From assembly GCA_021464245.1 (NCBI GenBank), contig JADCRB010000016.1:6973801-7037800 (forward strand): DNA of 64,000 nt. The letters run 5' to 3'. The stretch is from Carallia brachiata (taxonomy: Eukaryota; Streptophyta; Magnoliopsida; Malpighiales; Rhizophoraceae). Below are positions 1 through 64,000 of this stretch, piece by piece (position 1 is the first letter of the stretch; each line of letters opens with the position of its first letter). The notes beneath the pieces were generated by a model, which saw only the letters and a program-made list of their open reading frames with translations, searched no databases and had not been told where the DNA came from. Both the position numbers and the translations under genes were made by a program.

Positions 1-1152
1 TTGAACTCTTCCGTGACTTATCAAGGTTTTCAACCTTGTGGCGTCTAAACGTCTGAATTTATCAAGGATCACCTCCTTGTGGTGTTCAACTTAGTGTAGA
101 CTTGTGAGACTTACAATCTTTATTACTTGCTCCACAAATAAAGCCTATTTCTTGCTCCACGAGTGAGGTTCACTAGGCCATCAAAAATACACCAAAAGGA
201 TATAATGCGGAGGCTGGTCAAGCTCATATTAGAGGGTCTGTTAGAACATGTTTTAATTATATTAGTATACATGCTTAGCTTACGGTGTTGTTAAAGCCTT
301 TGAGGAACCGGCCAACTAATTGATTTTACCAAGTTTTGAGAAATAGTTGCCTTTTTCCCTTGTTAGTTAAGGTTTTCTTTTGCTAGTTGATGTATTCTTT
401 GATGCTTGTAGGTCTTTTTTTTTTTTTTTTAACCAAATGCTATCAACGAATTGTTTGACGATGAGAGTAGAATTTCGTAAGCTGTCAATTATGATTTCTG
501 TGAGCAAATTGAAATTAGCATAAATCATTAATATGCATTATATTTGGACATTGTCATTGAATCGACATGCTGATTTAAAAAGTGGATCAAGCCATGGGCA
601 TATCATTTGTTCATTATCTGGTTCTTTTGTTTGCATATGATTAGTTCATTTCTAATGCAAAATTGTGAGTGGCTCTCATATGTTTTTGTCCACTTATTTT
701 AGTTACTTGCCAATATTGGATATCATCAATACTCGATGACAACTTCAACTGAATAGACCTTTGCATCTTGCTGTATATTATCTGAACCCCCATTTTCATT
801 ATAAGTCCTAATTTCAAAGCTAATACTGATGTTAAAATTGGGCTATACCATTATATTGAAAGAATGGTTCCTACTGCTGATGAAATAGTTGTAATAGATT
901 TGCAAATTGATGTTTTTAAGGATGCATAAGGTTTCTTTGGTATTGAATTAGCAATAATGACAAGAATAAAAAAATCTCTAGGTAATTTCTTTGAATGCAG
1001 TACTTGTTTTCTTTCAGAATATTATCATTTTAGCTTTTAATCTAAACTTAATTTAATTTTAAATATAGGTGATTGGTGAGATTCTTATGGAGATAAATGT
1101 CCTAAATTGAAAAAGTTTGTCATTCCAATTTTAAGCTTGACATATAGCTCCT
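1..1152. other. Intergenic, no gene recognised
   Basis: AT-rich sequence without a long reading frame on either strand. A T-tract lies near 414-430. Short inverted motifs such as tatcaagg/ccttg recur in the first 100 bases. Because a hAT remnant follows, part of this stretch may be older transposon sequence, but no transposase residues could be recognised here. Confidence 0.5.
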
Positions 1153-1873
1153 CAGGTTGCGGAACGTAATTGGAGTGCTTTCGAAATTATATAGTAAAGA
1201 AATTGCTATTGAATTTTATATAATCTCATAAACTCGCATGACTTAGTAAATATTTACATTATTTAATCAATTTTAATTCTTGTTATTATTTATTTAGGTT
1301 CATTCCAAGAGAAGAAATCGTTTTCACCAACAAAAATTGAATGATATAGAGTTTGTTATGTACAATTTGAAATTGAAAGAAAGAGAAGTGAAAAGAAATC
1401 GTAAGGCCTTAAAATCCATTTCTATGTCTAATTCTCTTTCTTTGACGACATACTTTCTGATAATGAGTAGATAATAGAGAAGAAAAATCCAAGTCTTCCA
1501 ACAAAAGGAGATTGGTTTGATATTCTTGATAGAGCTGCTCGTTTGCAAGCATCAAATGGAGATGGAGATGAAGGAAAAGTAGAATATATTGCAAGGAATT
1601 TAAGAGAAGCATGTAAGGTTTTATTTGCAATTTACGTCATCAAAGTTTTCCAAATTTATAACCTTTCTATTATCCACTTAACTTTTAATATGTTTACTTG
1701 ATATGGGTCCCAATAAATTTGGGTTAGTTAATGTGGAAATTCGTGACATTAGTGATGAAGACAATGATCACACCTTCGAGAATGATCCAATTTTTGTTGA
1801 TTTTGGGTACAACTATAATATAAAAAATGTAGTAGAAGTGCTACGAACTTATAAGGATTATGATGACCTATAA
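1153..1873 (+). pseudogene. Decayed hAT-type transposase, C-terminal region
   Basis: Reading the plus strand in pieces gives segments typical of the dimerisation region of plant hAT transposases. At 1153 there is QVAERNWSAFEII followed by a stop. From about 1300 there is VHSKRRNRFHQQKLNDIEF and then MYNLKLKEREV. A third piece includes DWFDILDRAARLQAS, and the last ends in VEVLRTYKDYDDL before TAA at 1871-1873. The order (RNWS, then S-K-x-R-N-R, then L-N-D, then an acidic tail) is that of the family. Stops, frame changes and AT-rich spacers between the pieces show it cannot make a protein. The N-terminal BED finger and catalytic core were not found, and no inverted ends were located. Confidence 0.7.
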
Positions 1874-4800
1874 ATCAAGAGATAAAGATCAAAATTAGGT
1901 TGTTAACTATGAATGATGTATCATTTTGTGTATTGTTGAAAAAAGTGACTTTGATATGAATTGTCTTCAATATGATTTTTCTTGATGCGTTGATGGTTAT
2001 TCAAATTTATATGGGATTGTTTATGCTTGATTTTTAATATAAAAAATTTATGGAATGCTTAAAAATTAAAAAGTAAATTTCTATTATTATTTTTAATTTT
2101 TTCATTTATTTTTGTAGAATCTTATGATTTTACGATCTGATCCTACGATTCAATCTTGACATCTTCAAAACAATCCTAAGTAGAATCCTTGGTTCAACCT
2201 TGGTAGCTGCTATGTATTTATAACAAGTGCATAGAATGTGCTCCCAAATGCAGGTGTGCTCGCTAGTCACACGGCCCATTTGTCTATGTGAATAGTCTAT
2301 GAGGAATCAAGAGTTGAGAATCTTTGAGCAATGATCGGGTTCATTCTAGCCTATCATGTGCGAGTAAGAGATATTAGATTATGGGTCGGGTTGATCCGTT
2401 GATGATGGATTGACCTGGCCCAATAAGAAAAATAATTTAAAAAGAAAAAAATGGAGGGAGTAGTTGAGGGGAGTTGTAATTCCCTTAACGTTGAAAAGAA
2501 CCGCTCCTTCAGTAGCATAGCGATAGAAAAACGATTGAACAAAAAGGAATAAAGAACGCTTTTCCTCCTTGAGCCAACACTATAAGATTCTCCATTCATT
2601 CCTAAAAGCTTTTGTACTATGAAAACTAGGTGATACCCGATATACTATGATATCACCCTAACTAAGCAAAAGGAAAATCATTTGGTGCTAGTAATCAGTC
2701 CTTGGTTTCATAGGAGGTTTACAAGAGATAGGTTTCTCTCATTCCTTCCACTTCCGTATCATTTTAATTATTATTCTTTGATGGACATCAGTCATTTTAT
2801 AATATCTTGTAATAAAACAATAATAGTATTACGTTATTTTTCAAGCACTCTAATTGGATTGCAGAGTTGGGAATAGTAGTGTTGAGATATTTGCTCGATC
2901 ATTTGTAATCTGTGATATGTTTTCTCATACTCCGTGAATCCCTATCTATGACTGAATTCTCGTTCCCACTTTTCCAAAATTCATAGGCAAAGAGGGTAGA
3001 ATAATAGTTCTCCCAAGAATGAGAATTTGTATTTTTCTATCAATTCTTACAATGCTTGTTTCTATATTAGTGGGAAGGGTGGAGAAGGCACCTTACTCTT
3101 AAAGAGGCAACAATTGGCTTTGCCTCAAATGGAAGGATGATCTCTAACTTGTCACAATTGTGGCTAATTCCTCAACTAGTACTAACACGAATAGCAAAGG
3201 CATTTTATTAGAGGGACACTATATGTCAACATATGAGTGAGTACGTGAGGGGTACGCAGTTAATCCAACGGTATCTAACAGTTTATTTAACTTTTTATTT
3301 TCAAATTCAATACACTTTTCACGATCTAATAGTTGAGAACTCTACGTATCTATCATGTTTCCACTTATACGCATCCACTTATCTTTTTCCTTTTATTATA
3401 TTGGCTCCAAGGAGCTCTACTACAAGTAATTTCCTAAGATAATATAATAATAAATAATTTAATGACGTAGGGTCGAGGATGAGGAACTAATATCGTTCCT
3501 ATCCTTGTCTTGACAAAAGAAAAGAAATTAGGGGCACGATCTTCGTTCGAATTTCTTTGACCTTTTCTTTGTCAAGGTGGGACTGTGTGGGTCCTAGCAG
3601 GAACAAGAGTAATTACCATCCCTATGTGCTCTTTATTTATTTACGCAATGGTGACACGTTAAGTCTAATTAATGTTTAAAAGTCTCATCCAGTGTACAAA
3701 ATAGCTATCATAATGAAATATTAAAACTGTAAAAAGAAAATATTAAAATGAAATTAAATCATTTTATATTTTCTTAACAAGGTAAAGAAATCAGAGACCT
3801 AATACTTAATGGGACATTCCAATACTCATTAGCATTGCTCATCTATTGAGAACGTGGAACTGCTCAATCCAACTAACTCTACAAAAATCAAACTAAACTT
3901 GAAACAGCCAAAAAGTGAAACATCGATCGAGTATGGTTTGTAATGTAAGTAAATTGTACTTAACAGTTTTGCTGCAATTTAACGGTTTAAAACCTATTAA
4001 AACTGAACCAACTACCACTTATATCATGTCAAAAAATTAAGAGAGCAACGTAGCAATATTGATTGAGGTGCATGGTGGGATTAGATAAGTAGTAAAGTAA
4101 TTTTTTTACTTTCAAATTTTTTTTTTCGACTTTTGCTCCGTATATGTTTTCTGCTAGGCCTTGATGATGGTAACAAATCCGACTTGTAGGAGTAGGACAA
4201 GTCGTGTAGAAAATACTACTCTTGGCTTTTAGGACAAGGAAGAGTCAACTCAAAGATTCAATAAACAGTCTGCATTCAAAAAGAACTTGCTCTTCCCAGA
4301 ATAACAACTCTCCGATTATATAGACACGTAATATGCAGTATATAAAAAATACGTAATTAATTTAATGATTTATTTGTTTCTTTTTTTCAAATTCAACACA
4401 TTTTTCACAATTCAATGATACAAATCTTATGTGCTAATTTTATATCTACTATTGCGTACCTATATAGTTTTTGCCGACACTTTTTAGTAGAACATTTGAT
4501 ATATATATACTAGTAAAAAAACATTTTTTCCCTGTCTAAAATTTAGTTTTGGAGTGACTACAATTACTTCACTAATTATCAAATTAACTCGTGGCAAAGA
4601 TTCTGTATTAACAAGAAGTTGCGGCTTTGGCACCAATCAAAGGAGGCCAAAAAATATGAAAGTAATAAATTAAAGAATTACCTATTCTATTAATGAGTTC
4701 TAACTCTATTATAGTTGAAATCGTCTTTAAAACATAAAGTTTTAAACTTGAGTGACACTAGAGTAAATTAACCTAAAAAGAAAAAAGTCACCTGACTTTA

Positions 4801-5011
4801 GCAAAAGTTTCATCCTCAGAGACGGGATCAAAGCACTTTGATTGTCCACCAAAAATCTACGGGGAGGATCACCTTCTTATGTAGACTTACAATAAACAAT
4901 AGCCAATTGAGCTGACTTAAAAAATGTTACTTTGTCTTTAAGATGCATATAGTCAAACTTGAAGATAACCAAGATCCACAATCCCAAGTGTGAATACACA
5001 GTTATACTCCT
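1874..5011. other. Intergenic; no supported gene
   Basis: About 3.1 kb of AT-rich sequence. Frames of 60-81 codons occur (for example 2354-2599 minus) but have no recognisable domain. An imperfect hairpin lies at about 3503-3577, with arms containing ccttgtcttgacaaaagaaa and the complement of ctttgaccttttctttgtcaagg. The stretch ends directly at the TG of LTR A. Confidence 0.5.
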
Positions 5012-5810
5012 TGTAACGGGTAAATTTCGAGACTAAAATAATTAGACTCAAAAATACAAAAATAAATTACAAATAAAAATTTAAAATAAAAGAAAATTTA
5101 CGTGGGGTCGATCTCCGTAGATCCTTCGATTATTGTTCTTTTTTTGATTCTGTCAAGGGCTGCACGAGCTTGATCTTGACAGCAGTAAATTACACAGCTT
5201 TTTCTTGAACTGGGTAGACTGAAACTAGATCTGATTTGGACGTTTAGACTACGGTCGAAAACCGCAGAGACCTGATCGGAGCCAATCTGGTTTAATTTCA
5301 CCGAGGGTCGAAGGGACTTGTTCTCATATGAGCTGCCTGGACTTCGCTGAGAGCCATACGAGGCTTAATTCCAACCGGATTTGTAGTAATTTGATATTTT
5401 TAGATCTATATTCTCATAAATTCAGATGTAGAGCGATCCGAGAATATAAATCTAAAAATAATTTTAGAAACGGAAACAGCAAATTTTTTGGGGCTTACCC
5501 CTGAAATATCTCTCAAAAAGGAGTTAGGAGAGTATACTGCAGAGTAAAAGCACGTAGGAAAAGGAGAAATTTTCTTGAGAGATTTTCAAAATTTTTTTTT
5601 CTCTCAAATTCTCTGGATTTTTCTGTTTACGGATTTGCCGAATCTGTTTTGAACTGCGGGCCGAGGGCCTATTTATAGGGCTCCTTTCCCATGTGATGTT
5701 CACATGGGAAAGGAATATTTTTTTGAAATATTTTTCCTTGGCCGGTGTTGCCGGTTTCAAGGTCGGCAACGCCGACTATTGACTTCTTTTTTTTTTCTTC
5801 TTTGTTTACA
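5012..5810 (-). repeat. LTR A (3' LTR of the homeobox-carrying gypsy element)
   Basis: This 799-bp copy begins TGTAACGGG and ends GTTTACA on the plus strand, so the minus-strand LTR has TG...CA ends. It shares long blocks with LTRs B, C and D, such as cgtggggtcgatctccgtag and gggctgcacgagcttgatc. A minus-strand TATAAATAG lies near 5669-5677. Upstream of it, in U3, there is an inverted repeat (cccatgtgatgttcacatggg) and GTCGGCAACGCCGAC. It agrees better with B than with C or D, for example in the cgggtaaatttcgag start and the gactacggtcgaaaaccgc block, so A and B probably belong to one element. Confidence 0.88.
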
Positions 5811-5826
5811 AATGCCCCCACTTCAA
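5811..5826 (-). promoter_or_regulatory. Polypurine tract next to the 3' LTR
   Basis: On the minus strand TTGAAGTGGGGGCATT stops exactly where LTR A begins (TGTAAAC). A G-rich purine run abutting the 3' LTR is the expected plus-strand primer site of Ty3/gypsy elements. It fixes the element's orientation as minus. Confidence 0.75.
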
Positions 5827-6729
5827 GGGTCGGTAAGGAAGAACTTTACAGACGTGATCCGCACCGAGTCTTGAAGTCCAGTTTAAAACTTGAGATGTCC
5901 TGATGAACATTAAATGTTGAAATCTTCTATCTCTGACAATGCCTGCTGTTGTTGGATCGCAATAGGAACCCGATACGATCTTGAGAAAGTTAGCACCCCA
6001 GCCAATATAAAAATTGACATTATGGCTTCAAGTGCGTTCGAGCTTCCATGGCTCGCAAAGGCTGGCAAAGGTTCTTTAAAGTTCCAAAGCTCTGGTGAGG
6101 ATGATCCGGTAGGCAAAGAACTTGAACCTCCCCAAGAGGAAGGCCCAGCACTTTGGAACTTCAAAACCGGCACACAGAGAGACTGACTGTAGTGATGATT
6201 CCCAAGTCTGCTTCGACGTAAGGAGAGTAGTTGGAACTTCCCTGTACGTCGCTGCATCCAAAGGAAGATTAGGATGATTGTAGCTTCTCATCCCTCTGTG
6301 GTAGATGTGAACTAAGGAGAGTAGTTGGAACTCCATGACACCGATGGCGTTGGAGACTAAGTTTCGAGGCCTTTTAGGGATCCCTCGAGGAAGACTACTC
6401 CTTCTTTTCTTAGCTCGTGCACCTCCAACTTCTTGATCAAAGAACTTCCTGGGACAAGTGCAGAGACTAGTCATTTTCTTTTGAGAAGAAGAAGAACTGA
6501 GGGGTGAGTATTATGACTCGAACATGCAGGATATATATACATAATATAAAGAGATTTTTTTTTTTTTGAAAAGTCAAAAAGGAGGTACGCAGAATCGAGT
6601 AGGGTCCTCCGCGTCCCTTTCTCCCATAAGAGACAAAAGAGGCAGCGGCTGATGCGGGTTACGAAAGTCGTTACCGTGTGCCGCAGAAGTCGTTGCCGTG
6701 TGCTGTAGAAGTCGTTGCACCTTATCTTG
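5827..6729 (-). other. 3' internal region of the gypsy element, downstream of the homeobox frame
   Basis: GC-richer than the flanks. A minus-strand frame of 132 codons (6474-6076) has a basic patch near its start (AKKRRSSLPRGIPKRP) but no recognised family. A second frame (6257-5910) overlaps it. Two direct-repeat sets are visible: taaggagagtagttggaact at 6219-6238 and 6313-6332, and about 2.5 copies of a 22-bp unit (aagtcgttgccgtgtgctgtag) at 6665-6719. Extra frames between integrase and the 3' LTR are known in Tat-lineage elements, but whether either frame here is translated cannot be told. Confidence 0.45.
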
Positions 6730-7356
6730 TCAGCCGTCCTGGCAGGGCCCTAGGCGTAGCTCCAAGTCAAGCTCGGCCTCGTTTGGTGGGCCGATGATGT
6801 GGACGTTGCTGGAGCCTCCCGGCTGGTTGATGCTGCTAGAATATTCTGGGAAGAGAGGCAAAGTTTTGCCGGAATGACTTCCTTCTGCTAGAAAAGTCCC
6901 TCATAAACTTAAGTACTTGGGAGGAATGAAACCTTGACTAACTCCGTAAGACCACCAGGACCAGTATGCATGCTCCCACAGGCTACGACTTTGATCGTTA
7001 TAGCCTGAAGAGACCATTGTCGTGGTAGAACTCGGATCTACTTCATTTGAGGGCGAAGGTGTACCGGTGGGATCTACTATCGGAACGGCAGACTGTTCTT
7101 TGGAAAAAGTAGCTCTCAATGCTGGTTTCTTCCTGCTTCTCTGATTCTGGAACCAATAAAACACATTTTTTCCTTCGATTGCCCCGAGCGGGCGCAATCG
7201 TGAAACAAGTTGGTAAATCTGAGATGCATTAGGCATAATACCTCCATTGTTGTGGAAGACTTCCTCCAAAATTTGCAGTTGTACCATGGTTGGTTGCCAC
7301 CTTGTGCGAGGTGACCTTTCTTCTCCCTTGTCTTGAGGTTCTGCAACTGGTTCCAT
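6730..7356 (-). CDS. WUSCHEL-like homeobox reading frame carried inside the retrotransposon (one in-frame TGA)
   Basis: The frame starts at ATG 7356 and runs 209 codons to TGA at 6730-6732, with one internal TGA at codon 152 (6901-6903). Residues 17-78 form a WOX-type homeodomain: TRW at 18-20, NNG at 36-38, and IEGKNVFYWFQN at 60-71 with W68, F69 and N71 in the recognition helix. Beyond the internal stop, in the same frame, come a WUS-box (TLPLFP, 165-170) and an EAR-like LDLELRL (196-202) just before the end. This domain order is that of WUS-clade WOX transcription factors, which bind DNA and recruit TOPLESS co-repressors. No intron is present, as expected for a copy captured through RNA. 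It lies between the integrase C-terminus and the polypurine tract, in element sense. As written, only the 151-residue homeodomain protein would be made. A solitary host gene hit by an insertion is less likely, because element sequence continues on both sides. Confidence 0.85.
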
Positions 7357-7742
7357 CTTTCTTGTGGCAGAGGAGCAAAGGTCTGGTGTGTGGTGAAGAT
7401 CGGTTGAGACTGATGTTAGGTTTCAGACTCAAACCCTCCGTCGCTTTTATATTTTTGGGCCGTTCACAGTTTATACTCATGCGGGCCAGGAGTTGGATTG
7501 GATTTTGAACTTGGTTCTGGACTGTGTCTGGAACTTGGAATTTTTGGGTTTTGGGCTTTGGATTGGATTTGGGTCGAGTGTTTGGGTTTAGACTTGGATT
7601 TTTGGATTTGGGTTGAGTGTTTGGTTTTGATTGGACTTAGTTTTGGTTTTGAGTTGGGCTTGAGTTTTCTGAATTGGGCTCAAGTGTTTGGGTTTGGATT
7701 TTGGGTTTGGATTTTCGCTTGGACTTTCAGATCGGGACTTCG

Positions 7743-7784
<42 letters not shown>

Positions 7785-7844
7785 CTATTTTTTTTTTTTT
7801 TTTGATTTTTTTTTTTTTTTTTTTTAAACATATTTACACATAAT
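7357..7844. repeat. Low-complexity spacer between integrase end and homeobox frame
   Basis: On the plus strand 7500-7740 is a degenerate TTTGG/TTGGGTTT-rich stretch. It is followed at about 7746-7825 by an almost pure T run of about 80 bases (A run in element sense). At 7470-7493 there is a single copy of the motif ttatactcatgcgggccagga, which is tandemly repeated at 11103-11280. Long frames across the T run are low-complexity artefacts. Confidence 0.7.
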
Positions 7845-9150
7845 ACTGTTTCAGAAATTTACCATTGATGGGCCGATTCGGACGCCTTCTTGGTCTGACA
7901 GCATGTAAGCGTTGTGAGTGTAGGCCTCCTGCACTAAGTATGGCCCGTCCCATTTGGAAGTAAGCTTGTCACCAGGCCGATGCTTCATGTTGATGGGCCG
8001 TCGCACTGCAAGAACAAGGTCTCCAACTTGAAAAGATCGAGGGCGGACCCTGCGGTTGAACGTGTTGGTGAGCCGGGCTTGGTAGCACTCAAGTTGCTGT
8101 TGTGCTTCGAGCCTCCTTTCATAGGGCTTCTAACTCATCCAGACGTAGGCGAGCATTCTCCTCCTGTGTGAGTCCTTCCAGAACAGCCATGCGCAGGGAT
8201 GGAATCTGTGTTTCCAACGGCAGTATTGCTTCGACACCGTAGACAAGTGAGTATGGCGTCGCCTGTGTTGGAGTCCGGTAAGTTGTACGATACGCCCATA
8301 ATGCCTCCGGAATTCTGTCATGCCAATCTCTTTTGGATTTAGAGACTACCTTCCGCAACAGGTTGCATAAGGTCTTGTTGAATGCTTGGCCAAGCCATTT
8401 GCTGGGGCATTGTACATGGATGACTTGTACTGCTTGAACTTGAACTTCTCGCAGAGCTTGTCGATCAAGCTGTTGTAGAACTGCTTGCCATTATCAGTGA
8501 TGATGAATCGAGGGACTCCATAGCGATAGATCAGCTGAGTCCGGATGAAATTGGCAACATGCTCCTTCTTTACCTCTCTAAGTGGAATGGCTTCGGCCCA
8601 TTTTGAGAAGTAGTGTTGCTGCGAGGATGTACAGGTGACCAGGGATGACTTTGGCAAGGGCCCCACTAAGTCGAGACCCCAAGCTTCAAAGGGCCAGGAT
8701 GAGACAGTTGGATGCAGTGGCTGGCCGGTGGTTGATGTATGTAATTCGCATGAAATTGACAAGCTTGACAAGTTTTAGCAAACTCAATGGAATCACGTAC
8801 CATGGTTGGCCAGTAGTATCCCATCCTTCTGAGTTGGAAGTGCAACTTAGGCCCTGATTGATGTCCGCCACAAACACCAGAATGTGCTTCAGTAAGAGCC
8901 TGTTTTGCCTCTTCATTGCCTAGGCAGCGAAGTAAAACTCCATCAAAAGACCTTCGATACAGAGCATCCTTGAGATATATGAAGCGGGGAGCTCGTCGTT
9001 GAATTTCTGTCTTATGACGACGATCTTCGGGCAGCTTCCCGTGCTGTAGATAGTCAATGATTGGTTGGCCAATCTCGTCCTCCGCGAGACGTACAGATAC
9101 AGCGTTGGCTGCTGTAGTTTCTTCATCATCCTTCTGTGGCACTATCCATT
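7845..9150 (-). pseudogene. Gypsy integrase, frameshifted
   Basis: In minus-strand order, the zinc-binding region has HSGVCGGH followed by CQAC, an H-H-C-C finger. The catalytic core shows the first Asp in WGLDLVGP and the second in ITDNGKQF. The C-terminal region includes PEALWAYRTTYRTPTQATPY and, near 7850-7960, the KWDGPYLVQE and IGPINGKFLK motifs. Frame changes are visible near 8718, 8640 and 8387. At 8387 one base is lost exactly where the third catalytic residue (Glu) would be encoded, between NGLA and AFNKT. Integrase would insert the element's cDNA into the genome, but this copy cannot make an active enzyme. Confidence 0.9.
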
Positions 9151-9600
9151 TCTGGCATACGGCAACAACTGTAGCCTGGATTTCTGACTTTGCAAGAGAA
9201 GTGGCCAGGTTAGCCAACGCGTCTGCCTGAGTGTTTTCTCGTCGAGGCACATGCTCCAAGGTGATGCTTTCAAATTCATCCATTAGCTATCGAGCACGTT
9301 GATGGTAAGGCCAAGTCCTCTTTCTTCACGTCATACAATCCTGTAAGTTGGTTGATGACGAGTTAGGAATCTCCATGGACTTCTATAGTTGGAATCTTCA
9401 TATCGATAGCCATTTGAAGACCAATGATTAAAGCCTAGTATTCAGCAACATTATGTCGGCACCAGCACCATCACGCCTTGCTGCACCATCAAAGAATATC
9501 GTCCATGGTGGTAGTGTGTCAATGTAAAAGACCTCTTCATCTGGAAGATCATCTGTGAACTCCCGGTAGACGGGATAAGATGATCTGCAAGGAAGTCTGC
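9151..9600 (-). pseudogene. Second (archaeal-type) RNase H of Tat-lineage gypsy element
   Basis: The segment begins with WTIFFDGAARRDGAGA, holding the first catalytic Asp, and ends with VPRRENTQADALANLA, holding the last. This is the extra RNase H that follows the normal RT-RNase H in the Tat/Athila branch. Between them the frame contains TAG after a Tyr codon (near 9435) and TAA after Asp-Ser (near 9370). Both sit where family members carry Gln, so each fits a CAG/CAA to TAG/TAA change. A further frame change lies near 9340. Confidence 0.82.
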
Positions 9601-10281
9601 TAGAGCTTGTCCTTTGACTGCTTTCTGAGGCACGTAGATAATGTCGTAACTTTGTAGGATTACTGCCCACTTAGCAAGTCGTCCTGACAAGATTGGTTTA
9701 AATAAGATATATTTGACAGGATCAGCTCTAGCAATGAGACGTATCGTGTGAGCTTGCATGTAGTGCCTCAGCTTATCAACGGTAAAGAACAATGCTAGAC
9801 ATGTCTTTTCAATGGGCGAATAACTTAGCTCCGGACCGTTTAGTGTTCTGCTCAAATAATACAGAGCAACCTCTTTTCCCTGCTCATTTTCCTGTGCAAG
9901 TAAGGCTCCCAAAGATCTTTCCTGCGCTACAATGTAGAAAATCAATGACTTTCCTTGAATTGGAGCACCTAGGACCGGTGGATTGGAAAGGTACTTTTTT
10001 ATGCTCTCAAAGGCTTTGCTGCAAGCTTCGTCCCACTTGAAGTTGACATCCTTCTTCATCAATCGATGGAAAGGTTGACATCTCCCAGCTAAATTGGAGA
10101 TGAAACGACGAATGTAGGCTAGCTTTCTTTGTAGACTTCGCAGCTCGTGCAGATTTTTAGGTTCAAGCATCTTTTGAATTGCTTCAACCTTCGACTGATC
10201 AACTTCGATTCCACGATGGCGCACCACGAACCCTAGAAACTTTCCTGATGTGACACCGAATGCACACTTGAGAGGGTTCAT
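9600..10281 (-). pseudogene. Gypsy RT thumb/connection and first RNase H
   Basis: The frame starts at MNPLKCAFGVTSGKFLGF, the thumb-proximal LGFxV block, and continues through FKWDEACSKAFESIKKYL into RNase H: FYIVAQERSLGALLAQ, VALYYLSRTLNGPELSYSPIEK and TCLALFFTVDKLRHYM. It is one open frame of about 230 codons. It joins the preceding RT part through a frameshift at about 10285, where internal sequence is missing. In the first RNase H of this lineage catalytic residues are often already changed; here the expected YxD-type start reads FYIVAQE. Confidence 0.87.
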
Positions 10282-10898
10282 TTTAAGCTGATGCCTGCGA
10301 AGTCTTTTGGGGTGCGGAATGCTATCAACTCCTCGTCTTCTGATGCTATTTTGATTTGGTTATAGCCTGAAGAACCATCCATGAAGGACAATGCTTCGTG
10401 AACCGTTGTTGCATCGAGTGTGATCTCCGTTATGGGCAATGGAAAGTCATCTTTCGGACAGGCCCTGTTAAGATCTCGAAAATCAACACATACCCTCAAC
10501 TGTCCATTCTTCTTTCTTACCGGGACTATGTTGGCAATCCACGTTGGGTAGGTGACCTCTCGGATGAAGCCAGCATTGATCAGCTTGTTAACCTCCTCCT
10601 CGATTTGTGGAATGAGTTCCGGGTAGAACTGTCGTTGTGGCTGCTTGACAGAACGAACACCTTTCTTTACTGCTAGACGATGCACCGCAATTTTTGAGTC
10701 AAATCTAGGCATTTCTTTGTAACTCCATGCGAACACGTCCCTGTATTAACTTAATACCTGAACATATTTTTGTTCTTCTTCTGCAGTAAGTAAAGCACTT
10801 ACAAATGTAGGTTGGGGATCTTCTGGAAAGTCAAGATTGACCTCCTTGAGTGACATGTAATGCAGAGATCCTGACTTCATTTTTTCTGTTTGATTGGA
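10282..10898 (-). pseudogene. Gypsy reverse transcriptase fingers/palm, internally deleted
   Basis: The frame contains RDVFAWSYKEMP, IREVTYPTWIANIVPVRKKN, RVCVDFRDLNRACPKDDFPL and LSFMDGSSGYNQI, which are RT blocks 1-4 of plant Ty3/gypsy. After FRTPK (near 10300) the sequence jumps to RLRRHQLKMNP. The stretch that should follow, including the YxDD catalytic box, is absent. Upstream, the linker with MSLKEVNLDFPEDPQPTF carries a TAA near 10745. The copy is therefore unable to reverse-transcribe. Confidence 0.9.
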
Positions 10899-10929
10899 CG
10901 AGCCTGTCTTTGAAGCACTTCTGACTCGG

Positions 10930-11450
10930 GTTGGGTGTGTCCTTCCTCCTATTTAGGATTAATAAAAAAAAAAAGAAAAGGGGCCAACCTTCTGGACACA
11001 TAGTGTAGGACTGGGATGGTGCTTGCAGATGGAGCCTCCTATAGGCAAAGTTCGGCTAGTTGTGCCTGCTTCTCACCTGTTAGGGTCTGCATTGTTGTAT
11101 TGTCGCCTTTTATACTCATGCGAGGCAGGAGTGTTGAATTGTGGTGTCGCCTTTTATACTCGTGTGAGGCAGGAGTGCTGAATTGTGATGGATTGATTAT
11201 CGCCTTTTATACTCGTGCGAGACAGGAGTATTGAACTGTGGAGCTGTTTGCCTTTTATACTCGTGCGAGACAGGAATATTTTGTTGAACTGGTGAGCTGT
11301 GGAGCCGGAGAGTTGGTGAGCTGCTGAGCTGTTGAGCTGCTGAGTTGTTGAGTTGTTGAGCTGCTGAGCTGTTTGGTAAGCTGCTGAACTGTTTGGTGAG
11401 CTATTGAGCTGCTGAGCTGGACTTTGATTCAGGGTTTAAGTTTTACCCTC
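10930..11450. repeat. Tandem-repeat spacer inside the gypsy complex
   Basis: Four copies of gccttttatactcgtgcgag plus a variable tail start near 11104, 11149, 11202 and 11250 (period 45-53 bp). They are followed at 11289-11430 by many short gagctgctgagctgttga-type 9-bp units. A short A run (10967-10978) marks a possible junction to the RT part. No protein recognised. Confidence 0.75.
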
Positions 11451-11815
11451 GAATCTAAATTTTGACTTGGAACTTAGATTTGGGCTTTGAGCCCGAGTTT
11501 AGCCGAGGTTTATGTTTGGTTTTGAATTTGAGTCGGGATTTGAAATTTGTCCCCGAATCTAAATTTGAATTTTGATGAAGGGTTCTGACGATACACAAGA
11601 GCTTCAGACGTCTTTTTTTTTCTTTTTCTTTTTTTTTTCTTTTTTTGGCTTTATTCATGCTTTTTTTTTTTTGCTTTTTTTTTTTGCACTTTCTTTTTAA
11701 TCTTTTTCTTTTTTTTTGAATTTGATTTGGCTTTTTCCTTTTTTGTGCTTCTTTTTTTTTTCTTTTTTTTAGCTCTTTTTTTATTTTTATTTTTTTTTAA
11801 CATAACAGTAGTTTC
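11451..11815. repeat. Low-complexity T-rich tract in the element
   Basis: Degenerate tttgg-type sequence followed by T/C-rich runs (11610-11810). The order (integrase-end-like sequence, T run, tttgg stretch, ttatactcrtgcg repeats) is the same as at 7440-8118, so this is a diverged second copy of that spacer. Confidence 0.65.
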
Positions 11816-12180
11816 GAAATTTACATGCTTTATTGGGTCAGGTCGAAATACATTTCTGACCTGAAAATATGGCAGCATTTTTTTTCGAACTAGACATGAC
11901 TCATCCCACTTGAAAATGAGCTTGTGGCTGAGTCGGTACTCTCGTCCTTCTGTTGGTCCGATTGGCTAAAAATTGTGCCCCCAAATCGAGATGATTGAGG
12001 GCGATCTTTGCGGTTGACTGTATCAGCGGGTTGGGTTTGGTGAAGCCCTTTGTTGACGTCATCTACTTGCTGCCTTAATTCCTTCATATTTTCAATCAAC
12101 TGTGCATATCCGCTAATCAGCTGTGAATATCTGGGGTTTAAATCTGCAAACATTTTTTCTATTTTGATGGTGTTGGTCAG
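11816..12180 (-). pseudogene. Diverged second copy of the integrase C-terminal region
   Basis: On the minus strand GTCAACCGCAAAGATCGCCC lines up with TTCAACCGCAGGGTCCGCCC of the main copy near 8050. Further on, CCACAAGCTCATTTTCAAGTGGGATG lines up with the region encoding DKLTSKWDG. The frame (87 codons, 12153-11890) no longer reads as integrase. It sits upstream of RT in element sense, where an integrase end does not belong, so the element is rearranged. Alignment was by eye. Confidence 0.55.
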
Positions 12181-12409
12181 CCTGACGTTGGCATTGGTAA
12201 ATGGTTCTCCGCGGAAGACTGTTGTAGAGGGCCCGTTTGATCTGTCCTGACTTGTTTCAGCAGAACGCGTCGGATTCTGTTTTTGAGCAAAATTTGATGC
12301 TCTATAGAAGACTGGAGTAGCGGGATCTTCTTCTTCTTCTGTGTTTGTTTGTTCAGAATAGGTCGGATTCTGCTGTTAGGCAGAATTTGATGCTCTACCC
12401 CTAACTTCG

Positions 12410-12676
12410 GTAGGGGTAGGTGATCGACTCCTCTATTTAGTGACAGAGTTACGTGAGAAATCTAACTGCTGTGTGAGCTACAAGTCCTCAATTTTAACTT
12501 TGTTGGTGGCGAGGAACTTTGTTCTTGCGCGAGTCTGGTGGACTTATTTGAGTGGCAAGAAACTGTGTCCGTCCGCAGGTTTGTGGTCCTGCGTACCCAG
12601 GTAGGGTAGTTGATGTAGGTAGTGGAATAGTTGCCTTTTTTTTTGTAGCAGTGGTTGTACTCTTTTTTTGTGCCAT
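12410..12676 (-). pseudogene. Gag N-terminus, element with LTR B
   Basis: Starts with MAQKKSTTTATKKKATIPLP, then TLPGYAGPQT and GRTQFLATQ. It is clearly related to the gag start at 16687 (MAPKRSTAAT..., TLPGYAGPET). Homology can be followed to about 12410 (ggtaggtgatcgactcctc against gggtgggtgatcgactcctc at 16471) and is then lost before the integrase-like block. The central gag core is missing, so this element cannot encode a complete Gag. Confidence 0.7.
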
Positions 12677-12689
12677 TTGATGTGCTGGA

Positions 12690-12976
12690 TACCTATTAAA
12701 TTTTTTTTTTTTACTTTTTTAAACTTTTTTAAATTTTGTCTTTTTTTTTATACTTTTTTACCTTTTTTGTCTTTTTCTCTATTTTGTCTTTTTCTCTTTT
12801 TCTTTTTTCTTTTTTTTCTTTTTTCTCTTTTTCTTTTTCCTTTTCTTCGGTTCTTTGTTTTTTCCTTTTTTTTTCTTTTTCTTTTTTTCTTTTCTCTGCT
12901 ACTTTTTTTTGCTTTTTTTTTTTTTAAGGAACAAGAGATGGGAGGTGAAGCGGTCCCACCGAGCGTTCCAAAAATT
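12690..12976 (-). repeat. Pyrimidine tract and primer-binding region, element B
   Basis: A 220-bp T/C run (12700-12926) lies between gag start and LTR, purine-rich in element sense. It is followed by aaggaacaagagatgggaggtg and, at 12955-12972, gtcccaccgagcgttcca. On the minus strand this last piece begins TGG directly downstream of the LTR, the place of a primer-binding site. The same sequence occurs next to LTRs C and D. The tRNA it pairs with was not identified. Confidence 0.65.
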
Positions 12977-13463
12977 TATAACGGGTAAATTTCGAGTTTA
13001 AAATAATTAGACTAAAAAATACAAAAATAAATTACAAATAAAAATTTAAAATAAAAGAAAATTTACGTGGGGTCGATCTCCGTAGATCCTTTTGATTATT
13101 GTTCCTTTTTTGACTCTGTCAAGGGCTGCACGAGCTTGATCTTGACAGCAGTAAATTCCACAGCTTTTTATTGAACTGGGTAGACTGAAACTGGATCTGA
13201 TTTAGACATTTAGACTACGGTCGAAAACCGCAGAGACCTGATCGGAGCCGATCTGATTTAATTTCACCGAGGGTCGAAGGGATTTGTTCTCGGATGAGCT
13301 GCATGGACTTTGCTGAGGACCGTATGAGGATTAATCCTAATCGGATTTGTAGTAATTTGATATTTTTAGATCTATATTCTCATAAATTCAGATGTAGAGC
13401 GATCCGAGAATATAAATATAAAAATAATTTTAGAAATGGAAACAGCAAATTTTTTGGAATTTA
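12977..13463 (-). repeat. LTR B, truncated at an N
   Basis: It starts TATAACGGG (TG changed to TA) and follows LTR A closely through ataattagact, cgtggggtcgatctccgtag, actacggtcgaaaaccgcag and cagatgtagagcgatccgag. It breaks off at 13463, in the middle of the LTR, directly before N at 13464. The promoter half (U3) is missing from the assembly. As the 5' LTR it would pair with LTR A around the pol- and homeobox-carrying element. Confidence 0.82.
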
Positions 13464-13464
13464 N

Positions 13465-13779
13465 TGCGTACCCAGGTAGGGTAGTTGATGCAGGCAATGG
13501 AGCCGTTGCCTTCTTTTTTGTGGCAGCAGTTGTACTCCTTTTCGGTGCCATTTAATGTGCTGAACACCTTGTTAAATTTTTTTTTTTTTCACTTTTTTTT
13601 TTTTACTTTTTTACCTTTTTCGTCTTTTTCTCTATTTTGTCTTTTTCTCTTTTTCTTTTTCTTTTTTTCTTTTTCTTTTTTTTTTCTTTTTCGGCTCTTT
13701 TTTTTTTCTTTTTTTTTTTTTTTTTTTTAAGGAACAAGAGATGGGAGGTGAAGTTGTCCCACCGAGCGTGCCAAAAATT
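13465..13779 (-). pseudogene. Gag start and primer-binding region, fragment between N and LTR C
   Basis: From 13465 the plus strand reads tgcgtacccaggtagggtag, encoding (minus) the LPGYA part of the gag start. It continues to an ATG near 13550, a T-rich run (13570-13728) and gtcccaccgagcgtgcca at 13757-13774 beside LTR C. Only about 30 gag codons remain before the N. This is a third copy of the LTR/PBS/gag-start junction. Confidence 0.7.
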
Positions 13780-14722
13780 TGTAAAGCGTAAATTTCGAGT
13801 CTAAAACAATTAAACTCGAAAATACAAAAATAAATTACAAATAAAATTGTAAAGTAAAAGAAAATTTACGTGGGGTCGATCTCCGTAGATCCTCCGATTA
13901 GTGTTCCTTTTTTGACTCCGTCAAGGGCTGCACGAGCTTGATCCTGACAGAAATAATTTCCACTGCTTTTTCTTGAACTGGGTAGACTGAAACCGGATCT
14001 GATTTGGACGTTTTGACTACGGTTAAGAACCGCAGAGACCTGATCTGAGCCGATCTGGCTTAATTTCACCGAGGGTCGAAGAGACTTGTTCTCGGATGAG
14101 CTGCCTGGATTTTGCTGAGGGCCGTATGAGGCTTAATCCCAGCCGGATTTGTAGTAATTTGATATTTTTAACTCTATATTCTCAGAAATTCAGATCTAGA
14201 ACGATCCAAGAATATAAATTTAAAAATAACTTTAGAAATGGAAACAGCAAATTTTTTGGGCTTTACCCCTGAAATATCTCTCAAAACGGAGTTAGGAGAG
14301 TATACTGCTAAGTAAAAGCACGTAAGAAAAGGAGAAATTTTCTTGAGAGATTTTCAAAATTTTCTTTTTCTCTCAAATTCTCTGAATTTTTCTGTTTACA
14401 GATTTGCTGAATCTGTTTTGAACTGAGGGGCATGGGCCTATTTATAGGGTTTCCCCTCTCGTGTGAAAGCACGCGTGTGAAAGGCATAAGTCGACTTTTC
14501 CGTGTGAAAGGCATAAGTCGACTTTTCCGTGTGAAAGCACGCGTGAGAAAGGAATAAGTCGACTTTTCTGACTTTTCCGTGTGAAAGCATGCGTGAGAAA
14601 GGAATAAGTCGACTTTTCCGTGTGAAAGCACACATGCGAAAGGAATAAGTCGACTATTGACTTTTTTTTTTTTTTCTTTTTTTTTTTTTCTTCTTCTTTT
14701 TTTTTTTTTTTTTTAATGTTTA
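13780..14722 (-). repeat. LTR C with tandem repeats in U3
   Basis: It starts TGTAAAGCG and matches LTR D in its first 650 bases (aaaacaattaaactcgaaaa, agaaataatttccac). A minus-strand TATAAATAG lies at about 14439-14447. Upstream in element sense (14458-14655) four to five copies of a roughly 40-bp unit containing agtcgacttttcygtgtgaaag replace the inverted-repeat U3 sequence of A and D. The end near 14722 runs into N at 14723. Confidence 0.83.
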
Positions 14723-14724
14723 NG

Positions 14725-16687
14725 ATTGTGGGGTTTGGACCCCAGCAGGAGATCCTCATCTGAAAATGAGATAGCAGAGTAACATCCGACGTGATTTTGG
14801 CCGTCTGTTGCTCCGCTGAGTTAGAATCATTTGATGGCTGTGATTCAGCTGAGGTCTGGAGAGTATTGCTGACTTGATTTTGCCACACTTCTGTTGATTG
14901 CAAAGCTATAAACAGCTGAGGGTTAGCGAGAAGGGTTTGGAGAGCTTCATATACCTTCTCCGTTGTCGACTTTTTGTTGTCGAGCGGCTCCTCCTTACGG
15001 TGTGTCACCTCTTCTGATGGTTTTGAAGTGATGGTGGTTGGTTTGCGAGTTATGCCTTCCTGGTCCAGAATGATTTTATTCTGGCTTTTGAGCTTCATGA
15101 TTAGCTCCTTCAGGACGAAACACTTCTCGGTTGGATGACTTACTATCCGGTGATATTTGCAGAATCTCGGATCGCTGACTCGATCCTTTTCATTCGGCCG
15201 CTTGCACTCTGGGAGTTCGATCAGCTTCGCCTCCAAGAGTGTTCAAGAATGTCGGGGACGTCTGAGTCGGGGAATGGATACTGCTTCTGCTCCAACTCTC
15301 GCAATGTCACCTTCCGCCTTTCCTGTTGTTTTGGCTGAGTTATTTGGGTCGGAGGATTTACCTTAGCTTTAGCCCACTTTTACTGGTGCGGCTTCAACAG
15401 TCATCACTTTTCCTTTTCCGGAGCTGTTGGGTTTCTTAATCTCCCTTCTGCCCCCTTGCTGGTCCAACTGGATGGGAACCGTGCCTCCGGAAGTCTGGAT
15501 GCTTATCTCCATATCATGTGCGCGGGTCGCCAGTTCTTCGAAAGTTCGGGGTTTGACACCCTGCAGGATGTATAACAGCTCCCAATGCATTCCCTGGATG
15601 CACTCCACGGCAGAAGTCTCCGTCAGGCGATCTTTGCAGTCCAAGCTGAGGGCACGCCATCTGTTGATGTATTCGACAACGGGCTCTCCTTTCCTTTGTT
15701 TGGTGCTGGTAAGCTCCATCATACTTACCGTCCTTCGAGTGCTGAAAAATCTGTTGAGGAACTCTCGTTGTAGCTGTTCCCAACTGTCGATCGATTCTGG
15801 TTCAAGATTTATGAACCAGGTGAAAGCGGTCTCCCTGAGTGAACGAACAAACTGCTTCACCAAGAGATCTCCGTAAGTCCCTGCGTTGTTGCAGGTTTCA
15901 ACGAAGTGGGCGATGTGCTGTTTGGGATCGCCTCGTCCGTCGAATTGTTGAAATTTGGGCGGCTGGTAGCCCAAGGGCATGTTGAGACTTTCGATCCGTC
16001 TGGTGTACGGTTTGACGTACATCTGTGATCCTTGGAAGGATGTAGCTTGTTGCAGTCGGATCGTATTGGCTATCATTTCCTGCAATTGTTGAACAGATAG
16101 CGAAGCTACAGAATTTGAGGGTGGCAGCTGTGTAGAACTACCTGGTCGCTTTTCTGCAGGAAGACGTCGGCTGGTGTGGCTTCTGGAGTGAAACCGGGTG
16201 GATATGGTTGCTCCTCGCGGATTCGGGATCAACTTGGATCGGGGCTTTTCCTTTGAGAGCGGCGATCTGTTGATCTTTTTCCTCCACGACTCTGATCAGC
16301 TGCAAAATTTTGTTCTCCAATTCTGAAATTCTTTCTCTGTGCTGGTTGTGTTGGTCATCATGACGGCAACAGATGAGGCTCCGGAAAGACTGGGGGGAGA
16401 AACTCTTCTGATTCTTCTGTGTGAGTGGATTTGTTGAGCAGGCTTCGTCGTGTTGCCCCCGACTTCGATCGGGGTGGGTGATCGACTCCTCCATGCGGCA
16501 AGAGAGTCAGGGGAGAGATCCTGTTGTGCGAGCTGTGGACTCTCCATTTCATTTTTTGGGTTTGGACGGCAAGAAATTGTGTCCGTCCCCGGGTTTCTGG
16601 ACCTGCGTACCCAGGTAGGGTAGTTGATGCAGGCAATGGAGCCGTTGCCTTCTTGTTGGTCGCAGCTGTACTTCTTTTCGGTGCCAT
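14725..16687 (-). pseudogene. Gypsy gag region, element with LTR D
   Basis: The gag start at 16687 (MAPKRSTAATNKKATAPLP) is followed after frame changes by a charged helical stretch ([21 protein letters not shown]). A 287-codon open frame (16232-15369) then holds the Gag core: [33 protein letters not shown] and [21 protein letters not shown] further frame (15236-14725) has FCKYHRIVSHPTEKCFVLKE, a C-x2-H...H-x4-C region typical of the C-terminal Gag part of this lineage. Gag would form the particle shell. The N at 14723 cuts the frame where protease should follow, so no pol is attached to this copy. Confidence 0.83.
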
Positions 16688-16699
16688 TTGATGTGCTGA

Positions 16700-16748
16700 A
16701 CACCTGTAAAATTTTTTTTTTTTTTTTTTTTTTACTTTTTTTTTATTT

Positions 16749-16797
<49 letters not shown>

Positions 16798-16875
16798 CTT
16801 TTTTCTTTTTTTTTTTTTTTTTTTAAGGAACAAGAGATGGGAGGTGAAGATGTCCCACCGAGCGTGCCAAAAATT
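16700..16875 (-). repeat. T-rich leader and primer-binding region next to LTR D
   Basis: Nearly pure T run (16711-16824), then aaggaacaagagatgggaggtg and gtcccaccgagcgtgcca (16852-16869) six bases from the LTR. This is the layout seen beside LTRs B and C. In element sense the leader is an A-tract between primer-binding site and gag. Confidence 0.7.
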
Positions 16876-17681
16876 TGTAAAGCGTAAATTTCGAGCCTAA
16901 AACAATTAAACTCGAAAATACAAAAATAAATTACAAATAAAAATTGTAAAATAAAAGAAAATTTACGTGGGGTCGATCTCCGTAGATCCTCCGATTAGTG
17001 TTCCTTTTTTGACTCCGTCAAGGGCTGCACGAGCTTGATCTTGACAGAAATAATTTCCACAGATTTTTCTTGAACTGGGTAGACTGAAACCGGATCTGAT
17101 TTGGACGTTTTGACTACGGTTAAAAACCGCAGAGACCTGATCTGAGCCGATCTGGTTTAATTTCACCGAGGGTCGAAGGGACTTGTTCTCGGATGAGCTG
17201 CCTGGATTTTGCTGAGGGCCGTATGAGGCTTAATCCCAGCCGGATTTGTAGTAATTTGATATTTTTAGATCTATATTCTCATAAATTCAGATCTAGAGCG
17301 ATCAGAGAATATAAATTTAAAAATAACTTTAGAAATGGAAACAGCAAATTTTTTGGGCTTACCCCTGAAATATCTCTCAAAAAGGAGTTAGGAGAGTATA
17401 CTGCAAAGTAAAAGTACGTAAGAAAAAAAGAAATTTTCTTTAGAGATTTTTAAAATTTTCTTTTTCTCTCAAATTTTCTGAATTTTTCTGTTTACAGATT
17501 TACTGAATATGTTTTAAACTGGGGACCGAGGACCTATTTATAGGACTCATTTTTCATGTAAACATCACATAGGAAAGGAATAATTTTTTAAAATATTTTT
17601 CCTTGGCCGACGTTGTCGATTTCAAGGTCGGCAACGCCGACCATTGACTTTTTTTTTTTTTTTTCTTAAAATATGTTTACA
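16876..17681 (-). repeat. LTR D (outer 5' LTR of the complex)
   Basis: 806 bp, TGTAAAGCG...GTTTACA on the plus strand. A minus-strand TATAAATAG lies at about 17533-17541, with the same type of U3 (GTCGGCAACGCCGAC) as LTR A. Its first 650 bases match C better than A. The bases flanking the outermost LTRs (ctcct before A, atcat after D) do not match, so A and D do not look like the two ends of a single insertion. Confidence 0.86.
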
Positions 17682-19329
17682 ATCATTACAAAAAATTCCT
17701 TGTTGGTTATGATACGAACAATCTTTGAGTGATTTTCTCATAATTACCTTGAACTATACCATGCAGGAAGGCCAGGTGGCTGCATGAGCATTGGAGTTCA
17801 GAGGGTGCAGAAGAACGGTTCCAATTTGCTTTGTATTTGCCATTTTCCTTAGCCTTTTTCTTTGGGAGTGATGCGCCAAATTCAATACAAAGGAGCTTTA
17901 CCCTGCTGGGGCAAGGGAATTGAGGCCTGCCAGGGCAAAGTATGGAAGCGGTGGGCTTTCGCGGCTACTGCCGGCTCCACTACTTCAGCAGATTGGAAAA
18001 CATATCAGAGCTTAAAATAGTACATGAATTTTATAATTTGGTTATCAACAAGATTATAATATTACACTTAAATAATAATAAGTAATAACACAATTCTATT
18101 CAACAACATATGATAATTTATATTTTTTCTTATGAATTTAATTATCTAACAGCGCTTCAATTTATTGTTATTTTGAAATTATTCTTATAAAGTAAAAAAA
18201 AAAATTTCTTTTAACAATATTTTGATACAGAGACTAAACAATAAGAACCCAAAAAGAAAATATGTTTTAATTAGGCAAAGTTTGAGTTCGATCGATCTAA
18301 TACCACTGCAATGTACACTTGACCGATTATTAGAGTTACTTATCAGCAAAATGATGACTTATATTCTCAAATTGCCAATGTGCATTTTTCTCCTGTTGGA
18401 CCCGTTTATCATTTCAAGAGATAAGACGTGTGAGCACACGTGTGTACGTGCTTGTTCTTATAATATTTAGCAGAATTGCTACAATTTGTAGTGTGATTAT
18501 ATTGTCCTTCACGAAAAAAATTAAAAAAGTAAAAGGAAATTCCTCATGTCGGACCTCTTTAACATCTCTAAGGCCAGAAAAGGGGAAGCCAGACAGCTTC
18601 CCGGCCTATCGGAAGATTCAGAACGGCATAATGTGAAAGGAACGACAAGAGGCCGCATCTTAGGAGGAAACCAAAAACAACAAAAAAGAGCAATCTGGGG
18701 CATTCGACTTCAATTTTGTTCCGTAGTCAATAATGGAGCATTAATTGGATGGAGGAATTCAATTTTGTTCCCAATTCAATAATCACTGCATTAATTAGAA
18801 TAGCGCACAAGTGGCTCGAATTCTTCCAGATTTCAACCCTAAATTTTAATATTTTGCGGTTATTAGCTTACAAATAATGGGATACAAAATATGCCCCGAA
18901 CGACTTTTTTTTCCTCATTCTATGAGCAGTTAGCATTTTTTCCTCATAAGAGTGAAATATTACAAACTTATTAAAAAAGATTGTGTCGCTTTACTGCACA
19001 CATAGTGTGCATAAACTGTGATATTAAACTATTGAATGAACATATTCCTGAATTTTAATAAAAATTATCAAATTATTCTCACAATTGTATTAATATGGAC
19101 AATTATACCTTTAACTGGATCGGGAATTAAAATAAAACAGAAGTAGAAGACACCAGATTAAATTTAACATATTAAAGGAAAAATAAAAAGGCAAAAGTCC
19201 ATGAAATTATATGCCAAAAGTGGCAAAATCAAACAACTTGATTAGATTTCTTAAAATTCAGTGAAATTAAATGGAAAAAAAGAAACCTGAAAATCGTTTT
19301 TCTTGAAGCCGAAACGATTTTCCCATTAT
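17682..19329. other. Intergenic, no gene recognised
   Basis: AT-rich with short frames only. A locally GC-richer stretch at 18540-18700 holds two overlapping frames of 60-78 codons on opposite strands with no known domain. At 17760-18000 a non-repetitive segment (ggccaggtggctgcatgagc) could be a gene relic, but no family was recognised. Confidence 0.45.
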
Positions 19330-19929
19330 TTACACTTTCCTCCACACATAACTACGACAAAGCGGGCATTTCGTGTTGTTCTCAAGCCACTTATCGATGC
19401 ATGCTAGATGATACACATGATTGCAAGCTGGAATCACCCGACACTCGTCTCCATCAGCCAAGCCCTCCAAGCAAACCGCGCAGTTCGCACTCATGGTTCG
19501 TTTATGGTAAACTACAGGCGGCAACGATATTTCCTTCGAGCTGGTGGCGGTGGCGGCGGCTGCTCTCCTCGTACGCGGTGTCGTACTCTCTTCCTGATCT
19601 TGAGGTATCGACCAAGAAACTTCAACGTCAGTGCCGTGATTGCCATTTTCGTTTTCGTCGTTGTGGGTTTGGTGGGTTTGGCGGTTGTAACGCCCGCCAC
19701 ACAACATGAAGATGCCGCATAATATTATGATGGCGACGAGTCCACTAACTGTTATCACCTCCTTTTGATAATTAGTACTGCTGCTGTGATGGTGATCGAG
19801 AAGATGATTTTGATGACGATGAGGAAGAGGAGGAGGTAAGGGAGGTGGCGGTATCAGCAACCACGGCGGTGGTGGCGGCGTTGGTTGTGATTCTGGTGAA
19901 AGAAATAGTGGAGGGGTGTAGCGAGGCAT
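19330..19929 (-). CDS. ATL-type RING-H2 finger protein (probable E3 ubiquitin ligase)
   Basis: Single-exon gene of 199 residues. The ATG at 19929 is chosen because the 29 codons upstream in frame lack the usual Pro-rich start. A Pro/His-rich N-terminus is followed by one membrane span (58-77, VITVSGLVAIIILCGIFML), an Asn/His/Glu-rich linker, and a C-terminal RING-H2 finger with C150, C153, C169, H171, H174, C177, C188 and C191. The DKWLENNTKCPLC block contains the Trp that contacts the E2 enzyme. The family are membrane-anchored E3 ligases that pass ubiquitin from an E2 to a substrate. The lack of introns and the C-terminal position of the finger fit ATL proteins. The GLD motif of many ATLs is not obvious. 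Substrate unknown. Confidence 0.86.
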   Translation of the reverse strand: MPRYTPPLFLSPESQPTPPPPPWLLIPPPPLPPPLPHRHQNHLLDHHHSSSTNYQKEVITVSGLVAIIILCGIFMLCGGRYNRQTHQTHNDENENGNHGTDVEVSWSIPQDQEESTTPRTRRAAAATATSSKEISLPPVVYHKRTMSANCAVCLEGLADGDECRVIPACNHVYHLACIDKWLENNTKCPLCRSYVWRKV

Positions 19930-21526
19930 GGTGCTAAGACATGAATGGTATTGAGAAATGAAAATAGGAAAGTAGGAGACCTTAGACTTTGATAAACTAA
20001 AATATGGAATAATCACATTATTGATGAGAACTGGTGTTTTGAGAGGGAAAAATTGAAGATTAGAATAAGCCTATTCATTAAGGTAAACTAAATTTTTAAT
20101 TAAAAAGAAATATAGCCGTATGGGGAGTCTTCTCCTTTATGTTTTGGTTTTTGGACATTACTTAATTAGTTACTTAACTGGCTGGGCAATAACTGAAGAA
20201 ACCCTTGATGGGCCATTGGCTGCTGAATTTACTAGGTTATTTTCACAAAGGACCCAGCTAAGTATACTGAATTTGGTGCATTGAGTCAGTTATTGAGTAA
20301 TATTTTAATATTTATTATTTTTTTATAAAATTAAAATATAAATTTAAATGAGTATTATTGTAAAACGTAAAGTGTAGATATTATATAAAATTATTAAAAT
20401 AAATTTTTTCCTTCAAACTTTCTTTTTCTAAAATAGTAAAAAATATATATATATATATCAACGTACATGCTTGTACACCCTAGAATGTTCGTAACATTTC
20501 CCTTTCACAAAAGACGTCATGGAAATTCCTGATGTGTCATGTTTTAAACATTTAATTATGTTTGTTTTTTTTTTGGTGGGTAAATGAAAAATAATACAAA
20601 ATTAAATTAGCATCACTTATTCTAGTAAGTCTGAGGAGAAAAAAAGGACACTTGTTGATAATCAAAAGCATATACATGCAGTTTATTTTTAAGCATCGTA
20701 ACGTGTAGGCCAAAGACTTGCATCTTTGTGTTGTGTTCTTCGCTCGGGTCCAATTCTTCAGGTTGGAATATGTGGCAATTTTTGCATCAGATAATTTTTT
20801 CGAATTTTATATTAGAAAGTCTTTTCCAAATAGGTGTGTGTACTAGTAACACTTGAAAATAACATATTAAAAAAGTAAGATACTCCGGTATTGGAAGAAT
20901 TTTAGGCAGACAAAGCTCCGGCGGCACTTTCCCTTTAAATGCTGACGTTGATGATATATTAAGTAACACTAATTGGTTTAATTCAGATAATTTTAAAATA
21001 ATTTTGTAGTTTTATTAGCAATATTTAATAATTTATTTATTTTAATTTTTTTTAAAAATTCAATCATCTAACTGCTCATATTATTTTATAATTATTTTAA
21101 AACTATTAATACGAAACTACCAACTTTTTTTATATATGAAATTCCCATAAAAACCTGCATATTAATACAAGGACTTTCCTATTTGTGGAAAAAGGTTACA
21201 TCCATTCGCATAATCTGCTCGATACGACACCGTTTTTTCCGCCCAGAAAAATGCACCGTCTTATGCCGTTTAAACCGACATCAATACTCTCCCCCGGTAT
21301 TAAATGTATCTAGAACTAACCGACAAGTAAAAAAGGAAGCCAAGTGCAATTCGGATTTCCTGTTTATTCCAATTACCCATTCTGTTTTGTTTCCTGCCTG
21401 CGAGAGCTCCACATTTTTTTCTTTGATTGGTGCTCTAAGATTCCGCAGGTAAAACCTTAATCCCTGTAACATTCGAATAACTCCTCTTCGTGATTCGACC
21501 GCTAACCTGTTTTTTCCCGAACCCTT
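19930..21526. other. Intergenic between RING gene and CXIP4-like pseudogene
   Basis: AT-rich, with a short (TA)n run near 20446-20459. No gene seen. The region from 21200 is GC-richer and ends in an intron-like acceptor (ttccgcag) before the CXIP4-like homology, so it may be the old 5' part and promoter of that gene. Confidence 0.45.
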
Positions 21527-22769
21527 TTGCTTGGTCCTGAATTCCGCAGGGTGCATAGTCGTGCTGCCCTTCAAACCCACGGTATATGGCAGAGCGCGAT
21601 TGGCTATGACCCGTATGCACCCACCAAGGATGACTCCAAAACCTCATCCCAGCAGAAGTCCTCTGCTGCTGCTGCTGCTGCAGCTGAGCCTGAGGGCGAG
21701 AATGCGTATCAGAGTTTTCAGGAACTTCTAGCTCTTGCTCGAATCACCGGGTCGAATGCTGATGAAGCCCGCGGTGCTTGTAAGAGGTGTGGTCGCGTTG
21801 GGCACCATTCTTTCCAATGTAGGAACTTTTTGAGTGTTAAGGATGATAATAAGGACATAGACCCCAGAAGCAGATGAGGCTGCAGTGTTGTCTGGATTGG
21901 ATAAGATAAATGGTAAGGGGAAAAATGTGGTTGAAAGCAAGGAGAGTGAGGAGGAGACGGATGAGAATGAGACTTCGGATTCTGAGGTTGATTCGGAGAT
22001 GGAGAGGATTATTGCTGAAAGGTACGGTAAGAAGACTAATAGCAAGGGCAGGTCATCTAAGAAGAGGAAGGAGCCTCGGATGAAGATGGGTCTGATTCTG
22101 ATTCCCATCATGGAAAGAAGAGAGGAAGGTCGAAGAAAAGGAGGAGTAAGAGGAGGGGAAGTGATGAATCGGAGGATGAGGATGAAAGGAGAAGGAGGAG
22201 GAGGGATAAGAGGAGGAAAAGGGATGAATCCTCAGACGAAGAGGAGGAACGAAAATATTGGTGTTAATTTAGATTCGTTATAAATTAAGATTTATCATTT
22301 TAATAGAATTACGATTAATTTATCATATTTTCATTATTAGAATCAGAATATAAGTTATTATTATTTAGTATATAAAAAATTAAGAGATATCGATTATTGT
22401 GTGGTTGATAAAAATATTAATTGAAAAATTATAATTAATGTGAGTGCTTCTTGTTATTATTGTGTGTTTCTCGTCGTTATTGTATTTATTATTCAGTTTA
22501 ATAAAATTGTAGTGTTAAATTATTTAAATCTAACAAGTAAGAGGAAGAGTAGGAAGGAGAAGAGGAGGCGGCGAAGTCATCGGTGTTCTGATAATTCGGA
22601 TTCAGATGCATCCGAGGATTCCCATAGACGGCACAAGCGAAAGAGCAGGAGGGAAAAACCAGCTTCTGATTCTGATGCTAGTGAATCTGATGATTCACGG
22701 GTGGTTGGAAGGGGCAAAAAGCGCTCGGAGAACAGGAGCAGGAAACGGCATTATGCGGAGGATGAGTAA
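21527..22769 (+). pseudogene. CXIP4-like CCHC zinc-knuckle gene, frameshifted and interrupted
   Basis: Homology to CAX-interacting protein 4 begins RVHSRAALQTHGIWQSAIGY, then DPYAPTKDDSK, AYQSFQELLALARITGSN and a zinc knuckle CKRCGRVGHHSFQC. The frame is lost near 21870 and resumes as EADEAAVLSGLDKINGKGK. It is lost again near 22075, and the other frame gives an Asp/Ser then Arg-rich stretch (DEDGSDSDSHHGKKRGRSKK). At about 22260 roughly 280 bp of AT-rich DNA interrupts it. The Arg/Ser-rich tail (SKRKSRKEKRRRRSHR) resumes at about 22537 and ends at the TAA following codon DE. The family is nuclear, with an N-terminal knuckle and a basic/acidic tail. As assembled it cannot encode the full protein. 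The AT-rich piece could be an unspliced intron, but no good splice sites were seen. Confidence 0.8.
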
Positions 22770-24198
22770 CTGCTTTGCTGCAACGGGTAGTTGATCGGAC
22801 GTTTCCCAATTTCTTGTTGATCAATCATATTTCTGTTTGATATATTCAGTGTTCTCCTTTGGTACCATGCCTTCCTTCCCGTTTTCAAGAGCCAGCAAAC
22901 TTGATTGCTGTCTGGTTTGAATTCTGATGATGTTCAACACTAACAATTAATTTTCCCAGAGACTTGAAGATGGTGTTTGTTGTCAGAGTTCCAAATAATG
23001 GAGAGAGGCAATTTTACTATGTTTGCTTTACAACTATTTGATTTAAATTTGAATTAACGGCTTACGCTTGGCCTAATCTCAATTTCTTACATGGATGATT
23101 GCCTTGCAGGAGATATTAGGAAACAAAATAGAGGTTAGCTTCTAACTTAGTCGCCATTGATACTTGAATCCACAGGATGAGTGTCCCTTTCTTCTCTCTT
23201 TTCTCGTAAAAGTAGATGCCGCCATTGTGATGTCAAGGAGGGATAAATAATTCCTATATTTAATAAAGAAAAAATTAGGCTGTTAAAATTAGGTATCTGT
23301 TTGAATATTTTTTTGTGTAACAAAACAGTAATTTTGTGTAATAAGATTGATATTTTGTGCAACAAAAAAATCTGTATTTTTTATATTTTTTTATTATATA
23401 AAATAACAGTCTTGTTGTACAAAATTATTATTTTGTTATACAAAAAAATATTCAGGCAGATATCTAATTCTGAAGATATAATGACACCCATTTAATAATT
23501 TTAAGAAAACAAGGACACAGCAAATTCAGTTTTGTGTCTGTATTAGATACGTTGGTCTTGTGTCTGTATTTAATATGTAAAAAATAAATATAAATATATG
23601 TCCAATAAAAATATGTCTGACCAAAAATTTTTGAAAAAAAATGGACACGTCGAGACATTCCGAGAAAAAGTTCATGACATTTGCTAAAAGAGAAAAGTAA
23701 AATAAAATTAAAACAATGAGAGAGTTGGAATTTTTCTAACTTTAAAATTAATTAAATTTTGCTGGAGTCTCTATTGTCGAAAATGAAAAAAAAAATTACA
23801 ATAGTTTTAAAATCAAGACGTCAAATTTGAATCGAACTGATTGGTTTAATCGAGCGATCTAATTTTGACCGGACAGCCAGAAGATTGATGAATCGGAAAA
23901 AACTGATCAACCGGCCAGTTTGACTGACGAACCGGTGAACCAATTTGGGTTTGGCCAGGTTTTCCGGTTTGGTTTAAAAAAAAAAAAACTTGCGTCCTCC
24001 GCTTGGTTCATCCCTTCATCTCCTCGACGCCGACCCCCTTTTCCGCTTCAATCCGCCGCTGTCTAGACCCATCTTCTTCAATCATCTTCAATCTTATCGA
24101 CTCACCAACCATTTATGCAGGTATGCTTTGGCCATATTTGGATCCGACTCAGTTTTGATTTTGACAAACAAGAACTTTAATAACGAGAAACTCGCTAA
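22770..24198. other. Intergenic with a palindromic element
   Basis: Contains the inverted-repeat element at 23288-23468 (separate entry). From 23820 to 23985 there is a stretch rich in aaccggt/ccggtt, a pattern common in dispersed plant repeats. No gene recognised. Confidence 0.45.
23288..23468. repeat. Palindromic MITE-like element 1
   Basis: Left end ATTAGGTATCTGTTTGAATA and right end (reverse complement) ATTAGATATCTGCCTGAATA. The arms continue with tttttttgtgtaacaaaa, and ttgtgcaac-type units repeat within each arm. The 181 bp could fold into one long hairpin. It shares the ttttttgtgcaac units with 57251-57416. No clear target duplication. Confidence 0.65.
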
Positions 24199-24384
24199 CT
24201 AGAAAGATTCGAGTGCGTAGGTTTCGGTGAAATTGTGGAGCTTGATGTTGGCCTGGCCGCAGTCGGCGAAGAGCTGTGCGTTGTTAGGGTTGAGGCCGAT
24301 GGCCTGCGCGTAGAGATCGACGGCGAGCTGGAAGTGGTCGTCGATGAAAGCCTCTTTGGCCTTTTTCTCGAGATCGGATGCCAT
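24199..24384 (-). pseudogene. Orphan first-exon fragment of SGT1
   Basis: The minus strand encodes MASDLEKKAKEAFIDDHFQL, AVDLYAQAIGLNPNNAQLF, then ADCGQANIKLHNFTE. This is the N-terminal TPR start of plant SGT1, the HSP90 co-chaperone used in SCF complexes and NLR stability. Homology stops after NFTE at about 24210, and the bases that follow (ACCTAC) are not a GT splice donor. None of the remaining TPR, CS or SGS domains lies nearby. It is therefore a broken copy of one exon, not a gene. One telling change is DR to DC (ADCGQ) relative to the usual ADRAQ. Confidence 0.8.
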
Positions 24385-26589
24385 TGGAGAGACGACAGTA
24401 GAGGTCTCCAGAAAACAGAAGAGAATTTTGGTGGTTAATGAAAATAAAGTAATTAGTTAATAAGAACCCTATAAATTAAAACATTTCTAAATTTACGCTA
24501 ATTTGGTTTTTTTTTTTATATATTAATTTGCTTTAGAATTAACAGTTTTATCAATTAATTTTGTACATAATAATTTTTAAATATTAACTAATTTTTATTT
24601 GTTGATTTTTCTGATTATTTTTTAAAATATATTTTCTCTTTATATTTTATATTAAAAATTAATTTTTTTATATGATAATTTTTAAACGTCAATTCAATTA
24701 TAATTAAATCAATTGAATCTATTTAATTTTAAATTATTATATTTTTTAATTCAATTATCAATATAATTTTGACAATCTTACTTAAAATGTAATATAGAAC
24801 CCCAAGAAGAAGTAAAATCCGAAAGAGATATTTGTTTCAAGATTTATGCCGGGATTAGATATTTTTAAAGACAAAAGAAAGAAAAATGAAAAAAAAAATA
24901 TTTTTATTTATTTTTTATTTATTATTTATTAATCTAAATAATTATTATTATTTTCTTATAAATAATTATTTTTTTTTTTTTTGATAATTTTATAATAATT
25001 TTTTTATTAATTATAACATCATTATTACTATACTATTTTTCATTCTTTTTCTTTTCTTTTTTTGTTTACTTTCTAACTAAAATTTTATTATCTAATCACT
25101 CCCTTAAGATTTGCTGCGATGGAAATTGGACTCAGTTTTTATCAGCTATGGAGTGTATTTGGGCTTAATAGTAAAGCTCATTTTCCTTTCAAGTAAACAA
25201 ACGAAAGAAAAATAAGATCCATAACAAAGATTTATAACAAAATAACTTGATTTCAACCTAATAAGTTTTTAAGTTAAATGTAATTTAACTCTTTATAGTT
25301 TAGTTGTTTTATATGTTATTCCTGTGATTTTAATTTAAATATTAAATTTTTTTGTGATTTCTAATTTTAATAATTAACTCCTTAACAATAATTTCTTAAA
25401 TTTATTAATAAAAATTAGTCAAAATTATATTATTTTATAAATATTATTATTTTTACTTAAAAAAAAGTCATATATTTCTTAAATTAAATTTTAGTATATA
25501 TTTTAACTATATTTTACATTATTTTTTTACATTATTTTTTTTATTTTTAGTATACTGTATATGTTGACATAAAGGTAGAGGTGTTTAAAACAGTATTTAT
25601 AATTAATATTTATGTAAAATTTAATGAAGTGTTTGCTATTATAAAATAATCTAATTGTAGTTAATTCCTATTAATAAATTAAAGAAATTGTTGTTAAGGG
25701 GTTGATTGCTAAAATTAAAAATCGCAGAAGAATTTAATGCCTAAATTAAAATTATGGAGGAGCAACATATAAAACAATCAAATCACAATGAGTTAAAATC
25801 AATTCAACCCTAAGTTTTTTAATACATAAAAAAAATAATTTATTTTTTTCTATTTTTTTTAACAAACAGAACTCCTTACATGAATCAAAAGTAAACATGG
25901 TGAAGCGTACAAATTCGTGAGTTTGTAATTTTCATGACAATAATAATACATCAATAAGAGAGGGTCAATGGTTGGAACTCTCTACTGAGTGTGTTTAGAA
26001 TGCGAAGAAAAGAAGGGAAAGGAAGAGAAAAAGAAAGAAAGTAAAATAAAGTTGTTTGTAGTGGTAGAAAAAATTGAGAGAAAGAAAGTAGGTGAAAGAA
26101 AATATAAATAGTAATTTATAAGAGAAAAAAGTATAGAGAAAATAAAATTATTTAAAATAATATAAAAAATATTTAAAAAAAATAATAATAATAATTATAT
26201 ATTTTTTTTCTTCTATATCTTCGTTCGCATACCAAATATAGTCTAAAAGAGTGTCTCATCCTCTAACCATTCGGTAAATGAAATAAGAAGGGAAAAAATT
26301 AAAAAAAAAATGAAAGAAGAAGAAGAAGAGAGAAATTTTGAGGCAGAAGATCACAATTTACTGTATCACGTCCGCTACCTCACCCACAGGTGCACGGCCA
26401 CAGAGATCCAGACCGCGTGTTATCGTTCACTCCCTTCTAAGCAAAATTATCAAAATTTTTAGTTTCCCACTACCATGAATTAAAATTTAAAACTTACAAC
26501 GTTAAAGAACAGGGAGAAACTTGAGACTAGATAGAAAGAAAAAGAGCCACAAAACAGTGAGTGAAGCAGAGAAAAAACATAAACAGGAG
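24385..26589. other. Intergenic, AT-rich, with a long inverted-repeat element
   Basis: Very AT-rich. Holds the foldback element at 25262-25815 and purine-rich runs near 25990-26120. The last 200 bases before the OEP16 start are less AT-biased and probably hold its promoter and 5' UTR; no TATA box is convincing. Confidence 0.45.
25262..25815. mobile_element. Foldback element with about 150-bp terminal inverted repeats
   Basis: The left arm (25262-25412) reads ttagttgttttatatgttat, then ttaataattaactccttaac. The reverse complement of the right arm (25668-25815) reads ttgattgttttatatgttgc, then ttagcaatcaaccccttaac. The match continues over about 150 bp with scattered differences. The loop is about 255 bp of AT-rich DNA without a frame. 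Non-autonomous; superfamily not determined. Confidence 0.7.
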
Positions 26590-28159
26590 ATGCCACACAG
26601 AAGGTTGTCGGGATCCTTATCAACACCGAGAGTCGAGGTGGCAATCGACATGGGCAATCCTTTCCTTAATCTCACTGTCGATGGTTTCTTAAAGATAGCA
26701 ACTGTACGATTCTCCTTTTCTTTCCTTTTTTTTTTTTTTTACATTTTTGCATGATATTTGTGATCAAATTTTCTGTATTTTCTGTGTAGGTTGCAGCAAC
26801 CAGAGCAGCAGCAGAGGACGGATACTACATGGTCAAGCGAGGTCATATCGCTATGTTGTTGATTAAAACAGTTCATGTTACTGATGCTTTTGCTTTTGCT
26901 GCTCGAGTATGAACCCAAATGTGAATTAAGTTGATGTGGGGTATGGTTAAAATTAGTAATTAGATTGTAGAACCTTTTTTTTTTGTAACTAGACTAATGC
27001 AATGTTGCTTTCTATCAGGGAATGTTTCTCGTGGCAATTTGGAGCAAACGGTGCGTATATATACCTGAATTATATCGTTTTCTTTCATCTTTTGAAGGCT
27101 GAGCATTAGCTGGTGGCATCATTTTGGTGTGGTTTTTCTTGTTCGTTTTGTTTATGGCAAAAGACCTTCGAGATTATGATGTTAGAGATACTTATCATTC
27201 ATCACAAATTTTGTCTCTCCATTTGGAAAAAGTAAAACAACGTTAAAATTAGTGGGATTTCACTTTCGCCGGGGAACAATGTGTAGATGTACCTCACGGC
27301 TTAGGTCATTTAAACCGGATTAATTGAATATGCTTGAAACTTCTAAGTCAACTATGGTGGTCAGTTCATTATACAGATAAAGTTGTTGTTCCACATGAAT
27401 ATGTGACACTTCAATGTTTTCCTGATGATGGAAATGCCGTTGTTGCAGCTGAAAAAGATGTGCAGAGAAGGTGCTTATTGGGGTAAGAAAGTGATTTACG
27501 TTCTGAGGATGCAAAAGGGCTGCATGTTGCTTATTATATGTTTGTTCATTGTTGCTACCTCCAAAACGAATACCATTCGACCTCTCAGGTACTATTGCTG
27601 GAGTGTATGTAGGAATGGAATATGGGATGGAGAGGATTCGTGGCAACCGGGACTGGGTATGCTTCTGTATATTTGTTGCAGCTTGAGTAGGAATACTTGA
27701 ATTGGGATCGTGTTGGTTGGCCTTGAAAATGGAATTTTCATTATACGAGGATATCTATGTTTACCAGAGTGGAAAGCTCCATCTATATGACATGTGACAT
27801 ACACGTATGAAAGAAACAAGTGTAACATCATAGATGATTATCTAGTTATGTAATATTGTGTTAACCAATTTAAATATGATATCAGAGCTAAAATTCATCG
27901 ACTTCTTTTTCTTTTTCTAGAGGGGGAGGGAATTTGTTTAAACTGGGATATCCTTTTATTTTGCAGTGTTGGCCTGAAACTTTACCTGAACAGTTCTTTT
28001 GCTTTGTAAAAATCGCAGAAGAATGCCATGCTTGGGGGTGCATTAACAGGGGCTCTGGTATCTGCTGTCAGCAACAAGAGCAAAGACAAGATCATGATGG
28101 ACGCTATAACAGGAAGTGCTATTGCAACTGCGGGAACATTTCTCAGCTATCTCACCTGA
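26590..28159 (+). CDS. OEP161: Outer envelope pore protein 16-1 (OEP16-1)
   Basis: Six exons join in frame: 26590-26703, 26790-26841, 27019-27050, 27449-27482, 27589-27656, 28019-28159. They give 146 residues, close to the roughly 148 usual for OEP16-1. The start MPHRRLSGSLSTPRVEV leads into AIDMGNPFLNLTVDGFLKI, the family signature. Further blocks are LKKMCREGAYWG, GVYVGMEYGMERIRGNRDW and NAMLGGALTGALVSA, with a C-terminal TFLSYLT. OEP16 belongs to the Tim17/22/23-like family, with four helices in the plastid outer envelope, and is described as an amino-acid-selective channel also linked to import of protochlorophyllide oxidoreductase A. All introns begin GT and end AG and the phases match. 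The ATG at 26590 is the first in frame. Confidence 0.92.
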
Positions 28160-28542
28160 GCAATGGAAGCTAAAATTGCTCCTAATCCTATTATCCTATT
28201 AGGCATTATAAGCACCAAAGATCATCATGCTTGCATCTTACTGCCATTATGAATGTTTCAAATTGTACACTAATAAAGCTGATGGTGATGTGATGCCTCT
28301 ATTCTAGTAGCCGTTTCAAGTGTGCTTCCTACACTTTGTTACCTTCTCCAAAATAATGCTCCAGAAAATTGGGAAAAAGAAGAGACTTGAAAGAAATAGG
28401 GTGGATATTGAGATAGAAGGAAATGTGGAGAATAGACAATACTTCTTTCTTCTAGCCTACAAAATTGATAGACTAAACGTTTATTATTCTGTAGTTAAAA
28501 AATGAAATGTATAATACAACAGAATAATTGTAGCAACATAAT
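28160..28542. other. Short gap between convergent OEP16 and PPR genes
   Basis: Both genes end here tail to tail, 383 bp apart. No separate gene. It should contain both 3' UTRs. An aataaa-type signal was not assigned with confidence. Confidence 0.5.
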
Positions 28543-30831
28543 TCAAGTCTGATACTGCTCAGCAAGTTTCATCAGACTATAGGTCTCAGCATCTGGCCTG
28601 GCACCCCCTAAAATCATCCTTCTCAAAAGATTAGGGTCATAAACCTTGGCATTTACATAAGCCTTTATAAAAGTATTGCACACAAAAGTATGCCTTGTAT
28701 ACTTAGCTTTCCCGAGTTCCTTAAATAACTTTTCAGCGTTAACTACATCACCTCTCTCTGCAAAGCTTTCTAAGATTGAAAGAGTAGTTTCCAGCCATGG
28801 GGCTGAACATTTGACCCTGTTGCTAGTCGTCAAGTTTGCTCCCTTCTCAAGTGTCTTCAATGCTTCCTCCGTTAGTTCAGCTCTCAAACAACCCAAAGCA
28901 AGTTGTCGAAAAGTGATGGCATTTGGTTTACACCCATTGCTTTCCATTTCCCTAAATATTCCTGTTGCCTTTTTAATAAGACCATGTCTGCAATACACAG
29001 ACAACATGGAATTGAAGGGCTCGGTTGAGTTAAACCCTTTTAGTGACTTCAACTCTATCCAAAGCTCTTCAGCTCGACTGATTTGTCCTATTCTTCCAAA
29101 TGCTTCAATTGCAAGCAAGTAACTTTTAGACCTTAGATGAGGGAGTTCTTGCACAGTGCCCCAAGTTCTCTCTAGCTCCTCTTTCTTTTCCAAATATCCA
29201 TACAATATTATCAAAACATCCAGTGTTGACCAATTAGCTCCAGTCCGCGACTTCTCTACAGCTTCAACATATGCTTCAGCTGCTGTATACAATCTTGCCA
29301 CCACATGTGCTGTGGCTAATATGCAGAAAGATATCTCATTTGGCTCAACTTCTAATTGCTTCATTTCACTAAACACCCTCACCAACCCATCTATATCATG
29401 GTCATTTGCTTTAATTTTCATCAGGATGTTGTAGGTGGAGACATGAGGAGACACCTTACAAGCCTTCATCTGAGCAAGAAATTTCGGGATCATTTTCCTT
29501 CGGCCAGGTGAGGAATGAAGGATTATGAACCGATTGAATATTAAATGGGACATGGGGTGACCAAGCTCCCTCATTTTCTTCATGTAGTCAAGGGAAAGCC
29601 TTATGACACCTTTCTCCAGGCAAGCAATCACAAGATTGTTATATAGCAACTCATTCTGGAATTCAGAAGGCACGCGTAAGAAAAGCTTCTCTGCATGTGG
29701 TATCCCATGAATTTTAGCCGTAAACTCCAGTAGATAAGAGTAATCAAGCTCCTTTGGCCTGTAGGGCCTCTCCCTAATCACCCATTCCATCACCTGCCAC
29801 AATTATAGTAAATTCCACATTTTCAAGCAATTTTTCACCCAATATACTATTAAAAAAAAAAAAAAAAACTCTTCTTCTTCCGAACAGACATCCATTATAG
29901 GATTCATTGCATCAGAAAAACCAATGGGGGTCCTGACCCATTGAACCAAAATATTGGTAAAAAATGTGCTATCACCATGCTCATGTATCATTCCATATTC
30001 CCATTTGGCTGCCATGAAGAAGAAGAAGAAACCACAATAAATAAATAAATAAATAAATAAAAAAAACCCCATCTTTGAATGCATTACAACACGTATCTCG
30101 CTTGCAATCAAGCCACATCCAACTAACCGATGGCCAATTCAACAGCAAGTTTTTTTTTTCTTCTTTATTTTCAACCAATACCCACATAAAAACTAGCCTT
30201 AAAATACTAAATTTCCTCTCTTTCCTCTCCTAGACCTCCTACTCACACTCACTCAAGCATTAGAACAAACATGTCCTCAAAAAAATAAATTAAAATAAAC
30301 CAACCAACTTGCAAGATTTAAATGTAGACTAACCTCAAGCGCGCGCTTGTTCAATCTGAGCTTCCTCAGACGGTTAATCGAGTGGAAAATGTCACCTCTG
30401 TGAATGGGGTGTCCCTCGCCCATCCAGCTCTGGAAGGCAGACCCCACTGCTTCTCCTCTGGGCAGATTCTCTATTCTCATAGACAAGCACTTCGGTCCCC
30501 CTTCTTCGTCTTCTTGTTTTTCCAATCCAAAACTTTGCTCGGGAAAGTTATCACCTGTTTGGGTGCAGAGAAAATTGGAAAGTCTGGGAATTTTGTGGAG
30601 AAATGTAAAGGGTATGGAACGCGTTCGATCAATTGCTCGCGAGAACCTGCCTTGCCCGAGAAGGCCCAGCGCGCGCATACTTCCTTTTGCAAGCTTTGCG
30701 ACCTGAGGACGACGCAGAAACGAAAAGCTGGAGTTTTTTTTTTTATGCAGGTTGGGCTTGGAAATGAAGACTAGATTCAATCTCCAGTTAGGCGAGGCTT
30801 GACTTAAAGCTGGAAAAACTTGAACGTGCAT
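28543..30831 (-). CDS. P-type pentatricopeptide repeat protein, probably organellar
   Basis: Two exons, 30831-30334 and 29793-28543, join in phase 0 (GAG|GTTAGT ... GTGGCAG|GTG) and give 582 residues. The N-terminus is basic and Ser-rich with no acidic residue for the first 60 residues, like a mitochondrial or plastid presequence. An internal Met at residue 52 is an alternative start. The body has tandem 35-residue helical repeats, for example STYNILMKIKANDHDIDGLV, EPFNSMLSVYCRHGLIKKAT and AITFRQLALGCLRAELTEEA. The WMGEGHPIHRGDIFHSINRL block before the repeats is typical of a short P-class subgroup. PPR proteins bind organellar RNA. No E, DYW or SMR domain follows, so editing deaminase activity is not expected. 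RNA target unknown. Confidence 0.9.
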
Positions 30832-31928
30832 TGGACCTAGCTTCTAGGAACACCAAGGCCCATACATTTGTCCAATCCCAATATTGCTTAATTGGTAATA
30901 AATAAATTTAAAGGTGGTTATTTGATGATAAATCAGCACATCATTTTCAGAACTGGTTTGTGTTTAGGTACTCTCATTGTCGCCCATCTCATTAAATGAG
31001 ATTTGTTGTTGAGCCGCAATGATGGATTTAAAATTTATTAATACTGTAATTTAGTTTGGGAAAGGCTTATTTAATTCCATTAATGCTTAGGTTAAGGATT
31101 ATTCTTATAAAGGGGATTAAATGAGAATGTAACGAGTGACTCTTAGTCTCGGCCATAGATGCAATGCCATTTTTTTTTTTTGTTCAAAAAAAAAGTCTGT
31201 CATTATTCAAATTTTTGTCATACAAATAAATTTAGATTTTGGGTTTCAAGTTTTGCGTTTTTTTTTAATGCGGGTTAGTTAGGTTTATTACAAACTCTAG
31301 TATTAGACTGAGTCCATTGTTAGACCCAGTTCTTCATTTCTTACTTCTCGTCATATGAGATGCACCATTGTCTTGACATAGTTCCGTGATCACGAAAATC
31401 AGAAATAATTATTTGCATGTGAAAGTCCTTTTATTTTCTCAAAAACTAGCTTGAGGTTTTGTTTGAGGTTTCGTTCATTTATTAGTACGTCATGATTAGC
31501 AATCTGACGCTGCTAATTGAGGTGTTTTGATCTATGTGATGCTACATAAGAAGTAAAAAAATAATAATAATTGTTTATGCTGACCACCAGGGAAAAGGTA
31601 AAGTGAGCCATAGAGAAAATGAATGGGAATAAGGAAGCCAACTCAATAACACAGTAGACATATTGATCATTGATACCAAACAAATCCAGGTTTGGGATTA
31701 ACATACATAAAGGCTCCATAGACCAAACAAAGCAGTGACACGACGCACAAAGCAGCCATGGAAGAGCATCAAAGGAAATCCTGTAGGGGGATGCTAAGAA
31801 CCCATATGGCTGATTTATTTACACAAATTAAAACACACTATTAGCAAGCACATGGACCAAACATTTGGATTTTATTATAGAGCACATCTGCTTTGTTGGG
31901 TCCATCTCCATCTCCATATGTTTTGTGA
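30832..31928. other. Intergenic between PPR and metallothionein
   Basis: AT-rich. The first 200 bases should carry the PPR promoter and 5' UTR. No frame with a recognisable domain and no repeat structure noted. Confidence 0.45.
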
Positions 31929-32771
31929 TCATTTGCAGTTGCACGGGTCACAGGTGCAGTTTGATCCACACTTGCAGCCATTCTCAGCACCAAAGCTCAT
32001 CTCGGTCGACCCCTCATGGAACCTGCATCATTAGTCAATTTTTTGCTTCATTTCTGAAAAGCAACCCATATAATTTTCTTACAAAATTAATAATTTTTAG
32101 TTGTCCTTTTCTACTTGGCAATTTAGAACTTTATTTCATGTCACATATTCGTGGGTAAATTATAAAAAGCCTCTGAAATCAATGAGACTTTTGTTTCATG
32201 TTGACATGACATATATATCGAGCGATGAATATTTACATCTTAATTGGTGCAACACCCTCAACGATGGTCGGAGTTGTGGTGCTCTCTGAGAAGCTCAAGT
32301 CAGGGTACATGCCACATCTGCGTTAAAAAAACAAAGGTTCACAATCAAATTTTCAAAAACACTTAATCTAGCCAATTGGGTCTTCTTCTAATTAGGACAT
32401 AATATAAGAAAACCAAGAAAAAGTCCTTTTTTTTCTTTGGATGACCATTTAAGCAGTTAAAGACAATCGAACTGATAGTACTCAAAAATAATTGAGCTGA
32501 TTGGAGACAGTAGTTTCGAACTGAAAGATCTAAGATCTAAATTCAGTCTCTCTCTTATATCCTCATTAAAATATAACACATAGAGTTAGCATCTTTTGTC
32601 TCCGCTTTCTGGCCTCTTCAAAGAAACAAGAACATAAACATGGTACAAGTAGAAAACAAGTTCAATCTTCCTAGAACAAGAAAAGTAAAAAAAAAAAAAA
32701 AAATACCCATTGCAGCCACCGCCGCACGCGCAGCCAGAGCCACAGCCACAGTTTCCTCCGCAGCAAGACAT
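31929..32771 (-). CDS. Type-2 metallothionein
   Basis: Three exons (32771-32707, 32317-32237, 32022-31929) join in frame to 79 residues. The N-terminal metal domain is [20 protein letters not shown], with the CC pair of type 2. The Cys-free spacer contains [20 protein letters not shown]. The C-terminal domain [16 protein letters not shown] has three CxC pairs. Plant type-2 metallothioneins bind Cu and Zn through Cys thiolates in the cytosol and act in metal homeostasis and redox protection. Introns have GT-AG ends and both junctions split a codon after base 2. The first-domain CACGGGCNGCG differs slightly from the common CKCGNGCGGC. Each exon is short, so the gene is easily missed by automatic callers. 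Confidence 0.93.
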
Positions 32772-32882
32772 TTTCTTTTCGAAGAAAAAGGGATTTAGGA
32801 AATGTTCTGCTTAGAAAAGAGATTTCTGTGAAGCTTAAGCTCTTTGTCTTGGGTTGCTGTTCAGGCTGCAGGGCCCTTGCCG

Positions 32883-32891
32883 CTATTTATA
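32883..32891 (-). promoter_or_regulatory. TATA box of the metallothionein gene
   Basis: Minus-strand TATAAATAG, about 112 bp upstream of the ATG at 32771. Transcription would start near 32855, giving a 5' leader of about 80 bases. No metal-response element was assigned. Confidence 0.7.
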
Positions 32892-34948
32892 GTGTAACTT
32901 AGACTAATTGACTTTTGATATCCACCGTACACTTGGCTAAATCTAATTTTTCCTTCCCGCATCCACGTAATATCTTTGTTTTTTTATTTGCTTAGATAAC
33001 CTAAATCTTTGGTTTTATCGATTGAATCTCCACATGAATGCATTAGGCAAGAACATAAAATACAAACCAGCAGGTTTGGTTTGTGTTGGTGGATTAAATT
33101 AACCCTAAATTCATAATTTTTTTTATTTTTTTTATCTGACCTCATTGTCTCCAATTTCGTGCCAGCATTCTTTTTTCTACTCGCCTTTGCTATTTTACCA
33201 GTTTCTTGGATGTTGAGATAAAAGCAAAACTAGTTTTAAATTTTTGTGAATTTTTATAATTTAGAATTAAATTTTTTTATTTTTTTATTTTAGTCCTAAA
33301 TTTTTAAAATTTGTTATAATTAAGTTATTCCGTCAATAAAATTGGTTCAAACCATTTAACACCGAAAACTTGATCTTTAAAATTGTAATAAAAAAAGTAA
33401 AATAAATTTTAAAATTTAATTATAAAAATTTAGAAAGTTATGACTTTATCTCTTTATATCTGTCCCTATACTATGCGTGTTGGACATTTTGCACCCTTCT
33501 TAGATGCCGTGTCCGTGCATTCAACCTCATAATCAATCTAAGATATAAAATATGGCAAAAGGGACATTGATGTTTTATTTGGGATGGAAAAATCCGTCAC
33601 ATTGTAGTTACTAGAGAAGTGATGATTGCCGGCCAAGCTTGGCTTATCCGGTAAGACTTTTATTTTTTATTCAAAAAATTTTAACTTTGAGTTTTATTGA
33701 TAATCGTTATTAATAAGTGATATATAACTTTAATATAAATTTTTTTTAAAATTTGTAGTTACAGAGTGGTTATGAAGATTGAGGAAATGACCATGAAAAT
33801 TCAAATAAAAGAAGTCTGAGTTAAGTTTGTAACTTATGATAAGACCTTTAGTTAATTATTAATGGTTTTAGGAAATTTTTATACGAAAACATGACATCAA
33901 AGGGATTGGAATTTAAAAAATGTTATCATTATCGTGTAGGTCACGATGAAAATGATTCATATAGTTTCAAAATTGGAGGAACCCACCAAGCATTAACAAG
34001 ATTCACAAATTATATTACGGTAAACGGCAAGCACAACAAGAAATAAGCCGCAGAGTGACATCAAGAAAGTTATTATTTCCTAAAGATTTGATGCGACATT
34101 TGACTTTCGGATAGGAATAAAGATTTGATTTGGTAGGCTTTAACAGTGACATTTAATTAAAGAATTAGGGTTTGAATTTTAATTTTTTTTATTATATTGT
34201 TTGCATGACGATCTTATTATTTTTTTACAGACAAAAAATATATCATGTGCTTTTATTAAAAAAATAAATGAAGATTGTTAAATGGAAACTTAAAAGTTCC
34301 GCAATTAGAGATAAATTCGAAACTCTAATTGTCTACACTCCAAAGCAAGTAATCGCCATTCAATATTATGTGATAATCACGAAGTCGTGGGCTGAAAATG
34401 ACTTTTTTTTTTTTAATTGATTGCAATTCGGACTCAAACTTAACACTTTCAATTCAGAATCTAGTAGTAGTGAGTTATGGCTAACGTATCACTTCTTATT
34501 GGCTTCCTGTAGCTATAAAAGAAGAATTCGTTGAATTTCACTTATCTTTGACGGGAACTAACATATTGTTCTGCTGTGATTGTTTTTTTGACAAAAAAAA
34601 AAAAAAGATTTTATTAGATATATCAGATATTGAATCTTTAAATCGGCACTGGAGTAATTTTCGTTTGTTTACCTGTCCTAAAAGAGTAGACTCAGCTCTC
34701 AAGCACCAATAAAATCGAGCGTAACTTCACCACAGGAGTTTAAACGAATAAGCTCGAACCCAACGCCGCGCATCACAATTTATACCTTGAAAGGGCCTAA
34801 CATAATTCAATTGGGGGAGAGCGCAGTTGTGGCAGACTCACTGTGTAAAAGTACGTCGACTTGCACTGAACTACTATCTCAGATGATTCTGTTATGATTT
34901 TTGAACTAACATACGTGTGACCTTTCATCACAGTGGCTGACAAAAAAA

Positions 34949-35155
34949 TAAATTTTTATGGATTCTTAAATGTAGTACTATTACTTTTTGATTTCCAATT
35001 TGAATCTTAAAACGTTATATTTTGTTCTATTTGAGTCTATTTTTGAAACAAATGTGTACGAAATTTTTATAGATTTTTAAGCATAGTCCTGTTACCTTCT
35101 CATATGATTCTTAAAACGTTGTGTTTCATTCTATTTGAGTCAATTTTTTAGAAAA
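34949..35155. repeat. Tandem duplication, about 120-bp unit
   Basis: Both units contain aatttttat(g/a)gatt, then tcttaaaacgtt followed by tctatttgagtc, in the same order. They differ at many positions, so the duplication is old. Confidence 0.6.
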
Positions 35156-36401
35156 TTTGGATTTTGTAAAACAAGATTTATCTAGTCAATCGCGTTTTAT
35201 TAACGGATTGACCAATTTTGTCCAAAAATATATGCATATGGAAGAAAACATAAAGATTTCTGACTCAAACGAGAAAGCAAAAAAATAATAAGATTATGTT
35301 ATTTAGAACAGATGTTATATTTATAATGTCCTGCATATCTTCAACTAGTTTAAAGTAAAGGACAGAAGACACGAAAGCTAAAGAGGCCTATTATGTAAAG
35401 AATACTATGCGTTCCAAGCTGTGGGCCTTGAGTGCTCCGTATCCCCTGATGGTGGAATTTGCTTTTTCTTGTTATTCACTCTATTCTGTTCCAAAAATTG
35501 ACATTTATATATCTAATTGTCTTTTTTTTTTTTTACCCAAACAAAAAAAAACTCTTAACTATTTTAGTCGTAGCACCTGTAGACCAATGCCAATTTTTTT
35601 TACCATTTCATCATCATTTAACCATTCCCATAAGGCTGGAACCCCACCCAAGCACTGTAGGCCTAATTGTCTTTTCTGTTTTTCCCCCTTTTTCCCACTA
35701 TCGAATTGTTATTGAAATCGTTTATTGCTGCTGCCAATTGAATTATATAAGTTCAAAATGATGAATTGGCATCATGATCTTATCTGCAAGTTGGGCATGT
35801 GCAGAAGGTAGGCTCCATAATTCTTTTAAGAAAATACTTCACAAGAATCTTTAGGTAGGATAAAAAAGATACGGACTATTAGATGATAAAATTTAAAAAA
35901 AAAATAGATTAACTATTCAGTATTATCAGATAAATTATATGACTACTTTATCATTATTTAAAATATAACTATATAATAAAACTCATTTTGTAAGGACCTC
36001 AACCATTCCTAAGAGCCAATGATGAAAGGCACAATTGGCGTTGCCTTACCGTATATCTCCGTCTCCTCCATTGGTCTATCGCCCAATATGGACCACAAAA
36101 GTCGTATGATGGGGATCTTGTACATAGATTGTGTTAGTTGTCAAAAGTAAGGTGTTGCCAACTTTATTGATCAAAAGTTTAACCTTTTTTTTGGGGATCA
36201 AAAGTTTAACTTGATTCTTAGAATTGGGTCACCAAAAGAACATAATTTCTCGTGAATTTTCTTGTCTTATAACATGCTATTAATTTTAGGACCATGAAAT
36301 ATTTATAGATGTAGTCTAGTGAGCAACTGAATTATGATATCACTTTAACATATGCCGAAAGAAAATTTATAATATGTTAAGAAGGCTAGAGCCCTTACTT
36401 T

Positions 36402-37865
36402 GCCAACAAACCAGTCATAACTCATAACCAACAAATCAAGCTGTTGGATGTATCGCCAATTTCGATTGGCATTGAATAGTCTACTGAGAAGAATTTGTCC
36501 AGGAGGCTGCTAATCCAAAGGTTCTAGTATGGTTAAAGATTTAGTCATTTTCCAAGAACGAAAAACACACACAACCAACAAATTAAGATAATGGACGTAT
36601 CGCCAATTTCCACTGGCATTGAATAGTAGACTGAGAAGAATTTGTCCAGGAGGCTGGCAGGCTGCTAACCCAAAGATCTAATATGGTAAAAGATTTATTC
36701 ATTTTTCAAAAACAAAAAATATATATAGATACGAAAGATTACAGATGGAGAATAATTATACTATAATTGACCGATTAATTTATTTAAGTAGATGATTAAT
36801 ATTTACAATATAAATAAATATATTTTTTATTATAATCAACAATTATTAATTATACAATATAATCAAAATCTATTAGACGTGACTGTCATGGGACGATTGT
36901 CCGTGACTTTTCCAAGAAAAGAGATTTAAAAAGACCAAGATGTGGCAAATGGACAATCACATAAATTTCTGTGCATCCACGACGGAAATACCAAGGGCTG
37001 ATAAGCACCAAAGAAAGTGATGTCCCAATTTAAGATGGCAAAGAATCATTCAGGTGGGTATCTAATGGCTGGTGATCTTTGCTGACTCTTTGGAATATGC
37101 CCTTTTTTTTTTTTTTTTTGTCTTAGCGTAAAGACTTAGTCCATCACTCGCAGAAGTAACATCGCCATTTCCTTCAGGGATCTCAAAGAAACCACCATTA
37201 TTTGCTCATTTTTTCACAAAATAAGGAAAAAGAATCATTGGGGTTTGTCCAGATGACTAAAGTGCTTTGTGTATTTTGGGGACTTTCACTGCCCTACATT
37301 TCTCTCATAATTTGCGAGATAATTTAGAGCTTGCCTCTTTGAAGTGCTTGGCACCTCTTATAGTGTTTTCAAACTTGTTTTTTTTCGTCCACTAATACCT
37401 AAGAGTCTTAGCTTGGATAGTCACCGATCCCCTCTTGAGAACAGAGATTGGGGACACGGTTGGCATTAAAATTCTGATATCTTCTAAAAGATATTGATTA
37501 AATAGTTTTGGTGGCTTGGCCATATTGCACCCACCTCGTCTCTCCTCTAACAATTAATAGATTAACCAATTACTGACTATTTCTAATATCAAATTAAAAA
37601 AAATCAATAAAAAAAGTGCCAAAAAACCAGTCATAACCAACAGAATAAGCTATTAAGTGAAACCGAGTGGATCACGTAATTTATGTAGGAAGTTGCTGAT
37701 AGTGCTTATCTAAAGGGAGAATATGGTTTAAGATTTAGTAATTTTACAAGAAAAGAGCTTTAAAAGACTAAGATGTAGCAAATGGACAATCACATAAATT
37801 TCTGTGCATAGACAACAGGGAGATCAGGCCTGATAAGCACAAAGGAAAGTAATGTCCTGATTTAG
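36402..37865. repeat. Nested local duplications
   Basis: A unit with gtatcgccaatttc and then gagaagaatttgtccaggag is present twice, 147 bp apart (36450 and 36597). A second segment, 36908-37034 (gcaaatggacaatcacataa, then gctgataagcac), recurs at 37748-37865. The start ccagtcataac at about 36410 recurs at about 37627. The locus therefore arose by at least two duplications. No coding content. Confidence 0.7.
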
Positions 37866-37993
37866 CAAAAATTGTTTTTTTTTTTTTTTTACCAGTAACA
37901 TGGCAAATTCAAACCCAAACATAAGATAAGATATTAATAAAACCGTCTTAGGATGTGACTAATTAAACGGCAACACAAGAATGCATGAAATAG

Positions 37994-39212
37994 TAGGGAT
38001 GGCAATTTTACCCGTACCCGTTGGGGATTATCCGTACCCGCCCCAACAGGTACGGGGTCAAACCAGTTGACCGGGGAACGGGACGGGGATCGGGGATCCC
38101 CGTATTTTTTTAGCAGGTATGGGGATGAGGATGAGTTTACCTATCCCCATCCCCATACCCTCCTCATCCCCAACCCGTTTATTTTTTTTATTTTTATTTA
38201 TTTAATTTTTAATCTTTATTCTCGTTTTTATTGTTTAATGTTTACTGCATTCAGTTTTTAATAACTTATATTTTAGCTACTTTAAAATTATTAATTGAAT
38301 TGTTAAATTATTAATGAAATTACTTTCTTTAATTCAATGGTTTATTCAAAATATTGATAGTCTTGAGGTTAAGGATTCAAGTAATAACCAATTCTAATTG
38401 CAATTACGAAATTATTAATGGATACTACAGGAATTACAACGACTTGTCGTATAAGTCCTCAACTAATAATTTGAAAGTTTGGCCCCGAATATATAAGTTA
38501 AAAAGACCATCTTTTTACTGGAAGTCTTGTTTTAAAATACTATTATTTCTTTCTTCCCAAATGTGCCAGTATATAAGTGCAAAAAATATGAGAATAAATT
38601 GTTTAAAATTAGAAACGAAGTTAAAACTCCCAACATTATAAGAAATCCAACACTATAAATAGAAAATAGATAAGAAAAAAAACAAAATCATGGGGTGATA
38701 TTTTTATAGTTTTCATTTATTGAATTTTTCATAATTGAATTTTTCATAAACGAAATTATTTTTATCGGTTCAACTTCCCTTATAGATGTCCTCTTTGGTC
38801 TAAAATGATTGAGAGTATTTTTTTTTTTGGCTCAGTTTTACCTCTAAAGAATCTCAAATATATATCTTTTCAGAAAATCGAAATCCAAAACACAAGGTTA
38901 TTACAATTTGGTTTCATAATTGAGATTAAATCATAAGAGTTTTTATTTGTTTTTCATCGATGTGTAAATACATTATACCGCTCAAATAATTTTAATAAAG
39001 AAAAATAGTGGAGGAAGTCATAGTATAACATATAACTTTTTTAATTTTTATTTGGACGGGTATGGGGCAGGGACGGAGATCCCCGATCCCCAACGGATAC
39101 GAGGACGGAGATTAAAATTTCATACCCGCCGGGGACGGGGATAGGGTTAATAAACGGGTACGGGGAACGGAGGTGGCATCCCCGTCCCCGACCCTCTCCA
39201 TTGCCAACCCTA
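37994..39212. mobile_element. Non-autonomous hAT element with 8-bp target duplication
   Basis: The 1,219-bp element starts TAGGGATGGCAAT and ends ATTGCCAACCCTA, forming terminal inverted repeats. It is flanked by TGAAATAG on both sides (37986-37993 and 39213-39220). Eight-base duplications are diagnostic of hAT transposition. Within about 200 bp of each end there are many ccgtacccg, ggggat and gacgggg units in opposite orientation, a likely transposase-binding array. The interior has no transposase, and the longest frame (95 codons) is AT-rich and unrecognised. It would need an autonomous relative to move. Confidence 0.9.
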
Positions 39213-39220
39213 TGAAATAG

Positions 39221-40531
39221 GCAGCTTTGAAGATCATAGATGTTTGTCGTGGCACACTTTAATGTGGGAACCATAGAGTAAATTAACAATATTCCAAAGT
39301 ATCAATCCCTAATTGCTGTCTTAAGGAATCAGAAATATTTCAATCTTTTCCATTGGAATACACAATGAGATGCCCCCATCGCTTTTGTCTTAGAAGGACT
39401 GGTTTCCATATCTTGGTTTTGATGCTTCTTGAGTTGCAACTTGCAACTTGCGATATCATTTCTTCGCTGTGACCAATATTATTCTTTCAAAATTTGCTTC
39501 CAGATGCCCAGAACTTGAAGCAAGCCATGACTTGCGTACTACATCGGTAGGGCGCAAAAGAGTCCATTCTTTTGAGGGAAAAGCTAGTACGCATATAATG
39601 GTAGACATATAATTAACACATACATATTTAAATTTTTAAATTATAAAAATATATTAAATTTAAAAAAAAATTAAAATAAAAAAATTATTAATTAACTACA
39701 TATTTTTTTTATGTCATAAATTGTATAATTTTATAATAGTACCATTCCTTTGATGGCAATGCAAAGTGGGCCTTGAACCATCTGAATCCCCCGATCGTAG
39801 AATTTGCTTTTCTGGCAGTTCCCCATCAACTTTGACCTTTATGCTTCTCTTTTTCAGAAGGTTAATCATGAAGGTTGCTTCTTTCCATGAACCATTAAAC
39901 AAAAAAAAAAAAGAATAACACTGAGTAATTTATATAAGAAAAAATAAATAAATATGTAATTAATAATTCATAATTTTTTTCAATAATATTTAATAATTTT
40001 TTTATTTTTAATTTTCCAAAGTTTCCAATCAACAATAGGCCCGTGAAAAAGCAAGTTGAGTGCAAAGACATTTTATCAAAGCGGCCACTGAAAGCAGCAT
40101 TCTTTTTTCCTCCACATTTATCTGCATTTACATTCATTTCTCGTTAGGGAGACATGCAATGAGAGGTCAAGAGAATTGCTAAACCATACTTCATGTTATC
40201 TGTCCTGCAATCACTTCGAGTTACTATTTTAAGCCATCTGTGGCATCCAAATATCGATCAAACCTTCAATCTGACGTCCAAAGACATCAGGAATTCCAGC
40301 TGACTGACAATGTACTATGATGGAATATGAAATAAATTAATGAGCCGTTAAGAGTTCTGCACAAAAACGATTTGCAAGCTCCCACCATGGGCGGGGAAAG
40401 AAACCCGTGAATGCATTAATGCAAGGGATAGTATTGTGTCTCCATTGAAACCCCAGAAATGTATCAAATATAGATTGCCTTGCTGGCTGGCAGCTAGATT
40501 TTTGGTAATATGCTTGTCTACAGCAAACTTA
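39221..40531. other. Intergenic, downstream of the Obg locus
   Basis: AT-rich 39590-39990 with dense A/T runs, then more mixed sequence. The 300 bases before 40531 should contain the Obg 3' UTR. No independent gene recognised. Confidence 0.45.
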
Positions 40532-42718
40532 TTACGAGCAATCAATTTGACTCAAACTAAGTATCTGTAAATTTCCATCATGTATTAGCATCCTAAGACC
40601 ATCTTTCAGCTCTGGTACACCTTCCTCCAAGACAGCACACACTGGATAAATAGGATACCCTTCACCCTTCTTTTAAACTCTTCAAACATTTCTTCTGCCC
40701 CTACCTCATCAATCTTATTTGCTACGACTAAGGAAGGGCGAGCAGATAGACCGTCTTGATGGTGCTCAAGCTCTAAGAGTAAATCTCTGAGCTGTTCCCA
40801 TGGTGGATTGCCTTTTCGATCGCCTAATGAAGCAGCCAAGTCTATTACATAAGCCAAAATTTGTACGTTCTATGTGTCGCAGGAAAGCTGTCCAAGTCCC
40901 CGATTCTCATGAGCACCTTTTATTAGTCCTGGAATGTCAGCCACTGTGATGGAAAAGTCATCAAAGTTCACTTTCCCTAATTTGGCCTGAGGGTAGTGAA
41001 GGCATAGTGGCCAACCTTGGGTTTAGCCCTTGACATAGCTCCTAGAAGGGTACTTTTACCAGCATTTGGCATTCCTACAAGACCCACGTCTGCTATGCTC
41101 TTCAGTTCTAAAACAAGAGTAGCCTCAGAACCAGGCAAGCCAGCTTCAGGGGGCAATTCATTGTCATTTTCTATTTCAAAATCGGAGCCATCACCTTGAC
41201 AGGACCCAGGCCTATCAAGGTTATCACTCTTTGAAGAAGACACATTACCTACCCCACCCTCCCCTCCACGAGCAACAATCAGTCGCTGACCTGATTGCGT
41301 TAATTCTGCAACATTATATTTTACACAGTCAGCACCTTCCGACACATTCTGGTTGTCTTGCGCACTCCCTGATTCCTCCACAGATCCCCAACCATGTGCT
41401 GCTAAGCCACAGCTGCTGTCGATGACCCAAACTCCACTTCCATGCTTGGGTTTTCACAGACAGACTTCAATTCGCGTACCATTTGATTGGTATCTAGAGT
41501 GCCTGGAAGGTCCCATGGGTCCACGTCTGTTGTTGAACAAGGTTGTACCAGAGACGGAAGTTCACCCTTAAAAGATGAATCACAGTGCCAACAGGTACTC
41601 GGACAATCTATCAAAGAAATAGTTGTTCAATAAACCATTGCTCTCTCATTTCAATTAAACAGGAAAACAATAGATGCTACCATATGAACCCATATGTTAA
41701 AAGAGCAACGCCTGAAAAATAACCTTATCTTTGCCACGAGTTCCTATCATGTTTTTTGAGGCTCCATGACCCCCTTTTGCGGCTTTCTGCAGGATACAAA
41801 ATCAGTACTCATTCCCTAAAATCTAGAACTAAATAAAAGCAGCAAAAGCAAGAATTACATACAGCATGAGGTTGCAAGCCACTAAAATCCCAAACTGCAG
41901 GGGAACATTCTAAGATCACATCACCCCCTCTTCCACCATCTCCACCTACACCAGCAAATCCACACATGAACAACGGCACACAACTACAGCTGTTTCAAAA
42001 AGTTTCGCTTGACCATTGCTCTTAATTCTCAATAAGAAGAACTAGAGGAACTGATTGAAACAAAAGTTTAAGGATATAAAATTTCATATTATGAAGAAAA
42101 AGATTCAAGCTACTGTTTGATGATGAAGATGCGAAAGATATCTTTGTCCAATAAAGTAGCCACAGTTATATACTACAAAACCTGGTTGATTGGAGTATCA
42201 AGAGTCAGTCTTCCTAAAATTTTGGATATCAATATTGAACTGCAATAGCATACCATCAGGTCTACCACGACGATCATGTCGGCTACGGCGAATGCTTCCA
42301 GAGCCATTTCCACCATCACCTCCTTTAGCATGCAGAGTACACCAGTCTCTCATCCTGGTTTCCTGCCAAAACTCCCAAGGACACCACCACTCTGTTACCA
42401 TAATGGGCAAGTAGAAAAGTGGAGGAGATAGTTACACCATCAGACTAGTGAAAAATCTCTTGACTAAGTACCATCAACCTTTGTTTGCCCATTACCTTCC
42501 AAACTTTAAGGCTCTTATGGTTGCCACATCTAAGGAGCCACAAGTGCATTAAAGCGGAGGATAGAAAAAGAATGGCACACCTGTAAAGGGGTAGCCCTTG
42601 CTTTCACGTAAGGAATGTCTGAATAAGAGAAAAAGGACAACAAAATCCATGGATATTTGGAATAATTTCTCAATGCCTTCGAGTGGCAAAAGTGTTTTGC
42701 ATGTTGCAATAGCCACAT
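40532..42718 (-). pseudogene. Organellar Obg-type GTPase (ObgM-like), last exon frameshifted
   Basis: Exons 1-4 are intact and in phase: 42718-42581 (MWLLQHAKHF...), 42362-42254 (AKGGDGGNGSGSIRRSRHD), 41945-41863 (GGDGGRGGDVILECSP) and 41786-41724 (KGGHGASKNMIGTRGKDK). They give a short presequence and the Gly-rich Obg fold. The last exon (41607-40532) holds the G domain: GMPNAGKST (G1), FTTLRPN (G2 region), DIPG (G3) and NKIDE (G4). Obg proteins act in ribosome assembly in mitochondria or plastids. The last exon shifts frame about six times, near 41580, 41395, 40982, 40896, 40860 and 40660. Most are one-base losses in or beside homopolymers. Past the last shift the frame still reads PVCAVLEEGVPELKDGLRML before a stop at 40532. 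Either a young pseudogene or a sequence-quality problem. Confidence 0.82.
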
Positions 42719-44961
42719 CTATCCCTTGAATGCTCCTCACTTCCAACAAATCCGTACTTTGCTCAAAGTTCTCCTTGTGCCAACAATCTTTCTATGAGTC
42801 AATCAACAAAAGACAAATTTTTACATCTGATAAAAGAATATCCAAAACACAGCGCAATCAAATATGATAATCCCAATCAATTATCTAAAGCGACAATAAA
42901 ATACTGAAAATTCCCAGCAGAATCATCATACCATCAATCACAAGACAATTAATGGCCACTACAAACCAGATACAAATGTCAGCAACTTTTCAGTTGTTAC
43001 CATATGCTTTCAGCATAACACGTTTAGATTACAATAAAATGCTTTATCATCCATTAAACAGCAAGATAAAATATCGAATCAAGTAAATGCAACCGCAACT
43101 TGAACTGGGTGATTACATTTCCTTCTTTCTGCTCTCTCATTTGTTGCCACGATCAAACACAGCCTATTGACCAAAGATTGGCACATAAGAGAAATATCAC
43201 AAATACAGTTGATTGATTGAAACACAAAGACCATTAAAAATAAAAACTTTAACTAATTGAGCTGTTTAACTAGACAGTGAATGCATAACTCACAAGTATT
43301 TCCATCCATCTTTTTTTTTTTTTTGGCAATCTAGTACATCCACTTTGTTTTTCTTTCTAAAGGATACCCTTTTGAATTTTTTTTTTTTTTAACTAGAGCA
43401 TCTACAACCAAATCTATAAAGTGGTGCAACATTGTCAGTTACGTAAAATGCCTATGTAAATCAAAACGAAGGTCGAATTACGGGTTTCAAACACTCTTTC
43501 AGTCGTTTCATCGAACAATTGTTGAGCACAATGAAGCAGGCCATAATAAACCACAAAAATGAAAGTGCTTCAACTTTCGTTTCACTGCAAAAAGTGCACA
43601 TAGCAAAGAAAAACATGGCAAACCAATCCGCCTTTCGCCAGAGGGTCGTCCCTCAGGACACGAAGGAACGAGTTCGAATTCCAGTGTCGTAGTCTCAATA
43701 AATAAATAAATAAATAATATATACATACATATATATATAAAGACGCGGAAAAGGTAGGAAATTGAGGAGAAGTAAACCTGAAAATCTTGCAATCGCTGGG
43801 GCAGGCGGAGGGTAGATTTCAAAGCTCAGGGCGCTGCGCGGCGGCCGAGAGGCGGAGGGTTTCTGTTCGGAGAACCGTATGTTTGCAAGTGCTCTTTGTT
43901 GATCTTGTACCGTTAGGCGGCGATACACATGGGCATGTATGTACGGAAATGTTACATGACCGTATAAAAATACTGTACAAATTATATTTTATGAAAAAAA
44001 TAAATTTTGTACAACAATAATAATAAAAAAAATATGAATAAATATTAATATTTTTTATTCATATCTTTTAATTACAGTTACACAAAATATATTTAATTGT
44101 TCCACAAATCATATGATATATAGCTATTATTCAGTCAAATACATCTGGCCATGTAATGAAGTGCATTTATGTAATTATGGACAAAAATAAATAGAGTGTA
44201 AATAAAAGTAAAATCAAATTATTTTAAAAATAATAGCAATTTGGAATATGCTTGTTACACAAAAACAAAAATCACAAGTTACTCTAGGTTAGGCTAGGCA
44301 TAGTAGTCAAATTATCAAGCAATCAAGAAAAATAAGATCACAATTCATCAGTTGTTTTGTCAATATTTTTTCGTCATTATTTATTATAATTATTTATTAA
44401 ATTATTAACCTACCTTGTAAATAAAATAAGTATTGATTTTTATTCGTCATTTTTTTTTGTAGTTAGTTATAAAAGACGTTAAAAAATTGTGAGAAGAACA
44501 AAATCACTAAAATTCAAATATAAAATTAATAAATTTTAACAAAGTATTTTAACAAATCATACAAAAATACGTAATTAGTCTCAGATACAGGGGTGTAAGC
44601 AAAATTCCATTTCCAGTTTTCCTATACCGTGCGAAGTAGGCATACAAGTGTTTCAAAACTCCCGATTCTATTCTCAAGTTTGTACTTTGTACCTTCTAAC
44701 TTGATACTTTACATAAATGAGAAGAAAAAGGAAAATCTGGAATCTTTGCCACTGAGTGACCAGCATCAGTAAGATTCCAAGTTCTAGTTTTTCTTTCAGG
44801 AAAGTTGTGGCTATCTACAAAAGAAAACCCACTTTCAGGAAACCAAAAAAGAAAGTATGTTTGTGTACAAACTCTTGCCTAAAGCCTCTGAAGCGGGGTG
44901 ACTCCTTCAGGGCAGCTTTACAAAGCACCATTAATTCACTATCAGGCATCAAAGCTATGTA
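42719..44961. other. Region upstream of Obg and downstream of the DUF4378 gene
   Basis: Contains a possible non-coding first exon of the Obg gene: a GC-rich segment 43928-43791 ending CAG|GTTTAC on the minus strand, a plausible donor. At about 43600-43720 there is a SINE-like piece with gagttcgaattcc and a (aaat)n tail. The rest is AT-rich and unassigned. Confidence 0.4.
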
Positions 44962-47900
44962 TCAAAAACGCACTGCCTCATCTAGAAGTTGGTCAAAAAT
45001 CATATCTTCCAGGTCAAGTGCAACATCCTCAAAATCCAATGCCAGGTTCATCCAAGCATCACCCTTTTCAAAGTCTCGACCGACAATGTCATCCAGTGAT
45101 TGATCCATCTCTGGCCTTGAGGTCTTGTACCAACTGATTCCTTTCCAGACTTGCTCAACAACCCGGTTTCCCTTAGGCAGTGGATGGGCTTTTTGAGCGA
45201 GGGAAAAGAATTTTGGGAAGTAGGCTAATGAGCTTCCATATATTTCAAGAAGTAACTCATTCACCAAATCAAACAGAAGCCGGTGATTACAGTTGCAGCT
45301 GAAGTCCTCTTCTGAGAGATGGAGTTCAGGGTGCAAATAAGCCTCCAGTTCCTTGAACAACATAGGACTCAATGGTTGGTCTAACGAGTGCCATGTTCCA
45401 ATGTGCCCTTGCTCAATGAAGCCCGAAATGTCAAGAACATCCCTCACATAACTGAATTCAGGGTCATCCTGATTATTTGAACCAAAGCCAATGAAATGGC
45501 CATCAACTATTGTGTTTCCAGTTCCGAGATTGACAGAGGGATTGGATACATGATCGCCAATGGCCCTGCAGTCCAACTCTACACCTGATACAATTTAGAG
45601 AAAGCAATTACAACCAAATGAATCATATTGATGACAACGAATGACCAGAATGAAGTAGAACATAGCAGATTTTTGCTAAAGTTCAATCTTCAAGTTGTTA
45701 CTGCATACTTTCTCTATACATGTATTCCATTTGAGGCATTAGATATCTTATACGATGAAAATAACTTCAGTCTAGGGGTATATTAAAATTGTCAAGTGCA
45801 TAGATTGCTTTCACCAATTCTTTATCACACATAAGTAGCATGGTAACAAGGCTGTACACTTACCTTGTGAAGTTGGAAGCTCAGTCTGAGCAGTCATACT
45901 ATCTTGATAGTGAATCTCCGAAGCTATAAGCAAAGCTTGTTCATCCTTCCTAATGAAGCTTTTAGAACTGATCTCCTGATCTTGGTGAGGAACCAGCTCA
46001 ATTGTATAGCCTTGTAATTCATCTGAAGTTGAAGTTTCCTCATCACTGTTGTTACCTCCTTCTACCATGACATACGAAAGTTCCTCCTCTTCAATCGAAT
46101 CTAGTGCTTCGGTTTGTTTCCTGTCTAGAGGAATGCTTGTTAACTTCAAGCCCATAAGGCTATCACTCTCAGCATTCATACCACAGGCCTCAGCACTTCT
46201 CACTGGCAACACTAGATTGGCTGTATCATACAAGGTTTCACTTGGAAGTGGACAGATAGACTCAAGATCAGACAGAGAGAGTCTCCTTCTGAAGGATTTC
46301 ATGCTATGTCCACCAGCCGGAACCTTATCCTCGCTAGTCAGTCTCAAGCTCTTAGATTGATACTGATGCCACTTAGTCTCTACGGTTGAACTGGACTCAA
46401 ATAAGCGAGCATATCTATCCAGTGACTCGTGCAGTGAGGATGCTCTTCTCATTTGGGGAACTCCACCCTTGTTGAGATAACCATGAACATCATCCCTCTC
46501 ATCCGAACTTCTTGGTTTTTCAGTGTCTTGTTGCTGAATAGCGATCTCCTTCAAATTTTCACAAGTTTCTTTCTCATCGGTGAGCAACACACAATCAGAA
46601 GAAACTTCTTGGAGGAGTGGTTCACTTTTTGATGTATGCTTTCTCCCTTTTTTGCTCTCTTTGAGTGCTTGTTTTATTCTCTTCTTGATATATCTAATCT
46701 GACTCACTAATGATTGGCGCCATCTGTGCTTATATAAACTCTGGGAGGCAGCAAGAGAAGAAATGGTTGTCTCTTGAGTGCCGGCAGTGCTGCTACTATC
46801 ATCACCCTTAATGGCTATTAGTTTCTCACGGGAATCATCAGCAGAAGCAGATGCCACAGGTTTTGGTGCTTGAGCACCAGCGAGAGGCAATTTTTCTCCT
46901 TTGTTGAAGGACACTATTTCCTTCTGCTTATCTTCAAGCGTAACAGGCTTCATAGATCTAGTGTGTGAGTAGTTAGCTGCAGGATATGACCCTGATCTTC
47001 TTAATCTTGCTTTTGCACTGAAAGTCTCCTGAACATGAGGGTTCTTGACAACTTGAATATCAGGATTTTGCAGTATGTCCATGAATAGCTTCTTGTTGAC
47101 CTTAAATACCTCCAAAATATCCACGCATTCCTTAAATTGTTGATATGAGACTTCTCTGCTGATCTCCTTGGCATCTGAGAGGCTTTTTTTTATGAAGGGT
47201 TTCCTCAATTCGTCACACTCCTCGGGAGAAAAGGCATGCTTTGCAGAAAATTGGTTTTTCTCTAAGCCGTCCGTAGAATCCATAGAGTCAGTATCAGAAT
47301 TTTTGTGGAGTATTATAATTGGATTTCCCCAACCACTACTTATTCCACCAAGTAAATTGTCTGAAGTTCTCGCAGACTTCTCCTCAGCAAGCCTTGCTTT
47401 GATGTGATCTTTCCTCAATTTGGTTGTTTGTTGCTCATCCTGGTAGATGCATCACCAAACACTCTCACTTAAACGAATGAATTTTGATGACCATAAATAA
47501 GAACAAGTACAAATTAATAGATTCTTGGGTTAAGTTATACGAACCAGCAGGGGGACTGCTTCAGCATCCAAGTACTCTTCCATCTCATCACAGTAATCTT
47601 TAAAAGAAAGTGTTTTTGGATTTCCAAAGCCTACATAAAAAAAAAGGGATTCAATGTTACGACGTTCAACTAAGGAAAAGAGAATCCTTGTAAATTGTAG
47701 ACTAAATTATGAAGTTCAGGCAACTAACGAAGCCATCCAATCCCATAAACCTTAAAAGGACAGAAATAACCACCTGAGTTTGTTTTGGTGGTCATTGAGC
47801 TCTTTAGCCAGGAGAGAGTAGGAGTTCGAATCCCACCTCCCTCGTCCCTGTCCCATTGAGCATAAGCCCTATAACAGACCGCACAAAAAAAAAAAAAAAA

Positions 47901-48276
47901 AAAAAAATCTACCCAAAAAAAAGAAAAAAGAAATCTACCCCAAAAATAAAAAACTTTCCTTAAAAGGTCTCATCATCTACTAGTTTATTCGCAGCACCAT
48001 CCCAAAATTTGATGCTAAAAGGGTATTTTAAAACAGATTAACAATCATTTGCCAATTCCATTGACTCAATAGAAAAATTAAGTGGAGAGACAATAAGGAA
48101 AACCAAGGTTGCTTACATGCGGCATGTTTTCCTCTGCCGTGTTTTCTGCGGATTGACGACTTTTTGGCGTGGTGCCATTGAAAGTAGTCGAGAAAGTGAA
48201 GTATGCCCCACGTCCGGCCTGGATGGTACCCCTGCAACTCAATATCAGAGTCCTTGTTCTCCAAGCGCCTTCCCAT
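44962..48276 (-). CDS. DUF4378 / TRM-like protein (possible TON1-recruiting family)
   Basis: Four coding exons (48276-48117, 47630-47545, 47439-45864, 45584-44962) join in frame to 814 residues. The N-terminus MGRRLENKDSDIEL and GRTWGILHFLDYFQW resembles the short motif that opens many DUF3741/DUF4378 proteins. The long third exon encodes a hydrophilic Ser/Glu/Lys-rich, probably disordered region, with DILEVFKVNKKLFMDILQNP as a conserved helical block. Exon 4 carries the DUF4378 domain: FSYVRDVLDISGFI, WHSLDQPLSPMLFKELE, HRLLFDLVNELLLEIYG and the acidic C-terminus DMIFDQLLDEAVRF. Related proteins recruit TON1/PP2A to cortical microtubules, but a role for this subgroup is an inference. Introns have GT-AG ends. 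A SINE-like insertion lies in intron 1. Confidence 0.85.
47770..47907 (+). mobile_element. tRNA-derived SINE-like insertion in intron 1 of the DUF4378 gene
   Basis: The segment contains gtaggagttcgaatcccacc, which matches a Pol III B box (GGTTCGANTCC), preceded by a weak A-box-like region (gtggtcattgagc). It ends in an A run of about 23 bases (47885-47907). It is about 115 bp without the tail. No exact target duplication was found. Confidence 0.6.
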
Positions 48277-51200
48277 AGCTTCGACAAAGAAGAAAGTGAC
48301 TGTATCTTGATATTTACACGCACATAAAATCCCAACTGGTTTTAACTAAGAAAGGTGTTTGTCGTTCATATCCTGTAATTTGAACAGAAAGCTTCCTGAT
48401 ACGACAAAAGGAAATTGGCGTTATGAACTAAACTGAACATTTCCAAGAAAAAAAACAGGCCCTTTTCAAACTCTAATCTAGTCCTATCCTTCTAATTCAA
48501 AAATTGAATTAAACAGTAGAATTTGACAAAATTCTCAGGATGTCTGTCATCAAATTTGATCAGAAATATGCCAAGAAGCAAGAACCCATTTCAGCACAGC
48601 CTACGAACTTGATTGGATTCTTTCCTGTGTCTATCTGAGTTTTGCATACGAATAAAAGAAATTGTATCTGTTGATTCCAGAAATATAACAGCAACTTAAA
48701 AAACCCAAGTTTAATTTGCATTTATTATGACAAGTTTGAAAACAAGAACAATAAAAGAAGTTACAGAAGGATCATTTATGAAAACTTTGCTAACGTCTAA
48801 AGGTCTGACCTGCCGATTCAGAGACAGCCTTCAAAGGTCCCAGAGACTGTAGCAAGCTCAACAAGTAGCTGTTCAAAGAAGAAGAAGAAGAGGGTGGTTA
48901 AATCTTAAGGGAAAGGAAGGAAGGAAAGACAAAAAGAATAGTTTATAGGCTCAGTTTACCCGCCATCTATGGAAGACCGTCTTTTTATGGAAGACTGGTC
49001 CAAATTGAGTTACGACCCAAAAAGGCCAAAAAGTCTAAAGCGACGAAGCAATTGTTTTTGGCAGAAAAAAAAAAGGGTAAGCAGGGAAGTCTCTTATAAA
49101 TTTGTTGAAGAAGATTCTGCGAATTTTGTGTCGATAGATAGGTTGATTTATTTGTACTAAATTAACGAGAGAGCAAACTCTTTAAACGTTAATAAGTGTC
49201 AATAATACTGTTCACTACCCAATAAAACTCACTCAGATTTAATCCTACTACGCGATCCTAACGGACTGAAACCGAGGATTATATAACCAACCTTAATTGT
49301 GGTGACAAGTACATAAATTTGTTGCCAGGTTAAGAACGCTCTTGGTTTGATGACCAAACACACTTGGCTCCCCCAGCCCCACAATGGACCACTCAGAATT
49401 TAGACTTGGTGTATGTCGTGTGCTAAATGCTAATGTAAAAGGAGAAAAAAAAAATCAGAAGTACAACTTCAGGTGATAGTCACGACAGTGCGTTACGTGA
49501 ACTCGTTTCTAGATGCGTCAAATTCACCACGTCTTCCAGCGAAGAAAATTGAGTAGTTTGGTTTGTGGATGAGGGGTTTTTGAGTGTTGACTGGGCTAAC
49601 ATGTTTCATCGTCTTGAATTTCTTTATCACAGTTAAGTAGCATTTGTGCTAGCATTTCGTCATGTTTGTCTCTGTCATGTAATCAAATACAACTCATTCA
49701 AACTGAAATTAACATACAAAAATTATTTTATTTACCTGATTTATTAGGGATTTTTGTTTTGGAAAAATATTAATGTCCCAAGGAAAAGGCATTCCACAAT
49801 TGTCCATAATGACACAATGTTGAAACTTTCCGCAACCACAACAATAAAATATACAATGAAAAACTTTATGAATTTTTTTTTCTTTTTTTGTTGCACAATA
49901 AAATGTGCAGAAAGTTATAAAATTATTATATTACAAACGTTTTCTCAAACCATTTTCTCAGCACATGTATTGGAACCCGTTTGTTTTTGTTTTTGGATTT
50001 TGGGGGGTTGTTGTGGGGGGGGGGGGTGTTGTTGGAGCGTTTTGGTGGGTGGCTCGACTAATGAAGATCTTAAGCTCCTCTAGTAATTGAAGCTGCCAAC
50101 TTGTCATTTTCTGGGTTGAAAACGTTCAGGGAAGTCAGCATCGTAGAAACATTCTGGAAGATTTTCCTGCTTTTGCCCTGGTTTCTTAACTTAGGGTTAG
50201 GTAGTTACCAAGCAAATTGTTGGGATATATTGACATTGACAAGGTGGTAATTCGTTACATTACACGAGCTGCAGTTTGAACCATTGCCCTTTTGCTGAGG
50301 TAATGGGCAAGAACAAGGTAAACCTGCAGAGATTTTTACCCTTAAAATAAAATGCATCATTACAGTATCAGAAATTTATTGTCTGAAATTTTTTTTTTGA
50401 CTGTAATGACACCTTAATTTTTTACAATTACCGTAATATTTTTTACAATAAAATAACAATTAGATGTATTTTTTTTTATAAAAAGTATTACGGTAATTAT
50501 AAAAATTTAAAATTTTGTTATAATCGAACAAAATTTTAGACAAAATTTCTAATACCCGACTTTTTTCTCAAAAAAAAAAAAACTGCAGTGATTTCCTCAA
50601 ACTTTCTAAGAAAATTAATGAATCAAATGATGCAATTGTGATTTTATTACGTTTTACCAAAACAGATATTTGTACTCGGTTTTTTTTTTCCTCTTTCTGT
50701 CTTTTGACTAAATCATCAGACTTTAGAAGTAGTTAGAAGCCTGGTCCTAAAAATAGCAATAAAGACTGGAAATTAGCGGGTCAGAGACTCCAATTTTGAT
50801 AAGAAAAGGACTCCTTCCAATAAAACAGAGCACCTCTAATAAGGACAAGACTGTCCCCTTAATAAAGTCTTACAAATAAGAGCATCGTTTTAAAGCTCAA
50901 CAATTTTTGCATGAGATTCTGTTTATAATCTAATAAATTTATAATTTTTAGTAATAATATTAATATTTTATGTAATAAAAATAAAATAATATAATTTTTA
51001 TTATTTAAAATATAAATATTATTATTTAAAATTAAAAATTCGTTATATTCCGAACATTTGTTAAACTAACTTAGCCCCGGGCTCCTCACATTCTTCCGAA
51101 AAATAAAAAGGAAAGAAAAGTTACCCGTTTTCCATTCTATTCACGTGTCGTTATGCTGTTTAGGCAGCCGCAGCACGTTGACACTTTGCCTTTTGAAGAT

Positions 51201-52532
51201 GTCCAGTAAAACTTTGTTACATAACATATAATGACTTATTCAAAGCGTCCAACGTTTGAAACGGTAAAAGTTTGGCATTAACAATTAGAGTAATTAATTA
51301 ATATTTAAATTAGGATTGGTTGATCAAATGCATAAAATTTCAAGATACAAATTGCGGAAATCGTTGTCGAAGAAAACATCTAGACTGGTCCACTTAATGT
51401 GTGAATGGCATGCCAAAGCTGACTTGGGAGAATTATCAAAAAAAAAACAAAAAAAATCTGACTTGGGACAATGTTTGATGTTTGATTGTTAATGAGTCTA
51501 CTTTGATCAAAACCGACCAGAGGGATATCCAAGGGAGTCTAATATCAAACTCTTGAATTGAATATCTAGACTTTTTAATCGTCATTTATACTCTATAGAG
51601 ACTTTTCATATCTCTTCATATGGTAGTTTGTTTATGTAGACTTGTTCCAATGCTATTATATATGTGTTAATTTTTTGGGTGCAGGTACGGACCCAATGAT
51701 TTCTCTAAACAATTTATCCAACGACTTATTAATATAACAAATTTTTAACTTTGTATAATTTATTGATAAAATATAAAAACAAATAAATGTATTTTATCGT
51801 TTTATTTTGTTGTTACACAAATATCAATGTGTTTACACAAAATTGACGATTCGTTATAGTTTGATACTTCATCTAAACAAATCATATGAAGAAATCATCC
51901 AAGTCCGAAACTTTTTCTTAGTTTTTTTTTTTGGTACAACGGAATAATATATTTATTGTATTTAGATTGTGCATATTTACATGAGTGATTGGTTTGTTTG
52001 TATAAAGCATTAATTTGTATCAAAAATGGTCATTATTAATTATCTATTATTGTCAAAACATTTTTTGTTTATAATCCACAACAACGTTTCAGAACTTCTT
52101 AAAAACGTCGTCCAATGGCAACAGAAAAATATCCCAAAACATTGGATTTTGTTCTTTGGACGATTAACCATGTGTAATATTTCATTTCAGATATGTATAT
52201 TGCTATAGCTTGGGCTTGCAAAGGCCCGGTGCCCTTAAGAAGGTTTGGTCCATAAGATCATACGCAAGATGTTGACCAAAATTATATATTTTTTTATAGT
52301 TTCCGTAAGATGTCTTATATAAGAAAAATATTGACGGATGCAGCATCCAATACGGAAGGCACTGCACCCCTAATAATTTGACCCCTATTGAAGGGGGAAA
52401 TTTTAGTCCCTTTTTATAACGGAGTGTGAATTTCTATCTGAAGTATGTTTTTTAATAAAGTTTTTTTTTGTATATAAGTATAGATATATATTAATAGTTA
52501 TATTGAGATACATAAAGTAACATGATTTAACA
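48277..52532. other. Intergenic upstream of the DUF4378 gene
   Basis: The first 700 bases probably hold its 5' UTR and promoter. Then no gene. Contains a small inverted-repeat element (50365-50555) and a G-rich spot at 49997-50033 with a run of about 11 G. The frame 49754-50083 passes through these low-complexity runs and is not supported. Confidence 0.45.
50365..50555. repeat. MITE-like inverted-repeat element
   Basis: Left end GTATCAGAAATTTATTGTCT and right end (reverse complement) GTATTAGAAATTTTGTCTAA. Both arms include attaccgtaata at corresponding inner positions (near 50430 and 50490). About 190 bp, arms about 80 bp, no frame. Confidence 0.65.
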
Positions 52533-52544
52533 AATAACTAGATA

Positions 52545-53550
52545 TTAAAGGTACAAGCACTTATTCAAATTGTCATTATCCTCTCTCACTAAAAGTTTCT
52601 CTCATTAAAAACCTCTTCGATTTTTCTTAAAAACTCACTCTTCTGCCGACCAGCCACCTAAGCCCCTCCCAAGCCTCAACTTCGGCCCTTTTCTCTTTCA
52701 ATTGATCTTAGTCTCTTCCTCCACTCCTCTCCTTTTGTTCCTCTCGTACCAGACTCTCATACATTCGTTTAGGGGGTTTTGTGGCTTCCTTTCGATTGAA
52801 TTAGGCCATAATAACACCACCTGTGACTTCCCAGTCACCAGATCTTTTTTTTTTTTTTGTATTCAACAGCCACTTTTGCATTTTTCGGTGACGGCACCAT
52901 CATCTCAGCCTCAATTCCTGCCGCTATTGTAGTACTGGTTACTGCCGCTTTGCTTTCCGCCTCTGTTTCTGTCGAAATTGGCTTACCAACCATTGGCGAG
53001 ATAATGGAGCCCACGGTGCTGCAAACTGAGCAGGCGTCGCCAGAGCCGCTTTTCATGTTGTCACCTCTCCTGGAACAGATGCACCATTGCCCTTGTCTCT
53101 TCCACTGCGGCCGCCGTCGCCGCTCACCATTGCCTACTAAAACTCTCAGAATAGGCATCTATTGATTTAGATTTTGGATTGGGTGCTTTACCTATATTTA
53201 ATGTACTTTTATGTTCATTACCTGACTGTGTCGGAATGTATTGTCAGAGATATCTAGGTAATTCTTGTGATTTGTCCACTATGGTGCGGTTTGTGCCGTG
53301 GAATGCAGCTTTCTCCGGTTGATGTAGATCTAATTAGTACCTCGATTTAATAGATCTAGCAATAGTCCAGTAGGTAATCATGAGATTCATATTCACATGC
53401 TAATGGTCGTTTGGACCAAATGATGTGTAGGACTTTATGCCGATGTATTTTCCTACTTCAGATAGGTATTCTCGATATTTTTACGTCGTTTTTTATGTAC
53501 GTTCTTCACCGATGACTAATACAATAGTTCTGTTACATAAAAAAAAAAAA
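52545..53550 (+). mobile_element. Non-LTR retrotransposon or retrocopy with poly(A) tail and target duplication
   Basis: The direct repeat aataactagata lies at 52533-52544 and again at 53552-53563, directly after a 12-base A run (53539-53550). A further common gtacaag follows on both sides, so the duplication may be longer with one indel. The insert is about 1.0 kb, pyrimidine-rich at its start (52640-52760) and with LINE-like 3' sequence. Frames of 76 (52702-52932) and about 100 codons (52857-53165) are open, but no ORF1, endonuclease or RT domain is visible. It is probably an internally deleted LINE or a LINE-mobilised transcript. Confidence 0.75.
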
Positions 53551-53563
53551 CAATAACTAGATA

Positions 53564-56500
53564 AGTACAAGAAAAAAGAGGAATTAGAGCTTTATCTATT
53601 TTTTCTTTCTCTAAATTATGAGGCAAGGAAAATAAGATATGTGTTTATAACATTAGGGTCACATCTTACGTTTTTAGATTCAATAATTTTTTAATATAAT
53701 ATCAAATTTTTATGTACAAAATGTCACGCTATTTGTATTAAATCTTATCTGAGGTCTCGGTCAATAGTTTTAGGTTTTCAAAGTTGAATTACCAACATAA
53801 TATGATATAGTCATATTTTTTTTTTTGGTCCAATATTTATTATTTTGGAACTAACTATTATAAACATTTTTTCCTCTCTTCTCTCAAGATTATTTAAGAA
53901 AGGTACGTATGTTCAAACAAGTTATTTCGGCATTGGATTGAACGACGTTAATTACGGTAGTTTTTATTTATTTTATTTTATTATTAATTATTTTTTTGGC
54001 ACAGTTTTGCATTTTTTTGTGCAGATTTTTTTATTAATTATTTGCAACTTAAACTTGAAATCCAATTCAAAACTTTTAATTTTGAATACTAATTCAAGAT
54101 TATTAAGATGAAACTCATTGCTTTTTCTTTCTCTTTTTTTTTTTTGTGCATTGAAAAGCTTATTGGATCATAAAGTATAAAATGTGATAAATCTACCCAT
54201 CCATGTAAATCTTACATCCACTTATTAGAATTGAAAACTGAGATGTGGAGAATAAAAGACTAAACTCTAATTACTGAAGTGTTTTGAGAAGAATGACTCC
54301 TTATTTATTTTTATTTATTTATTCTTTTTAATTAAAAAAAAAAATGCTTGAGTTCTAAAGATAAAAAAGAGGGTGAGGAGAGCAGAAATTCAAATTCCTG
54401 CTGTTGCATGAGGTGCCTCGTGCCACTTGGACTAATCGAGTGGCTCCTCTCATTAATTAATTTATTATTTATTTATTTTGAAAGAGAGGCTCTATTTTTT
54501 TATTTTATTAATATATTTTTTTATTTGGTTCTTAATATTTTTTTATTGATATATTTTTATTTTTCGTGCAAAGAGGAATGCGCATAAGGCTAAGCCCACA
54601 CACAGAAGGCCAAGCCCATACACCCATGATGGAAAATCCATATCTCGTTTCACCACAAGTCCGCTTTGTGGTCCTCTGATTCCAGTAAAATAAAAGCATT
54701 TTTTTTTTTGTTATAGAAACGTGTTTTTGGGGTCAAAAAAACAAAAAGCTTTAATTTAAAATTTTGTCGAAATTAGTCAAGTAAACGGTAAACCTTTTAT
54801 TGTTATTCTGTTTTATGGCTGAATTAAATTTGATATAAATTGTAATCGCTCTAAATTTTTGCGAAGCGTCTTTCTTCGTCTAATGTGTCTTTATTTATTG
54901 TACCCTCTTTCAATTAGGCACATATGATATTTATGTGATTATTATTATGTTCAATATAGATCGAATGGTAGTCTAATTTTTAATTCGGTATATTTTTTGG
55001 CATCAATTAGAATTTAAATTTTTTCATTGTCATTTGTTCCCTAATAAGCAGGAATTCACATTAGCACGACTTTTGATTCTAAATTCATTCGTCACATGGT
55101 CGCAAGACCTTTCTTTGAATTTTATATTTATTATCAAATATAAAAAAAATTTATTTAAATTTAATAATATTCAGATGATGAAATTTTTTATACAAAAAGT
55201 TGAATGGGAACTTCAAAAAATAATTCTTTACCTCAATCCAGCTATAGGATGACTATTCTTTTTTTTCATCTTTTCCATTTGTTCAATCTATATATACATG
55301 TTTTAGCCACATTTTGATTGGAAAAAACCATTCTCGTGCACGTAGTTGTTAAAATACAATAGATGCATAATAATAAATATTGTTAAATTATAACAAATAT
55401 ATTAAATTTTTTAAAAAATATAAATTATTAAATATTATTAAATTAATTATATACTTATTATATATTTTTTTAAAGTTAAAAAAGTTGTGTTAAATAAGGT
55501 GTGCAGTTAATTAAACACGTGGGCGGATAAGAAGAGCCTGATTACCGTCGTTTTGTCAGGTTGAGATAGGCCCACGTGTGTGCGGTGAATCTGATTGTTA
55601 CCTTAGCGTCCATTCCATCACGAGAGAACAATTCTAGACATGACCGTACCGAACCGAGCCTAGCAGCTCCACGCTTTGTCGGGATATCTTCATCTTCTTA
55701 ACGGGAATCTCTGAAGTACTCATCCTGTCACTGTCTTAGCTTCACGAGCCCTAAGTTTACGGGAATTTCTTAAGAGTATTCTAGACAAAAAAAAAAAGAA
55801 CAAATAAAAGTACATAATATAAAATCTTGCTATAAAACCATAACTTTAACAATTGCCATAAGACCACTTAAATTAATAATTTAATAATAATTAAATATAT
55901 ATTTTTTTTTTACGTTTGGTTAGAGTTTAAGTCTCAGTTTGTATAATGAAGACAATAATTCTTTATTTACTGTCAATTGATATGTATGCGTGTAATATAA
56001 ATTTTAGATTCGTAAATATTGTGGTCTGTATGTAGGAGACTCTTTCGAGTCTAATAGTACTCAATTAGTAAATTCTCTCTATGAAAGAGATTGAATAAAA
56101 ACGTTAACAATTGACCTCTACTCTCAGTCTACACATACAATAACTTATATATTATGGATACATTTTTTTTTATTGTTCAAAAAAAAAATTGTGATTAAAA
56201 AAAAGGAGTTGATGTGTATCGTTCACAATAGTCAAGATACGAAACCTTATAATGAAAAAAAAAAAAAAAGATATGAAATCCTATACATGAGATTGTAGTC
56301 TCAAACTTTATAAATTTATATCACTCATAAAAGTATAAATGATAAAATCGGAGGAATTATTATTTTGCATTAATTTAAAGTTGAAGAAACTCTATTACAT
56401 TTCAAAATCCAGTAAGTTTCTTTCTTTGGTTTTTTTTTAATGATCACTAAAATTAGCAATAATTAGCACTTCCAAGATTACTGTTATTGCTATCCATTAA

Positions 56501-58333
56501 AGTCAGAGTCCGCACCTATGCCGATCCATTTCGATCCATCGCTGTTTTTTTTAAAAGAGCGTAAAATAAAGGGTCTCATCTTCTTCTAAAATAGGGGGTT
56601 TCGCCCCCACCAATTACCTTTAAGGAAAATTTTTTGCTTAACAAATCTGATGCTAATTTAATCATTTGAAGGCCATTCAATTGTTATGCAGTGAGCTTTC
56701 TGAGAGAGCATTAAATAGTATATGACTGTGTCTTTCTCTGCTCTCACGGAAGAAGACAATGCGGGACAATAGGTTCAATCATGTGGAAATAAAGAATTTG
56801 TCAACTGGATTCGTAGTTTCGAGATTAAACCATGCTTTTGTATTTGGTTTCTAGTTTACAAATTTAGAGTTTCTTTCCGTATAAGTAAAGTTTATCCAAT
56901 CATCATGTAAAATCAGCATGCTGTTAGTGAAACTGCCTCAGTTTCATAATCGCTCAACAAATTACTTCTAATGGATATTAATGTGACTCAAATTCTATCA
57001 GTTACTTGGATATGAATGCTTAGATTCCATAAATTTTCCAAGGTGGTAACTCGTGTTAAAGCCACACCAAAATTAGCTTAAAGAGCTTGCATTTACCACA
57101 CGATAGTAATTCACAAGTAATAATACCTCTTCCTACTAGTTCTGTGATCTGGTAACAAAAAAGGTTCGGATTTTAGCCTCAGTAACCATGATTCAGTCTT
57201 AATACAAATAAGCTTTAAGAAAAAGGAAAAAAGTAAGTGGCCGGGAAGAGACAGGAAAATTTTTTTGTGCAACCAACTAGTTTTTTTGTGCAACGAGATG
57301 TCAAATTTGTGCAACAAAATTTGAAAGTATTTTTCACCTATTTTTTCGTTGTATAAATTCAGCGTCTCGTTGCACAAAAAAAGCACCTGGTTGCACAAAA
57401 AAAAAATTTCGGTCTACTCTGCGTCTTATTTTTTCTGTCCACGTAACAGTACTCTAAGAAAAAATATATATATATATATATATAATGACTCGCTTTAGAC
57501 GGCGTGGTTAATAGCTGAAGTTTATAACTGAGAGATTTGATATTGAATTTTCAATTTCAATCTCAGATTCCCTCCTCGTTAATCTCCTTTTTTTATAATA
57601 GTATGCTATCTCTACTAAGACAATAAAACAAGAAAACTAATGCTTCTTTAACTCTTTTTTTTTTTTCTACTTGTAATTTTATATTAACTACAATTTTGGT
57701 TCTTAATTTCGATTTGCATGTGCCGTCTGTATTCTCATCAACAAACGTTAAATGGATAGAAATTCTTTAAGCACATAAATAACACTAACGACACAGTTAT
57801 ATGTGTTCAATGTCGGTGATTAACCAATGTTCTTTTGAAGTAGTGTATTAATAATAAATCAAAACACTCAATAAAATGTATAGTTAACACTGATGATTCT
57901 AAATATGTCTACGTACATCAAATAATAATATCTGAAATAAAAATAATAATAATCAACATCAAACGTTCTCCGCAAGTGGGCAAAAAGTATTCTTTAATTC
58001 ATTAGAAAAGTGAAAAATACAACCAATGAGTTCTCTAATTACAGTCAAGCATGCAAGACAACATATTTAGAATTTTGATTAAAGTGAAAGACAGAAATAT
58101 AATATAACATCATTCTCTTGACTTCAGTTTGGCTTTAACTTCACAGATCAATTTAATAAACATTATTAACCAATTATTTAGAACAATTGATTTACTAACA
58201 TTATATTAGTTAAAGGAATTAGATTTTTAATTATATATATATAATTTTTTTTGTCAGATTCTAATTTTTAAAAATTATATTAAATCTCAAATAATTTAAT
58301 TTTAATTTTTGTCGAACTCTTTCAAAAAAATCT

Positions 58334-58372
<39 letters not shown>

Positions 58373-58400
58373 TATATACAAAAATCAAATCTGAAATTTT
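53564..58400. other. Intergenic, gene-free
   Basis: AT-rich with many A/T runs and (TA)n tracts (57462-57484, 58339-58369). At 55515-55780 there is a less AT-biased island with two CACGTG G-boxes (near 55518 and 55572), but no gene follows on either strand. Contains the palindromic element at 57251-57416. Confidence 0.5.
57251..57416. repeat. Palindromic MITE-like element 2
   Basis: Left arm aaaatttttttgtgcaacca, then tttttttgtgcaacgagatg. The reverse complement of the right arm reads aattttttttttgtgcaacc, then tttttttgtgcaacgagacg. About 165 bp, nearly a full hairpin, each arm built of three ttgtgcaac units. Same family as 23288-23468. Confidence 0.68.
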
Positions 58401-58407
58401 TATATAA
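58401..58407 (+). promoter_or_regulatory. Candidate TATA box of the FLA4-like gene
   Basis: tatataaag at 58401, about 244 bp upstream of the ATG at 58645, directly before a less AT-rich leader. Upstream (TA)n tracts make a chance match possible. Confidence 0.45.
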
Positions 58408-58644
58408 AGAAAATCAGTTTCTTTTCATTGGGATCAGCGATTATTGTTGGTATAATATTATTATTTATTACTATAATGAGAAAGAAAAGAAAATGTTACA
58501 TCAATTTTCTTCACTCTCACACGCATACTGAGGACTCACTCATTGACACACACTCACTGGAAACACCAGCACCAAACAAAACCCATTACCACCACTCTGT
58601 GTCTGCTGGAAGTAGAGCCACCACCACTTCTTGCAGAGCGAGAG

Positions 58645-59973
58645 ATGGCATTGGCAGTGGCACCCATCAAAAGCCAAACCCCCATTTTGCATTCCCATTC
58701 TATCCCCATCACATTAACCTATTTACTCCTCCTTTCCTTCTTCCTCAGCACCACCACCACCACCACCACCACAACTCCCACTCTAGCCATCAACATCACC
58801 ACCCTCCTCTCCCCCTACCCTGACCTCTCCTCCTTCACCGCCCTCCTCTCCTCCGTCCCCTCCCTCTCCGCCGACCTCTCCCGCCGCTCCTCCCTCACCC
58901 TCTTGGCCGTCCCCAACGCCTACCTCTCCTCCTCCGTGGAGCTCACGCGCCACCTCTCCCCCTCCTCCCTTTCCGACCTCCTCAGCTACCATGTCCTCCT
59001 GCAGTACCTCTCCTGGTCCGACCTCCACCAGATCCCTCCCTCCGGCGTCCTCATCACCACCCTATTCCAAACCACCGGCCGCGCCTCCTCCAACTTCGGC
59101 TCCGTTAACATCACCCGAAACCCCGCCACCAACACCACAAACCATCCACTCTCCGGCGCCCTACTCCCTGTCTAACGCCACCGTTCTATCCTTAATCAAA
59201 ACCGTTCCGTACAACATCACCATCATATCCATTAATTCCCTTCTCGTCCCTTACGGGTTCGATCTCATGGAGTCTGACGCAAGGCCATTGCTGGGCCTAA
59301 ATATAACGAAGGCACTCATCGATGGGCACAATTTTTTTGTGGCGGCGTCGATGCTATCGGCTTCTGGGGTTGTGGAGGAATTCGAAGCGACGAAGGCGGC
59401 GCGGGAATCACCCTTTTTGTCCCCACCGATGCCGCATTTGCAGATCTGCCGGCCACCGTGGAGTTGCAGTCACTGCCGGCGGATAAAAAAGCGGTGGTTC
59501 TAAAATTCCATGTTTTGCATTCCTACTATCCGTTGGGTTCGCTTCAGTCGATTGTGAACCCGGTCGAGCCTACATTGGCCACCGAGCAAATGGGGGCCGG
59601 AAGTTACACGCTCAACATCTCCAGAAACAATGGATCGGTGGCGATCGACACCGGGATAGTTCAGGCGACGGTGACCCAGACCGTTTTTGACGAGAACCCT
59701 GTTGCCATTTTTGGAATATCCAAAGTTTTGTTGCCAAGGGAGATTTTTGGGAAGAATCCATTGCTGACGGCCAAACCAGGGAACACTGAGACGGCGGAGG
59801 CTCAGCCGCCGGATTCCTCTCTTTCGCCGGAGATTTCACCGGGATCGAACGCTCAACCTTCCCATCTTTCATCGCCGTCAGGGTTCGGAGACGACACGAA
59901 CTCTGGAGCCGAAGTCGGATTGCAAAGCTTCGTTCTTGGTCTGTCTTGTATAGGATTGTATTTACTGGTATGA
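58645..59973 (+). CDS. FLA4/SOS5-like fasciclin arabinogalactan protein, two frameshifts
   Basis: Intronless. The ATG at 58645 gives a signal peptide (hydrophobic 22-35, YLLLLSFFL) and a Thr run (36-44). A first fasciclin domain contains SSLTLLAVPNAYL and LSDLLSYHVLLQYLS. The frame breaks near 59140. The +1-related frame then reads NATVLSLIKTVPYNITI and LNITKALIDGHNFFVAASML, and returns to the first frame near 59395 with TLFVPTDAAFADLP. The second fasciclin domain ends in VAIFGISKVLLPREIFG. A Pro/Ser-rich stretch and a hydrophobic end (LGLSCIGLYLLV) fit a GPI-anchor signal. FLA4 acts at the plasma membrane/wall in root growth and salt tolerance. Total length, about 440 codons, matches the family. 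The two shifts cancel in net frame, but a stop (TAA at about 59173) lies between them. Sequence error or true loss cannot be told apart here. Confidence 0.85.
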
Positions 59974-62900
59974 ATTATAATTATTTTTCTTTCCTCGTAA
60001 TTATTATATTATTATTAGTAATTATTTTTTGTAATGCCTGATTGTTGATTGAATTTGGCTCAAAAAGCAGCCAGCTTTTTATTTTCTTTTTCCCTCTTTT
60101 CATATTCTTTTTTTCTTCTTCTTCTAGGTTCTGTAAGTGGGCTTTTCTCCAATTGTTCTTAAATAATTGAATTTTAAGGGCGTAAATTTTTTCTTTACAC
60201 TGCTTGTTCTCTGACAATCTTTGTATTCTTGGCTAATAGTGAGCGATGGAATTATAGAAGTTCAATTTTGTTGTCTGTAACTGAAATTGTTTAGATAAAG
60301 TTGCAACCTTGAAGTTGAAGCATAAAAACTCCCAGGTTTACTGGCTTCTAATCTACGGTATGCCAAGAGCAGATGGCTCTGTTGATGCCTTGTGGAGTAG
60401 GGACTAAAAGTTGAAGGAAAAAAGGGGCAAAGATTGCAAATTTTGCATTAAATTTATGGGATGCACAAAACCCAGCTGCGAAGTTTTGAGGCAGGAGTGG
60501 CATACAACGATACAATACAACCTTAGCCTTGTTTTTTTTGGTAAGCTAGACCCAATCTTTGAACAACACATCAGCGAGGTGTGAGATGACTCACCAACCG
60601 ACTAGTAGAAAGCGTGAACGGCAGAAATGGAATGAAGCCGACATCGCAAAGTCAAAGTCCAAGTCTTTCTTGGTGTGTGGGTCCTGTTTTTGAAATTGGA
60701 AATATTATGAAATATGATTTGAGTAATAATAAAATGATAAAAATTGATAAATGATTGAAATTTTAAAAAATATAAATTATTAAATAATATTAAATAATTT
60801 ATATAATTATTTTATTTTTATTTATAATTAAATTGTGCAGTTAAGCTCGGTTGAAAATTTAATTATTCCAAACCACACAGCCACTAACAGGTTAGACGCC
60901 GATCACATCTCCCACACCACGCCAGAAAAGTATGATCAACAGTTATTGAATGAATCAATGGATTTAGTACTATTAGAATTTTATAAAATATTAAATAAAA
61001 AATATTATTATTTTAAATAATTTATATTTTTATTATAGTTATATAAAATATATTAATTATTATAATTTAGATATTATATAAATAATTTTTTATATGTGAG
61101 CCCTATTAATAAAAAGCATGGCTGTATCTGAGGTGGCATGCCAGTCATTCTTAATAATTTCTCAGCCCAATTTGCCTTCTTGGATCCCCAAGCCATGTGA
61201 AGTCATAAAGCTCTCATTCTTTTCTGGTAGAACTCCAGAATTCTCAGGGCTACCGAGGAGCCACAGCCTCTACAAATTTTGGCTTTTTTTTTGGGGGGGG
61301 GCTTGGTTTGCTAGAAGTAACTTGGCGTCTGCAGCAGATGCCAAGAGGGGATTGCAATGATAACTATAATTCTGTTTTGGTCGACCACCAACCATTTAGT
61401 TGATCCAAATGGGCACATATTGCCAACCGAGGCAAGTGATTAATTTATTGCAAGAGTAGTGGATGACAGAATGCAGGTTTCTGGGGTCCACAAGCTTTGG
61501 ACGGTCCTGATGTCAGATGAGATGAAAAGCTTTCTGGCACCCTCCACGCATATCTGCGGACTGCGGGTAAGATGTTGCTTTGGATTTTGGCGTGGCGGAC
61601 AGCGTACGGCCAGATCTATTGGTGACCGAAGCCATTTGGCTTGGGAATCTACAGTGCGAATACGTACATGACCATTGGCGTACTGTAATCTTATTCGATG
61701 GGTCCCCCTTTGTTTAGATAAGTTTCCGATATTACAAGACAAATGTCAACGAATTGATCAGCGAAAAAACCTAATTATGCGATGATTAAAAGTGGACCGG
61801 ACCCACAATTTCCCCCGACTTATTAAGCGCATCTGGATCATTTGATTGCAAAATTAAAGACCCAATAATAATTAGATCTCATCCTTTGTTTTCTTTAATA
61901 TCAATGATCCAAAGGTATACAGATCATGTCATTGATGACATGTGAGAAAATGTAATCAAATACCTGCAATTAGTTAGAATTCCCTACATAAATTATATCT
62001 GCAAAGCTTAGGCCACCTTTTTTTTTTTTTTTTTGGTGAATTGTAGGGAAATGGACCTAACCATAAATGCCATTTGAATTCAAATTTCATATTTCATTCA
62101 TAACAGTTGACCATCAAATATATTTAGAGTACTATTATATGGGCATATTCTATAATTATATTCCATCCAAACTCCTTAGTTTTTATTTTTTATTAAAAAA
62201 TATATTTTAAATGTGTTTAGTGTAACGCTAAATATATTTAATATCATTTTAAACTTTGATTGCAAAAAATTTTTAATTTTTTTTTTGTTAAGGCAATATG
62301 ACTACCGTATGACTACTGTATGACTATAGAATATGTCCACAAACTTTTTCTGATATATTTAATAGTTAAGCTCATCAGAACTGAATCTAAAAGTTATGTT
62401 ATTTATTTATATAAGTTTTATTTTTCTAAGATTGTTCAGTATTCAACTTAATAAGCTGAGTAATCTAAACTGACCCAAATAAAACTCCAAAGGGAGGTAA
62501 AGAAGTCACCCAACAAATATTTAAAACGACTATATTCTCAAGTTTTGAATCCCAACTTTTAATTAAACGACAGCGGATCTCCACTATTTGTATTAGTGTC
62601 TACTGGTTATTTATTTATATTTAATATATTGAAACCATACTTATGTTAATAACTATGTGGAAGCCCATCAAACTTACGGTTTTGAGGGGGTTCTGCTTCG
62701 AGAGCCCAAAAGACCCAAAAAATGGAAATCGAACAACGGACCAAGCAGGGACACATGTACCTGGATTTTTTGGCTTCGTGCAAAGGTGAAGTACACTATG
62801 ACGAATCCAGGGAGACATAGTCCATAAAAAGCCCTCTTATAGGCTGTTTTGTTGTTTTCAGCCCATAACAACTACGGTCATATGGAACTTGTGCTTTCTC

Positions 62901-64000
62901 TTTTGAATTGTATTTTTAGAAGAATAATAAACTCCTATTATACAGTTCACTACCTAACAAACCTATTAATAGGCAAAAAAAAAAAAAGAAAAAAAGGTAA
63001 CCGAGTTTTTCATTCTTCTTCCTCTTCTTCTTCTCTTTTTTTTTTGGGAGAGAACGCAAAAGTTAAATGTTGATCGTTTATACTGAAAATTTTTGCATCA
63101 AATAGCTACGGCGTGCTCAATAAGAAAAAATGAACCCACAAAAAAAAGTCAATTGAGCAATTTTGAGAATTGATCAAGTAGAAGTTCAATATGGGTCTGC
63201 ATTAGGCTCCAAGCGAACATCACTGGCAGTCAAACGTATGAAAGAAACCGAAGGCCAATGAATCAGTAACTTGCTGAAGCTGTCACAATAATCTCAATTT
63301 TTGGCATTTGCTACGTTAATGTTTGATATGCGATTCTTTTTGGATCTCACCTATCAATTTAACTTTCTGTATTGATAGTTTCCTTAGTACTATAACCCCT
63401 TTATGATTAAAAGTAATGAGTTTAAATAAGACAATTCAATTAATTTGTGTGTAATAAACGTTTTAGAATTTAATAGAAGATTTATTTTTTAGTATCACTC
63501 AATTGTTTGAATTGAATTGATTCTTGTTACGTACAATGGCTTAAAATGTAAACCACCAAAATTTTTTTCACAATCAAGACTAAGAAAAGGAAACACAAGA
63601 GAAAGAGAGAGAATTGAAACAAGAAGGGGGCAAAACAATGGGCGAAGTTTCTAATATCACAGGTATGAAACCAAGATGTGGATAGCATTTGGTAGTGGGC
63701 TATTATAGTGGTGGCGTTAATGGTGGAGGTGGTGATGGTGGTGTTTGCTGATAGTTCATGACAATGACTATGGTGGCCATAAATTCCTTTTGGGTCAAAC
63801 ACTCTGGATTGTGTTCGCCCAATGGCCAACATAAATTCTATAAAATATCTTCATATTGGACTTGCATATGTTTTCTAACACAATATTATTCTCATTCCGT
63901 AAACTTACGGATTAAGTTACCTTGACCTAACCAAAAATCAACATTTTTCTGTATGGATTGATGGATGGACTGAGCAGACAAGGTTCCTGTTTTGAATTTG
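59974..64000. other. Intergenic, no gene recognised
   Basis: Begins with the FLA4 3' UTR. AT-rich with scattered frames of 60-100 codons lacking domains. Contains the inverted-repeat element at 62140-62340, a G run near 61290-61301 and a gtggtgg-rich spot at 63700-63742. Confidence 0.5.
62140..62340. repeat. Small inverted-repeat element with 11-bp internal repeats
   Basis: Left end tgggcatattctataattat and right end (reverse complement) gtggacatattctatagtca. Near the right end tatgactac(c/t)g occurs three times with an 11-bp period (62298-62328). About 200 bp, no frame, no clear target duplication. Confidence 0.6.

Follow-up and report, generated by a model that had tools for sequence, protein, structure and literature searches.

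A WUSCHEL-type homeobox gene in a Ty3/gypsy retrotransposon family of Carallia brachiata

The genome of Carallia brachiata contains hundreds of copies of a WUSCHEL (WUS)-type WOX homeobox frame, lying within units that have the anatomy of LTR retrotransposons: long terminal repeats (LTRs), a primer-binding site (PBS), a polypurine tract (PPT) and target-site duplications. The frame is also present in short elements that are poor in pol, and homeodomain variants shared among copies show an excess of synonymous changes. The explanation in which we have good confidence is that a Tat-type Ty3/gypsy family took up a spliced WUS-type homeobox gene and keeps it in sense orientation as an accessory gene, encoding what would be a WUS-like repressor.

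The WOX frame and the element around it

One copy lies in a stretch of 64,000 nucleotides, hereafter the window (assembly GCA_021464245.1, contig JADCRB010000016.1, positions 6,973,801 to 7,037,800). Its features are as follows.

7356..6730, minus strand: WUS-type WOX frame, ATG start, 208 positions when translated across the premature TGA at 6901-6903
7108..7308, minus strand: homeodomain stretch, residues 17-83, WUS-type spacing (Pfam, solved-structure match, AlphaFold2 and Foldseek)
6847..6864, minus strand: WUS-box TLPLFP, past the premature stop in the window copy
6751..6771, minus strand: C-terminal LDLELRL, an EAR-like motif, in the WOX frame
7357..7492, minus strand: conserved 136-base block before the ATG, with TATAAAAG at 7444-7451 (copy alignment)
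7854..9286, minus strand: integrase pieces (H2C2, rve, SH3-like) with several frame breaks, opening with part of a second RNase H (RVT_3; Pfam)
9454..10745, minus strand: reverse transcriptase and RNase H pieces (Pfam)
5811..5824, minus strand: PPT GAAGTGGGGGCATT, adjoining the 3' LTR (junction 5804-5824)
5011..5810 (about), minus strand: 3' LTR, inner end from the PPT/LTR junction, outer end from the limit of similarity
12953..12970, minus strand: PBS-like sequence adjoining the partial 5' LTR (from sequence)
12976..13463, minus strand: partial 5' LTR closing the gap-free stretch, with 93.8% identity to the 3' LTR over 482 aligned bp

The initial annotation of the window described an intronless minus-strand frame with a WOX homeodomain, TLPLFP and LDLELRL. 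All three do share one frame, which starts with ATG and requires no frameshift, but an in-frame TGA that went unmentioned there ends the window copy after codon 151, ahead of both C-terminal motifs. With this correction, the observation of a WUS-type frame within a gypsy element is confirmed. The frame matches the Pfam Homeodomain (E 1.1e-11), and among proteins of solved structure its sequence matches Protein WUSCHEL best (E 2.1e-18). The spacing from RW to WFQN is 53 residues, as in 109 of 120 public matches, while 10 of the 120 have 52 residues, including the four labelled WOX3-like; the combination of spacing, WUS-box and LELxL is common to 91 of them. The AlphaFold2 model has a three-helix homeodomain at high confidence (block means above 90 for residues 21-70) and is of low confidence elsewhere. 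Foldseek yields 11 matches at E of 0.001 or lower, every one a WUS or STENOFOLIA homeodomain (WUS-HD, E 8.9e-5).

The placement of the frame between the end of the integrase and the PPT of a gypsy element, in the same orientation, is borne out: the integrase pieces on one side and the PPT and LTR on the other are on the minus strand, and frame, pol pieces, PPT and 3' LTR lie on one gap-free stretch, since the window has no Ns other than one at 13464 and one at 14723. The Pfam domain order of reverse transcriptase, RNase H and integrase is that of gypsy elements, with RVT_1 and rve scoring below their cut-offs, and past the single-N joins there is a Retrotrans_gag match at 15372-16295 (E 1.8e-13). 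The dual-RNase-H label of the initial annotation is weakly supported: RT_RNaseH is followed, directly before H2C2, by a partial RVT_3 whose score falls just under the Pfam cut-off (E 4e-4; 20.7 bits against 21.6). Ogre and Retand elements of angiosperms are reported to have this order of RNase H, second RNase H and integrase (PMC6317226). On the basis of this domain layout, the best reading is that the element is probably a Tat-type (dual-RNase-H, Ogre/Retand-like) Ty3/gypsy retrotransposon.

Three more same-strand LTR copies with leaders overlap at 12554-17682 around the single-N joins, and represent either nested copies or a scaffolding artefact; because they overlap across the joins, the 5' end of the element in the window is insecure. 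An 80-base A-rich tract is present at 7746-7825, shortly past the integrase end. Elsewhere in the window, a PPR-repeat frame (28543-29802) and a DUF3741 frame (45811-47451) are probably ordinary host genes.

The 136 bases before the WOX ATG are much more uniform among copies than the sequence further upstream, with a diversity of 0.015-0.067 against 0.17-0.29 in 22 copies. The block contains TATAAAAG near -95 relative to the ATG; TATAAAA is found in 22 of 24 copies, and the short copies L011 and L013 retain the block though the sequence preceding it differs. By inference, the block looks like the promoter and leader of the WOX gene. On the other side, about 0.9 kb between WOX and the PPT (5825-6729 in the window) is recognisably common to copies and contains no shared reading frame; in the window it contains TTCCAACTACTCTCCTTA twice. 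A second conserved ORF in this interval was considered and rejected, as frames of 70-297 codons shift between copies (13 read of 15 tried). Self-regulation through WUS sites in the LTR was likewise rejected: nine LTRs compared with shuffles for seven motifs gave no consistent pattern, with p <0.05 in two cases only (TTAATSS in L010 and L013), which speaks against simple self-regulation of this kind.

Copy number and units of insertion

A 32-base WOX homeodomain probe finds 864 places in the 337.5-Mb genome (164 contigs, up to 3 mismatches) and a 32-base integrase probe finds 753, while the reversed control probes of both find 0. A search of the genome with the window frame gave 150 scored matches from 2057 first-look candidates, at 84-93% identity when the window copy is excluded. 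All 20 sampled copies, taken with about 10 kb each, carry the WOX frame with a same-strand LTR downstream, and RNase H and integrase lie upstream of WOX in 14 of them. The remaining six comprise one with integrase beside a run of Ns, one with scraps of pol, one with a 30-residue scrap of integrase and three without a pol match. A frame occurring once in the genome, an outcome that would have refuted the initial reading, is excluded by these counts, and most sampled copies lie between an integrase and a same-strand LTR.

Exact 5-bp target-site duplications flank six of the eight LTR...WOX...LTR units examined, with near matches in L010 and L018; that of L012 is exact only after the LTR end is shifted by 7 bases. 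Duplications, PBS and PPT were read in the sampled units, the PBS and PPT in the window copy as well, and the duplications in the sampled units alone. In four of the pol-bearing copies the 5' LTR lies 7.8-8.1 kb upstream of the WOX ATG (duplication exact in three, near match in L018). L010-L013, which are short and have scant pol or none, have both LTRs within 10 kb (exact in three, near match in L010). As the duplications bound the LTR...WOX...LTR units, these units are what moved, and the suggestion that the element may have spread the frame is supported. The LTRs of L011-L013 match the window LTR only in part, at about 78-80%. A processed pseudogene inside one element was rejected as an origin: the exact repeats of at least 9 bases common to the flanks are A-tracts only, and the copy number excludes it.

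Seven of nine measured LTR pairs are 97-99% identical. The other two fall lower: L028, a partial pair, at 94.3%, and L020, whose alignment has a large gap, at 91.9%. L021 has 2 mismatches in about 860 bases and L013 has 6 in about 890; with substitution rates of 7e-9 to 1.3e-8 changes per site and year, these insertions would date to about 0.1-0.2 and 0.3-0.5 million years ago, respectively. The window copy, with LTRs 93.8% identical over 482 bp, is older.

Linkage between the two probes was counted from the listed exact matches on contigs C1-C23 (60 integrase, 43 WOX), and its counts are lower bounds. An exact integrase match lies upstream on the same strand for at least 33 of the 43 WOX matches, and an exact WOX match lies downstream for at least 32 of the 60 integrase matches, 31 of them at 0.83-1.05 kb. 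The one fetched integrase place that has no exact WOX match still bears a WOX piece (residues 1-81); elements without WOX may also exist in the genome. Two exact WOX matches stand 0.86 kb apart on the same strand (G000:C1:424859 and 425721), perhaps a duplicated WOX segment.

No stop occurs over the query in 102 of the 150 scored copies (counted by eye), and 19 of 24 copies are open for at least 203 codons, both counts carrying a bias, as copies that resemble the query more closely rank higher in the search. Of the C-terminal motifs, exact TLPLFP is found in 15 of the 24 copies and a looser form in 23, and LDL[EK]L in all 24.

Constraint on the homeodomain and origin of the frame

As that ranking also applies to the 24 copies, a DNA probe was used to add 12 more, chosen from the listed exact matches with their sequence unseen, not by lot. 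Many copies are broken: over 67 homeodomain codons, five of the 12 are intact, three have stops in register and four are out of register. The four out-of-register copies were dropped, and the 24 with the eight in-register probe copies make up a 32-copy set, counted with the codons under the probe omitted. In this set, homeodomain variants present in at least two copies are 14 synonymous and 9 nonsynonymous (ratio 0.21, p 1.7e-4), while private variants are 13 and 32, respectively (contrast with shared variants, p 0.018). The 24 copies give 9 synonymous and 2 nonsynonymous shared variants (ratio 0.07, p 5.5e-5) against 9 and 24 private ones (p 0.003). Outside the homeodomain the ratio for shared variants is about 0.5. 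When all variants are pooled, the ratios of the homeodomain (0.44) and the remainder (0.53) are not distinguishable (p 0.73), so the case for selection rests on the shared variants. Pairwise dN/dS is 0.44 overall, 0.18 for the homeodomain and 0.53 outside it, in pairs that are not independent. We read the pattern of shared synonymous and private nonsynonymous variants as that which selection during transmission, followed by decay after insertion, would leave.

R19, I47, G58, F66, N71 and R75 are invariant in 24 of 24 copies and Q70 is present in 22. In WUS, the base contacts of the homeodomain are made by R38, Q89, N90 and R94, and the F101A mutant keeps DNA binding, mostly as a monomer (PMC7203112). 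These five WUS positions correspond to R19, Q70, N71, R75 and residue 82 of the element protein, the last being Ala in 21 copies and Thr in three. The element protein resembles Arabidopsis WUSCHEL in homeodomain spacing, fold, base-contact residues, WUS-box and C-terminal LELRL, but differs in a homeodomain that is about half identical, a much shorter middle region and the Ala or Thr at the F101 position.

With cacao WUS as query, two ordinary host WUS genes (77% and 76% identity) and several further WOX genes rank ahead of all element copies. The two host paralogues, L029 and L030, share about 70% identity across 233 compared columns, and a WUS protein tree places them near Turnera (weak support, 81/19), outside the legumes. 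In one host WUS, positions 2-131 of the cacao query are matched first and positions 156-279 about 0.8 kb later; the gene is split after the homeodomain. At this position, interrupted by introns in a host WUS, the element frame runs on without a break. This fits capture through RNA, as the initial annotation had proposed, without proving it, other routes being possible.

Among 109 public WUS-length homeodomains, which average 91% identity with each other, the best identity to the element homeodomain is 53%, which makes an old capture probable. A homeodomain tree that includes host WOX genes sets the element frames apart from these as one group (100/100), with a stem of about 2 (1.99) changes per site. 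In AU tests on the homeodomain alone none of four alternative groupings is rejected (p 0.375 for grouping with WUS, 0.415 with WOX3), so that the description as WUS-type rests on spacing and motifs. The earlier assignment to the WUS clade needs qualifying in this respect: the homeodomain is at best 53% identical to those of the compared WUS genes, and the AU tests on it do not single out WUS among the WOX clades. No close relative was found among about 5.8 billion proteins, within the length and word limits of those searches, nor any relatives among the viral contigs searched.

These data bear on several other ways of explaining the family. That an ordinary host WOX pseudogene stands beside an unrelated gypsy insertion would be compatible with the single decayed window copy taken alone, but can practically be dismissed: the probe finds 864 places, the 20 sampled copies all have WOX and then an LTR, and the duplications lie outside the LTRs. 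It is a more serious, but still improbable, proposition that WOX was captured and is copied by an active element as a passenger without helping it, the open frames reflecting recent amplification from few sources. Many copies are indeed young (7 of 9 LTR pairs at 97-99%), groups of equal-scoring copies exist, and the region outside the homeodomain is weakly constrained. However, the shared homeodomain variants skew synonymous, and the frame is open in many copies despite a homeodomain about 47% different from those of the compared WUS genes. In a neutral simulation with substitutions only, carried to 47% divergence, the mean was 5.4 stops, and 0.7% of 300 runs had none.

The open frame may, on the other hand, also be due to divergence as a host gene before capture. 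In its full form this would mean that an already divergent host WOX paralogue was captured recently, so that divergence and most of the constraint date from its time as a host gene, which we consider quite unlikely. The element frames are indeed a single shallow cluster with a long stem; yet none of the two host WUS and several other host WOX genes groups with them, and the constraint is seen in variants shared among the element copies themselves. We retain the view that a WUS-type gene was taken up, probably long ago, and has been kept by the element.

A putative meristem effector and its relation to known systems

On this preferred explanation, a dual-RNase-H gypsy family would have captured a spliced copy of a WUS-type gene and kept it in sense orientation between integrase and PPT, behind what appears to be its own TATA-bearing leader. 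The product made from this promoter would be a compact repressor of roughly 203-207 residues, binding WUS-type sites through the retained base-contact residues, and probably doing so as a monomer in view of the Ala or Thr that matches WUS F101. The WUS-box and EAR motif have a TOPLESS-recruiting role, and the corresponding motifs of the element protein may act likewise. As to the benefit, our preferred guess is that the protein acts in the shoot meristem, on the stem-cell lineage that leads to germ cells. The gain could come by either of two routes: promotion of stem-cell identity, or dampened activity in the meristem of host genes such as those for silencing. Transposon expression has been reported to rise transiently in meristems ahead of flower induction (PMC7560203).

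Accessory frames are known from other plant retrotransposons. Tat and Retand elements bear additional ORFs between pol and the 3' LTR, the same position as that of the Carallia WOX frame, and Tat has a second RNase H (PMC11963269, PMC7264820, PMC6317226), in agreement with what the initial annotation had stated about Tat-lineage elements; homeobox or WUS terms are absent from PMC11963269 and PMC6317226. In Phalaenopsis, Gypsy_Pa_2799 carries a 2-ODD ORF (m6A RNA demethylase) that is called functional in the title of the report (PMC9289625); this is an RNA-acting enzyme, while the Carallia ORF is of a developmental transcription factor type.

The nearest parallel is in legumes. Vigna marina and V. 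riukiuensis have many WOX copies (more than 1000 in V. riukiuensis), mostly between identical LTRs with target-site duplications, according to a 2023 meeting report (PMC10714607), so that the earlier statement that no description of such an element was known needs a slight correction. As in the Carallia family, WOX is multi-copy, flanked by LTRs and bounded by target-site duplications. Unlike the present analysis, the section of that report on WOX is silent on element lineage, pol structure and date, and offers neither a sequence nor a selection test; the host is a legume, and the WUS genes of Carallia fall outside the legumes. We found no full paper on the Vigna amplification in the open-access literature, nor, besides Vigna and judged by title and abstract, anything closer on WUS or homeobox genes or extra ORFs in plant LTR elements.

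Capture of host genes by plant gypsy elements reportedly extends to other genes and lineages (Steinbauerova, 2011): extra ORFs of Athila are said to resemble LOGL4, and ORFs of chromoviruses to resemble histone H3. The meristem is a site of action of LOG genes, too; no paper linking LOGL4 with a retrotransposon was found in the open-access literature. A broader and distinctly tentative hypothesis is that retrotransposons repeatedly seize WUSCHEL as a selfish developmental effector, a selected repressor that would shift meristem fate or silencing for entry into the germ line, the bean and Carallia families being separate captures.

In Carallia, the DNA-binding domain of the master regulator of plant stem cells is spread by a mobile family, apparently under selection, and transposons can inflate WOX gene counts in plant genomes. 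If the protein acts, the family would parallel, in development, the capture of oncogenes by retroviruses, and it would become testable whether manipulation of the meristem is a way for plant transposons to get into germ cells.
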